DNA from: Cladochytrium replicatum
Lineage: Eukaryota > Chytridiomycota > Chytridiomycetes > Cladochytriales > Cladochytriaceae
DNA: 64,000 bases
Reading direction: 5' to 3'
Assembly (NCBI GenBank): GCA_025526935.1
Contig: JAHLKD010000107.1
Location: 115,646-179,645, forward strand
In this document: piece by piece, positions 1 to 64,000 of the stretch
How the letters are laid out: every line of letters begins with the position of its first letter
Position numbering within the stretch: position 1 is the first letter of the stretch
Program-made: the position numbers and the translations under genes
The notes under the pieces: generated by a model
What the model saw: only the letters and a program-made list of their open reading frames with translations
What the model was told of the DNA's origin: nothing
Database searches by the model: none

Positions 1-79
1 CGAAAATAGAACCAGCCACAACGGTCCAATGACCATATAAACGCGTCCAAAATGGGACAAATGAAAAAGGTTCCCACAC

Positions 80-2361
80 TCACTTGCTCAACAAATCGCA
101 CAGACGCTTCATCTCGAATGGCTTTGGCAGGACTTCGTTCATTCCGGCATTGTAGTAGTTGAGCACGTCACTTTCAGTGGCATTGGTGGTCATCGAGATG
201 ATTGGCACGCGAACATTGAACTGTCTGATGGCATGGGTCGCATCGATCCCGTCCATTGTGGGCATCACAATGTCCTAAATAATCGATCATGTAAATAACA
301 CAGGTGGAACACAAGATAGCTCTCACCATCAAGATCAAATCGACTTGCTGCTCCTCTTGAACTCGATTGACAGCATCAATGCCGTCCTGTACAGCAAGGA
401 CTTTACATCCAATCCGCTCAAGAATGTTCGTGCTCATGCGGATGACATTCAGGTCGTCGTCCACGAGCAGGACCACTGGGGTCTTACCCCACCTGACAAT
501 CGAAATTCAAGATTAAGATGTATACACCATGGCAGGCAAATTCCTTCACATACGAAAATTTGGGTACATTCCTCATGCCGTTGGCCCTTGGACGACGTCC
601 AGAGTCGGCGTTGCCACTGACAGGTACAGCTGAAGAACCTGTTCGTGCTGTACGTGGGGCGGCGAGTCTGGGTCCAACGTGAGATGCCACTCTTGTAAGT
701 CCTTGGAAACCGTCAAGCATCACCGCAAGCTCATGCTTGCGTTGCGCACGAGCGGGTGACTCTGTGGGGCTATTGAGAACACTGGTAGCTGCGGCAGTCA
801 CTGAAGGAAGTGGGACCGTCGGAAGAGAGGAGGGAAGCGTTTCGCCCATCGGTGCAGGAGTGAACAAGCCAGGTCTTTGCCCGGCATGCAGCGCTAAATA
901 TGATTACCAATAGAAATTCATGGTCAGACCTGCTTACTGTTGTTTAAAAATCTCCGTTCGAAATCCTTACCAAATTGCAATTCAGCGTTATAGTCCGTAA
1001 GGTATTTCACTTGGTGCGTGAGCGTAACGACGCTTGTTGTGAGTTCTTTGAGAAGATGGAAAAGACCGCGCTCCCATTCCATGTTTATCGCAGGTGGAGG
1101 AGGATGCTGATACTCCTTCTTCGGTGTTTCAAAATCTCCACGCCAGAGATTGGAGCTTGAAGAAGAGCGCTGTAATCCTGCACCAGCGGGAGTTGCGGAC
1201 AGTGGTGGCGCTGGTTCGTCAGCCTTTGCCTTGGGCTTGTTCGGCTTTCGTCGTACAAGCTCCAGAAAATCATCGCGATCGCGTTGGAAATGAGGGTGCT
1301 TGAATTCCCATGACTTTGTCCATCGATACAGCACAAAACAAACAAAATGAACGGAAAAATCCGTAGTTAGCTAGAGATCAAGAGCGAATTTGTGTTAGAA
1401 CACTAACCCCTGCTGGCTGGTCACGCTCTGTTGATTTGACCTTGTGAAAGTCGTATTTGTTTAGTTGCCGAACGAAACTGCTGAAGTTCGAGTGACTGAA
1501 TGATCTGGGCAAAATCGTCTGAGAAAGAGCTGCCGTGTCCTTAATAACAAAGCTGTCACCAGCGGCCCCCCACTCCAAAATGTGAGAGTGCTCAGACATG
1601 TCTAGTAGGTTGTACAGTTTTCTCACGAAGTCATTTCCAGCAACAATTGTTGTGCGGGTGCCAGAGGTGGTAAGCGTTGGTGGGGCGCTTGTCGGACCGT
1701 CCGGTGACTCACGAGACAGCCGACCGATCCCTCCGGGAACACCCCCAGACGCTGTTTTGGTCTTCTTTTTGGATCTGTCAGCCTCCGGTTCCTTCGCCAA
1801 ACGCTTGGTCCCAGAAGAATAGCTGAAACTGTTGCTGTGCTGGATCTTGGAGCGTCTGGTCACAGGCTTGCTAGTGTTATCCGAGTCAGTTTCGTCCTTG
1901 GGAGATTCCAGACGGGAGTCCCGGCGACCGACAGTGGGTGGACCATTGACAGAGCACTGGTTGTCACGATCGTCCAAGATATCGTCCTCGTCCTCATCAC
2001 CTTGTACCGACGGATTAGATTGAGGCGGGGAGTATGTTGCCGGGTCGATCCCTCCGAAAAGGCCGCGTGAATCGAGACCACTTTGGGAGTGGAAGTTTGG
2101 ACTCGAGCCGGGTTTCAGATGCTGGTGCATGCCAGTGTGCAGATGCTGTTGGGAGTGTGAGGGTGGAGGAAGCTGAAGATTGTCGGGATGCATCATGTAG
2201 GAGTTCGTTGTTGGTGACCATGACCCGCCCACATTCACACCTGAAAAGTTGCGGTGGTAGGAAGGTCCTCCGGGGTGATAAAGAAACGATGGCGAAGGAG
2301 TCGTTTGGGTAACCGACTCTGCAGGCATCTGAACTGGTGTGAGCTTCTCGCTATGCTGCAT
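80..2361 (-). CDS. SKN7: Skn7-type HSF-domain/response-regulator transcription factor
   Basis: Nuclear transcription factor at the end of a two-component phosphorelay (osmotic, oxidative and cell-wall stress). Exons read from the right: 2361-1408, 1313-938, 893-554, 492-327, 274-80, giving 676 aa. An N-terminal Gln/Pro/Ser-rich, acidic region (about residues 1-240) precedes an HSF-type DNA-binding domain (about 243-345, containing SFVRQLNKYDFHK and the downstream FKHPHF), then a short coiled coil (about 395-440), a Ser/Thr/Pro linker and a C-terminal receiver (about 555-676). The receiver shows the acidic pair in LLVDDD, the phosphoacceptor Asp in ILMDIVMP, the Thr in SMTTN and the Lys in PKPF. 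The ILM/D junction is interrupted by an intron at 275-326, just before the phosphoacceptor codon. HSF plus receiver is diagnostic for Skn7/Prr1. Intron 1314-1407 splits the HSF domain between its third helix and the wing. All key residues are present, so it should be functional. Confidence 0.93.
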
Positions 2362-4135
2362 AACTTTGCGGGCCGGTTGGCTGGTATATTTCTCCGAACT
2401 CAGGAATCACGAGATTCCTAAGTTAAGTTGAGTCAAATAGACGTTAAAGAACGCGGAAAACCAGCAGGCAGAGATGCTCTCGAAGAAAAGGGCAGTCTGC
2501 CACGGCACATACCCAGATCGACGAGTAAACCGATGTTGGACACAGTGTGTAGTTTTACGCTATGAGACAGTGCGCCAAGCTGCTCTAGGGACACAGCGAG
2601 TTGGGCAGCGCAGGCGGACGGGAGGGTGAGCCAGCGCAGAGGAAACAGAACGAGTTTGTGATTGTGCTAACCAAGGAAAGGATCACACCAGCCACAATAA
2701 CGTCCCAGCCACAGCATGGGGGCGGTGCTGCGACTCGCCGAAATTTAAGAATGGTTGGCAGGGAGGACGGTGCAATTCAGGGTAAACTGCTGGCTGTTGG
2801 CGAAACAACGAGAAATGTTGAGCTGGCTCACACCGCACATACAGTAGTTAAGATAAGATAAGCTAAATGAACAATCCTGATCGACACAAATAGAACTGGA
2901 TGCAAAAAATAATCTTTGTACACCTCATCAACAACAAGGATCAGGGGCCGGCGAGAAAATGCCGCACCAACAATCGTCATTGCATGGATTGAGGCACAGA
3001 TCAGCCCCTTGCTGTGTTTCTTGGGCGAAGTTTTCCTTCACCAGACAGGTTTGCAGATCATGTACCAACACGAACGCTGGGATCGCTTGAATTGTTCACA
3101 ATTAGTGATTGGGTGCGCTGATCGAAGGACTTCGATCAGATCAGCAGCTAGCCAGGGGGTGCAGACGGGTGATTTAGTCGTGAAGATCGGCGGTGCTGAT
3201 AAACAAACGGGGACCAAATGGGGCGGCGAAAATGTGGCTTGTGATCAAAGTCACTGTGCCTCCAAACATGAGCGCTAGCTGGGACGCTCGCACAAATGGC
3301 TAGGGTTGTATAAACGAGCGGACGTCACCTTGATTGATCCACCAATCACACTTTCATCGTCCATTTCCCCGTAATCCGTGATCTCGACATTTCCGTGATC
3401 GGAAGCGATGTCAATTTGCCAAGCTCTAGTCCATTCAATTTCCTCCATACCAGCACATCAACGCTTCCCGCATAGTCCATTGCGACTGTGCTGTACTCGA
3501 GCTCTAATCTTTTTCCATGGTGGTGACTTTGTGGATAATGCGCACTTCTTTGCAGATCGGTAGCTGTTCTGAAGTCGATTTTTGGGTCTCCAGCCCAAAT
3601 TCCCGAGCAGCTCAAGAATGCAGAATGCGGTCCACAAAGTTCTGGTGGGAAAGTGACAAGCATTTTTGCCACCAATGGAGTTATGGGTGCTGTAGCAATA
3701 AGTAAGTAGTAGTTTTGGCTAAAAGCAGTTCGAAATTCAAGATGCGAGTAGCAAAAAGCTTGATGACAATGGATTGTCCGAAGATGAAAATGCGCATACT
3801 CAAAAGAAAAATGACCAAAAGGAACCTCAGAGGAAGGATTCCACTCACAGGAGTCCCCCACCAATCAAGCATTTTTAGTTTTCCCTCTCCAGCATGCATT
3901 GTCAACCGCAGTGAGCCTCGTTGTTGGATGTTGCATTGAATGGCTAATGATGACGGGCGAGATGGTCGGGTCGCTTGCCATTCGATAACATGACAATATC
4001 GAACAAGAGTATTTTTTTATAATCTGGCGTCTGAAACGTTGTCTCGCACATCAGAACCCCTTAAAACACGCGCTGAGAGCTCAGTCCATACGTTCTCATT
4101 CTTGTCGCAAGATAGTTCACACAGCGTACCGCAAA
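2362..4135. other. intergenic region, SKN7 / hydrolase
   Basis: Divergent spacer between SKN7 (left) and the hydrolase (right). Short open frames exist, the longest being 172 codons on the minus strand at 3346-3864. None matches a family I know or has supporting splice structure. A TATA-like TATAAT lies near 4018, about 115 bases before the hydrolase start. Confidence 0.5.
3346..3864 (-). CDS. uncharacterised ORF, doubtful
   Basis: An open frame of 172 codons with an ATG start. The product is rich in His, Ser and aromatic residues, with one mildly hydrophobic stretch after the first third and no motif I recognise. It lies alone in a spacer and converges on SKN7's upstream region. It could be a small unknown gene or a chance frame. 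There is no signal peptide and no recognisable domain. Confidence 0.2.
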   Translation of the reverse strand: MVGDSCEWNPSSEVPFGHFSFEYAHFHLRTIHCHQAFCYSHLEFRTAFSQNYYLLIATAPITPLVAKMLVTFPPELCGPHSAFLSCSGIWAGDPKIDFRTATDLQRSAHYPQSHHHGKRLELEYSTVAMDYAGSVDVLVWRKLNGLELGKLTSLPITEMSRSRITGKWTMKV

Positions 4136-5308
4136 ATGTCATCGCTGCTCCTCCTCACTCTCCTGATCCTGACGGCTGCCCCTACATTCAGCGCGTTCAC
4201 AAACATCACCACCCAATCCTTCACATTCCCATACACTGAGAACAACGCAACCACCCAGCTTTCTGCAAAACTCACGACCGCAAATGGTGTCAACGGGCCT
4301 TTCCCCTACGCAATCCTTCTGTTGCACGGCGCAGACGGCGACATGGACTCTAACAACGTCCTTCCGCTCGCCGAACATCTCACCGCTCTCCATGGCATCC
4401 CGGTCCTCCGCTTCAACCAGCTCAGCGGCAAAGTCGCCATGCGCGCACTTCAAGCCTCCGCTGGACTCGCGTTCTTGAAAACCAAAGTGGACGCACAGGG
4501 ATACATCCCCGTCGGCCGCTCACTTGGTTCCCGTGTTGTCGCGCAAATGATGGCGAGCGGGGGTATCGGCGTGTGCCTGGCGTACCCTATGCTTGGCGAT
4601 GACGACACGAGCGCGAACAGCATTGTGGACCGACGACTTTTGGTCACATCGATGCGGCCTGACGCCAAAGTACTATTTGTGATCGGAAGCGCGGACACGC
4701 TCACGAGTCTCTCAGACCTCGACAAGGCTCGTACAGATGGTGGAGCAAGGACTTGGAGGGCCACGATCACCGGCGCGAACCATGCGCTCAAATTGCCAGT
4801 CGCGAGCTACACCGGCTCGGCGGAAGGAAAGGATCTGTGGGCGACGATCGTGACTGGAGTACTTGTAGGCTGGATCAAAGATATTGGATTACTTTCCCCG
4901 CCAGTGGCGAGCTGGGAGGTGAACGGTTGGACGCAGGGTGGAGATTGTGTTGTGAACGTCACGGGAGGTGTCGAAACAACTTCCTGGGCGGGCTCCGCTG
5001 TGCTTCCAAGACAATCCATTAGATTGCAGAGCTTTGCGCCTGGTGCTTGGGCACACGCTCAGCGGATGCCTGCTTCTGATGAAGGGAAATGGAGATTGGA
5101 GTCCATTGAACGTTTCCCCCCTGCACAGAGACGGATGCGCCACCAGGGCTATCGCCATGGTTGGGTTGCCGACAGGTACCATCGAGGAGATAGGGCTCGA
5201 GGTGCTCGTCTTGGGCACGATCGATTTAGTGTTGGTCGATACAGCGGTGCGGATGGTCATCGTGGCCACAACACCCGTCACTCTCGATCCTGGGATGACG
5301 AGTATTAG
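4136..5308 (+). CDS. secreted alpha/beta hydrolase, TEX30/KANL3-like
   Basis: Predicted secreted serine hydrolase; substrate unknown. Residues 1-20 form a hydrophobic signal peptide. The fold markers are in order: the oxyanion-region motif LLLHGADGD (about 61-69), a nucleophile elbow GRSLG with Ser129, an acid after strand 6 in GSADTL (Asp187), and GANHALKLP carrying His216. This layout resembles the KANL3/TEX30/dienelactone-hydrolase-like group. The frame is single-exon to 390 aa. The last 60 or so residues are Arg/His/Gly-rich and unlike a secreted hydrolase. In the same stretch the +1 frame (ending at 5375) has a smoother hydrophobic and Thr/Val-rich composition. An unrecognised intron or a frameshift between about 5030 and 5120 is possible. 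The catalytic part is secure; the C-terminus is not. Confidence 0.75.
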   Translation: MSSLLLLTLLILTAAPTFSAFTNITTQSFTFPYTENNATTQLSAKLTTANGVNGPFPYAILLLHGADGDMDSNNVLPLAEHLTALHGIPVLRFNQLSGKVAMRALQASAGLAFLKTKVDAQGYIPVGRSLGSRVVAQMMASGGIGVCLAYPMLGDDDTSANSIVDRRLLVTSMRPDAKVLFVIGSADTLTSLSDLDKARTDGGARTWRATITGANHALKLPVASYTGSAEGKDLWATIVTGVLVGWIKDIGLLSPPVASWEVNGWTQGGDCVVNVTGGVETTSWAGSAVLPRQSIRLQSFAPGAWAHAQRMPASDEGKWRLESIERFPPAQRRMRHQGYRHGWVADRYHRGDRARGARLGHDRFSVGRYSGADGHRGHNTRHSRSWDDEY

Positions 5309-5380
5309 TTACTCCACGAATCGTCGTTTTCATCACAAATTCATGTATTTTGTGATTACTGACCGAGAGCATTAGCGTGC

Positions 5381-5492
5381 GTTAATACATATCTTGGCTG
5401 ACGCTTCAATGAGACAACCATGATCTCACAGACCGGACTCGCATTAATCTCTTTCAAGCTCACTTTAATCCAATGCTAAGATATGTATTAAC
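5381..5492. repeat. 15-bp perfect inverted repeat with 82-bp spacer
   Basis: Left arm GTTAATACATATCTT (5381-5395) is the exact reverse complement of AAGATATGTATTAAC (5478-5492). It lies in the 3' flank shared by the converging hydrolase and CHZ genes. It could form a hairpin, or be the arms of a very short non-autonomous element. I see no flanking target duplication. Confidence 0.6.
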
Positions 5493-5596
5493 AAACATCA
5501 AGGTTAACGGAATGCACGTTACGAAGGATACAATGTGGTTAAATAGATTGAGAACAATCCAAATTATTATACAGTTTGTAGCAATAAATCACATCC

Positions 5597-6354
5597 TCAA
5601 TAGTCTTGAACCTTCGACCAGTCGATCTTCACACCGCGGGTCCTGCGTCCTTGGATGATAGCTGATGTGTCCAGCTGTCCAAGCTCCTCCTCTGCAAGTT
5701 TCAAGATTAAGAAATAAAGCCGATCGTATTCTGCATCGCAATCTTACTCAAAGTGCTATCATCGATCCTATCAGATTCAGCTCCAGATTCATACGAATCT
5801 TCGTCAGAGTCTGATTCATCTCCTCGCTTCTTCTTGTTGCTTTTGCTCTTTTTGTCCTTTTTCTTGTCTTTCGAGCTCTCCTTCGACTTTGACTTTTTCC
5901 TTCTTCGTCGCTCTTCCTCCGAATCCTCCTCCGACTCCTCTGTGATTAGAGTGAGTTTTTGAATACGCCAATCTGTCGTCCAATCATAAAATTAGCTCAG
6001 CGACTCTCACCTGACTCCTCTTCAGAGACCTCTTCGTCGTCGTCGCTTCTCACCACAAAACCATCGTCCTCATCATATTCATCAAGATTCTTCTTCTTTT
6101 CCATCTCGCGTTCCCGTCGCTCCAGCTCGGCCTCCCTTCGATTGGACATCTTCTCGCTGGTGCTAGAGCCCGTTTTCTTGGCGGGCGCGGATTTGCTGTG
6201 CATTTCAAAAAAGTGATATGATGACACATTCAGGTAGACATTGGATGAGATTTTGATATAAGTTAATACTTCCGTACCCCTTCTTTTCGTCCTCTGCACG
6301 CCGTTTCGCTGCCAGCTCCTCGAGCTTCCTCTTCTTCTCGTTCGATTTGTCCAT
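5597..6354 (-). CDS. CHZ1: CHZ-domain histone H2A.Z-H2B chaperone
   Basis: Nuclear chaperone that, in yeast, binds H2A.Z-H2B dimers and hands them to SWR1. Exons 6354-6278, 6195-6011, 5939-5748 and 5691-5597 give 182 aa. The protein is a highly charged, disordered string: Lys/Glu-rich start, Arg/Glu helix, acidic EYDEDD and Glu/Ser runs, a Lys/Ser-rich basic block, then acidic residues. The last exon encodes the diagnostic CHZ motif: a Leu-Asp-Thr-Ser-x-Ile-Ile lead, GRRTRG, then VKIDWSKV. Yeast Chz1 has the same order (acidic, DTSNII, GRRTRG, ID). All splice phases agree. Unlike yeast Chz1, the protein ends nine residues after the Ile-Asp of the motif, with no acidic tail. Its start is about 90 bases from the beginning of a divergent dead carrier gene. 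Confidence 0.8.
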
Positions 6355-6419
6355 ATCGAAAAAGTTTCACCCCACCGGACTGCGCCTCGCTCTCGAACGG
6401 AGACTGGGATCATCTTCTG

Positions 6420-7350
6420 CAAACGAAATCGCAAGCAAATTCGCACTCTCGGCTGCGTCGGGTGCAGTCGCCGAATTTGCTATCTTCGCAATCGATACGT
6501 GAAAACGCGTCTGCAGCTCGCCAAGGTTATCGGTCCATTACGCATGGCAAGGGAGATAGCAACAAAGGAGGGAATCGGGGCTTTCTACCGTGGTATGTGC
6601 AGCTGTAATTCGGTGTGTAAATTTAATATCTCAATTCGCCGGGAAAATTCAGCACAGAACCAAATCAGACACTGATCCGAGGACAACTCTTCGTATTTTA
6701 ATCATACCAGAGTAGCGATTTGAGAGCAGATTATACAAGCGGTTGTTGAGAGAGAGTGGAAGATGGATCTGCGATGGAGGATGGTAGCTGAGTTGACGGC
6801 CGGTGTCATCACAGGTCTCCTCAAGGTGCATACAACCATGACAACCTTGCAGCTGAGAAGTCTGACCTTCCTCTTCTACGGTTGGAATGCAAGCAGATGG
6901 CGTTCAACAGGGTCTTTCGCCTCGCTAACGCTCTGCCTTCGCCGCATTCCCACATATCTTCCGAGAGGTAGGCGGGGTCAAATCACTCTGGTGAGGTGCG
7001 AGCCCCGCTGTGCACCGGGCGGCACTCATGAACCTAGGCGAACTCGCGACATACGATTCAGCGAACCGTACATGCTCAAGATCAGAGGCGGGAAGGACGA
7101 CGTGATGACGCGTATTGTGAGAAGCATGTGCTCAGGATTATGTGGGGCGTTCTTGTCGACTTCGGCAGACGTGATTAAAACACGATGGATGAATCAGGAT
7201 CCTAAGAATCCGATATAAAAGTGGACATTGGATTGTTTGGTGAAGACGGTTAGAGCTGAGGGGTCACTGTAATTGTGGAACAGCTTTGTGACTCCATGGT
7301 TTTACCTACTTGAAATTTCCCCCAATGACTCAAGTTTAACCACTTGTTCA
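6420..7350 (+). pseudogene. decayed UCP4-like mitochondrial carrier (SLC25)
   Basis: Translated in shifting frames, this region gives successive pieces of a UCP4-type carrier. It begins with SAASGAVAEFAIFAID followed by VKTRLQ (first Px[DE]xx[KR] repeat, at 6452-6510), then GIGAFYRG with a good intron donor GTATGT after it (6593). The middle repeat includes MQADGVQQG and FAAFPHIFRE, followed by VHRAALMNLGELATYD (about 7006-7060). The last repeat has MCSGLCGAFLSTSADVIKTR and DCLVKTVRAEG (7108-7260). Breaks include a base lost before VKTR, a TAA in the middle repeat (6929-6931), TGA after SLW (about 6992), a frame change near 7075, and TAA codons at 7216 and 7269. The matrix-loop signatures remain readable, so decay is fairly recent. 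In a live state it would be an inner-membrane carrier. Confidence 0.8.
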
Positions 7351-7835
7351 CCCTTTTTGCGATACATCTTGGTACGAATAGAATTGGTGAGTCTTGCATG
7401 CAATGACTGTATCTCTTCAGTTGATGTTCTGCTCTCCTTATCACAGGACCTTGGCAGAGTATTTACTGGGTTTCTTACTGTATTACTGGTTCTCGCTCGG
7501 TAAGGAGGGTTTTGAGAACTGGAGAGCAGTGGTTATAGAGCAGCTGAAGAGACAGCTGAAAATAACCTCTCGTAAACCGTACGAACAACACAACTGCTGC
7601 GACCTTCGTCTTCCTCTCCCCCTTGTGATGAATTTTTTAGCCTCTCATAGCCACACATCTTTTTGGGTTTCTGGCGAAGTTGGGTGAGTGATGGTGATGG
7701 ATGGGCTGCGTTAATGGCTCGTGCCGGCCCATAGACTGTCTGGACCTTGGCGTCGAACTATGAATATATCTTATGATGGAGCTTTGGTACATGTGCGAAC
7801 ACTTTACTGAACTCAATTGTTGTTTTTAGAGCGAC
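7351..7835. other. spacer before membrane-protein gene
   Basis: No gene recognised. A good donor (GGGTGAGT, near 7682) and a good acceptor (TTGTTTTTAG, ending near 7830, just before the next ATG) bracket a possible intron of about 150 nt, either in the 5' UTR or after an unrecognised first coding exon of the downstream gene. Confidence 0.45.
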
Positions 7836-8930
7836 ATGTCTTCGGGTGTAGTACTCGCCTGTGACGCTTCTGCGACCTCACCGTTTGGTGCCGCATGCGT
7901 GGCAGCGTGCGGGAACCGAGCCAGTTCGTGGACATGTAATATAGCACAACCTGCAGAGTTCTGTACCGTCTGTCGATGTGCAGGCGTTGAAACTCTCACC
8001 CAGCCTTGCGGCGCTGTTGGTTCGCCCCTGCCTGGCGCCGTAACTTCGACTCGTGCTACGACTAGTGCTGCTCGGACAACTACAACTACAACAACCACAA
8101 CTACCACGTCGGTTGTGCTTGTGTCCGTTTCCGCCGTGCCGTCCGCAACAACGACAGCATCGTCCATTGCGGGTGGGGTGGGTGCTACAACTTATCTAGC
8201 TTCTGAATCTTCGACGACCCCCACCTCGTCCCCGAACGCCAACTCACAGGATGGTAACTCAAACAACGGTACAAACACTACGCCCGTCATAATCGGCGTT
8301 GCCCTGGGTGCAGTCTGCATCCTTGCATCCGTCGTCGGCCTGCTCTTATGGCGCAGAGCGGCACGCAACAGAGCCTCGAAACCAAGTGCCACCCTGAACC
8401 GGTCCGTTTTGGACCAGATCTATACAAAGTACGACGACAAACGGCAGCGCCCGCCTCCAGTCCCGGCTGTCCCCGCTACCGCCGCCGGAACCCGACAGAC
8501 CATGGTTGACGCCAACAGCATTCCCTACGCTTACGCTTCCTACGAGGACGATGAGCCGGCACGTGCATCGCAGTACCCACGTTCGACGTACCAGCCGCCA
8601 GCACCAGGGCCCGCATACGGATACCAGCAAGGAACAGAGATGTACCCTCCGCAGCAGTACCATGTTGCTCCGCAGCAAAACATGTCATTTTCGCCACCGA
8701 ATGCATATGGAATGCAGAGCCCTCAGGTTGGAAACCAGGTGGAGCCGTACACTGTTCAGCAAGTGGCGGATCAGAACTACTACGCCTACAATAACGCCGG
8801 TGGTGGGAATCCGAGTGCGAGAGCGGAAGGCCATGAATCGTACTATGCGCCGCCGATTGCAGCACGTCCGGATTACAAAACGAGCAAGTACGAGAGTGTC
8901 TATTCTGTCGCACCTGGCCGACAGCACTGA
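7836..8930 (+). CDS. single-pass Thr-rich membrane protein, possible surface sensor
   Basis: 364-aa frame. Order: a cysteine-rich ectodomain (eight Cys between residues 9 and 58), a Ser/Thr stalk with an uninterrupted run of 11 Thr (81-91), an Asn/Ser linker with an NGTNTT glycosylation site, one transmembrane helix (150-172) followed by the stop-transfer cluster WRRAARNR, then a Pro/Tyr/Gln-rich cytosolic tail of about 190 residues. The layout resembles fungal Wsc/Mid2-type wall sensors, but the Cys spacing does not match a WSC domain that I can verify. The start as drawn has no signal peptide. An acceptor consensus abuts the ATG, so an upstream exon carrying the signal is likely. Function unknown; the sensor role is inference from architecture only. 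Confidence 0.65.
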   Translation: MSSGVVLACDASATSPFGAACVAACGNRASSWTCNIAQPAEFCTVCRCAGVETLTQPCGAVGSPLPGAVTSTRATTSAARTTTTTTTTTTTSVVLVSVSAVPSATTTASSIAGGVGATTYLASESSTTPTSSPNANSQDGNSNNGTNTTPVIIGVALGAVCILASVVGLLLWRRAARNRASKPSATLNRSVLDQIYTKYDDKRQRPPPVPAVPATAAGTRQTMVDANSIPYAYASYEDDEPARASQYPRSTYQPPAPGPAYGYQQGTEMYPPQQYHVAPQQNMSFSPPNAYGMQSPQVGNQVEPYTVQQVADQNYYAYNNAGGGNPSARAEGHESYYAPPIAARPDYKTSKYESVYSVAPGRQH

Positions 8931-8961
8931 GAGCATGGGTCCTATACATTTTAAACATCTA

Positions 8962-9005
8962 GACTGGATCTGATTCGCGGTGCGACTGGATCTGATTGGC
9001 GGTGC
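8962..9005. repeat. 22-nt tandem duplication
   Basis: Two adjacent 22-nt units (8962-8983 and 8984-9005), both starting GACTGGATCTGATT and ending CGGTGC, differ at one base (C or G at unit position 15). It lies about 30 bases after the membrane-protein stop, probably in its 3' UTR. Confidence 0.75.
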
Positions 9006-9731
9006 AACTTTCGTTTTTTTGTCATTTTTGCGGTTTCAAACTTTGCAACATTGTGGATGCCCCTTGTATTTTTCTTGGCTTTGGCTGTATCATTTTTTGA
9101 GTTTCTTATCTGCTGCTGCGGGATATCTTGCTTTACTTTTGTAATCGTTTGATATTGCAGATTGTTCCATACAAAATACACACAAGATTTGCACGTCTCC
9201 TGCTGGTCCGTGGAAGAAGGATTCAAACGCTACGCATTCAAGTTTTGGCGCACGCATTGGATGCAGCTGGAAGAAGTCTATGCTATTACAGTAGATATAC
9301 TTCCCACAGACACGCCACAGCTGCCATACCTCTTCTTCTTTACAGTGAGATCAACACGCCCGGCTTCGTCATCGATGTGCCACAAATTGGTGCAACTTCT
9401 CCGAATACTCGAAAATTCGAAATTCGCTGCGCTTTTTCAGGTTACGTGGTTGGTTACATTCGTGGGAATAAACCAAGCAGTCGGAAAAGCAACAGCTGGG
9501 CGATCGAGAGAGTTCGTATCAGCACCGCCCTCGATGAGCAAACGGCGCTCAAGAGGGAGACATGACATCAACTGACTTCAGATTCATCCAAATTCTGAAA
9601 CGCTTATTTGCGTTATGTCTCGGAGTTTCGGTGCCACACAGTTTTGTGGCCCATGCTTTTTTCTTCTGTCAACATATCGAATTAGAATATATACCTGAAA
9701 ATTTAGCAAAGGTTCCCCGAGAATTCCTTCT

Positions 9732-9738
9732 TTAAAAG
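9732..9738 (+). promoter_or_regulatory. TATA-like element, PTR2 copy A
   Basis: TTAAAAG lies 39-45 bases before the copy A ATG. A TATA-like element lies at a comparable place in every intact copy of the array. Confidence 0.4.
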
Positions 9739-9776
9739 GTTGCCTCTCCCAGCCTTCTGTTCATCCGCACATCACA

Positions 9777-12036
9777 ATGTCCAAGGAAGGTCGGTACCCT
9801 CCACTTTGTTTCTTTTCTATAAATCCCTGATCCACCGCATGTTTGCTCAGCCGACGAACTTGGCCTTGCGGCTGTAACCGAGAAGGCCGAACTCGACCAC
9901 GCCGGGGAACCTCTCTCTGAGAGAGATCTTCAGCTTCTTCAGCTCGAGAAGGAGCTCAACCAGAAGCTTGATACCGAGCTGGAAGAGGCTGGCGACAAAC
10001 TCCTCTGGCCGAAAGCTCTCTACTTCATTATTCCGAACGAATTTGGAGAACGGTAGGGTTAAGAGCACTGATGTTCAAGATCCACCACTTAATCTTATAT
10101 TTTTGAATAGTTTCAACTACTACGGTGTACGTCCGTTGTTTGCGAAGTACCTGACCCGCATGGTCGGAGTAACGTAAGTGCGCGGAAGAATGATTCGCCA
10201 ATTGCGTGGCTCACATCGAATCAAGTTCTGCGCAGGGTGCTATCTACGTTTCTTACTTCAACGCTATGGCGTATGTGTTCCCGCTTGGTGGTGCTGCACT
10301 CTCAGACTCGTTCCTGGGAAAGTACTGGACCATCGTTTCGCTCTCCGTTGTTTACGCTATCGGTGTGATCCTCCTCGCTGTCTTCTCCATTCCTGGGCTC
10401 CTCGGCTACACCGGAGTCGATGACAAGGGTCAGCAGCTGCTCCCACTGATCAGTTGGTTCGTCCCTGTTGTTCTCATTGCTATCGGTACCGGCGGTATTA
10501 AGGTGCACTACTTTGACCCCATTCAATTGAGTTATCAAAAGCCTGATCCAAAAATGTAACAGCCTTGTGTCAGTGCACACGGTGGTGACCAATACCTCAC
10601 CCACCAGCGCAAGGGTATGGACTTCTTCTTCTCCATCTTCTACATCTCGATCAACATCGGTAGTCTGATCTCCGGAAGTATCACCCCCATCTGGGCCCAG
10701 AACACCATTTGCTTCGGTCGCACTTGCTATTTCTACCCGTACATCATGTGCGCGTGCGTCTTCACCGTCGCCGCGTTGATCTTTGCTTTCGGTAAACCCT
10801 TCTACCGCATTGTCCCCGCGCGTGGACAGTTCCTCCCTTGGCTCGCGGTGAAGACCGCTCTCATCGGCGCATACAAATACTTCAAGGCGTCCCCTGCTGA
10901 GCGCAACGCAAAGAAGCACTACCTTGAATTCGCGACCGAGGCGGTTGGTGCGGACATGGTGGAAGAGACTAGGCTTCTCGGAAACGTGCTGTTTGCTATC
11001 CTTCCTATCATGTTCTACTGGATGGTGTACGACCAGGGTTCAGACGAGTGGTACTACCAGTACGACTTGATGACCCCCGCCAGCGGACTTCCGGCTGAGA
11101 CTTTCTCGAACATCAACGCACTTTTGATGCAAGTTTTGAATGTGGACAAAGGCATCCAACTTGAATCTGATAGTTTAATGCCTTCACAGTATCATCATGG
11201 TTCCTGCATTGGTGCCTGTGTACCGCTGGCTTGAGGCCAAGAACATCCGGTTGTCGATCTTGGGTCGCATGACAATCGGCTTCAGTTTCATGTGCATTTC
11301 CTTCCTTGTGAGTACATAGAGCGAAAACACATCAAAAACTGACCAAAATATGTTTTGGCAGGTTTCGGCCATCCTCCAGATTTACGTTATTGACGCTTTC
11401 GACCCCACCGACCTTGACGAGAACGGTTACTGCAAGAGCAAGTGTATCAGCGGCTGGTGGCAGGTTCCTCAATGGGTCCTCCTCTCTCTCGGTGAAGCCA
11501 TGTTGTCGCCCGAAGGTCTCAAGTTCACCTACATGGTACGTCGTCCACCCAAAAAGCATCTCGTTTGATCAGTTTAACTAAATTTTCGTTTGAAGAATGT
11601 TGGGAAGCAGATGCGTGCTCAGTCGGCGTCCTTCTGGTTGTTGATGAGCTCTCTAGGCAACATCATCACCGCCCAGGTCGGTGTCGGGATTGAAAACAAC
11701 TCTTCTTTCAACGACTACGACAGTGTCAAGGCAAAAGCGAGCCCCGACAACGGTATCTCCTTGCCCGCCAAGTACTTCCTGTTCACTGGTAATAAACTCG
11801 CCCGACTGAAAAATATCGCTAACTGAAATATCCCAACAGGTCTTGCTTTCATTGCCAACATCTGGTTCTGGGCATGGGGTCTTTTCGTCTTCGAGTTTAA
11901 GGACCAGAACGCGACCATGACTGGAATTGAGGGATGGAGGGACCGTCGTCGCCGCGCAAAGAACCCCGAGATCGAGGCGACGATCGAAGTCGAAGAGTCT
12001 TCGTATGATGAGAAGAAGACAGAGGTTGCTGCTTAA
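9777..12036 (+). CDS. PTR2: proton-coupled oligopeptide transporter (PTR2/POT), copy A
   Basis: Plasma-membrane importer of di/tripeptides driven by protons. Nine exons: 9777-9789, 9851-10052, 10111-10173, 10226-10502, 10563-11128, 11190-11307, 11362-11535, 11596-11788, 11840-12036; 600 aa. The ATG sits in a 13-nt first exon. A charged cytosolic N-terminus leads to helix 1 with the proton-coupling ExxER motif (EFGER, residues 68-72, its Arg codon split by an intron). Exon 5 carries the PTR signature: FFSIFYISINIG around residues 207-218, preceded by GGDQ. About 12 hydrophobic helices follow, then an acidic tail. Two features set it apart from the other copies: intron 11129-11189 uses a GC donor (GCAAGT), and it alone has an intron at 11308-11361. 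Peptide specificity is inferred from family. Confidence 0.92.
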
Positions 12037-13100
12037 GCTGGAAGATCAGAGGTTTATAGCGGATTATTTTGCAGCGAGGACTGTCTTTTCGTTAGGAACA
12101 TTCATGTAACCCTCTCTTTCCTCGGCTTTCTCACCATTCGCTGTTTGAAAAGTTTGGTTTGCCTCATCAAGAATTTTTCTTATTACCAAACAGACATCAA
12201 ACAAATTTGTTTTAAAGCCTCTGTGCAAATATACGTTGAAGGATGTGACTTATCTGATTCGAGCTTCAAGCACACAAAAACATGGTTGTCATCCAGTCGA
12301 GCTTCCCCTACATTGAGATCCCGTCAAAGATGTCTACTCATTCATCTCCAATGCGCCAAACCACACTGCCAACTGACCGCACTCATTGATTCAGCGCCAC
12401 TTACAGACAGGGAACAGATCGCAGCGAGCGCGTTCGGATTTCGCAAGGTCGCTGGCTTAGTGAAGCATGCATGCAGTTGTCTCATAGTTTTATAGGTGCA
12501 AGGACAAAGTTCCGCGGCGGCGGGATTATCACACCACCAGACCCGGTCGCAGGGCATCACCAAAGACATAGACATGCTTTATGCGGGGAACGGCTCTGAC
12601 TGCGAGTAGCGCAATGTCAAAAAAAAAGCAGCGGGTGTGATGAGCGAAGTTGCACAGGCATTGCGGAGTTGATCTGAAGAGGTACAACGGTACAACTGCT
12701 CGGTATCTCCGTAACAGCGAATAGTTCAAAATCCCCTCGCATTCGAGCACGCCACTGGTGTACGTGGGGTTTGCGATGGTGACGGTTGCCGGCTGTTTAG
12801 TTGACTCAGGAAGAGATGCGAAACAACTCTGCTTTACCTATGTTATTCCAGTGGGGCAACTGGCAGAAGCAAAGGTACATTTGGATCACAATCGAGATAC
12901 TTCACTTTCTTAATTACATTATAGGAGTGAAGACAACGCACTTCTGACAAAGCAGTAAATCTAATGAAATTGTAATGAAAAACATGACTAACATACCTGA
13001 ATGGCAAAGCAATAAGAGCGATAACTCTGAAGCTCTGGCATCCAGGTGAATAACAACGCTTTGATAAGCCTCTACCTAGTGCGATTCCACTTTTACACCC
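12037..13100. other. spacer between PTR2 copy A and fragment B
   Basis: Only short unsupported frames. I find no trace of PTR2 exons 1-5 here, so fragment B lacks them rather than carrying them in decayed form nearby. Confidence 0.5.
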
Positions 13101-13680
13101 GCTCGAGTCCAAAAAAATCAGTCTGTCCATCCTCGGTCGCATGACCATCGGTTTCTCCTTCATGTGCATCTCCTTCCTTGTCTCCGGTATCCTTCAAATC
13201 AAGGTTGTCGAGGCTTTCGACCCCACCGACCTTGACGACAAAGGATGCTGCAAGAGCATCCGCCTTAGCGGATGGTGGCAGGTTCCCCAGTGGTTCCTCC
13301 TTTCACTCGGTGAGGCCATGTTGTCGCCCGAGGGTCTCAAGTTCACCTACATGAACGTCGGAAAGCAAATGCGCGCTCATTCCCTGTCCTTCTGGTTGTT
13401 GATGAGCTCGCTCGGTAACATCATCACCGCCCAGGTCGGTGTCGGGATCGAGAAGAACAACTCCTTCAACCACTACGACAGTGTTGAGGACAAGGGCCAG
13501 CCCCGACAACGGTATCTCCTTGCCCGCCAAGTACTTCTTGTTCGTGAGTTGCTGATTTCCCGCGGAGAAAGTTGGGGTGAATTTACATTTGCCGATCACT
13601 TTCCAGGTCCCGCCATCATCGCCAACACCTGGTTCTGGGCTTGGGGTCTGTTCATCTTTAAGCCGAATGAACGTACTCCT
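13101..13680 (+). pseudogene. 5'-truncated PTR2 fragment, copy B
   Basis: Homology to the array starts abruptly at about 13101 (the LESK...LSILGRMTIGF segment, exon 6 of the paralogues) and ends after WFWAWGLFIF. Everything coding for the first half, including ExxER and the PTR signature, is missing. The intron that all intact copies have between FTYM and NVGK is cleanly absent (exon-exon join near 13353), as is copy A's extra intron. The last intron is still present (donor GTGAGT near 13546, acceptor before 13607). A one-base insertion near 13498 shifts the frame after SVEDKG. The C-terminal FKDQN...TMTG segment and acidic tail are gone. It cannot make a transporter. Confidence 0.85.
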
Positions 13681-14431
13681 GGACCGCGCTCCAAAAGGAC
13701 CGTATGCGTTTTACCCCCATTTCTTTGTTTGCTCTGTATGACGACAACGGGGAACGGTTCACTTACGTTCGGCGTGCGATTGAACAATCGTTTTTTTGTG
13801 TCGTGTTCATGTGTTTATACTCACGATTTCTCAAAATTAGGGGAAATATGCATGCTGATTATAAGTGGTGCCGACCAAAATTTGAGTTTGTGGGATCGCC
13901 GAATGTTCCGGTGTCTTTCCCATACGCGACTGCCTAATGCCAACCTCCTGTGCAGTGCGCAAAACGTCGGGCACTTTTACTACAATAGAAGGAATCGATG
14001 CCTCTTCCCAAAGCTTATGCCATTCTCTACAATGCTGGCGTTTCAATGTCATTTGCCACAATTCTGATGACAGCAGTGCTCAAAATTGTGCTTGCCGCTT
14101 TTTCTCTCTCTATCCGTGCCACCTACTGATGGCGAAGATTTGTGAGGCGGGCGTTGATCAGGCTTTACCAAGGTAGCCTGTGAGCGTAAGAATATTTTGT
14201 CAGACAAGGAAAAAGGACACGATGGGATCTCAAGCTTGGCGTTGGTCAAGATTCTTCACCCAAGACCTCGATTTTCGAAAGAAGTGCGCACGGCGATTTG
14301 TCGTGGAGAAGCTCTCTGCCACTCAGGGATCACTTCAGTTGCAAAATTTTCGAACCGATGGGGGGCCTATTGTCCGAAGTATTTAAGTCACTTGATGCGG
14401 ATCAGTGCTTTCCCCACAGCTCAACAGCAAG
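13681..14431. other. spacer before PTR2 copy C
   Basis: No gene recognised; short frames only. The TATA-like element of copy C is near the right end. Confidence 0.45.
14380..14386 (+). promoter_or_regulatory. TATA-like element, PTR2 copy C
   Basis: TATTTAA lies 46-52 bases before the copy C ATG, a spacing close to that of the other copies. Confidence 0.4.
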
Positions 14432-16636
14432 ATGTCGAAGGAAGGTTTGTGATTTCCATTTTGCTCGTTGATTAGAGGCTTAAGTCATACATGATACCAA
14501 AAACCAAGCTGACGAACTCGGACTTGCTGCTGCAACCGAAAAGATCGAGCTCGAACATGGCGTCGAGCCTCTTTCGGAGAAGGATCTTCAACTCCTTAAG
14601 CTCGAGCAGGAGCTGAACCAAAAGCTTGATTCGGAGCTCGAGAAGGGCGGTGAGAACTTGCTCTGGCCCAAGGCCCTGTACTTCATCATTCCCAACGAGT
14701 TCGGAGAGCGGTAAAAATCGTGGATGTACCTTGCCGTTAACATTGCTGAACGATTAGAACGTTTATTTCAGTTTCAACTACTATGGTGTCCGCCCTCTCT
14801 TCGCAAAGTACCTTACTCGTATGGTTGGAGTCACGTAGGTCAAGTCGATTATGGTCCTTGTTCAGAATGTTTTGATGCGTATCTTAGCGCCGCTCAGGGT
14901 TCCATCTATGTTTCTTACTTCAACGCTATGGCTTACGTCTTTCCCCTCGGTGGTGCCGCGCTCTCGGACTCGTTCCTCGGAAAGTACTGGACGATTGTCT
15001 CGCTCTCTGTCGTTTACGCGCTCGGTGTTATCCTCCTCGCCATCTTCGCGATTCCTGGACTCCTTGGCTACACGGGCGTCGACGATAAGGGCGTGCAATT
15101 GCTCCCCCTGATCAGTTGGTTTGTTCCCGTGGTGATGATTGCTATCGGCACTGGCGGTATTAAGGTATACAGACCCAGCATATCATTTGGCGTGCTACTT
15201 ACCGCGATACCCCTACAGCCCTGTGTCAGTTCCCACGGCGGCGACCAGTTCCTGACCCATCAGCGCAAGGGTATGGATTTCTTCTTCTCCATCTTCTACA
15301 TCTCGATCAACGTGGGAGGTCTTATCTCCGGAAGTATCACCCCACTCTGGGTTCAGAACACCGAATGTTTTGGGCGTCCTTGCTACTTCTACCCATACAT
15401 CATGTGCGCTTGCGTCTTCACTGTGGCAGCCCTTGTTTTCGCGCTCGGCAAGCCTTTCTACCGCATTGTTCCTCCGCGTGGACAGTTCCTTCCCTGGCTC
15501 GCTTTGAAAACAGCACTTATCGGTGGGTACAAGTACATCAAGGCACCTGCAGCTGAGCGCAAGTCCAAGAAGCACTACCTCGAGTTCGCGACTGAAGAGA
15601 TGGGCGCTGACCTTGTTGAGGAGACAAGGCTTCTCGGAAACGTTCTCTTCGCCATCCTTCCCACCATGTTCTACTGGATGGTGTACGACCAAGGGTCTGA
15701 CGAGTGGTACTACCAATACGACTTGATGACTCCGGCCGGTGGACTTCCAGCAGAAACTTTCTCTAACATCAACTCTATTCTGATGTGAGTTTGAGCATAA
15801 TAGTAAAAGCGAGTATAGATTTTTCTGAGATATGGTTCTCTCTGTAGCATCATCATGGTTCCGACTTTGGTGCCCGTTTACCGCTGGCTCGAGTCTAAGA
15901 ACATCCGTCTGTCGATCTTGGGTCGCATGACTATCGGCTTCAGTCTGATGTGCGTTGCATTCCTTATCTCTGGCATCCTCCAAATCTACGTCATCGACGC
16001 GTTCGACCCTACTGACCTTGACGACAAGGGCTACTGCAAAAGCAAGTGCCTTAGCGGTTGGTGGCAGATTCCGCAATGGTTCGTCTTGTCCCTCGGCGAG
16101 GCTATGCTTTCCCCTGAAGGTCTCAAGTTCACCTACATGGTATTACCTATGCCGTATGGCTTTCGACTTGGCCAACTTATGAGTTATTTGGTAGAACGTC
16201 GGAAAGCAGATGCGTGCTCAGTCGCTTTCCTTCTGGTCGTTGATGATTTCCCTGGGTAACATCATCACCGCCCAGGTTGGTGTCGGAATCGAGAAGAACG
16301 ACACGTTCAACGACTACGACAGTGTCAAAGCTAAGAACAGCCCCGACAACAGTATTTCCTTGCCCGCCAAATACTTCTTGTTCACCGGTGAGTATGTTTG
16401 CAAGGTGCATGTGCACACTTAACCTATATCATGAAGGCCTTGCTATCATTGCAAACATCTGGTTCTGGGCTTGGGGTCTGTTTGTCTTTGAGTTCAAGGA
16501 TCAGAATGCCACCATGACCGGACTCCCGGGCTGGAGGGACCGCCGCCGTGGCATTAAGCATCCCGAAGTCGAAGCAACAATCGAGGTTGCTGAGGTCGCG
16601 ACCGAAGAGAAAAAGGACGCACAGATCGCTGCTTGA
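14432..16636 (+). CDS. PTR2: proton-coupled oligopeptide transporter (PTR2/POT), copy C
   Basis: Eight exons: 14432-14444, 14509-14710, 14772-14834, 14888-15164, 15219-15784, 15848-16139, 16195-16387, 16437-16636; 601 aa. Exon lengths match copies D and E exactly up to the last exon. EFGER is intact across the exon 2/3 junction, and the PTR signature (FFSIFYISINVG) in exon 5 follows GGDQF. Where copy A has an intron in the SFL/VSA region, this copy runs through (CVAFLISGILQ). The tail ends in charged, Glu/Val-rich residues. It is closest to copy D: the untranslated intron 2 and 3 sequences are still nearly alike (both begin GTAAAAAT after exon 2), which points to a recent duplication. Confidence 0.92.
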
Positions 16637-17096
16637 GCTTCCGTCAACGAGGACCGCTCAAGTTTGGCGGTCCAAATATGACGATATGCAGAGTAATCTG
16701 GGATGTTTAGCGAAGATACCAACAATCTTCGTTTTGCCCCGGCTTGCACGCAGAAACCCATCAGAGTTTTGTATTTGTTGTCGACTCTCATCAAGTTATC
16801 CCTCATATTTCAATACATCAAATTTAGTCTCATCATCATGCTATTCTCAAACATGTAAATCTGCCTACGCACACAACGGTTACTTTCTTTACCATGGTTT
16901 GCTGCCTCGGTAGGGCTTGCGGTGGCACATTATGGCGTACGCGTGGCACTGCCAAAAGATACTGCCAGATAAAGCAACTTGGAGGATCGATATTTATATC
17001 TCAGCGGTGAATTTTTATGCAAATTGATAAAATGTAGCATAGTGCCATACATCAATATATAGAAGGATCACCTTCCCCATTCCACATCCACCACAG
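16637..17096. promoter_or_regulatory. upstream region of PTR2 copy D with GATA motifs
   Basis: Contains AGATAA (16967-16972), TGATAA (17025-17030) and a TATA element (TATATA, 17056-17061), which is 36-41 bases before the copy D start. GATA factors control nitrogen-source genes in fungi, so nitrogen control is plausible but inferred from two short matches. Confidence 0.35.
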
Positions 17097-19305
17097 ATGT
17101 CCAAGGAAGGTTCGTGCGTAGAAATGAAGAATTGGCAACTGTGCGGTCAAACTGATCTGGAATTAACGTATCAAACAGCGGACGAACTCGGGCTTGCTGT
17201 CGCGACCGAAAAGATCGAGCAGGAACACGGCGTCGAGCCCCTTACGGAGAAGGATCTTCAGCTCCTTAAGCTCGAGCAGGAGCTGAACCAAAAGCTTGAT
17301 TCGGAGCTCGAGAAGGGCGGTGAGAACTTGCTATGGCCCAAGGCCCTGTACTTTATCATTCCCAACGAGTTCGGAGAGCGGTAAAAATGGTGGATGTACC
17401 TTGCTGTTAACATTGCTCAATGTTTATTATTTCAGTTTCAACTACTATGGCGTCCGCCCTCTCTTTGCAAAGTACCTTACTCGTATGGTTGGAGTCACGT
17501 AAGTCTAGTCGATGATGGTCCTTGTTCAGAATGTATTGACCCGTATCTTAGCTCCGCTCAGGGTGCCATCTATGTTTCTTACTTCAACGCTATGGCTTAC
17601 GTCTTTCCCCTCGGTGGAGCTGCACTCTCAGACTCGTTCCTGGGAAAGTACTGGACCATCGTTTCGCTCTCCGTTGTCTATGCCCTCGGTGTGATCCTGC
17701 TTGCCATTTTCGCGATTCCTGGACTCCTTGGCTATACCGGAGTTGACGATAAAGGCGTGCAGTTGCTCCCACTCATAAGTTGGTTTGTTCCCGTGGTGAT
17801 GATTGCAATCGGCACTGGCGGCATCAAGGTAACTTATCTGCCACAACAATCTAAAAGCAGTCATCTTAATGTATTTCTTCTAAACTAAAGCCGTGTGTCA
17901 GTTCTCATGGTGGTGACCAGTTCCTCTCTCACCAACGCAAAGGAATGGATTTCTTCTTTTCGATCTTCTATATTTCGATCAACATCGGTGCTTTGATCTC
18001 AGGAAGCATTACCCCAATCTGGGTCCAGAATACTGAATGCTTTGGGCGCACCTGCTACTTCTACCCGTACATCATGTGCGCGTCTGTTTTCACTGTCGCG
18101 GCCCTTGTTTTCGCGCTTGGAAAGCCATTCTACCGTATCGTTCCGCCACGTGGCCAGTTCCTTCCCTGGCTCGCGCTCAAGACTGCTCTTATAGGTGGCT
18201 ATAAGTACATTAACGCCCCACCTGCTGAGCGCAAGTCCAAGAAGCACTACCTCGAGTTCGCCACTGAGGATATGGGCGCTGACCTCGTTGAGGAGACCAA
18301 GCTTCTTGGAAACGTCCTCTTCGCCATTCTTCCAACCATGTTCTACTGGATGGTGTATGATCAAGGCTCTGACGAGTGGTACTACCAGTACGACCTGATG
18401 ACCCCCGCTAGCGGACTTCCAGCCGAGACTTTCTCGAACATTAACTCGCTCTTGATGTAAACTCGAATATGAAAAGTCAGTGCTTGAATCTGATGATTTA
18501 TTTTAACAGCATCATCATGGTCCCTGCCTTGGTGCCATTGTACCGCTGGCTTGAGGCGAAGAACATCCGGTTGTCGATTTTGGGTCGCATGACCATTGGT
18601 TTCGGCTTAATGTGCGTCGCGTTCCTCATTTCCGGGATCCTTCAGATTTACGTCATCGACGCTTTCGACCCCACCGATCTTGACGACAAAGGATACTGCA
18701 AGAGCAAGTGCCTCAGTGGTTGGTGGCAGATCCCCCAATGGTTCATTTTGTCACTTGGCGAGGCTATGCTTTCCCCTGAAGGTCTCAAGTTCACCTACAT
18801 GGTATTACCTAAACCTTATGGCTTTCTACTTGGCTAACGTATGCGTTGTTTTGTAGAACGTCGGAAAGCAGATGCGCGCTCAGTCACTGTCGTTCTGGTC
18901 TTTGATGATTTCCCTGGGTAACATCATCACCGCCCAGGTCGGTGTCGGAATCGAGAAAAACTCCATGTTCAACGACTACGATAGCGTTAAAGCCAAGAGC
19001 AGTCCCGATAACGGCATTTCGTTACCGGCCAAATATTTCTTGTTCACTGGTGAGTTCGTAATGGCGCTCTCAAGCCTGCTCGGGTTTAAGCTTTCTTCCA
19101 TTTGAAAGGTCTCGCCATTATTGCGAATATTTGGTTCTGGGCCTGGGGGCTGTTTGTCTTTGAGTTCAAGGACCAGAACTCGACAATGACTGGATTAGAA
19201 GGCTGGAGGGACCGTCATCGCCGGGCCAAGCATCCAGAGATCGAAGCCACTGTTGAAGTTACCGGAATCGTGGACGACGGCAAGAAAGTTGAGGCTACGG
19301 CTTGA
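17097..19305 (+). CDS. PTR2: proton-coupled oligopeptide transporter (PTR2/POT), copy D
   Basis: Eight exons: 17097-17109, 17179-17380, 17436-17498, 17552-17828, 17891-18456, 18510-18801, 18857-19049, 19109-19305; 600 aa. ExxER is complete, and GGDQF plus the PTR signature lie at the usual place. Compared with copy C most changes are silent or conservative; exons 1-3 and introns 2-3 are nearly the same, while the 3' half is more diverged, which suggests either a recent duplication or local gene conversion of the 5' part. All catalytic features are present, so it should be functional. Confidence 0.92.
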
Positions 19306-20188
19306 ACCAAAGCGTTTGGTTGGTCAACTTCGTCTCATTTACCCTATGTTATACCTTCTCTGCTCTATGTCACTGGATGGGACACGCAGTCTTCCTATTC
19401 ATCGAGATGCTGCTTGCTTCCACATTGCTCAATGGTTCTTTATGCAATGTTGTATATGCTCAAACATTCATGGTCAAGTGTTTTATACTTTCAAGTTCTG
19501 AAGCTGTTCGTATCCTCATATGTCAAAATAAACAGCTTTCACACTTGAGAGACTCAGAAAAGTCATATTTCTAGGTTGCGACTGGATGGGCTGTCGATTG
19601 TGATAAAGTTAGAAAACTCTAAAAAATGACATTGATAAACGTGTGGCTTTTCGCCGTTCTATAGAAACCTTAAATTTTTCTTGTTTTGCCACATTTCTGA
19701 AGTCATCAAAGTCGGATTGGAACTTTCGCCTGCCGATCAGAATGTCAGAATGTTTTGCATGACAATGCTCGCATTGGCTTTTGGCTTCAGTCATGAATTA
19801 TTCCTGGGGGAGAGCTGGAATGTGCCCGAGCGCAGCGAAAGTGTATTGGTTTATGGTTTTTTGATTACAACCCAAAAACGTTGTCCCACGAAACTGAGGG
19901 ATACAATGCGGTACATACCCCAAACAGATTCGTCACTCAAAGGTTGCAGAGAGAAGATAGAAGATCCAATTGAAGTTCATGTGGAAACCTTTCTAACCAG
20001 CATTTATTCGGAGCCTGTCACTACTGTATGTCACTACTCGCCCAGTTTACTCCGCCAGCTTTTTCGTGATTGAGAATTTGATCATGCGATTGGCAAATTT
20101 ACTTCCCAAATTTATTCTTGGTCGAAGCATATAAAGCCCTCCGATTACTCCCCGGTTGGCCCTACGTTTTGGTCTTTTCATTCACAGA
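19306..20188. other. spacer before PTR2 copy E
   Basis: About 880 bases with no recognised gene. Contains GATAA motifs near 19600 and 19634 and the TATA box listed separately. Confidence 0.45.
20130..20135 (+). promoter_or_regulatory. TATA box, PTR2 copy E
   Basis: A perfect TATAAA, 54-59 bases before the copy E ATG; the best TATA match in the array. Confidence 0.5.
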
Positions 20189-22379
20189 ATGTCAAAGGAA
20201 GGTTGGTGGTCAATGTTAAGTTCGAGAGACGCGACGAAACGTTTGATCAATTCAATACAGCCGACGAACTCGGCCTTGCCGCTACCACTGAGAAGGTTGA
20301 ACTCGACCACGGAGCCGAGCCTCTCTCCGAGAGGGATCTTCAGCTCCTCAAGCTCGAGCAGGAGCTGAACCAGAAGTTGGACACCGAGCTTGAGAAAGGT
20401 GGTGACAACTTGCTCTGGCCCAGGGCACTCTGGTTCATTATTCCCAATGAATTCGGAGAGCGGTATGTGATACAGATGTGCATGTTGTTAGTTGGCTAAT
20501 GACTTGACTTTAGATTCAACTACTATGGTGTCCGCCCCCTGTTCGCCAAGTACTTGACTACCATGGTCGGAGTCACGTAAGTCGACGTCTCCCTCGTTGT
20601 GGTTGATCTTGTTCGATCTGACCAGGATCATAGCTCTGCCCAGGGTGCCATTTATGTTTCGTACTTCAACGCCATGGCCTACGTTTTCCCTCTTGGTGGC
20701 GCCGCGCTTTCCGACTCTTTCCTCGGAAAGTATTGGACCATCGTCTCCCTCTCCGTTGTATACGCTCTCGGTGTCATTCTGCTCGCTATTTTCTCTATCC
20801 CCGGTCTGCTCGGCTACACTGGTCTCAACGAGAAGGGTTTGGAGTTGCTTCCCTTGGTCAGTTGGTTCGTTCCAGTGGTGCTCATTGCCATTGGTACTGG
20901 AGGCATTAAGGTATGTGTGGTGAAACGTTCTTTAAAAGAAGCTAAAAGGTTCTTGGCAGCCATGTGTCAGTGCTCACGGAGGCGACCAATACCTCACCCA
21001 TCAGCGAAAGGGTATGGACTTCTTCTTCTCGATCTTCTACATCTCCATCAACATTGGTGCATTGATCTCGGGAAGCATCACCCCACTCTGGGTTCAGAAC
21101 ACCACCTGCTTCGGCCGTCCTTGCTACTTCCAGCCCTACATCATGTGCGCATGTGTCTTCACTGTGGCGGCATTGATCTTTGCTTTCGGTAAACCCTTCT
21201 ATCGTATCGTTCCTCCCCGTGGACAATTCCTTCCATGGCTCGCGGTCAAGACTGCTCTTATCGCTGGTTACAAGTACATCAAGGCTCCCTCTGCTGAACG
21301 CAAGGCAAAGAAGCACTACCTCGAGTTCGCGACCGAGGAAATGGGTGCCGATCTCGTTGAAGAGACCAAGCTTCTTGGAAACGTGATCTACGCAATCCTT
21401 CCCATCATGTTCTTCTGGATGGTGTACGACCAGGGTTCGAACGAGTGGTACTACCAGTACGACTTGATGACTCCGGCTAGCGGCCTCCCTGCTGAGACTT
21501 TCTCGAACATCAACTCGCTTTTGATGTATGTTTCCTGATTGGTCCGACACAGGCGCACAATCCTTTTCTGATTTATGCCATTAGCATCATTCTGGTTCCG
21601 TCTTTGGTGCCTTTGTACCGTTGGCTTGAGTCCAAACAGATCCGCTTGTCTATTTTGGGACGCATGACTATCGGGTTCAGTCTTATGTGCATCTCTTTCT
21701 TGGTCTCCGCCATTCTTCAAATCCAAGTTATTGAAGGATTCGACCCCACTGATCTCGATGACAAAGGTTACTGCAAGAGCAAGTGTGTAAGCGCTTGGTG
21801 GCAGCTTCCTCAGTGGTTCCTCCTTTCCCTCGGTGAAGCCATGTTGTCGCCCGAGGGTCTCAAGTTCACCTACATGGTATGTCCTCCGGGCGAGTATTTC
21901 TGCTCAATTGATGAACAAACTATCCTGTAGAACGTCGGAAAGCAGATGCGCGCTCAATCGCTGTCCTTCTGGTTGTTGATGAGCTCTCTCGGTAACATCA
22001 TTACCGCCCAGGTCGGCGTCGGAATCGAGAAAAATTCCATGTTCAACGACTACGACAGCTTGAAGGCTAAGAGCAACGTCGACAACGGTATATCCTTACC
22101 AGCCAAGTACTTCTTGTTCACTGGTAAGCAATTTTGCGACACTGTGCCAGAAAATTTTCCTCAAAACTACTTTCAATAGGTCTCGCCATCATTGCCAACA
22201 TCTGGTTTTGGGCTTGGGGTCTGTTCGTCTTCGAATTCAAGGACCAGAACTCCACCATGACTGGTCTTGAAGGCTGGAGGGACCGTCGTCGTCGTACCGA
22301 GCACCCCGAGGTTGAAGCAACCATCGAGGTCGCTGAGGTCAGCTCTGGTGACGAAAAGAAGGTTGAGACCACCATCTAA
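20189..22379 (+). CDS. PTR2: proton-coupled oligopeptide transporter (PTR2/POT), copy E
   Basis: Eight exons: 20189-20201, 20261-20462, 20514-20576, 20634-20910, 20960-21525, 21585-21876, 21931-22123, 22180-22379; 601 aa. EFGER, GGDQY and the PTR signature are intact. Some residues are distinctive: LTTMVGV instead of LTRMVGV after helix 1, ILVP instead of IMVP after the exon 5/6 join, and YFQPYIMC where the other copies have YFYPYIMC. Exon 6 (RLSILGRMTIGF onward) shares SFLVS with copies A and B, whereas C and D have AFLIS, so A/B/E and C/D look like two subgroups. Intact and probably functional. Confidence 0.92.
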
Positions 22380-22949
22380 GCGGGATTTTTGCGTGATCGC
22401 GAATCTGTACCCCAAACACTCGAGCATTTATCTTTTCCTAGTCATGTTGATCTCCCGCAAAGTTTGGCTATTTTTTCATGGGTTTCATTTTGCAGCACCG
22501 GCTTTTGATTCCGTTTCCCCTTCTATGAGAAAACTGTGCATGTCTCTTTTCATGAAATACCTTGTTTGCGTGGAAAGCCATTTTCATTTGTTGCAAGGTG
22601 TATCTGCTATTTCACCGTCTTGGCATGTTGCCTCATACCAAAAAAAGAACATTTGCCAATTGAAAGTGGATTTCCTTCCTTTAACGTCGTTCAAACCAGC
22701 TGCTGACACCTCTGGATTTCATTAAAGTATCATGAATTTGATTTCCTTGTTGAGTAGCTATTATGAGTAGTGATTGGAGTTCCAATTGGGTATTTTAGGC
22801 ATAACAATTTGTTTCTCCCAATTCAAATCGACAAATTGGACAAAACAATCGTGTTTACCATATTATCGTCATCCACTTTCGGCGAATCTGCAGGTCCATC
22901 AAGAGTTACTGACCGAAACGCAAACTCCCGCCCAGAAACTTTCAAACAA
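22380..22949. other. spacer PTR2 copy E / F-box gene
   Basis: AT-rich, no gene recognised. The F-box reading frame stays open back to an ATG at 22770, so the last 180 bases may be coding. Confidence 0.45.
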
Positions 22950-25795
22950 ATGATAGTTTATCCCTCAAAACATATTGATGAGATCATTCCATCCGAAGTC
23001 GTCATCCAAATTCTCCAGCACCTAGAGCCTCGCTCCCGCTGCAGGGCGGCACGTGTTTCCCGCCGCTGGAACGTGATAGCGTACTCCGACCCAGGCCTTT
23101 GGCAACGCCTCGACCTCTCCAAACGCATCAGTTGGGCCGAGTCAGATGAAACCCGTAACAGCCTGACGAGGTGGGCAACTTCCACGGGGAACCCCGTCGA
23201 CGAACGTTTGCGGTTCCTCCTCGCGAACGCCGCTCCACGAACGCCCTCGACGCTCACGCGTTTCCGACGGCTCCAGAGACTTTCGTTGAACTTTTGCCCG
23301 TCTGTGGATCTTACAGTGTTCGAGGAGCCGCAGCTTGTGGGGTTGCTTGGAGAGTGTTTGACGCATTTGTCGTTGAATGGGTGTGGGGATGGGGTGGATA
23401 GCTTTACGTTGTATCATCTTAGAGGGTTGAAGGGATTGTGTTCTTTGGACGTCGCACATTGCGAGCAGGTAAGCTCTTGAATGAATCGGAAACTGGAAGC
23501 GCTCAAGGTTTGTTCGTCAGATCGATGATCGGGGGATGGAAGTGATTGCGCATTTTATGCAGCAGCTCAGCCAACTGAATTTGAGCTACTTGTTCAAGTT
23601 AACTGACGATGGAGTTCGAAAGCTGATGCGGATGCCGAACCTTAGTAGCTTGGACTTGACCGGTTGCTGTGAGTTTAATAACATGGGCTCGCATTTACTT
23701 TGTTTGGTTAATGACATCCGTTTCCATAGATCGTATCAAGACATATCCTTGGGCAACTTCATTAGCAGCTTCAACGGATTCCAAAAGAAATCCGACGCTT
23801 CCACTAAAGGAGCTTTATCTTGGCGAAGACTCCCGCCTCCAGACATCGCGTGGATTCTGGTTGCTCTGGTTCAGCTTCAGCTTCAACATTTCGACCTTCG
23901 TGCAGTGCTGTCCGCTCCTCGAGACATTGAGGCTCAATATGGTACTCTTTGACTCCGTGATAAATGACGCAGGTGGGGGCGGAGGTGTGAACGGTGTAGA
24001 TAATCTGGCAGTGGCGATTGTGAATGCAGAAGCTGTCGCGCAGCCCAACGTCCCGCAAGTATCGCCTCAGCTGCGAAATGCGCTCACATTGCTTGTCAGC
24101 CATTGCAAGAATCTGTCTCACCTCTCTCTCATCGTTGACAAATCAATGGTCCAGTCCCTCTGCACAAAGGCGGTGTCAGCCCGACTGAGCAAACTCCGCG
24201 CACTCGAGCTGACTTTTCACATCGGCGTCACTGCCGAACACCTTCGACAATGCGTCGAGTTCGAGAATGGAGAAGCGCTGAGTCGATTGACGGTACTCAA
24301 ATTTCATTCGAAGCACGCTAGTGTGTTTGATGATAGGCTACTCAAGGCGGTGAGCGGGTGTGCGAAGGGGCTCGAGTTTATCGAAATCAATGCGGAGGAG
24401 ATATCTTGTTGGGGAGGGTTGAGAGTTTGGGAGATAACGGGATCGAGAAGAAGTAGACTTGATAACGGGCCGAATGACATGTTGTTGAGCGATGGTGTAA
24501 AGAGGAGACACTTTGGTCAACATACTGCTCGTAGCTCGATATCTGAGGGTGGACTTGTGTGCATAGCGGATGGACTTGGGAAAACGCTGCAGTCTCTTTT
24601 CTTGCACAGAGCAACGCTAACAAATTCGACGCTGAGGAGACTTGGATCGGGATTGAGCCAGCTACGCGAAATGAGTATGACCGATCTGACCCAGATCGAC
24701 CGAGGGAATAAGCTATCCATCCTTGCGCGGCCAAGGAAAAAATCCAGATTTGCTACGCACAAATCGTCGCTAGGGGCAATGAAACTCGAGACGTCAACAT
24801 CATTATCAGCGATGCGGTTCCGTCTGAGAAAATTGGAATTGTCAAGTGTTTCTGGATTTACTGATCTTGACATCGCCAATTTCTTATCTGGGTTTCCGCT
24901 GTTACAATGGGTCGACCTCAGTTTTTCCTTCACCTATCCCAGTAAGTTGAGCCATCCACATGAAGTGAAACTAAATAATCATCACACTTTATAAATAGGG
25001 ACGTTAAAAGTTATCACTGACCACTGCCAATACTTATCATATTTGAGGCTTTGCGCACTCCCCAACTGCAAAGTACAAACACCACTATCGCGGCAAAGAC
25101 GAGTGTCTACTACCTCACCAACAAGGAACTCGAAAAAGACAGTATGCTCACCATATATTCCAAACTCGAGAAACTCTTTGGTCCCAGAGTATCTGATCCC
25201 TTCACATCCGGAATGCCGATCCTTCGTCAGATTCGCAGAGCGAGGGGGAAGAAGACTCAAAGTTCTGGATCTTACGGGAGAGCTAGGTAGCCATTTTATA
25301 ATGAAGTATTTTAAATGCCAAATTTGATTGGACTTTTTGGGTTGACAAGGCATCAACAATTTTACTCTTTCAGCACTTGGATCACTACCCTGCTTACACA
25401 CCATGTTTTTGGACAGCATACCAAGGCTAAGTGGCGACGCAGTTGTAAAATTGGTCCAGAGAAAGGCATCGGGTAACCTTGAGCAAGATATTAATTCAGC
25501 GACGGCCAACGAATTCTTTGGGCGGAGTGGACTTAAACGTCTGTACATTCGACATTGTGTTGGACTTCAGTTCACTAAGATCCAGAGGCAGAAGCTAATC
25601 GAAGGTTTCAAACTCGAGCTTGTTGTTGATGGATCCCGCCCAATGGGAAGCAGTGTTATAGAGGGAGAGGGAATGGGGGAGGCGGAAGATGATCTCAGTG
25701 AAATAGGCGACGGGCCAGCAACCGGCACAAATGAACCACTGATAGGAGAAGCTGAGCATGAGAATACGGAGGAAACCGAGCCGTTGCTGAGCTGA
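22950..25795 (+). CDS. F-box / leucine-rich-repeat protein
   Basis: Likely substrate-recognition subunit of an SCF ubiquitin ligase; target unknown. Exons 22950-23468, 23521-23668, 23730-24941, 24999-25286, 25374-25795; 862 aa. F-box at about residues 8-50: the IIPSEVVIQILQHL core, a Cys-Arg-Ala-Ala-Arg-Val-Ser turn, RRWN, then DPGLWQRLDLS. LRRs of the cysteine-containing (AMN1-like) type follow, such as LQRLSLNFC, LTHLSLNGCGD, LSSLDLTGC and LKRLYIRHC, running to near residue 790, with a variable insert after residue 440. The C-terminal 65 residues are acidic (Glu/Gly/Asp-rich). The start at 22950 puts the F-box at the N-terminus; an in-frame ATG at 22770 would add 60 residues. Exon 4 reads in one frame and supplies the LKVLDLTGEL repeat, which supports the model. 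Confidence 0.85.
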
Positions 25796-26377
25796 TCTTT
25801 TCGAATTAAACAAAACTCACCACAAAGTTGGTTCCCACGGTCCCTTCCACGCCACCCACCCACCCACCACGCAACGCACCACTTGGCGTGCTTGTCACTC
25901 TGCGAGCTTGTTGGACCTGTGCACGAAGGTCGCTGCCCTGCGTGGAAAACCCATACCCCGCATTCGTTAGGGGTTGCTCTGCTCTGCCTCGAATCTGCTG
26001 TCTATTTTACTTCTCTTTGCCTGCCCATTTCTGCTGTGGTGGGACTGCTGGTCTGCTCCACCAATATCTGCTTGATTCGCTCCATCCCTTCGCTTGCCTG
26101 GTGCTTTGTCTTCCGTCCTCGCTGGGTTTAGCATCTGGTCTCTACTTTGCGGCACTCGCATGCGTGAATCACTTCCTGTGACCGCCATATGCTCTTGCCC
26201 CACCAACCGTCATTTGCCATAAGTCACGCACTCGTGTCTCTGGACAGCACCAGCTGACATCAGTATTCCCTAATACTTGTTCGGGGAAAGCATAAGGTGA
26301 GGGCATCATTTTTGCGGGGTAATGGCATCGGCTGAACCACCGTCACCATTTAATGGGGCAGTTAAACGAATCAAATT
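25796..26377. other. upstream region of the CCR4-type gene
   Basis: Pyrimidine-rich spacer. It includes a run of CCCA units (about 25853-25867; three C-triplets, so only a weak quadruplex candidate on the other strand). No gene recognised. Confidence 0.4.
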
Positions 26378-29300
26378 ATGAACGACCTTGATCCTTTGAA
26401 CGATCCCCCTGTCCATCGAGGTGCACCTGCCGTTCCTCTCGCCATTCGGCCTCAGCCTTCGATGGAATCCAATGGTGGAGGATCCGAATCTGGTTTTCAA
26501 CCCTTTCAAAATTTCTCAAACGGAAGCATCGCCCGCCCGGCATTTGTTCAAGGAAGCTTGCAGCAATCCAAAGTCTCAAGCAATACTCAGGACCCGTGGT
26601 CTTCGGAAATCTGGAAATCTCCAAGTGTGGATTCACTCCGCCAGTCGATTGGGAATGGGTCGCCGTTGGATGTGGTGACTCAACCCATCGGATCTCAGCG
26701 AAAACAGTTCGATTGGAATCTTCCAACGGATTCGGCGTACGGTGGAGGAGTTCAAGCAGCCGACGCAGCCAGTTACTTGACAACCTCTGACGGAACCACA
26801 CAGAATTTTGTATCTTCTCTCGGTGTGTCCCCCATGTCGCGTCAGTACGGGGGGTCTGGCGGGCTGGCCGATGATGTCGCTTCTCCGCAGCGCAGTCGCT
26901 ATGGTAACATGACGACTCCGGCCAACTCCAGCGCTTTTCAAATCGGAAGAGGGCAACACAACTCCCTAGCTTCATCGCCTTTCAATGATGATGCGCCATT
27001 CGATGCATTTTTAAAAGTTGACGGGCGAGAGTTCACTCACTCGAAGTCACCCTTGTTTGACCGTTCTTTGCAAGAGAACCTGAGACTGGGAGGTGCTTCT
27101 CAAGGGCTCGGTTCGCAGCAATTCCAACCGTACCGGCTGGATGATGAAGAAGGAGAAAACAGCGCACTTGGGCGAAGCTTGCTCGCTGGATCATCCGGCT
27201 ACCAAGGAAGTTACCGCGGAAACGTCGGTCCTCAAGGGAACGCATACAACGTCGCGTCACTTTCTCGGAGACTGGGCAATACTAGCCTTGGCGGTGACCC
27301 TTTCTTACCTCATCCGGATGGCGATCTCCCGTTTCCCCTTGATTTGGACGACATGCAGCAGAACGAACGTTCTCACCAGGATTTTTCCGGCTACGGCGGT
27401 TTCGAGAGAGAACCTCTGGGACAATTTTCTAACGTTAACGCCCTCGGAATCGATCGTGAGCTTCGCCACCGAGCGTCAACGCTTTCCAACGTTAGTAGCG
27501 CTGCGTCACCTTTTGTCGAGGATTCTGCGGACGGATACTTTGGAGCGAAATATGGCGGTGCATACCCCGGACAGGACTTCCTATCTTCGTCATTTCCTAT
27601 GGGACCGAATCGGTTCGGACCGGGAAGCACACCTAGCCAGCAAAATTCTGCAGCTATGCTGTCTGCATCGATGAGCAACAGGGCCGACCGGATCATGAGT
27701 TTGCAGCAGCAGCAGCAGCTCCAACAACAGCTGCAACTTCAGCAACAGTACTTGAAGCAGCAGCAACAACTGCTCCAGCAATACGCGCAGCAGCAGCAGC
27801 AACAGCAACAGCAACAATCTGCGCTCGGCGCATCTCAGCGTCAAATGTTTGGAGGACTTGTTATTTCTCGTGAGGGACAGAGTCAGAACACCTCTGGGTT
27901 AGACATTCGAGCTGGCGGACACAACGGCTCGTTTACTCGAAGAACGTCTCAGCCGTACCTGTCTTCCTCTTGGGGTGCCGCTGCTGCTCTTGCAGCTGCA
28001 TATGCGAGTACCTCGCCGAACTTTGGAACATCAGTTGGCTCAGACGACGGGATGTTTGACCCGACTGCCGCGCGTTCGATCGGGAGTCGGCAGCCACTGC
28101 ATTACCATCACGGCATGCCCTTCTTTGCTGGAAAAGTTCCGACGGGTGCTTCTATGCCCTCCACCAGCACGCTATCGGCTCTGATCAGTCCACCCACCGA
28201 TCGTCGTCTTTTGGCGCACCATGCGAGTCTGGGATCGATGAACGAGTTCCGCGATGGATCGCAGCTGTATTCTACTGCTGCAGGGCTTGCGGGATTGTCT
28301 GCGCAGCTCATCACTGAAGAGATTGATGAAGAGGGATGCCCTGTAATTAAGGTTCCGAGACTTCCGTTCAGAGGATCTGAGGGTACAGGGCAACACATGC
28401 GTATTTTGTTTTGGGGCTTACAGCTTTTTATAGGAACCATGGTCATTCCTCACCGGCTGTGGAAGAAGGGTGGAAACGAGAACATTGACAGCCGTAAGCA
28501 GCACTCCTCTGAACATTGCCAATTTTCGTTGCTCATGCTCTCGGCGGTAGGACACTTCACGATAATGTCATACAACGTTCTTGCTCCTCATTACGTGTCG
28601 CTGGAAAAGTACAGCCTCACCGACACGCTTTACTTGAACTGGGAGTATCGCCGTGAACGTATCCTCGACGAAATCTGTTTCTATAGTCCCGACTTTGTTT
28701 GTCTTCAGGTAATTGTTGCATCGAGTTCATTGCTTTTTACAGATATTAAGGACCATGATTCATTAGGAGGTTTCCCCATATGACTTTAAGGAATACTTCT
28801 TGCCAACACTCCAGCGCTTGGGTTATGACGGTCACTTCCAACTGAAGAAGCGAGATCACGCTGCGGACGGATGTGCTACCTTTTATCAGGAATCTCGGTT
28901 CCAGCTGCTTGCCGTTCAAGCTTTCGCATATCACGATCAGATTCAAGGGTTGGACACCACTGCAGATTTGAAGGCGAGACTTCAGCCCTTCTCCAACATC
29001 GCGTTGGTGTGTGTGTTCCAAAACCGTCAGTCTCCGAGGTCATTGCGGGTACGCGTGGTGAACACGCATTTCCATTGGGACCCTAACTATGGTGACACAA
29101 AACTGTTGCAAGCTGCGATCCTGATGGAGTGGCTGGAGCGGACCCACCGAGACGTTCCCACAGTGATTGCGGCGGATCTGAACTCGAAGGTCGGCGATCC
29201 TGTGCTCGACTACATGGTGCGTGGAAGGGTTGCCCCCGGCTTACTATTCGCAGGCAAAGATTTCGGTCGGTTTTCGGGAGGCGGGCCGTGGCCGCTGTTG

Positions 29301-30494
29301 CCTTCATCCGCTGCCGTTGCGGCAGTCGCTGCAGCGACGGTCAACGGCGTGCAGATGCAGCAGCAGCTCTTACTGCAGCAGCAGCAGCAGAACCAGAATC
29401 AGAATCAGCATTTCCCAGCGCTCGGACAGAGCCCCGCAACGACTGCTAAGGCGCAGCAGGTGCCCCAGAGTCCGGTGGCGCTGGCTGCAATTTCCACAGG
29501 TTCGCCCGGGGTACCGGGGCTTTCCGGAAGTGCGTATCACGGATACACCGGACAACCAGGGCAGTCTCCGCCATTCCTCTTGCGACATGGTACAAAGTTG
29601 GCTTCGGCTTATGACAGACGTGATTTGCCTTTCACAAACAAGACTCCAGACTTTTGTGGGTCGATCGACCATATTCTGTACACTTCCGGGACGCTTTCGA
29701 TTCGGGACGTGCTTGGAGACTTGATCCCTGTGCCTTCTTCGGGAGATGCCGAGAATGGCGGTGATGAACAGGCTAATAAGCTTGGTGCTGGAATCCAAGA
29801 AGCGTTATCTGCGGTGACGACGCCGTCTCCCCTACTGCCAGCAGCTGAGAGTTCACAAGTTGGGACAGCAGGAGAAACCGAAGCGATTCCCAAGCTGGTA
29901 AAGATTGTGCCGACGATTGAACGATCTGGAGACCCGGACGTTGACGCAGCAGCCAAAGCCACAGACGCAGCGGCGCAGGAAGTGGATCCGGATCTAGCTG
30001 GAACAACCCCGACGAACATGGGACCTGCATTCGCACCAGCACCTCCACCGCCCTCGACATATCTGACACGAGTGCAGTCGCTCCCAGCACGCTACTATCC
30101 GTCGGACCACCTTCCACTTATTGCTGTGCTCAAGTGGAAAACAGTGCCGATCCTATCGTCGTCCAACCCCACAGGTCTATCAGTGGCTGGGGCAGGCTCA
30201 CGAAGCCGCAATACTGGGGCAGGCGTTAATAAAGGGATGGTAGGTGCCTTTGGAATGAGTGGGGGTACTACTACTACAGCTGCAGTACCGATTCCGTCGA
30301 GCGTTCCGGGAACGACAGGTCAGTCACAGAACGAGGTGACGTATGCGCGGGTCACGACCCAGGGGATGCATTCTGGATCGGGGCAGCATGGTGGGACGGG
30401 CACGACTCCGCCATCTGCATTGAGCCACTCGCTTGCGGCAGCTCTGGCGGCACCCGAGGGTCCTTCTCTTGGCGGATCACTTGGGAAGCGTTAA
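26378..30494 (+). CDS. CCR4-type deadenylase (EEP nuclease) with polyQ regions
   Basis: Mg-dependent 3' exonuclease of the exonuclease-endonuclease-phosphatase fold, expected to shorten mRNA poly(A) tails. Exons 26378-28382, 28434-28493, 28551-28708, 28767-30494; 1316 aa. Residues 1 to about 665 are low complexity (Ser/Gly/Gln/Asn) with glutamine tracts at about 443-482. The EEP domain starts at FTIMSYNVLAPHY, with the Mg-binding Glu at CLQ/EV across an intron, then DGCATFY, NTHFHW, AADLNS and the catalytic YPSDHLPL near the end. The first two introns are multiples of three without stops; I removed them because they insert a hydrophobic stretch and break the fold, and both have GT-AG ends in matching phase. 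No leucine-rich repeat is visible, so it may be closer to Ngl/Angel proteins than to Ccr4 proper. A polyQ/Ser insert of over 250 residues lies inside the catalytic domain. Confidence 0.87.
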
Positions 30495-31064
30495 TGGACG
30501 TGAGTGTGCATGAGAATGATGTGTTTTTGAGCTATCGCGGCTCTATCGATTTTCAGTTCCTCCGGTATGCACGGTTGTTTTCATTGATATGTGATTTGCG
30601 AAAGACATAGTAAGAAAAGAGTTACGGACCAAAGCTCATGTGCGGTCATTGCGTCCACTCAAATTTGTAGTTGGTGTTTTGTTGTACAGGCACACGCACT
30701 ATGCGATGGATGGCGCGGAGATGCAAAGACGGGTTAATTGGTGGCACCTGAAGGGACGACAGCGCTGTAGCTGTGTGAAGAGAGTTCAACGTTCGGTGAT
30801 ATGGAACCAAGAAGCGAATTCACGCTCAATATCAGCAACAAATCACGGTTGGCTGTGAGAGTTAGAATCATAGAATCACGGAATCAGAACACTACACCGG
30901 TTTATGCACGCCACCAGCAGCACCCACCACCACCTGACTCAGCCACAACTACAACAACCAGTCCGTTACTGCTGATATTATTGCTAATATTGCTAATATT
31001 ACTATCATTATTATTCCTCCGTTATAAGTTACTCGTCCCCTCATCACCCTCGCTGCTGATCGCT
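30495..31064. other. spacer CCR4-type gene / OPT gene
   Basis: No gene recognised. AT-rich triplet-like sequence (TTATTGCTAATATTGCTAATATT) near 30970-31010 lies shortly upstream of the OPT start. Confidence 0.4.
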
Positions 31065-33324
31065 ATGGCTGACACTTCTGACCTGAAGACCCCGGACCCG
31101 GCAATCGCAGAGGAGATCGCCGACGAGAAGAAGAGGCTTCCCTCCATCGCCGACGACCCCATCTCGGCGGACCCCCCTGTCGATGACCCCGACGCTCCTC
31201 AGTTGACCGTGCGTTCGGTCCTTGTGGGTTGCTTGCTCGGTACCCTGATTTCGGCCTCGAACTTCTACCTTGGCTTGAAGCTCGGATGGACCTGTAAGTT
31301 TTGAAATTGCCACCAAATGCAGACGCTCATCCTCTATGTATCAGTCGGTGCGGGTATCTTTGGCAGTATCTTCGGATACACCATCATCCTTCTCATCAGC
31401 TCTTTCTTCGCCAAGCTGATTGCCAGCAACGTCACCTTCATCTCCTTCCTTGGCAAGGCCCTCGGTCGCCCCTTCAACGCCCGTGAGCACGCTACTCTCT
31501 GCTCTGCTGCCACTGCCTCGGGTTCTGGAACTCTTGCCGGTTACATCTCTGGTATCCCCGCTATGTACCGTCTCGGTCTCCTCTCCACCCGCCCCTCGGA
31601 CGACTACGGTCGCCTCTTCGTCTGGGCCATCGCTGCGTCGCTCTACGGTATTTTCTTCGCCGTTCCGCTTCGCCAGTGGTTCGTCTTGAAGCAGGATCTT
31701 CCCTTCCCCTCCCCCCGTGCGACCGCTGTCATCATCCAGTCCGTCAACGCTGCCGGTGGTGCCGAGATGGCGAAGAAGAAGACCCTGGCCGTCTTTGTCG
31801 CTTTCGGTTGCATCTTCTCGTTCATGGCCATCGTATACTTCGTCCCCGTCGTCCAGAACTGGCACATCTTCTACTGGCTCGCCATGGCTTTCCCCTCTGA
31901 CTCGGACGCCTACAACAACTTGATGTGGGCCAACAAGTGGAACTTTTACATCCAGTGGACTTTCGCTTTCGTCGGTGCCGGTATGATGACCCCTGGAAAC
32001 ACAGTCATCTCTCTTGTTTTCGGTACCGTCCTCGCCTGGGGTATCATTGGTCCCATGCTCTACTCCAAGGGTGTACTCACGGGTCCCGCCTCTTGCCGTT
32101 TCAAGATGGACAAGTGCGTTGTTGGCGGCAAGCCCTATGTCGTCACTGACCTCCCCTCTGCCCGTTACTGGCTCCTCTGGGTCGGTGTCTTCTTGATGTT
32201 GGCTGCTTCCTTCACCGAGCTCTTCTCTAACTGGAGGACCATTGCCTCTGGATTCAAGGCTCTCGGGTCCACCGTCAAGGGCGGTATTGCCAAGATGACC
32301 GGAAAGGCCACCACCGCTGAGGAGCGCGTCGACCAGGACCCCGCACCCCTTAACCAGCGCGTCCCTGCCTGGGCCTGGGTGGGTGGTCTGGTTCTCTCCG
32401 TCATTCTGTCGGTCGTCGTTTTGAGCGTTGCCTTCGGCGTCGGTGTTGGCGAGTCGATCCTGGCCATCATCTGCGGTTTCTTGTTTGCCTTCATCGGTCT
32501 CCAATCATCTGGGGAAACCGACATGTGAGTTTGTGGTTGAACATCTAGGCTGCAGATGAACTCAATCGGTTGCGTTCTTCTCTAGTAACCCCACTGGTAC
32601 CATTGCCAAGACCTCCCAGGTGGTCCTCGCTGCCGTTCCTCCGTACGCTCCCTCTGGGCCCGAACTCGCTGCTAAGCAGACCGCCAACTTGGCGTCTGGT
32701 CTTCTTGCTGCCGCTGCGGCCCACCAGAGTGTGGACATGGTCAGCGACCTCAAGACCGGTCACCTTGTCGGTGCTTCCCCGCGCGCCCAGTTCTACGCCC
32801 AGCTCATCGGTTCCATCTGGTCCTCCGTTGTCGGTCTCGGTGTTTGGGCTCTGTTCACCACCGCCTACCCTTGCATCACCAACCTTGAACTCGACGACGT
32901 GTGCCTGGACAAGGGTTTCTCTCTTACAGCCGTCCAGGCCTGGTACGGTATCACGCTCGCCCTCACCAAGAACGCTGCCGTCCCCTCGTCCTCACTCTAC
33001 ACCGCCATCAGCGCTGGTCTCTTCACCATCGTCTTCGTCGTCCTGAAGAACACCGTCATCCCCAAGAAGTACCACCCCTACTTGATCAACTTGAACGCCG
33101 TGGGAATCGCTTTCACCAACACCGACTCTTCCATCATGTTTGCCATCTTCTTCGGCTGGCTCTTCGGACTCATCTGGAAGAAGGTTAACGCCAACGGCCA
33201 CGAGCACTACATGTACGCCGTTGCCGCGGGTCTCATTGCCGGTGAGGGTGTGTTCGGTGTCGTGCAGGCTATCTTCGCCATCGCTGGTGTCGAGAGTGCC
33301 ACCGACATCGGTATGCCCAAGTAA
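31065..33324 (+). CDS. OPT-family transporter (YGL114W-like)
   Basis: Integral-membrane importer of the oligopeptide-transporter superfamily; substrates in the family are small peptides or metal chelates. Exons 31065-31293, 31345-32524, 32586-33324; 715 aa. The acidic cytosolic N-terminus is followed by TVRSVLVGCLLGTLIS and SNFYLGLKLGWTFGAGIFG (joined across intron 1). About 14 hydrophobic helices follow, with NPTGTIAKTSQ and the GLLAAAAAHQSVDMVSDLKTGH loop typical of the OPT group that includes yeast Ygl114w. The acceptor of intron 1 was placed at 31344 because it restores the GWTFGA consensus. Codon use is strongly C-ending, which is unlike its neighbours, leaves a long antisense open frame and suggests high expression. 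It is not homologous to the PTR2 genes 9 kb upstream. Confidence 0.9.
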
Positions 33325-34041
33325 GCGATCCACTTTGTTTGATTCGTTGTTGTGAGGTGCTTGTATTTCCTGCGTTGATTTTTTATACCTGTGCTTGGTT
33401 TTATGCGAACACCATACCACGCATGCAAAAAAATACCCCTTCCGTTTTGCCATGTTTACCATCTCTGCATTTTTATTGCGCGCAACATTGTACTTTTCTT
33501 CGCCAAATATTTCCTCATCAATAGCAAAAGTATTGCTGTATTCGAACTTGAAAAACTGTCAAACTTGAAAACATCTATCGGATTTCTGCCCAACCGTCCT
33601 AACAAGCAGTGCTACGAGCAATACCATCGACACCATCCTTACTTATCTCGGGGAGATCGAACAAAGTGCTCCTCTACTTTTCAAATTGCGTTCGATCTCT
33701 CCGACTGAAAACCGCATCTGCTAATTCTTTTGTGAGTCCCTTCTACCGGATGAATATTTGAATGGAAAAGATATGCATCTTGCCATTGTTTGGTTAGAAC
33801 AGAGCGTTCGGGAAATGGGAATTTGTCTTATGATGAGAGGGAGACCAGAGAGAAGCGTTGTGATGGACGCCATGTTTCTGTTCGAGAATCTCGACGATGA
33901 CCTTTAATCAGTTCCTGGGACGAAGAGTCCATGGCATCTCTCCTGGCCTGTTGGCAACGGTGGAAAGGCACACAGGATACATATACAAATACTATTGACA
34001 GAAACAATCTTCACATTCAAACAGAGTTGGCCAGTGCAATT
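33325..34041. other. convergent spacer OPT / DM9 gene
   Basis: 3' flanks of two converging genes; no gene recognised. Confidence 0.45.
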
Positions 34042-35901
34042 TCAATCATCATCCTCCCATTTCAAAACTGGTGGAGCATCGGCAGATCCAAGCCGTTCAG
34101 CAGAAGTCGCTCTCCTGTGGTGGTTCGTCGCATCCGTCCACGCTCTGACCCGTGGTCGCACAAACGACGGTGACTGAATGATGTCCGGCAAGTGGACGCT
34201 CTGTGGAGAATCAACTTCGTCCCACACACCAGAGAAACGAGCAAACTCTTCCGTCTCCCCTGACACAAGCTCCGACACCTCCAGATCATCATTTGCAAAA
34301 ATCTTTAATGCGGTTGCAGTTTCCTCCCCTTTCCACTTCACCGCCCTCGTCCAGCACAACACCTCGCTCACGTCCATCGGCATCTCCCGGTCACCGACCA
34401 CGCATGTCGCAGTGGCCTTTCTGAGATGCATGCCCGCCTTCCCGGGTATCAGGGACATGACCTTGAACTTCCCCGGCGAGGACGTGACCGTTCCCGTGCG
34501 CGCGAATACGCTCCACGTCGACAAAGTACCGCTACTGCTCTCCGGGATCACGACCTTGCTGACAACGCACCTGGCGAGCGCGAGTGCACCTGCTCCGTCT
34601 GCGGGGCTCTCGCGACCCACGAACACTGCGTTGGGCGGAACACCGCGTGTCGTTTTGACCCAGCGGAGCACGGTCCCTTTAACTTCGGTTCGACGTGCTA
34701 GCGGTTGTGGGGCAGGTACGATTGGGGTGTACACGTCACACAAGCTACTGCGTTCCAAACGCTCTCGCTCGGTGTCCTCCGCCATCGACATGACGGTCTT
34801 TTCATCGTCCATGTCGGTGGTCATTGGCGGCGATGAGAGGCATAGGATTTCAAATGAATCGACGCTGACAGCACGACCGTTGTAGGCGATCAGTGCGATT
34901 CGCCCGTCATCATTGCAGTATCCAATGTGCAGGCCAGAGCTTCCAGTAGATGGGTTGGTTAGGACGGCTCGGATGCTGTAGAGACTGCCGAGCAGCGGGT
35001 CAAATCCCATCGGCCACGCGTCGGACGGGAACTCGGTCAAGATATCGGGTGGTTCATGGTGTTCACCAGATTTTTCAAGAGCTGCAATGGTCACGAAGGG
35101 GCGGTAGGTTAGCCCCACGTTTGTTGATAGGAGATTGTTGAAGTGTCGGCCGGCAGATGTGAGGGACGGGAACTCTCGATTTGGCGTCTTTTGCTGTCGG
35201 GAGCTATATGGAAACCAAGATGGCGGTATGGGTGCGGGGTCTGTGATGAAATGTGTGACGGAAGCTCGGAAGGTGCAGAGTGGTGGGTGGTCTTTTGGTG
35301 CGGTTCCGAAATGGGTAACGAGGAAAATGTAACGACCGTATCCCAGGGAAAGTCTCGTCATGTAGTGAGTCTCGATATGCCCTCCGACAGCTTGCGTTGA
35401 ACTAGTTTTCTCCTCGTCCTCCGCTTTCGCTTCACTGGCCAAGTCCAGATTCGACCCAAACGGTGTCGTCGACGCCGAACGCATCTGCGGCCTCCCCGCC
35501 AAGGACTCCGTCGACGGCAAAGGATCCTCTGTCTCTACCTCGAATTTTATCTCCTCGGTCAGCTGGTAATTCCAGCTCGAAGGAGGCGAGTCGCCGCCTT
35601 GCGACACTCGCACCGAGAGCACAGGGCTGTCGGAGATCAGGCGGAAGTAGCATGCAGAAGGCGGATCCTCAGCGAAACCCTTCCCGCGATCTTTCGGCCA
35701 GTAATCGAACACGTACAGCTTTTGTGTTGGTGCCGATGCAGATGCACGTCGGCCAAGCAACGAAGACGCGCCATACACCGAGATTGTGCCGGTGTCCCAC
35801 CGGTTAAGAACGAGGCGCTTTGCGGATCTGCTTGCGGGATGTGCTGGCGAGCGGTAGGTGACCGTCCGTGGGGGAAGAGCGGGTGGACTCACAGGGGCCA
35901 T
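34042..35901 (-). CDS. DM9-repeat (DUF3421-like) protein
   Basis: Single-exon, 619 aa, no signal peptide or transmembrane helix. Residues 30-220 form an unrecognised beta-rich domain (VLNRWDTGTISVYG, KLYVFDYWPKD, RYIFLVTHFG). Two DM9-like blocks follow: about 303-353 (GSLYSIRAVL, then SGLHIGYC, then VDSFEIL) and about 413-517 (RWVKTTRGVPPNAVFVG, ARCVVSK, PGKFKV, then VSEVLCW). The order W, G-x-P-x-N-A-V-x-x-G, RA/RC, PGK and a closing [FS]E[IV]L matches DM9 repeats, which in animals include mannose-binding lectins. The acidic linker at 360-390 separates them. A carbohydrate-binding or recognition role is inference. C-terminal residues 540-619 look disordered. The N-terminal domain is new to me. 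Confidence 0.6.
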   Translation of the reverse strand: MAPVSPPALPPRTVTYRSPAHPASRSAKRLVLNRWDTGTISVYGASSLLGRRASASAPTQKLYVFDYWPKDRGKGFAEDPPSACYFRLISDSPVLSVRVSQGGDSPPSSWNYQLTEEIKFEVETEDPLPSTESLAGRPQMRSASTTPFGSNLDLASEAKAEDEEKTSSTQAVGGHIETHYMTRLSLGYGRYIFLVTHFGTAPKDHPPLCTFRASVTHFITDPAPIPPSWFPYSSRQQKTPNREFPSLTSAGRHFNNLLSTNVGLTYRPFVTIAALEKSGEHHEPPDILTEFPSDAWPMGFDPLLGSLYSIRAVLTNPSTGSSGLHIGYCNDDGRIALIAYNGRAVSVDSFEILCLSSPPMTTDMDDEKTVMSMAEDTERERLERSSLCDVYTPIVPAPQPLARRTEVKGTVLRWVKTTRGVPPNAVFVGRESPADGAGALALARCVVSKVVIPESSSGTLSTWSVFARTGTVTSSPGKFKVMSLIPGKAGMHLRKATATCVVGDREMPMDVSEVLCWTRAVKWKGEETATALKIFANDDLEVSELVSGETEEFARFSGVWDEVDSPQSVHLPDIIQSPSFVRPRVRAWTDATNHHRRATSAERLGSADAPPVLKWEDDD

Positions 35902-38769
35902 TGCGGGTGCCGTCTGCTTCCAGTTAAAAAATAACAGGCAGCATCGACAAAGGATAAATGCACATCAGTGATACCGAAATTCGTTTCAATCTGATGTTAT
36001 CGAGGCACCATTAAAGCGAACACTCCTTTCTGGTCAATAAATACTTATGAGATACCATTCATATCAGGCAGGATGTTGAGAGCCGCGAAGCAAACAGATA
36101 TCTCGCTAATCAGGCAACCATTTTATGAGAAGTTATAAATGGCAAACAGTTCCTTGAGTCGAACCAACGAATGGACAGAAGATGGCAGCTTCCAATTGGA
36201 TGCATTGCGGTTGCCCATCGATATCATCCTCGCCATTTTCCATTTGTTTCGCCTTCTTCTTCCTGGGAGTGGTTGGGTGCCAACAGCTGATTATGGAGCT
36301 TCAGAACCTTACTAAAATCTTGTATTTATAGGTCAACCACTCGCTTGATTCGATTCGATGCTTTATAGTGTGTTGGGACAATCGTGCGACATATTGAAAT
36401 GTTCGGAAGATATCAAAGCGGAGATCACCGATTCAAATCAGCCAACGTGGGATTGGCCATGACGCAGAGTGATTTGCATCGATTTGCACATTTGCAGTGA
36501 TTGCATCCATTCCTTCGAAACTCCAAAGCAAGTGCCCCGGATACATGAAACCTAGTGCGTTTTCGAGAGCTTGCTCAGCAATTTTCAGTGAAGGACCAAC
36601 AGAAGGACAGACAGAAGCTCGCAACACCGATTCTTTCATGGATTTGTGGTAGGGATATTGAATAAACAATGAAAACCGAAAAAAGAGATGAAACAATGTC
36701 TTTTATCATCAACGTTGCGCGTGCCGCGGAGTAATGATGATCGGAGTCGAGCGAGATCGCAAGGGAAAGCAAACGATAGCGGGCCCGATTGACATCGGAG
36801 ATGGAAAGGCGAGACAGAGTGGGTAGGATGCATTAATACTGGCAGACAATGGTGAAATTAATATCCGCGTGGGTTCAGTTTGATGACAACCCACTTAGAT
36901 TCTCCACAATCCCCACGAATAGCAGACTTCACGGCTTCAATTGCAGACCGCGCACTTCAAAGAGCGAACGAGCTCAATCTCCTGCATCTGAAGTGGCCAT
37001 TTCGTTCTCGACGATCCTGATTCCGCAGATGCTGATTCCGGGAGAGGTTATACTCGCCTGAAGTGTTTTAGCATACCAATAATCTCCATATGTACAGAAG
37101 AGAGGGTACCCAAGTGGCAAAATCTTTCACCTTTTACACAAGATACATCAAACGAAGTTGTACATGCCTTTGATGTGCACATACCCACATGCTTCCATAA
37201 TCTCGATCGACCGTGTACTGGTCATTTCCCAGGTCCCCAACTTGTGCCCACTTCGTGGCTTCACATCAGTTCAAAGTACGGTGTACCATGACCGTTGTCA
37301 GAAGTCGCTTACAGTTGTGGTGTCACTTCGAATGTAGATGCTTGCGAGCAAAAATACAAAGTGGAAGGCAGAGTAGTCATAGACAGTTCCGTCCATTTCA
37401 TCGTCGATGAATTCGTTCGACGTCCATCCAGCATCTTCAAACATCAACCCACTTTTGCTGGAGGGCGAGCGTGATGATGAATATGAGGTATGAGGCTGTT
37501 CTTGGAAGGTTTATAGAAGGGGAAACAGACTATCCCAGGCACAGAAGTGTGATCACAGAATCACGGAACGGAGGATCTGAAATGCTATGGTATATATGCC
37601 ATAACCTGCTGACTTGGCTGTTTGAGAGCACAACTGGATTAACTAAAGCAAAGTCTGTTTATCACTCCGCACCTCCATTCCCTTGAAAATGCTGCAGCTA
37701 TTGTTCGCATCAACAGATGACACCAAGTAATTTTTTTAAGCTGATAAAGCAATCCCCTGAAATATTCCTTTGTTTGATAAGTGAATGCGAACTCCTTGAA
37801 TTACTTGAAGAAGGGGTTGCTTCTTGAACAACAGGGAGTATTTACAAACCCGTCTGTAAGCACTCAGAACCAAGTTGATAACTACAAATGCAACGCCATT
37901 CTGCTGTCATTGTATGGTCAAAGGAGCCACATTGTGAGTCCCTTAACGTTCAATCCGCAACCTTCCTCGTTCCAAATGCCCACAATCGTAACCAAGCTCC
38001 AATCAACCACCAGTGACGATCGCAGCAAGATCGACAAGGCCAGCACAACTGCTCCAGCGAGTGCGCCTCTCGATCAAGCAACCAAATCTATCCATCGTGC
38101 GTGAAACCAACAAGCACCATGCTTTAAACATGCAATGAGTAGTCCGCTGGTGATCCATGCTGGGACGAGGATGTACTGCGACGAGAAAGCAAGTAAAGAG
38201 AGTGAAAAACGAGCGACCCAACGATCAAACAGAGTTTCATTGCCCAAAGGCAGAAAGATTTGAATTGGTTCTTTCATTGATCAAATTGATATACTTCTTA
38301 ACGAACCTGTTGTGGATGTGTGCCCTTGGCGATTTGGACGAACGGACTCAAACTGGACTCAAACAGTGAGGAAGGAAGAATTGCATGGTATTCATTCAGC
38401 AAGCGTAACAGCGAGCCTGAACACAGATTCGATAATTGCATGCTTTTATGCTTCTGGGTGCCGTGCGAAAGGAATGAATTTAGCCGACTGACTCCTGATG
38501 GTCAAAAATAAATAATGTTTCAGGAAAAGGGGTTTCCATGAACTTGAATGCGAAAGCAATCGCACAGATGATTACAAATTGTGCTGTGTATGTCGATCTG
38601 GTGAGAGATGAGCTAGATCCGAGAACAGCAGCAGCAACATATTGAGAGGGCAGATGCCAGACACTGCTGCTGTGTGATACAAGCGATTCACAGCAGCGAC
38701 ATCTCCGTCGTGATCGTCTCCATGATCCGAGTTGCTGGAGATTGGATTGCACACGTGACACTTCTAAGG
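35902..38769. other. long gene-poor spacer
   Basis: About 2.9 kb with only short frames. One, 36139-36315 (+, 58 codons), contains LDALRLPIDIILAIFHLF, which resembles the first helix of an F-box, but nothing follows it; it may be a relic. I see nothing else. Confidence 0.45.
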
Positions 38770-41069
38770 ATGGCTGAAGTTCAGCTTCCCAATAAACACA
38801 CTCAGAAATACGACCGGCAGCTGAGGTAGGACGGGAAGAAGATCGCTGGGAATTGCAGGATTCTCAATCATTGATCATTCATATTCAGATTGTGGCAAGC
38901 TCACGGTCAGGCTGCACTGGAAGGAACAAAGCTTTGTCTGATCAATGCGTCGGCATGTGGCACTGAGACACTGAAGAACCTGGTTCTGCCCGGTAGTGCT
39001 CCTCTACGTTGAAAAAAATTCCATCTTATTTGAAATTGAGTATAGGAGTGGGCTCCTTCACAATTGTGGACGGTGAGACCGTCACTGGGGCGGATGTTGG
39101 GAGCAACTTCTTCCTAACAGTGAATTCTATTGGTCAATCCCGCGCGAAAGCGACTACCGAACTTCTTCAGGAGCTGAATGAAGATGTGTCGGGATACCAT
39201 CTATTCGAGGTGTGTAGTACCATGACCATTCCAAAGATTTACTCTCTGAACAACCTATAAAGGATCCCGCCGAGCTCATCGCAAAGAAACCGGACTTCTT
39301 TACCCAATTCAGCATTGTGGTTGCATGCAACCTTACTGAAACACCGCTTGTGGAACTGTCGGAAATTTTGTGGAAGGCGGGAATTCCTTTGGTTGTCGTC
39401 CGCTCCTACGGGTTTATCGGTTATCTACGTATCTGCGTCCCAGAGCACGCATGTACGTTTTTCCCTGTCGTTTTTGACTTCCTCCGCTCATTGGATCTTG
39501 AATAAGTGGTCGAGACACATCCTGAGCAGATCATCGACCTCCGACTGGATTGCCCTTTCCCCGCGCTCCAGCAGCTTGCATCTCAATATGATTTCGCAAC
39601 GATGGACTCATTTGCACGCAGCCACGTCCCTTACGTGATTATCCTTCTGAAATGCTTGGAGGAGTGGAAAAGCACGGTAATAGCCACTGCATTTCAATTG
39701 CGTGTTTTTAAATTCTTCCCTGCTTCAGCACGGAGGGTTGCCACCAACCTCTTCCGAGCGAAACGCGTTCAAAGAGCTAATCAAGAGCAAAGCTGGCGCG
39801 GATAATTCTGACCAGGAGAATTTTGATGAGGCATTAGCTGCAGCATACAGAGCACAAGCAGTAACGAAAGTAGGGTTTCAAAACTTTTGCAAATTTGCGA
39901 TGTTTATATCGAAACAAGGTTCCTGACTCTGTTCGCAAAATCTTGAATGATCCTCACTGCGAAGTTACTTCCAAGGTAATTTTTTCGGGGAGGAATGAGC
40001 CACATTTCAAACAGAGTTGCTCAACTACTTTTAGTCCTCGAACTTTTGGATCATTGCCAGAGCTTTGCGGGACTTTGTTGCAAACGAAGGCGGCGGTCTA
40101 CTTCCACTGGCGGGACCCGTCCCAGACATGAAAGCGGACACTACTTCTTTCGTTAACCTTCAGACAGTGTAAAGAGATCCGCATGTAATTGTGTGCTGTA
40201 ACTTAATTTCAAAGCAGGTATCGTTCGAAAGCCCTCGCTGACGCTGCCGCGGTCCGCTCAAGGGTTCAAAGCCTCCTCCAGACTCTTCAGAAGCCGTCGG
40301 ATTCTATTTCCAGCGAGGAAATCGATCGATTCTGCAAGAACAGCCAGTACCTGACGCTTATTAGGTACCGTAACTTAGCTGAAGAATACATCAAGCCCGC
40401 CACAAACGACATAGGTATTTAAAAATGCTACTTCCGTCAAAATATTCTTAACATCATTACCATTTCAGGATACAGGTTAGATCAAGATTCCGACGATGTC
40501 ATCTACTACATCTTGCTGCGTGCCGTTGACAAGTTCTACACAACTCACAACCGATATCCAGGTAAGAATGAGCAAGAGTGTTGGTGGGATATACATGTGC
40601 AAAAGATTTGGTTTGGCTGCGCGGAAACAGCGAAAGTGATCCCTCAGCCTTTGAAATCTTTCAAACCGTTCTTAACCGCAAGGCACCGGCACGCGGCTGG
40701 ACGGTTCTCCCCACTCTTACCACACAACAGGTGCTCTCGAGGATGACGTGGATGACGACATCGGCCACCTAAAGAAAACGGTCATCGGTCTTTTGAACTC
40801 GTGGGATCTTTCTGGGTCGTCCATCGATGATGACCACATTCATGAAATGTGGGTGTTCTTGATTCGCTCACTTTGTGTTCTCTCACCAAATCACTGGTCA
40901 CTTGTGCAGGGTTCGTGCGGGTGCATCGGAGCTGCACAGTATCGCAGCCATAATGGGGGGCATAGCGTCGCAAGAGATCATCAAGGTGATCACAAAGCAA
41001 TACGTTCCGCTTGACAACACTGTCATCTTTAATGGCGTTAAATCCACTTCTGCGGCTTTCAAATTTTGA
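38770..41069 (+). CDS. ULA1: NEDD8-activating enzyme E1 regulatory subunit
   Basis: Partner of Uba3 in the heterodimeric E1 that activates NEDD8/Rub1 for cullin modification, which switches on SCF ligases. Twelve exons: 38770-38825, 38889-38992, 39046-39209, 39263-39452, 39507-39676, 39729-39869, 39919-39975, 40035-40168, 40218-40414, 40469-40561, 40731-40848, 40910-41069; 527 aa, the size of human NAE1. Landmarks: [19 protein letters not shown] at the N-terminus, [21 protein letters not shown]-like [57 protein letters not shown], and the C-terminal [17 protein letters not shown]. As in other NAE1 proteins there is no catalytic Cys domain. The 169-nt intron 40562-40730 is the longest. Phase agrees at all eleven junctions. 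Confidence 0.93.
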
Positions 41070-42285
41070 AGGAACTCCAATAATAAATACAAAAAAACAA
41101 AAGGTGCACCTCAACGCAAGCTGCACAAAACAGTGTATCAATAAATTAGAAATGCACAACGATCATAAAATGTATGCCTTGCGTTGCATTTTCCACCGAA
41201 CCGAATGAAGAACAATACACCATGCGCTTTGCAACCGAGATGTCGTAGGCCACCATATTTCTATTGAACATTGTAGGCCAATCATGCGGTCTGAGTCCCA
41301 TGCTCCATTTCGCAAGCCCGAACTTCCTCCTTACCGGAGCGGTTTCGCTCTCAAAGATCCAAACAACCACGATTGCACTCCCATGGCATACCCGCTGAAC
41401 GGAGGCCAAAATTCCAGTATGATTGTTCGAGAAACAGCCTATGGCTTAACCTGTAAACCGATTGGAGATCAGGGGGTCGTTGCCAAACGATAGACGAGAT
41501 AAATAAGGGAAATGACGTTCGCCAATATTTCGTTTTAGTTATAACAGGTCCCTCATTAGAGAAATTATCAAGTTTAAAGATTGGACGGCTGAATTAATAA
41601 CAGAGGAATGCTTCATGGAGGAAGCTTTGTCTTTTTCACACGGCACATCATTAAGGAGATAATGGATCTGAAATCCTAACCCAAAACATAAATTTCCTTG
41701 GAGAACTTCCTTCCAATCAGCCGAATAACAGCCCTTGCTTGGATATTGTGTGAGTGACAGTGGATTGATTTTTCAAATACCGAAGTGTTCTGCACTCCAC
41801 AGTCCATATGGCACACTTTCACTTTGGTGGACTCCTGTGACAACGATTAGTCGACGTCGTTTTTTTCCATCCCGTTCAGCTGGAATATTCAGGGCGTCTG
41901 TTTCCAGCTGCTTATCAAGACGTTCGACACGCTGGCGACGGAAATGGCAGCATTGGAGCATTATTGATAATCACACGTACATCATACTTTGGTCACACTC
42001 GATTCCTCAACTTTGCTCTGCCTCCCCTTTTTCTTTATCCCCATGTATCATTCTCCATTATACCTGCCTTTCTCTTTCGTTGCTGTTTGTTACCTTCAGC
42101 ACGCTATGGGTTTCAATTCCACCAATGTAATGCCAAGACAATGAAACGACTACGGACAGTGTTGTTCTAAAGAGAACACTAGCCGAGGAACGAGTAATCC
42201 AAAGACAGCAACTATCGAACATAACTTGTTGCAAAAGAGTATAATCATAAAAACAAAGGAACTATTTGCTGGAGACAATTTTAAA
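41070..42285. other. convergent spacer ULA1 / zinc transporter
   Basis: No gene recognised; the longest frames are short and overlap one another. Confidence 0.45.
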
Positions 42286-44294
42286 TTATCGCCGCCCGCT
42301 CACTCCCGGCTGACAATGTAGCGATCTGTAAGATCTTTGGTCCGCTCCACTCTCGAAACCCCCATCTTCATGTGCAGCACCTGCCACTGCAGATATTGGC
42401 GAGAAGAACTCCTCTTGTTCAGGCGAGCCAACCGCCATCTCTATCTGGATCGTCGAATGGTGGATCCCATATTGTCCACAAACAGCCTGCGCGGCGTTCA
42501 GGATCCGATCATAGTGCGAAACAGTCATCATGGCACCATATCCTGCAGGTGTCGATGGAGGAATCATGGTCCCGTATTGTGCAGAATGGGAGTGCGTATG
42601 ACCGTTGGTGTGAGAGTGAGAGTGGTTGTGCGCGGTGGTGTCGCCATGAGAGTGGTGATGATGGTGATCGCTGGTACCACTTGCATGGTCGTGGTGGTGG
42701 TCGCCATTGTGATGATCATGATGAGAGTCGGAGTTGTGCCCGCGTTTGACAGAGAGGGCCATGGCTTGTCGTGGGCTGACATCTGGATGAACATCGAGAT
42801 GTGCAGCCAACGCAACCTTTTTGAGGCACATCCCAAGATCAATACATTGGCTAGTTCAGAGCGAAATTGCCGCACCTTTCCCACGGTCAAGGTCCAAATG
42901 TGCAGATCGTGCACGTCGGTCACACCGGGAATCTTTAGTAGGTCAGCCGCAACTTGCTCTGGATCTATATCGGTCGGAGTGCCTGAAAATTAAATTAAGC
43001 ATTAGACATCAAAAAAAGCTCCATTTTCTCCTACCCTCCATCAGAACAGTAATGCTATTTGACATCAATCGAACTGTAGTCATTATAACGATGATCGAGA
43101 ACACAAAAGTGCAAATGGGGTCGACAATTGTCATAGATGGATAGGCCCAGATGATAGCGGCAGAAATGAGGACTCCGATGGACGAAATGAGATCGCCGAT
43201 GACGTGGAGCGCCGCGGACTTAATATTTACGTTCATTTCCTGGAATAATAGGGCACATTAAATGATAACACCATTGAGAGCAAGAGGCTATCCCACCTTC
43301 TTCTTGGTAATCTTCCCCTCTAAATCCGAATGGTCATGATCATGGTCGTGGTCCTGGTCACGCTCATGAGTATGTACATGACCGTTTCCATGAGAATGTG
43401 AGTGTCCATGCGAATGTCCACCGTGAGAATGTCCATGTTCACCGTGAAGCGTAAATCCAAGTGCGATGTTAACCAAAACACCCACTGCCGCAGTGATGAA
43501 CATGATCTTCCCATCGATAGGGGTTGGGTTGTACAAACGCTGGATACCTTCCCACACAAGCGCAGCAGTCAGGATCCAAATCAAGAGAGTCGAGAGAATC
43601 GCGCCAAGAATCTCTGCTCGATAGAAGCCAAAAGAGTGACCTGACATACTAAAGATATCAGATAGTGGAGAATACATCATCACATCGATACTCACTCGAG
43701 GTTGCTGGTTGCTGCGCAAGATACAAAGCCGTAAGGGAAATACCAAATCCGGCAATGTCTACAAGAGTAAGATCATTGTCAGATATTGCAAGGCAGATAA
43801 TAGGAAAGCTTCACACCTGAGAGCAAATGAAAACTATCGCTCAAAATTGCGAGCGAGCCTTGAAGCTCATCAGCAAAAAATCAAAGCGGTTACACTGGGG
43901 AGCGCATACCTGCCCAAATACCAGCAAAAAGCTCAACCAAGAAAAAGACAAAGCATAATACAGTTGCAATGATGAGCTTCCTCTGGTTCGCCTTCGACTC
44001 ATTCAAATCCATATCCTCTTGCGTAGGCACTGTGCACCCAAGAGAGCGGGAAGGGGTCTCTACGTGCGTCTTTTGCCGATAGCCATTGAGTAAAGGAGTT
44101 TCGGCTGTGGGCGACGAAGTCGTGGCGGCTGGTAATTCCGACTTGGACAAACTTAGCAAAGAAGCTCTGTGGGATACGCCACGCTGGACGGAGTACAGGG
44201 TTTGCGTTATGATGGTGTTGGAAGGGTCATCTTCGGGGTGGACGGATCGAGTGCGAGGCGAGCTCGACAATTCTGGCGACGGTGATGGATTCAT
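42286..44294 (-). CDS. ZRC1: zinc cation-diffusion facilitator (ZRC1/COT1, SLC30)
   Basis: Proton/zinc antiporter that loads zinc into the vacuole or another organelle. Exons read from the right: 44294-43910, 43858-43817, 43758-43696, 43640-43297, 43239-43035, 42982-42876, 42816-42286; 558 aa. A 100-residue Ser/Thr-rich N-terminus leads to six helices. Zinc-site motifs: SDSFHLLSD (42-nt exon, His and Asp of helix 2) and HVIGDLISSIGV (helix 5). The helix 4-5 loop is His-rich (HGHSHGG, HSHSHGNGHVHTH). The CDF cytosolic domain shows GVTDVHDLHIWTLTVGK joined to VALAAHLDVH. Unusually, a second His/Asp block (about residues 408-470, repeated HHDH, HSHSHTNGHTHSHS) lies within that cytosolic domain. 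The final 20 residues are uncertain; a frame change or small intron there cannot be excluded. Confidence 0.9.
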
Positions 44295-45661
44295 TAGCGG
44301 TGATCGAGCGATATTCCGCCTGTTTTAAAAAGAGCTGAATCCGGAAAAGGATCTGGAACTGGACTGGGAATGGAATTGAGCGGAGGCACAGGACAGGAAA
44401 AGATATCCAATGGGAATGGGAGTGAGGGAGGATGTGGCACAGAATCACACGAAAGAAACTGGAGACCATGGAAATCGGAAGATTTACAATTCAGTGACTT
44501 TTGGCTGAATGCAGCTCAATGTTAGGACGGATCCTTTTACTTGTGTTAAAATCGAAAGACGTTTGTGAATTATTGTGTCTGTCTTTAAAAGGAACACTCA
44601 AACAGGTGCCTCTTCGACATCTACCACGAGAATTAGCAATATTTGTACATGAGCGCGGAGTCATCATGCCCCTGAGCTGATTTACTTGGGCAGTTTCTGA
44701 AAACAAGGTTGTCGCTGTTCCCTTTCCGACTTAGTTCTATCGGCTCTGCTACATTGGTGACGGTCAGCACTCAAGGCTCATCATACTTCTGATTGTTTGA
44801 AACGGTTTTGATTGTTTGGAAAGTGTCAAAGACGTCTGTTGAATTACCCAAAACCAAAATTTAAAGCAAATTCCTTGAAATTAGAGGAGGTATTTCGTCG
44901 CATCACCTCGGCAAGCTTGTGAGGCAGGAGAAAATCTTTCCTTCTGAGATCACGTCATATTTATCGATCACGTCATATTTATCGAAATGTCATGTTTTTC
45001 ATAGGCAGCGCTCGCAAAAGAAATCTTGGCCACTAATACATCCAATTGGCGATACCAGCCACTGTGATGATATCCGAACCATAAATTGGACTGAATGTTT
45101 GGATAGACGGTCAAGGTACGTCAATTGAGATCAGGCATATGTGGAACAGCTGCAGTGTTGTGGCTCTACATACCTCAGCGATCTAGTGCTTCAGCAACGC
45201 TATTTTTAACTTTCTCCTCTGGTGTCCTCCTTTTTTGGTTTATATTGTCATTCGTCGCCAGTTGTCTTTTGTCCCTCAACGAATGCTATTCATTTGCGGA
45301 CTCATAAATGTTAATATCGAATTGATTGAATATACATCAGTTGAATCAGGACTCCGCTGAACGGAACATCACTCAATCTCAGTAAGTAATTAAACTGATG
45401 GTCGGACTATTGAGATGTAGTTATTCTACAACTTTGTCATCTCAAACTTTGATCGACTAACCCTATCGGCTGGCGTTGTTTGCTCACCACTGCCGTTCGC
45501 ACTGAACGATTTTTCGGTGGTCTTTTCACTTTGCCGCTTAGCTAATGGCTTGCTTCTAATTGCGGGCTGATTAGTGTTCGGCAAAAATGATGAAGTATTC
45601 GACTTATTCTTATATCGACTGAAGAAAGTCTATTTATTCAATCAACTCTTCAGAAAAGAAA
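44295..45661. other. spacer zinc transporter / aminotransferase
   Basis: 1.37 kb with no recognised gene. It holds an 18-bp perfect tandem repeat (listed separately). Confidence 0.45.
44948..44983. repeat. 18-bp perfect tandem repeat with CRE-like core
   Basis: Unit GATCACGTCATATTTATC occurs twice without mismatch (44948-44965, 44966-44983). Each unit holds ATGACGTGAT on the minus strand, close to the ATF/CREB bZIP site. It lies about 650 bases upstream of the zinc-transporter start and 700 bases past the aminotransferase stop. Confidence 0.65.
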
Positions 45662-47465
45662 TCAAGCCTTCTTTTCCGAGAAGTAATGCTTCAGATTCTC
45701 GCCAGCCCTATCAATCATATCCGCACTCTTGCAGAACGCAAATCGTGCCAAGTATCCGGCAACCTCCTTCTTCTCCACTTCCGCGCCTTTAGCACTATCG
45801 TCGTAGAATGCGGAGGGAGGGATGGCCGTAACACCAGCCTCCGTTGTCAAATGCCGGCAAATCCTGAAATCTCGTCTTCCATCTTTGCGGTTGAGTTCGC
45901 GCTCGGAAACGTCCGCTTTCAAAGCGGAAAGTTGCTCTTCGGAGACCTCCGCAGGGTCTTCGACACTCGATGTGTCCGCAAGGATAAAGTAACCGCCGTG
46001 AGGCAAAGTAGGGTTGAGATTCACGGAGCTCAACATCGTGAACAGACGGTCACGAAGTGCTTCGTATGCTGCACGCGTTTCTTCAAAGAACGTGCCGGCA
46101 ATCGCTTGTTCGAGTGCAGTCGCGACGGCTTCTTGGAGCGGAGTCGCGATACTGAAAGGCACGAACTGGTGAACCATTTGGACCGAGCGGACGATTGGAG
46201 CGGGAGCGATGACCCATCCAATCTTCCAGCCTGTTACACCAAACATCTTTCCGACGCTTCCCAGTGTGATTGTACGCTCAAACATCCCAGGAAGGGAGGC
46301 TGACGAATCAAAAATGTTAGCATCTAATAAATTAGCGAGATCGAAAGGCCTTACCGAACTTAATGAACGGAGAAACGGAATCGGAATAAACCAGAGTCTC
46401 GTAAACCTCATCTGCCATGACAAGCAGATCAAACTCTTCGGCGATAGCGGCAATTCCCAAGAGCTCCTCTCTAGTGAACACCTTGCCTAAAGGTGGCAAA
46501 ATAAACTTTTACTGGCGTCAGGTATTTCAATCTAAAACTTACCAACTGGATTATGTGGGTTGTTGACAATAATAAGCTTTGTCTTTGGTGTGACAGCAGC
46601 TCGTAGTTCATCGAGATCGAGCTTCCAATCGTGAGATGTTTTGGCACCACCTGCGGGCCCATGTCCCTTCGGTGGGCGCAATGATACCACTACGGGTTTT
46701 CCGCCCGCAAGGGCGACAGATGCTGGGTACGAGTCGTAGAATGGCTGCATCATAATGACCTCATCATCGCGATCAACAAACGCCTGAATTGTACTGTAGA
46801 TTGCTTGTATATTGTTAGCAGCATTGTTCTTTACAAAAATCAATCGTTCAAACTACCTTCAGTTGCGCCAACAGTTGTCACGATTTCAGTAAGTGGATCG
46901 ATGCTGCGTCCGATCTTCTCAGAATAGAATTTGGATAACACTGCGGATAAAAAGTCTAAATAAGCCATGTCATGCGCGAAACATACTCGAAAATCACCTT
47001 GCACAAGCTTTGGATGCCCTTCACTCCTCGTGTATTGATGCACCAGACCAGAGTCCAAAGCCGTTCTTCCGGCAGCCTCCCTGATAAACTCAGGCACCGG
47101 CAACGTTGGGAACCCCTTCAAAATGGACATGCATGTTGGCAGGATTCATCCATGCTCAAAAATCCCATTCAAACCTGTCCAAGATTGACCGCAGAATGCT
47201 TAATGGCAAGTTTTGTGAACTCGGAGAAGACAGTTCCAGTCGGATCAAGCTTCAGCAACCTTGGAGCGGACTTCGTAAACAGGCGATTAGATAAGAACCC
47301 CCAACAAAATATTTTGAAGTGTGAGCTCACCTGTCTGGCCAGCCCGCCGGGAAGATTTCCATTTACAGTAGACGAAGACATGTACGTCACTTGAGATTTT
47401 AGGCACAGCGCCGTTCGCAACAGTGGGTTGTCAAGAGATTTGGAGACGAATCTGTTCATGTGCAA
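45662..47465 (-). CDS. BNA3: class I/II aminotransferase, kynurenine aminotransferase-like
   Basis: PLP enzyme of the kynurenine/glutamine transaminase group (2-oxoacid plus amino acid; kynurenine to kynurenate in yeast Bna3). Exons read from the right: 47465-47331, 47270-47175, 47115-46998, 46940-46857, 46803-46543, 46486-46355, 46299-45662; 487 aa. Motifs in order: NLGQGFPTLPVPEF, TVGATEAIYS, NNPHNPVGK, MADEVYE (cofactor Asp), GSVGKMFGVTGWKIGW (Schiff-base Lys in SVGK) and the substrate-carboxylate Arg in YLARFAFCK. Residues 1-28 are basic, Ser/Leu-rich and lack acids until Asp12, like a mitochondrial presequence. A second Met at residue 29 (47381) starts MSSSTVNG, the point where cytosolic forms would begin. 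Substrate preference cannot be fixed from sequence. Confidence 0.88.
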
Positions 47466-48650
47466 TTATTCACGCTATTTAACCAAATGAGGTCATAATT
47501 GTGAAGGAGTGTGTCACGGGACACATTGCGCAACGGATAACTTTCGATCGTTGATTATCGCAAAACCTCCCATTCTGTTAGAAGATTATTGTTCCCTTAA
47601 AGCAATAAGATGTCGCAAAGAATTACATTGGTCATGGAAAGAGCTATTTGATAGAGGGAAAGGGGAATCTGAAACATCAGGTTGACAACTTTTTTTGTTT
47701 AACGCTGAGAGATCCAGAGCTTCACTTACCCGAAAAAATTGGCTTACAATTGGTTTATTCAATATCTGCGACTTGTAGTTCCTAGCATGAATTGTGGAGT
47801 CTGGTGATTACCGATCCCAGAGACACTCTTCCCGTAATCTTCACTGAGAATCTTATCCAACAGTACATACTTCTTCTTATGCTTTAGATGATCCGGATCA
47901 ACTTCCTCTCCGACTTCAGTTGCTCTTGTGAAAGCAATTATTAGGGCTAAATATATGGTATGGCACACATTTTTAACTGGAAAATACGAATTATCCAACT
48001 TGGTAAGCACATTTGGTCGACTCTGGAAAAACCAAAAGGTAGAACTGCACCTCACATATGATAGGCTAGATCATAGCACTTACGTTGCCTCATTACACCC
48101 CAGGTTGCTTGGGAGGATGCTAGCTGAATCTTGCCCACCTGAGCTTTGGGCGAATTGATTATTTTCATCAGCACATATGTTCGACTTGTTCTACTTCGAA
48201 CACGGTGAAAAGCGCAAATTGCAACTCCGGGTCAATAGTACTCTCTTTGAGTGTTGCCGGAGCCGGACTTACTGTCAGAGGTTGCACTCGTAATGCACAT
48301 CAATGTCGATATCAGAATGTAACAGGCTAAATCGTAGGATGTTAAGCTGCCTCATCATTTCGATGTTTTTTTGGTTGGATTCTAGGAAGAGCTGATGGCC
48401 GAAAATCTGATTTCGTTGGGGGATGGAAATTGTCAATATTTTTTTATGGGTAATCATGCTGGTCAAAATTATTTTATCGGCAATGATGCCGTCTACATGA
48501 AGGATATCCTCGACCACTCTGCACCATCAAATGAGTGAGCAAAAGATAAACCACCAAGTCATCGAGCATGGGATAAAACCGTTTATTAAGGGGGAAACAA
48601 AGAAGGAAAACAGTCCAAGATTTTTTTTCTTTTGTCATCTAGCAATCCAC
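47466..48650. other. spacer aminotransferase / SEC14
   Basis: No recognised gene. One 98-codon minus frame (47759-48055) has no family match that I can name. Confidence 0.4.
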
Positions 48651-49577
48651 CTACATTCCAGCCGAGCCATTTGAAGACTTTACACCATGAGGACCTACCT
48701 CCGTTCCATAACCGTCCAACAACTGCTCGTACTCCATCTTGGGATATCCAGGAATAGTTCCATCATTCCACGGTCCAACATCTCCTTTAGATTTCGAATT
48801 TCCACCGAGGAGTTCTGGTGCGTTGTCCCTGTCGATCGTTTCAAAGATGAAGTGGGTGTAACCCGTGCTAAGGAATTCAATCTTGTTGACCGTGACCTCG
48901 TCGAGCATCGGCTTCACGAGCTGCCAGACGGCGGTGAATAGCACTGGCGTGTTGATAACGTACATCTTCCCGAGCATCTCTGGGTAATAGTTTTGCGCTA
49001 TTGCCGAGACGTTTTTGACAAATGTGAACACACGGGAAAAGTTTGACACGGAGACGCCTTTCAGGTCGAGGATGGTACAGGACTGTTCAATGTGGAAGCC
49101 TGCTGCGATAGAGCAGGCTGGCAGGCGGTAGTTGACGAGCTTCTCGTATTCCACGACGTGCTGGATGAGCATGCGTTCGAGGTTGGTGACGGCGAAAACT
49201 TGGTCGAGGTTGATCACGCCGATCTGCTCAATGTAGATCGGGCGGCCGTGTTTGTCGGTCTTGTGATATGTGCGGGGGTAGAAGGCCGCGACGACGGGCA
49301 TCTCGGGAAACTTCCACTCCTTGACGAGCCGGTCCACACCGATGCCGCCAAACTCTTTGCGCCACTTGATGTAGTCTGAGAACATGAGCTTTGCATTCAG
49401 GACGTTGAACTTTCTGGCGCGGAGGAAACGGAGGAGAAGGTGATTGTCGTGCCGAGAGGGATCGAAGAGGTCATCGGCCTTCAGCTCTTCTTTAAACTCT
49501 TCCAAAATGTCCTGCTGCTCTTCTGTGAGAGTCTCCAGACGCCCTGGGAGATCTAGCTTCACTGGTGGAGGTACCAT
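48651..49577 (-). CDS. SEC14: Sec14-type phosphatidylinositol/phosphatidylcholine transfer protein
   Basis: Peripheral Golgi lipid exchanger linking PI and PC metabolism to secretion. Single exon, 308 aa, the usual Sec14 length. CRAL-TRIO N-terminal helices (LLLRFLRARKFNV) are followed by the lipid-binding domain: PRTYHKTDKHGRPIYIEQIG, CTILDLKGVSVSNF, QNYYPEMLGKMYVINTP and the gating-helix region F-x-x-V-W-x-L-V-K-P. The C-terminal part has APELLGG in place of the common LP[AE]xxGG and a short GDVGPWND tail. It carries no frame break. Convergence with no neighbour on the left; on the right 2.3 kb separates it from the divergent RHO1. Confidence 0.94.
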   Translation of the reverse strand: MVPPPVKLDLPGRLETLTEEQQDILEEFKEELKADDLFDPSRHDNHLLLRFLRARKFNVLNAKLMFSDYIKWRKEFGGIGVDRLVKEWKFPEMPVVAAFYPRTYHKTDKHGRPIYIEQIGVINLDQVFAVTNLERMLIQHVVEYEKLVNYRLPACSIAAGFHIEQSCTILDLKGVSVSNFSRVFTFVKNVSAIAQNYYPEMLGKMYVINTPVLFTAVWQLVKPMLDEVTVNKIEFLSTGYTHFIFETIDRDNAPELLGGNSKSKGDVGPWNDGTIPGYPKMEYEQLLDGYGTEVGPHGVKSSNGSAGM

Positions 49578-51903
49578 GACGAAAATTGTTGTCTGCTGAA
49601 GGTGTTACAGCTGAAAGAAAAATAATTGGCGGCCTGGATCAAAAGAGTCGGAGAAATGTTTGTTCACGAGGAAGCGCCGCAGATAAACGCCGCAGGAAAT
49701 TTGCGGGGGTGAGGATGGCGAGCAGGTCTTACTTCCTTCGTGAGTCTTCGTGCACCACCCAAAGCAAAGCAAACTGGGAATGGTGTGGCTGATACAGTGG
49801 CGTTATGGGGTGCAAAGTTTATTGGAGGCAACAGAGTGTTCTCGGTGCTACTACTACGAGCCCGACCAGTTTGGGACGAGGGATTGCTTTGGGGTCGAGA
49901 TAGCGATTTGGGAAGGACCCAAGAGCAATCCGGTTGAATTAGAAGATAGCGAGGCGGTCCTCATTGTCAGCAACGTGGGTGGTTGTTGGGTGGGTGGGTG
50001 GGAGGTGGTAATTGTAGCGACGAATCGCTCTAAAATGCCCGACTTTTTCTGATACCCATTGACTGGGGTTTGTCCCCACAGTCATCATTGGATAACGCTG
50101 CGCACGTGAGCAAATTGGAGATTCGTTGAAAGACTCGCACCACATTTCACGTTCGGGCTCCGCATTGCACGTCGACGACGCTCAAAATTCTTCAACCGAC
50201 GCATATGATGGAGCATTAGCAGCGAAAATGCACGCGATGCACGAGACACCTTCGACTCCTGGACCACATCACGGGTCACCAAAAGTCAAGCCAGCTCTCC
50301 AAACAAACCAACGCCAGCGGCAAAGCGCAACAAAATACTTATCCTTCGCTTCCTAAATGAGCACTGCGGCATATGCTAGTCTCGGAATGCAGTCAGATGA
50401 CAGATAGGCGACCTCAGAATGTTCAGCTTCGACAGTCCGTTGCAATTTTCGTTGTAGATGAAAAACTCCCAGCAAAGGTTCGCCCTCTGGCCCATCGCTC
50501 ATTCAGATAACCCAGCGAAATCAACCTAACTTCCCTCAGTTAAGCTTCTCCACCTGAAGGTAGGTATCTCTAAAACATAGGATTAAACCATTCATGATTC
50601 GAGCAAGCTTCCGCTTCTGCAATGCCAACGCCAATCCCAATGGCATGGCATATACGGTACCGACTATGCACACGCTTGCGACCCCGTACGGTGCTCACTT
50701 CGTGCGGCAGATGCTGTATCACCATTAAGCAGCGACAACGTGCACGCCAGGTTAACCAACTTCTCCAATATTTATGTTTCCAGGACATTCTTCCATGCAG
50801 CAAGGATTTTACAGTGTCGGTGGATATTTTGGAACTCCGATGGTTTGTGCGCTAACAATCCCGATAATCCAGAACACACCAGGTTTTACTTCAAACAAAT
50901 ACAGAATCAATGGGGAAGATCACAACGGAGACAATAAGCCGCAAACGGGCGAACTCTCAAACCAAACATAGAAACACCCAGACCAGAATTGGTTGCTTCG
51001 TCGCGTGAAATCATCAAGAAGAGCGAGGCTTCTAGCCAATCTCCCAACTCTGCAACACCATTTTCAGGGGGATTCAATTTTGACGACGAAACCCAACGTG
51101 TGATTGAGATTGCAACGACGAAGGAAACACCAGATGCAGGTTCCAGCGATGGAAGTAAAAGGTGCAGGAAGATCGTGTTTCGGGCACCTTCGCTATTGAG
51201 TAAGCGGCGGAAAACAAGAAGGTCTGCCGCCGGTCGAATAGATTATGTTAGAAGAAGAGGGCCGAAGCACGGAGAGTTCTCCTCCGCCAGCCGCTGAATC
51301 TGAAGCATTTGCAGAATAGGAATTGGAAGAGACAGTGCTTGTTTCTGAAGCTTATGCGTTTGTTGGAACCCGGAGTGCCATGAAGGAGAAATTGGAGGAA
51401 CAATAAAAGCGTATGGACGTACAGAACGGAAAGCTTTGCCGAAGTGTAGTGACTCATACGGGGATGAGTTGAAATTGAGTTGAAATGCAATCGAATCGAT
51501 TCCATGGATGTTTTTGGATATGATAAAATCTGTTACTGTAGAGGAGGAAAGGAGATGGAGCTGAGCGTTGCGGGTGGCTCGACCTCCCACCTTTTTGCTT
51601 TCCAGTGAACATCTCAACTTTATACCCTTTGATACTCTGATGAAACAACAGCACCACCACTTGCACATCCTTTTCAACCAAGTTATAATTACACGAAACA
51701 CGTCCATTATCCATTCCAATTCTCACATACCCAACGCCCTCTTTTTACTGCTGCACTGCCACCCGCCACAGCTCCTTCCACACACCTGTCGGATACACCG
51801 ACCCACCGTATTGCGTTGCATTGTCTCTCGTCGTTGGTTCGGAAAAGTGTACTCAGTCGGCTCTCGCATTATCATAGCACCCCATCCGTAGTTGTTTACA
51901 GAA
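49578..51903. other. SEC14-RHO1 divergent intergenic region
   Basis: 2.3 kb. It holds a quadruplex motif (49988-50002). Plus-strand frames at 50126-50356, about 50590-50725, 50774-50971 and 50989-51297 have biased Ser/Thr/Lys/Arg or Gln/Tyr composition and could be remains of an unknown gene, but I could not link them by consistent splice sites. Confidence 0.4.
49988..50002 (+). promoter_or_regulatory. G-quadruplex motif upstream of SEC14
   Basis: GGGTGGGTGGGTGGG: four G-triplets with one-base loops on the plus strand, 411 bases upstream of the SEC14 start (SEC14 is read from the minus strand, so the G-run is on its template strand). More G-runs flank it. Confidence 0.6.
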
Positions 51904-52930
51904 ATGACTGAAATTCGCCGGAAGGTATTTATTGCTTGCCAGTTCCTACCCCAACTTTGCAATGCGTCCGGTTGCAGATGGAAATACCAGACCATGAGCA
52001 AGCGTACTGACCCATTATTTATTTTTCCCTGAATTTCATTTCCTCATCGGTTGGTTCGCTGTGCGCTCTTCTCGCCTTGGAACATTCGATTTTGCTGCAC
52101 CCCAAAAACGATCATAATTTGGCTATTCAACGGAATATATTAGCTGGTTGTAGTTGGTGACGGTGCAAGTGGAAAGACTTCGCTCCTCATCCGTTTCTCT
52201 CGTAACACTTTCCCTCAGGTGAGCCAACTTCCTTTCAAGTCTCCTTTTTGGTATATTTACCACTTAATTGTGTCTTTTTTTGTCGATAACTAGAGCTATG
52301 TTCCCACCGTTTTCGAAACATACGTGAAGGATGTCCACGTCGACGGAAAGACTGTTGAGCTTGCCTTGTGGGATACAGCTGGACAGGAAGACTATGATCG
52401 TCTGCGACCTCTCTCTTACTCCGACTCGCACGTTATTCTGATTTGCTTCGCAGTTGACATGCCTGACTCGCTGGAAAACGTCACAGAGAAGGTTAGTGTT
52501 AAGCTCACGTTTCTCAGTTTCTGTTGTATCTGCACTTTCCCACAAGTTAGTTCACTCACAATTAACTGAAATAACTGCGAGAGCCGTTGTTTATTTTCCG
52601 CTCAATACGCACATGTCCCTAACAATTACATGGTTTTAGTGGATCTCTGAAGTCAGCCACTTCTGCCCTCGTGTCCCCATCATCCTCGTCGGTTGCAAAC
52701 AGGATCTTCGCCACGACCCCCAGACTCTCGCCAACCTTGCCCGCGCCAACCACCGACCCGTTTCTCCCGAGCAGGGTGTGGAGATTGCACAACGCATAGG
52801 TGCATACCGCTACCTCGAGTGCTCCGCCCTCCACGGATCTGGTGTCAACGAGGTGTTTGAGCACGCGACGCGCATTGCTCTCGCAAGCCAAAAAAAGCAA
52901 AAGAAGTCTGGCCCCTGCAAGCTTACATAA
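51904..52930 (+). CDS. RHO1: Rho-family small GTPase, Rho1-like
   Basis: Membrane-anchored switch that in fungi activates glucan synthase, Pkc1 and formins. Exons 51904-51924 (MTEIRRK), 52144-52218, 52294-52491, 52640-52930; 194 aa. Numbering follows RhoA: P-loop GDGASGKT (12-19), effector YVPTVFE with Thr37, DTAGQE with Gln63, the guanine-binding GCKQDL region and ECSA near the end. The first intron (219 nt) lies directly before the P-loop exon; its acceptor is AATATATTAG. RhoA-type Cys16 and Cys20 are both Ser here. The C-terminus is [12 protein letters not shown]: a polybasic stretch and a CaaX-like box CKLT, whose second residue (Lys) is not aliphatic and whose last residue Thr is unusual. 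A 6-residue spread from Rho1 consensus after DLRHDP makes Rho1 more likely than Cdc42 or Rac. Confidence 0.9.
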
Positions 52931-53505
52931 GGTGTTTGTTCCTTGAGGGAGGGAAATGTCACTTTTTAATCGCAAGGAAGAGGGAGTTGATGAATGTGGG
53001 TAGGCAAGGGAGTTTGGTTTTTTATTCCAAAGATCGACGAAACTCCATTGGCGTTACACCCCGGCATTTTCGAACCTCGTTGACTTTGTGTGTTTCTTCT
53101 GTTTTTTCGTTTTTGTTTTGTGAGCGAATAGGGAGTTTATTTCACGATAGAACCGGTGGCTGATCTTCATTTGCGGATTTGGTGTATTTCTGTAGTCTTT
53201 TACTTTTTTCAATCGTTTTTCTTCTCCCCTTTTGCGCCTTTTCATCGAACATTTGGGTGTTCTTTTCATCGGTAGATCCTTTTTCTCTCTTCCTGCTTTG
53301 CTCCGACATTGTCATTATCATTGCGTTACTATCTCATTTTCGTGGAATTGCGATTGGTGACGCTCCCTCTTTGGAAAAGAAACAAAGGTCTTACTTGAAA
53401 ACAACCCAGGAGATTACTGCAGGTCTGAGATGGTTTACATGAACCATCTTTTGTATTTTGTTAAACGAGAAACATCAGAGCAAATCAGGTGAAGAAGAGC
53501 ACATT
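52931..53505. other. convergent spacer RHO1 / HIT gene
   Basis: T-rich 3' flank of RHO1; no gene recognised. Confidence 0.45.
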
Positions 53506-54234
53506 TTACAAGGCCGAGTGAGACTCGAGCTTCGTCTTGATTGCTGCAAGAGTCTCAGCCAGCTCCTCTTTAGTTGGCGACAGTTGGGGCCATTCAATCC
53601 CCAGCCCTTGACGAGCATCGGGTTTTGGGCTGTATGATGGAGTTTCGTTAGCCCGAGAAAGATTCATGATAGCATTGCCTTACATAATGTGGAAATGAAC
53701 GTGGTCAACTTGAAATTCCCGGTCATAAGTAAGTTTCTAATTCGTTCATCAAAGCATGCAGCTTACCAGCTTGATCTTTTCAACGGCATAATCCAATCCA
53801 AAGCGCACATCTCAGTCAAGAAAATAGGATTGAATTTCCAACCGTATACTTACGGGCCAACCTTCCATTGTTCTGTGGTCATCTCCGCTTTAGCACAACG
53901 AATCTACATAAAATAGCAGTATTCCCTAACCTGCAAGATGTTGTAGTTTTCAGCACCGATGGCTGTTGCGACCTTCTTCGCGATCGGGAGAATGTCTGCC
54001 AGATGCTCATCGGGTACTTCATGCATGAACTGGGCATGGTACTTTGGAATGACAAGCGCATGACCTTTCGAGAGGGGGTTGATGTCCAGGAAAACGTAGG
54101 TCAGGTCGGTCTCCAGGATCTTGGAGGAGGGAATGACTCCCTGAAACAAGAAATCAGAACACAAGAATCGGCTTGAAGAAAATCCTCACCTTGATGATCT
54201 TGCAAAAGATGCAGCTCGCACTGAACGACGACAT
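53506..54234 (-). CDS. HNT1: HIT-family nucleotide hydrolase (Hnt1/HINT-like)
   Basis: Histidine-triad enzyme that cleaves purine phosphoramidates such as AMP-lysine. Exons read from the right: 54234-54190, 54140-53931, 53872-53854 (19 nt), 53775-53767 (9 nt), 53708-53684 (25 nt), 53629-53506; 143 aa. N-terminal CIFCKII is typical of Hnt1/HinT; then FLDINPLSKGHALVIPKYH, NYNILQNNGRLAHQ and the catalytic triad region HVHFHIIPKPD. The 9-nt exon (ATCAAGCTG) supplies HQA: without it the protein would lack the conserved His-Gln that precedes the triad, and it has a clean AG before and GTAAGC after. All five introns are GT-AG with matching phase. Its ATG is 52 bases from that of the divergent mitochondrial L6 gene, so they share a promoter. 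Confidence 0.9.
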
Positions 54235-54286
54235 TATTATTGGAGGAGGGTTGTGGCTTGGACTTGACCGGAGAAAACTGAATCCA

Positions 54287-55081
54287 ATGCTGACTGTGCG
54301 ATCGGTGCTGGACCAGGGCGGACTCGCACAGCTGTTGTTGAAGCGTGTATTTGCGAGGTGGGCAGCTTCAAATACTGAACGAAGACTTTATCTGATTCTT
54401 GTGGTTTCCTGGTCTTGCAGCCCGTCATGTAATATTGCAAATCCTCGCACTTTTTTATCAACACCACCAACCCACTCCATGATCGGACGCAGACCCATCA
54501 AATACTCTCCCGATGTCTCCATATCCATCGCACCTCGCGTCCCAGACTCCTCGTTCCCAACATGTGAGAACCAAGTCGTCGTAACTGGACCCCTGGGAAC
54601 CCTCTCCATGCCGCTCCACTCCTTCGTCCAAGTCAGCATCAACGCTTCCGCACCTGGAGCATCATCCGCATCCGGAATGAACGTCGTCAAGCTCTCAGTT
54701 GACGACCCCGAGCATCGCAGACAGAAAGCCATCTGGGGAACCTCGCGCGCACTCCTCAATCGCATGGTCGAGGGCGTCACAGAGGGCGTCACAGTCCCCT
54801 TGCGATTCGTTGGCGTCGGATACCGTGCTCAGCTCGATGAAGCGCAGAAGAGAATCGAATTGAGGCTGGGTTACTCCCACTCCATCTTCATGAAGATCCC
54901 AGAGGGCATCGAGGTCGTGATTCCGCAGCCACAGAGGATTCTGTTGAAGGGAATTGATTTGCCAAAGATCACGCAGTTCGCCGCCCAGATTAGGAAATGG
55001 AGACCTCCAGAACCATATAATCAAAAAGGGATCTTTGTGGGAGATGAAACGATCAAGAAAAAGGAAGGAAAGAGGCGTTAG
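54287..55081 (+). CDS. MRPL6: mitochondrial ribosomal protein uL6m
   Basis: Large-subunit mitoribosome protein (bacterial L6). Exons 54287-54357 and 54421-55081; 243 aa. Residues 1-40 are Leu/Arg/Ser-rich with few acids, a mitochondrial presequence. Mature-chain landmarks: SMIGRRPIKYSPDVSISI, VVVTGPLGTLSMPL, GTSRALLNRMVEGVTEGV, FVGVGYRAQL and the C-terminal RKWRPPEPYNQKGI, then the basic KKKEGKRR. Intron 54358-54420 is 63 nt without a stop, so the frame is also open unspliced; removal turns VFARWAAS... into VFASPSCN and shortens the presequence. An upstream ATG at 54173 overlaps the HIT gene and is unlikely. Only 52 bases separate it from HNT1, read the other way. Confidence 0.9.
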   Translation: MLTVRSVLDQGGLAQLLLKRVFARWAASNTERRLYLILVVSWSCSPSCNIANPRTFLSTPPTHSMIGRRPIKYSPDVSISIAPRVPDSSFPTCENQVVVTGPLGTLSMPLHSFVQVSINASAPGASSASGMNVVKLSVDDPEHRRQKAIWGTSRALLNRMVEGVTEGVTVPLRFVGVGYRAQLDEAQKRIELRLGYSHSIFMKIPEGIEVVIPQPQRILLKGIDLPKITQFAAQIRKWRPPEPYNQKGIFVGDETIKKKEGKRR

Positions 55082-55453
55082 AGCTTCCGGTTTTAAAAAC
55101 ATGTGCCAATTGTGTTACAGTTGTTTGTTCGTCTAAACTTTTAAAAAATTGCAAACGGTTTTTAATACTCACTCAAATCTTGCTGTGACTCTCGCCTAAT
55201 TGTTATGCAAGCGAAGAAGAGACTTGCACAATGAATGAGCGAGATTCTTGGGATGAATGAGCGAGATTCTTGGCGATGAAGGAGTCTCATGCTACTTCAG
55301 TCGATTGTTTGCTTGAGAAGTGGGACGTGTGGTCGAAATTCGAGCTGTGATTAAGTTGATGTCTTCAAAATCTCGAGCATGTCTTCCATGTTGATACTCC
55401 AGGCTGTCAATGGATCATACAAATAGAATCAATGGGCATCAAAATTCTTCAGC
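55082..55453. other. junction of host sequence and LINE copy 1
   Basis: 3' flank of uL6m, then unique sequence up to where LINE homology starts (55454). Holds a 22-nt tandem duplication at 55231-55274. Confidence 0.5.
55231..55274. repeat. 22-nt tandem duplication
   Basis: Two adjacent units (55231-55252 and 55253-55274) starting ATGAATGAGCGAGATTCTTGG differ only at the last base. Located about 150 bases after the uL6m stop. Confidence 0.7.
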
Positions 55454-58322
55454 AAGTGGACGAAGGCTATCAATTGCAAGATCAAGCAGAAGCTGTAAAA
55501 GAGGAACAGGAACAGGAGGTAACAATATGTCAAGACGCAAACATTCTGAAACATGAGATCTAGAGAGAGTTGCAGCGCGGCAGAGACAACACTGCTTGCG
55601 GGGGATAAAACAAACGTCCCAGACGATACCGCAGATGCCTCGTATTGACGAAATAGGGAAGCATGGAGGAGCAATTGCTAGCGCATGAGGGTGGGCAGAT
55701 GCAAGCGGAGCAAAGCTAGCAGCTATAGAACCATAGGCAGATGAGGCTAATTGGTGAAAGTGATTTGCGATAACATCAGAAGGTTTGGGAACTACAACAT
55801 TTGCTGCTGGGAAGAGGAAGGGATTGTTGAAGGAACAGGAGAACAACGAAAATGCTTTCCCTGGTGAAGAAAGAATGACAACATAGAGTGAACCATATAA
55901 GGGGCATCATCATCCAACCAATGATGAAACATCTGAAACTGCAGATATTGAAGCCGAAACTGAAGGTTAGGAAATTTAAAAAACAGCAAAACCCCAGCAA
56001 TTGAAGTGGAAAATGACAGGCGAAGAAATCTACACAAACTTTGGTGAATAAAAGTCCGAACTGGTTTGCAAACAGCAACAGAGGGAAGAATAACATATAA
56101 ACCAAATTCAAGCGTAGGTCCAATAAAAAACGAAAACAAATGACGAACCACAGCCAGGGTTTGACCATGAAGAAGCAAAGGCAAATTAGCAGGAATGTGA
56201 ATTCTTGTGAGAATTACAGACTTCAAAGGAGCAAAAGAAAAACCACGAGCTTGGGCAAGCTGTTCACAAACAGAGAGAAGAACCTGCATAGCATCCAAAG
56301 GAAGTGCAAACAAAGCCAAATCATCTGCAAATAAAAATGAATTGTATTGTGGTTTGGCAGGATGAAAGAGTGTTATAGGTGGGGCAAATGGACGGAGGAG
56401 CCCAGGTAGAGGATCAAGAAAAGTGATATAGAGAAGTGGACTGAGAACAGAACCTTGAAACAACCTCTAAACAAAATCAAAAGTATCTGAAAAACAAATT
56501 GCAACAACCACTCTGGAAGAACAAAAATCAAACAGAGACTTCAAAACAAAAACAAATGGCAACGGTCCTACCCTAGAAAGAAGCTCAGCCCAAAGAATTG
56601 CACGATTTGTGGTGCTTGAAAATCCAAAAAACCAGCAACCCAAGGAACCTTGGCATTAGACGCACAGGAGGTACATGCCTGAAGACCAAAAACACATTCC
56701 ATTCCTGAGCGGTGTGACTGAAATCCCGCTTGGGCAGCATCAAGTGGGCGTTGAGACGTGATAGCAGAATAAAGATGTGGCAACAAAGCTCGCTCAAAAA
56801 TTTTTCGGGCAACACACGAAAGAGTAATGGGGCGATAATTAGTAATGTCACCAAGCGTACCACGTTGCTTCCAAACTGGGTGAAAAAGCCCAAGATTCCA
56901 TGAAGTGGGTGTAAGACTACTGCGAAAAACGGACTGAGAAAGTTGCAAGAACAATGGAGCAAGAATAGCTGAAATTGGGCGATAAAGTTCTGCAGGCACT
57001 AGACACTAGCAAAATGATCAGCATATTTGGCTAAAGACTGAGGATCAAAATCTAAACCATTAGCTGAAGTACAAAAGTTAGCACAGCGCCGAGCATGAGA
57101 CACATGTTTCAGAAGAGAAGGCACTGATGAAGAACTAGGGTCATCAAAAAAAAATACTTTTGTCTTACGCCTGTGTGATCTCAGAGCTGATTTGAATACT
57201 TTGTGACTATCACGTTGGCGAGTTCTTAGAAAAGGAAGAAGAGGGTCAGAAGAATTGTGGTGCAAGAGAGAATAATAGTCACGGAATGCTGAACGAGCTT
57301 TCAGACGCAACAAAGCAATCTCAGGGGGAAGAGGAGTGGTCTCTGGTGCTAGACGACGAGGTGTTGGTGGTCCCAATGTCAGAACTGCTGCTGCCTCAAC
57401 AAAATCAACTATAATTTGAAATGCAGAATCAATTGCTTCCTGGGCCACTGCACCGGAAAGAGAAGTCCCCACAGGGACCTGAAGTGGTTCCAATGCTGCT
57501 GTTAGTGCCTCGTTGGAGGATGCAGAATCTTAGCAGTTTCTCTGTACGACTTACGAATAACTTCATCCTTAACAATCGGAGATTCCAAGAAGGTAGAGGA
57601 GGAGGCACAGTGGCCTGAGGATTTGGGCCAGCTAAAGAAAATGAACAAGTCACTGCAAAATGGTCTGAAGGATGGGGAGCCATAGACTGGGGTTGATCAT
57701 GTACTAAATAAGAGGAAGCTGTCACATAAGTAGAAGCAAAAAACAAATCAATAATTGAACTCCCTAAGTGGGAACGAAAAGTTGGGCGACGAGCTGAAGA
57801 AGAAGCTGGGACAACCAATGAAAGTGAGTGGGCTGTAAAAAAAGGAAGAAGCGCTTTGGCACGGGCATTAGTAACATGATCACCAGTGCTCTGAGTTCTA
57901 AAATTGAAGTCACCCATCAAAACTACTGGTGTATCCGAATTCGAAACAAATTGAGGAAAATCAGATGCACCAAAACAGTCTTCTGTAGTCCAACGTGGGG
58001 GAAAATAAAATCCACCAATCACGATCTGACAAAACCTAAACCACAAACCAAACCCAGAAGGAACTGATGCAATCTACCTAAATTGATAAGTACTGCAACG
58101 ATGTGGGTTAATAAGAAGAGCAACACCAGATGCCAAAGGAGCGTCTGGTGGAGGACGAGAATCAAACAACAAATACTCATAAGAAACACTGTCTAAAGTT
58201 AACTGATGAGTTTCGGTTAAAACTACAAAATCAAGCTGATGAGTACCAAGCCAAGCAGGTAAATCTGAAAAATCCAGAGGCAAACCTCTACAGTTGAAGG
58301 TTCCAGAACGAAAAGTCCACAT
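55454..58322 (-). pseudogene. LINE copy 1 ORF2 (APE endonuclease-reverse transcriptase), broken
   Basis: Starts with ATG at 58322, overlapping the ORF1 stop. The endonuclease keeps TFNCRGLPL, LTETHQ, GDFNFRTQS and SDHFAV but is stopped by a TAG near 58074 where copy 2 reads Leu. RT pieces follow in several frames: NYRPITLSCVARK, AGFQSHRSGME, GSVLSPLLY and FADDLALF (about 56310-56335). Three internal deletions remove finger/thumb segments, and the C-terminus (beyond CCLCRAATLSRSHVSEC) is lost. It encodes no working protein. Confidence 0.88.
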
Positions 58323-59524
58323 TAATTGCGAGATGTAGGTTCAGAACGTGAAGAACGGGCTAAAGAAACAGTAGCTTCAAAGTCTGCAGCAGGAAGATTA
58401 GAACGAAGATAATGAAAAACTGCAGGATCATGAGTAATTCGCAAGAGGTGAGCAAATCTTTTGTGAACAGCCTTTGCTACAGCAACTTGACGTTGCTCAA
58501 GTGATTGAACAGACCCAGAACGAAGCTGCCCAGGGTCAAAAAGATCAACGGGCACCTCATCACCTGGAAAAATGTCCTTGCGGAGCTTGTCAGCACAGTC
58601 AGAAGTACAAAAAAACTCAGCAGTGTTACGCCCAATAAAACTAATATGGCGAATGTCACGCGAAAATTGAGGGTTTCCAGAAATTCGATTAATCAGAGTG
58701 CGGAGCTGATTAAGTGGCTGACGACTAATTTCCTTAAACCTCACAGTAGCAAAACCAGCAGCACAATCATGAACAGGCTGAGGAGCATTGATCAAAATTG
58801 GTGACTCAGCCGGGTAATCAATCACCAATCTGGGTGGCTGTAGTGATCTGCGAGATAGGGGGTCCACTCCAGCAACCACTGAGCGATAAAGGGCGGGTTG
58901 AGCATCTGCTTCGGCAGCTTCAATACGAACAATAGCATTTGATGCACGAGAGGCAAATTTTGCAGTGCTGAAAGGCCCAGGATTGCGAGTAGCAGGGGCA
59001 GGTGGCGGTCGGCTAGCACTCGCAACTTGAGCATAGGAAGGCACGGCAGAGACAGCAGCAGGAGGGCAGCTGATAGTTTCAACCAACGGAACTACAGCAA
59101 TAGTCAATGCAGCAAAGAAGGCAGCCTCAGTTTCTGGTTCCAATACTGGGAGAAATTGCATTGCACGAGTGAAAGCAGACATCACTAATGGATGAGATCC
59201 AGAAGTTTGAGCAGGGGCCAGCATATGCAGAGCATCCAAGAATCGGTCACAAGGAGTGGGCAAGGGAGAGGTAGCATGATCAGCTGCAGAGGCATTCTTC
59301 TCGACCCTGGCACGAGAGGCAGGTCGGTGAGTCGGGGGTGATTTTGAGGCTTGACGTTTCCCTTTGGGATCAGCATCAGCAATGGTAAGTGACATTTCGA
59401 CTGTATCATTCATGTGAACATCAACGACACTTGCGGGGGATCTTCCTCTAATTCGAGCCGGTTCTGAAGTGGATGATGCTTGATCACGTGATCGGCGGTC
59501 AGGTGATTTGCGAGGAGAATTCAC
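58322..59524 (-). CDS. LINE copy 1 ORF1 protein, intact frame
   Basis: 400-aa open frame, first ORF of the retrotransposon; ORF1 proteins bind element RNA. The N-terminal half is basic and Ser/Pro/Ala-rich (disordered); a hydrophobic Ala/Val/Pro segment follows around residues 100-160. Residues 255-345 (VRFKEISRQPLNQLRTLINR, IRHISFIGRNTAEFFCTS) look like an RRM-type fold. I see no CCHC zinc knuckle. The stop codon TAA shares its final A with the ATG of ORF2 (TAATG, 58324-58320). The frame remains open although ORF2 is dead. Confidence 0.8.
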   Translation of the reverse strand: MNSPRKSPDRRSRDQASSTSEPARIRGRSPASVVDVHMNDTVEMSLTIADADPKGKRQASKSPPTHRPASRARVEKNASAADHATSPLPTPCDRFLDALHMLAPAQTSGSHPLVMSAFTRAMQFLPVLEPETEAAFFAALTIAVVPLVETISCPPAAVSAVPSYAQVASASRPPPAPATRNPGPFSTAKFASRASNAIVRIEAAEADAQPALYRSVVAGVDPLSRRSLQPPRLVIDYPAESPILINAPQPVHDCAAGFATVRFKEISRQPLNQLRTLINRISGNPQFSRDIRHISFIGRNTAEFFCTSDCADKLRKDIFPGDEVPVDLFDPGQLRSGSVQSLEQRQVAVAKAVHKRFAHLLRITHDPAVFHYLRSNLPAADFEATVSLARSSRSEPTSRN

Positions 59525-59740
59525 TTCATCTGCCCACAGAAAATTTTCTCCATCAAAGTTGCTGGGCTGAGAGTCAGGAATGTTTTCCTGATAGGCGCGA
59601 GTGTGGGACAGAGAGGGAGCACGGGAGCGAGCACGGCCAGAAGCGATGAAAATTTTTGAGGGGGGTTAGTCAGGCGGCGCGGCAGGCGGCGCGTCAGGCG
59701 GCTGCGCAGGCGGAGCGCTGGGAGGCGGCATTGATTTTTG

Positions 59741-59744
59741 AGAG

Positions 59745-59792
<48 letters not shown>

Positions 59793-59893
59793 CAGAGAGA
59801 CAGAGAGACAGAGAGACAGAGAGACAGAGAGACAGAGAGACAGAGAGACAGAGAGACAGAGAGACAGAGAGACAGAGAGACAGAGAGAGAAAG
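59741..59893. repeat. GA-rich microsatellite, 8-nt unit
   Basis: Begins as plain GA dinucleotides (about 59746-59785) and continues as an 8-nt unit GACAGAGA repeated about 13 times to 59890. It separates the poly-A end of LINE copy 2 from the 5' UTR of copy 1. Open frames through it (RDRETERQ repeats or SLCLSVSL) are repeat artefacts. Confidence 0.95.
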
Positions 59894-60142
59894 CAAATTA
59901 TTTTTTTTTTTTTTTTTTTTTAACAATATTATTATTTATTTTGCACATACAGTGCATAACAAAAAACAACACCCAAAGTGCCTTACAAGATGGTCATGGA
60001 CCAGCACATAGGGAAGCGCGCGCAGCATAAGGAAAAGCAACAAAGCAAAACAGAGAATGTAAACTCAAACCTGTGGCAACCCGTCAGATACTGCTAAGGT
60101 GCCAAAAAACAGGTGAGTAATAAATAATGAGAAAAGAAAACG

Positions 60143-63100
60143 TTAAAGATCCACAAATGCAGGGCCAAAGAGGGAGTCTGGAGGGGAAACTTCTAATGGC
60201 AGACCCATACAGTGAAGCCAAATCTTATGGAGACAACGAAAAACTAGATACCACGGTGCAAGATTCGCTGCGTTGACAATGCGAAGTGGACGAAGGCTAT
60301 CAATTGCAACGTCAAGCGGAAGTTGTAAAACAGGAACAGGAACAGGAGGCAACAATAGGTCAAGACGCAAACATTCTGAAACATGAGATCTAGAGAGAGT
60401 TGCAGTGCGGCAGTGACAACACTGCTTGCGGGGGTGATAAAACAAACGTCCAAGGCGATACTGCAGAAGCCTCAAGATTGACGAAATAGGGAAGCATGGA
60501 GGAGCAATTGCTAGCGCATGAGGGTGTGCAGATGCAAGGGGAGCAAAGCTAGCAGCTATAGAACCATAGGCAGATGAGGCTACTTGGTGAAAGTGATTTG
60601 CGATAACATCAGAAGGTTTGGGAACTACAACATTTGCAGCCGGGAAGAGGAAGTGATTGTTGAAAGGGACAGGAGAACAACGAAAGTGCTTTCCCTGGTG
60701 AAGAAAGAATGACAACATAGAGTGAACCATATCAGGGGCATCATCATCCAGCCAACGTTGAAACATCTGAAACTGCAGATATTGAAGCCGAAACTGAAGG
60801 TCAGGAAACTTAAAAAACAGTAAAACCCCAGCAATTGAAGTGGAAAATGAAAGGCGAAGAAATCGACACAAACATTGGTGAATAAAAGTCCGAACTGGTT
60901 TGCAAACAGCAACAGAGGGAAGAATAAAATATAAACCAAATTCAAGCGTAGGTCGAATAAAAGACAAAAACAAATGACGAACCACAACCAGAGAATGAGA
61001 ACCAAACATCCTTGAAAAAGAAAGCAAAGCAAAAGAAGCTGCGCGCGCTTTGGCAAGTCGATGGGAAATAGTCAGTGAAACATCAAATCCAGTATCTCCA
61101 AAAAAGCAACCCAGATAACGAAATGAAGGCTTGACAGGCAGAGGTTGACCATGAAGAAGCAAAGGCGAATGAGCAGGAATAGGAATTTTTGTGAGAATCA
61201 CAGACTTCAAAGGAGCAAAAGAAAAACCACGAGCTTGGGCAAACTGGTCACAAACAGAGAGAAGAACCTGCATAGCATCCAAAGTAATTGCAAACAAGGC
61301 CAAATCATCTGCAAATAAAAAAGAATTATATCGTGGTTTGGCAGGATGAAAGAGTGTTATAGGTGGGGCAAATGGTCGGAGGAGCCCAGGTAGAGGATCA
61401 AGAAAAGTGATATAGAGAAGTGGACTGAGAACAGAACCTTGAAACAAACCTCTAAACAAATCAAAAGCATCTGAAAAACAATTTGCAACAACCACTCTGG
61501 AAGAACAAAAATCAAACAGAGACTTCAAAACAAAAACAAATGGCAACGGTACTCCCCTAGAAAGAAGCTCAGCCCAAAGAATTGCACGATTTGTGGTGTC
61601 ATAAGCTGCTTGAATATCTAAAAAACCAGCAACCCAAGGAACCTTGGCATTAGACGCACGGGAGATACATGCCTGAAGACCAAAAACACATTCCATTCCC
61701 GAGCGGTGTGACTGAAATCCCGCTTGGGCAGCATCAAGTGGGCGTTGAGACGTGATAGCAGAATAAAGATGTGGCAACAAAGCTCGCTCAAAAATTTTTC
61801 GGGCAACACACGAAAGAGTAATGGGGCGATAATTAGTAATATCACCAAGCGTACCACGTTGCTTCCAAACTGGGTGCAAAAGCCCAAGATTCCATGAAGT
61901 GGGTGTAAGACTACTGCGAAAAATGGACTGAGAAAGTTGCAAGAACAATGGAGCAAGAATAGCTGAAATTGGGCGATAAAGTTCTGCAGGCAGACGATCA
62001 TGACCCGGGGCAGACTCCAAAGGGCAGTCCCTAATAGCTAGAACAAAAGCTTCAACATCCAATGGCAGCTGAAAATCACACAGAACAATTGAAGGTGAAA
62101 CTGGGTCAGCAGCTTGAGCATTGTAGACACTAGCAAAATGATCAGAATATTTGGCTAAAGACTGAGGATCAAAATCTAAACCATTAGCTGAAGTACGAAA
62201 GTTAGCGCAGCGCCGAGCATGAGACACATGTTTCAGAAGAGAAGGCACTGATGAAGAACTAGGGTCATCAAAAAAATTTGCTTTTGTCTTACGCCTGTGT
62301 GATCTCAGAGCTGATTTGAATGCTTTGTGACTATCACGTTGGCGAGTTCTTAGAAAAGGAAGAAGAGGGTCAGAAGAATTGTGGTGAAAGAGGGAATAAT
62401 AGTCACGGAATGCTGAACGAGCCTTACTACGCAACAAAGCAATCTCAGGGGGCAAAGGAGTGGTCGCTGGTGCTCTACGACGAGGTGTTGGTGGTCCCAA
62501 TGTCAGAACTGCTGTTGCCTCAACAAAATCAACTATAATTTGAAATGCAGGAATCAATTGCTCCCTGGGCCACTGCACGAGAAAGAGAAGTCCCCACAGG
62601 GACCTGAAGTGGTTCCAATGCTGCTGTTAGCGCCTCTGATGTAGGAGGAAGCAGAATCTTAGCAGTTTCTCTGTGCGACTTACGAATAACTTCATCCTTT
62701 AACAATGGGAGATTCCAAGAAGGTAGAGGAGGAGGCACAGTGGCCTGAGGATCTGGGCCAGCTAAAGAAAATGAACAGGTCACTGCAAAATGGTCTGAAG
62801 GATGGGGAGCCATAGACTGGGGTTGATCATGCACTAAATAAGAGGAAGCTGTCACATAAGTAGAAGCAAAAAACAAATCAATAATTGAACTCCCTAAGTG
62901 GGAACGAAAAGTTGGGCGACGAGCTGAAGAAGAAGCTGGGACAACCAATGAAAGTGAGTGGGCTGTAAAAAAAGGAAGAAGTGCTCTGGCATCGGGCATT
63001 AGTAACATGATCACCAGTGCTCTGAGTTCTAAAATTGAAGTCACCCATCAAAACTACTGGTGTATCCGAATTCGAAACAAATTGAGGAAAATCAGATAAT

Positions 63101-63456
63101 GCACCCAAACAGTCTTCCGCAGTCCAACGTGGGGGAAAATAAAATCCACCAATCACGACCTGACGAAACCTAAACCACAAACCAAACCCAGAAGGAACTG
63201 ATGCAATCAACCTAAATTGATAAGTACTGCAACGATGTGGGTTAATAAGAAGAGCAACACCAGATGCCAAAGGAGCGTCTGGTGGAGGACGAGAATCAAA
63301 CAACAAATACTCAGAAGAAACACTGTCTAAAGTTAACTGATGAGTTTCTGTTAAAACTAAAAAATCAAGCTGATGAGTAACAAGCCAAGCAAGTAAATCT
63401 GAAAAATCCAGAGGCAAACCTCTACAGTTGAAGGTTCCAGAACGAAAAGTCCACAT
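60143..63456 (-). pseudogene. LINE copy 2 ORF2 (APE endonuclease-reverse transcriptase), two frameshifts
   Basis: Endonuclease at the N-terminus (TFNCRGLPL, LTETHQ, GDFNFRTQS, SDHFAV), RT in the middle (NYRPITLSCVARK, AGFQSHRSGME, GFLDIQAAYDT with a catalytic Asp, GSVLSPLLY, FADDLALF at about 61320-61297) and a C-terminal C-x2-C-x8-H-x3-C knuckle (CHCRTATLSRSHVSEC) followed by about 70 residues. No RNase H domain is seen. Single-base insertions near 62992 and 62550, relative to copy 1, split the frame into three; the last piece is open for 811 codons. The FADD box has Phe where most RTs have Tyr. Confidence 0.88.
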
Positions 63457-64000
63457 TAATTGCGAGATGTAGGTTCAGAACGCGAAGAACGGGCTAAAGA
63501 AACAGTAGCTTCAAAGTCTGCAGCAGGAAGATTAGAACGAAGATAATGAAAAACTGCAGGATCATGAGTAATTCGCAAGAGGTGAGCAAATCTTTTGTGA
63601 ACAGCCTTTGCTACAGCAACTTGACGTTGCTCAAGTGATTGAACAGACCCAGAACGAAGCTGCCCAGGGTCAAAAAGATCAACGGGCACCTCATCACCTG
63701 GAAAAATGTCCTTGCGGAGCTTGTCAGCACAGTCAGAAGTACAAATAAACTCAGCAGTGTTACGCCCAATAAAACTAATATGGCGAATGTCACGGGAAAA
63801 TTGAGGGTTTCCAGAAATTCGATTAATCAGAGTGCGGAGCTGATTAAGTGGCTGACGACTAATTTCCTTAAACCTCACAGTAGCAAAACCAGCAGCCACG
63901 ATCACGAACAGGCTGAGGAGGATTGATCAAAATTGGTGACTCAGCCGGGTAATCAATCACCAATCTGGGTGGCCGTAGTGATCTGCGAGATAGGGGGTCC
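63456..64000 (-). pseudogene. LINE copy 2 ORF1, partial and frameshifted
   Basis: C-terminal 140 or so residues match copy 1 ORF1 almost exactly (AGFATVRFKEISRQPL to EPTSRN). A one-base insertion near 63896 relative to copy 1 breaks the frame upstream, and the rest lies beyond the window. The stop again overlaps the ORF2 start as TAATG (63458-63454). Confidence 0.82.

Follow-up and report, generated by a model that had tools for sequence, protein, structure and literature searches.

Stop-start junctions and tRNA-gene flanks in two LINE families of the chytrid Cladochytrium replicatum

A LINE pair at the end of a contig

The window analysed here, a stretch of 64,000 nucleotides at one end of contig C107 of the Cladochytrium replicatum assembly (50.5 Mb, 198 contigs), carries on its minus strand two copies of an element that we call family B (Table 1). 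In copy 1, the ORF1 stop codon TAA (58324-58322) and the ORF2 start codon ATG (58322-58320) have one A in common, and the same five bases, TAATG, also join ORF1 to ORF2 in copy 2 (63458-63454), so that the minus-strand positions given for these overlaps by the first-pass annotation are correct in both copies. As a bare pentamer TAATG is ordinary in the window (92 found, 95.5 expected from shuffling), and its notable feature is instead its placement, exactly at the end of an open ORF1 and the beginning of ORF2. Both copies are damaged, ORF2 being open for only 82 codons in copy 1 and 192 in copy 2. They had been described as diverged, but blastn aligns them in three pieces at 94.1, 95.1, and 96.8% identity; copy 2 is furthermore 99.6% identical to locus L033 across 4104 bp.

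Table 1. Element features in the 64,000-nucleotide window
Feature	Position	Strand	Basis or remark
TAATG stop-start overlap, copy 1	58320..58324	-	sequence
TAATG stop-start overlap, copy 2	63454..63458	-	sequence
ORF1, copy 1	58322..59731	-	start codon of the 473-aa form falls at 59731 in the alignment; interrupted once by a stop codon (C107:173970)
ORF1, copy 1, longest ATG-started open stretch	58322-59413	-	363 aa
ORF2 region, copy 1	55454..58322	-	open 82 codons from ATG, two internal deletions, 3' end absent
ORF1 3' part, copy 2	63456..64000	-	cut by window and contig end
ORF2, copy 2 (endonuclease and reverse transcriptase)	60143..63456	-	reading frame lost after 192 codons
3' UTR and poly(A), copy 2	59901..60142	-	abuts copy 1 5' tract head-to-tail
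Variable (CT/CTCTGTCT)n tract, copy 1 5' end	59740..59893	-	immediately precedes ORF1

Genome-wide, we examined 40 family B copies, the best 40 of 148 candidates for a 301-base query spanning the junction and thus a set biased toward conservation. Open copies encode an ORF1 of 473 residues and an ORF2 of 1103 residues; the exact 473-aa ORF1 was found in 7 of the 40, the exact 1103-aa ORF2 in 6, and both in 2. ORF2 includes the domains PF03372 (residues 7-222), PF14529 (105-225), and RVT_1 (539-783), i.e., an endonuclease followed by a reverse transcriptase, and family B is accordingly an APE-type LINE (non-LTR retrotransposon); the first-pass annotation had recognized the element as a LINE. 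The best PDB matches of ORF2 were L1 ORF2p and R2, with similar scores. ORF1 had neither a Pfam nor a PDB match, and an AlphaFold2 model of 242 residues of the window ORF1 was set aside (mean pLDDT 40). Poly(A) ends were seen on part of the examined copies. The assignment of the element to a fungus was likewise upheld, with 24 Fungal_trans places across the genome and, within the window, a mitochondrial uL6 protein whose closest PDB match was 6ywe, followed by 3j6b, entries from Neurospora and yeast, respectively. A search for hydrophobins gave no match, a result of no diagnostic value. A search of a viral contig collection yielded no relatives of the element.

Among open family B copies, pN/pS was 0.38 for ORF2 (15 pairs) and 0.53 for ORF1 (21 pairs), in sets chosen for open frames and based on codons with a single change only, which suggests purifying selection on both proteins.

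The junction within family B and in a sister family

TAATG was present in all 40 family B copies, and the junction alignment contained no mismatch in the 195 cells at these five bases; however, 426 of 600 neighbouring five-base windows were equally invariant. A scan of the junction in which the pentamer was left free returned 122 family B places with at most three mismatches, and the best 100 of these 122, ordered by fewest mismatches, included 99 with TAATG and one with TAATT. Since most neighbouring windows are equally invariant and the copies are young, the invariance of TAATG inside the family carries no weight, and the comparison originally proposed, i.e., a constant TAATG between variable flanks, has no power. 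Similarly, the argument for coupled translation from conservation in two copies is weak, as these copies are 94-97% alike. Four further-diverged copies, distinguished by their ORF1, included three with TAATG, one of which (L054) retains it amid altered flanks; in the fourth (L051), searches for the junction strings gave no match.

The same genome contains a second LINE group, family A, with higher RVT_1 scores (among the best 150 of 469 candidates), three members of which were read (L048, L049, and L050). Families A and B are 42% identical across the C-terminal part of ORF1 (193 aa) and 41.7% identical over the whole of the family B ORF2. Their ORF2 starts align (MWTFRSGTFNCR vs. MISVRVGTFNCR, with the common pattern M-x3-R-x-GTFNCR), and in both families ORF2 lies in the -1 frame relative to ORF1. 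The ORF1 of family A, however, ends in TGA, and the overlap is therefore AUGA instead of UAAUG. Hence the UAAUG itself is not conserved beyond family B. Because the sister family retains the stop-start overlap and the frame while the bases differ, this comparison, although limited to two families in one genome, provides the stronger support for coupling, and is what one would expect if the coupling architecture, and not the pentamer, were conserved. With their identical frame but different overlaps, A and B form a natural pair for asking which bases matter, and both overlaps could be transferred to laboratory yeast.

A junction scan of family A with the overlap left free returned 130 places with at most three mismatches; among the best 100 of these 130, 99 read CAATGA, and the remaining one, TAATGA, is a natural variant carrying both overlaps. 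In L050, both ORFs are contained in a single frame of 1622 residues, which we treat as a mutant. A third LINE family was also considered, from an outlier reverse transcriptase match on contig C111, one of several such outliers, but this match corresponds to a 5'-truncated family B copy.

Translation of ORF2

For few LINEs has it been settled how the second ORF is translated from one eukaryotic mRNA. In the present families, we consider coupled termination-reinitiation at the overlap the most likely route to ORF2 (probability about 0.74). Ribosomes finishing ORF1 at the UAA would stay bound to the mRNA and resume translation in the -1 frame from the AUG that overlaps this stop, and the endonuclease/reverse transcriptase would be made in minor amount compared to the ORF1 protein; family A would do likewise, with AUGA replacing UAAUG. 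In L033 (family B) and in L048 and L049 (family A), the ORF2 frame has no AUG ahead of the overlapping one; it opens 6 codons upstream in the former and 37 codons upstream in the latter two. The next in-frame methionine of the family B ORF2 is residue 137, which already lies within the endonuclease domain. Beginning with that of ORF1 itself, 20 AUGs precede the ORF2 start in family B (L033) and 30 in family A (L048); none of them is in the ORF2 frame, which makes leaky scanning implausible. A slippery heptamer of the form XXXYYYZ is absent from both the 19-nt overlap of family B (stop included) and the 115-nt overlap of family A. Together, the AUG counts, the frames, the missing heptamer, and the position of Met 137 make reinitiation at the overlap more likely than either leaky scanning or standard frameshifting. 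Both UAAUG and AUGA are named among the overlap forms for termination-reinitiation in a passage of PMC5972666.

Three other explanations of ORF2 expression were weighed against coupling. Programmed -1 frameshifting ahead of the ORF1 stop would yield an ORF1-ORF2 fusion, as for Dictyostelium TRE5-A and TRE3-A, which are said to require a -1 frameshift in sections of PMC5911963 and PMC5006619. This would suit the -1 frame of ORF2 in both families, but we regard it as unlikely given that neither overlap includes a heptamer, as far as standard heptamers are concerned, and that both A and B place an aligned AUG on the stop, for which frameshifting would have no use. An independent start of ORF2, either at an internal ribosome entry site or on a shorter transcript, would reduce the overlap to a matter of compactness; use of such entry sites may apply to R1/R2 elements, according to a remark in PMC2881922 that presents it as unconfirmed. 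It appears similarly doubtful here, since both overlap and frame were kept in two families at 42% protein identity even as the bases changed, and no strong structure is common to the two families. That the overlap is an inherited accident with no function would agree with the youth of the copies, whose invariance proves nothing and leaves only the A-vs-B divergence as informative. We nevertheless find this very improbable, as ORF2 appears to be translated, judging from its pN/pS of 0.38, and the sole AUG before the endonuclease domain in family B is the overlapping one, beyond the reach of scanning.

RNA signals that could assist reinitiation were sought around the junction. The UGGGA motif (TURBS motif 1 of the calicivirus and influenza B type) was absent within 300 nt upstream in both L033 (B) and L048 (A). 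Downstream, windows of 120 nt that begin at 0, +30, and +60 had z-scores of +0.8, +1.5, and +1.2 in family B and +0.5, +2.2, and +1.0 in family A, i.e., their stability was not above that of shuffles in either family, while the +90 window was mildly stable in B (z -1.6, 9th of 153) and not in A (+0.8). Upstream, against dinucleotide shuffles, the -120 to 0 window came first of 153 in family A and fifth of 153 in family B; however, synonymous-codon shuffles were as stable in 4 of 400 cases for A and 181 of 400 for B. Upstream structure was dropped as a common signal, since the latter shuffles removed the signal in B and left the one in A. Overall, the upstream and downstream windows revealed no RNA structure that families A and B have in common.

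The idea of coupled translation is thus probably right, on the evidence of the sister family, yet its proposed model applies only in part. In SART1, a telomeric LINE of Bombyx mori, translational coupling at UAAUG was described by Kojima et al. 2005 (as cited in PMC2881922 and PMC5972666). Family B resembles SART1 as a two-ORF LINE in which ORF1 stop and ORF2 start overlap as UAAUG, and the stop-start overlap is the part of the comparison that stands. The pentamer, in contrast, is specific to family B, with AUGA used by the sister family A, and the structure downstream of the site that SART1 needs, as described in PMC5972666, has no counterpart prominent in both families. SART1 also targets telomeres, whereas the families described here are found in a fungus, at tRNA genes. 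Among fungal RNA viruses, victoriviruses and hypoviruses have an overlapping stop-start site at which reinitiation was proposed, and the victoriviruses depend on a short stretch upstream of it for which a pseudoknot is predicted, according to the same source (PMC5972666).

tRNA genes at the 5' ends of the elements

ARAGORN with introns allowed placed a tRNA gene close to 20 of 43 copies, namely 17 of the 40 in family B and all 3 in family A; with introns off, the figure was 19 of 42 loci. All 20 tRNAs are located on the 5' side of the element and on the opposite strand, and flanks were common only to L015 and L032 among these 20 copies. No tRNA was found in the examined flank of the remaining 23 family B copies. 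The window itself contains none; the 5' flank of copy 2 would lie beyond the contig end, and the 5' flank of copy 1 is copy 2. Telomere targeting had been considered for copies near contig ends, and was dropped once the tRNA flanks were seen.

An independent check by coordinates compared 62 tRNA matches (from the 63 scored among 2278 first-look candidates) with 200 junctions, namely the best 100 of 122 for family B and the best 100 of 130 for family A. Within 6 kb of these 62 tRNAs, 23 junctions were upstream and opposite, compared to 2, 1, and 1 in the other classes and 0.74 expected per class, with 21 of the 62 tRNAs having at least one junction.

The distance between tRNA and element is short. 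The CT-rich 5' tract of nine copies starts at distances of 4, 10, 10, 12, 12, 12, 14, 16, and 39 bases from the 5' end that ARAGORN assigns to the tRNA, and the remaining eleven copies show a truncated piece of A, B, or the SINE that starts 6-12 bases away (ten copies) or 31 bases away (one copy), 5'-truncated pieces of both families thus adjoining tRNAs as well. Element sequence consequently starts 4-16 bp from the mature tRNA in 18 of 20 cases, the two exceptions being at 31 and 39 bp, and the tRNAs hit at 4-16 bases represent at least 10 amino acids.

Taken together, these elements quite probably form a fungal LINE lineage, comprising two families and a SINE, that targets tRNA genes about 10 bp upstream, facing away from them, and uses stop-start reinitiation switchable between UAAUG and AUGA with no change of frame. 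They would be the fungal equivalent of the TRE elements of amoebae, differing from these in targeting offset and in the way ORF2 is expressed. We consider tRNA-gene targeting a larger result than the coupling at the junction. In Dictyostelium, TRE5 is inserted 44-54 bp upstream of tRNAs in the opposite orientation, and NLTR-A of D. purpureum 2-6 bp upstream (sections of PMC5911963 and PMC5006619). The families described here share the upstream position with both and the orientation with TRE5, and their usual offset of 4-16 bp differs from both of these ranges. The description of TRE5 in PMC5911963, with two ORFs, APE and reverse transcriptase in ORF2, and a poly(A) tail, also recalls that of family B, whereas NLTR-A is described as carrying an RNase H, a difference from the present families, and TRE5-A as relying on -1 frameshifting; in the present families a start codon overlaps the stop. 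Closer in host, the L1-like Zorro3 of Candida albicans is another fungal APE-type LINE with two ORFs and a poly(A) tail, but its ORFs are split by an A-rich spacer, it inserts in poly(A), and no tRNA association was identified for it (PMC1965478).

No tRNA-targeting LINE of fungi was found in the open-licence literature searched. Table passages of a review list tRNA-targeting non-LTR elements from dictyostelids only, and its text expects Pol III targeting to feature among the targets of fungal retrotransposons, LINEs included, which it calls not fully worked out (PMC5911963 / PMC5006619). If true, the targeting proposed here would extend that of tRNA genes by non-LTR elements from dictyostelids to fungi, and would raise the question of whether unrelated retroelements have repeatedly come to recognize TFIIIB or other Pol III factors. 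Pol III genes are already used by the fungal LTR elements Ty1 and Ty3. For Rhizopus, a passage of PMC2699053 notes the co-localisation of Ty3-type elements and tRNA genes.

The SINE associated with this lineage is about 285 bases long with a tRNA-like head, and occurs at 13 places in 12 examined loci. Its tail is similar to the family A 3' UTR, with 31 of 33 bases alike and then 38 of 52, from which we infer that family A may mobilise it.

tRNA genes and the arrangement of LINE copies

LINE families A and B both occur immediately upstream of tRNA genes and are oriented opposite to them, as seen in the 5' flanks of the fetched loci L010-L050 and in genome-wide coordinates. The distance from the mature tRNA to the first element base was 4-16 bp in 18 of the 20 tRNA-flanked LINE copies, and no tRNA was found within the fetched flank of the 23 other copies. 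LINE copies also occur in head-to-tail order, with the poly(A) of one abutting the CT tract of the next (see table), an order that would be expected if new copies insert at one shared tRNA-proximal position.

A ~285-bp SINE combines a tRNA-like head with a tail similar to the family A 3' UTR. The query SINE stretch was matched at 100% identity by six places, counting its source L039, and tRNA genes adjoin SINE insertions too (L023, L048).

Features associated with the LINE families and the SINE
Feature	Window position	Other loci
CT-rich tract	59740-59893	5' ends of 23/40 copies
ORF1 5' stretch similar between A and B	59731-59660	
Head-to-tail junctions	59921-59731	3' flanks of L014, L023, L047
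SINE loci		L011, L017, L023, L024, L026, L031, L036, L039, L042, L045, L048, L050

5' ends of the two families

In copies in which the ORF1 start string could be located, ORF1 is directly preceded by a CT-rich repeat that differs greatly in length; this repeat seems to be the element's own 5' UTR rather than target sequence. Families A and B share 88% identity across 154 bp at their 5' ends (L048 and L033, respectively), in the initial ~150 bases of ORF1, whereas elsewhere their proteins are about 42% identical or without alignment. Based on this sequence contrast, the 5' end may have been swapped between the two families.

Variant junctions and a further ORF

Among the matches listed, one family A copy (C98:205963) carries TAATGA, in which UAAUG and AUGA occur together, and which is a natural intermediate linking these two overlap types. 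Another family A copy (L050, C62:252600-258600) has a single open frame of 1622 residues spanning ORF1 and ORF2. Separately, the window includes a 619-aa ORF (34042-35901) with a weak match to the DM9 repeat, the host genome being fungal.
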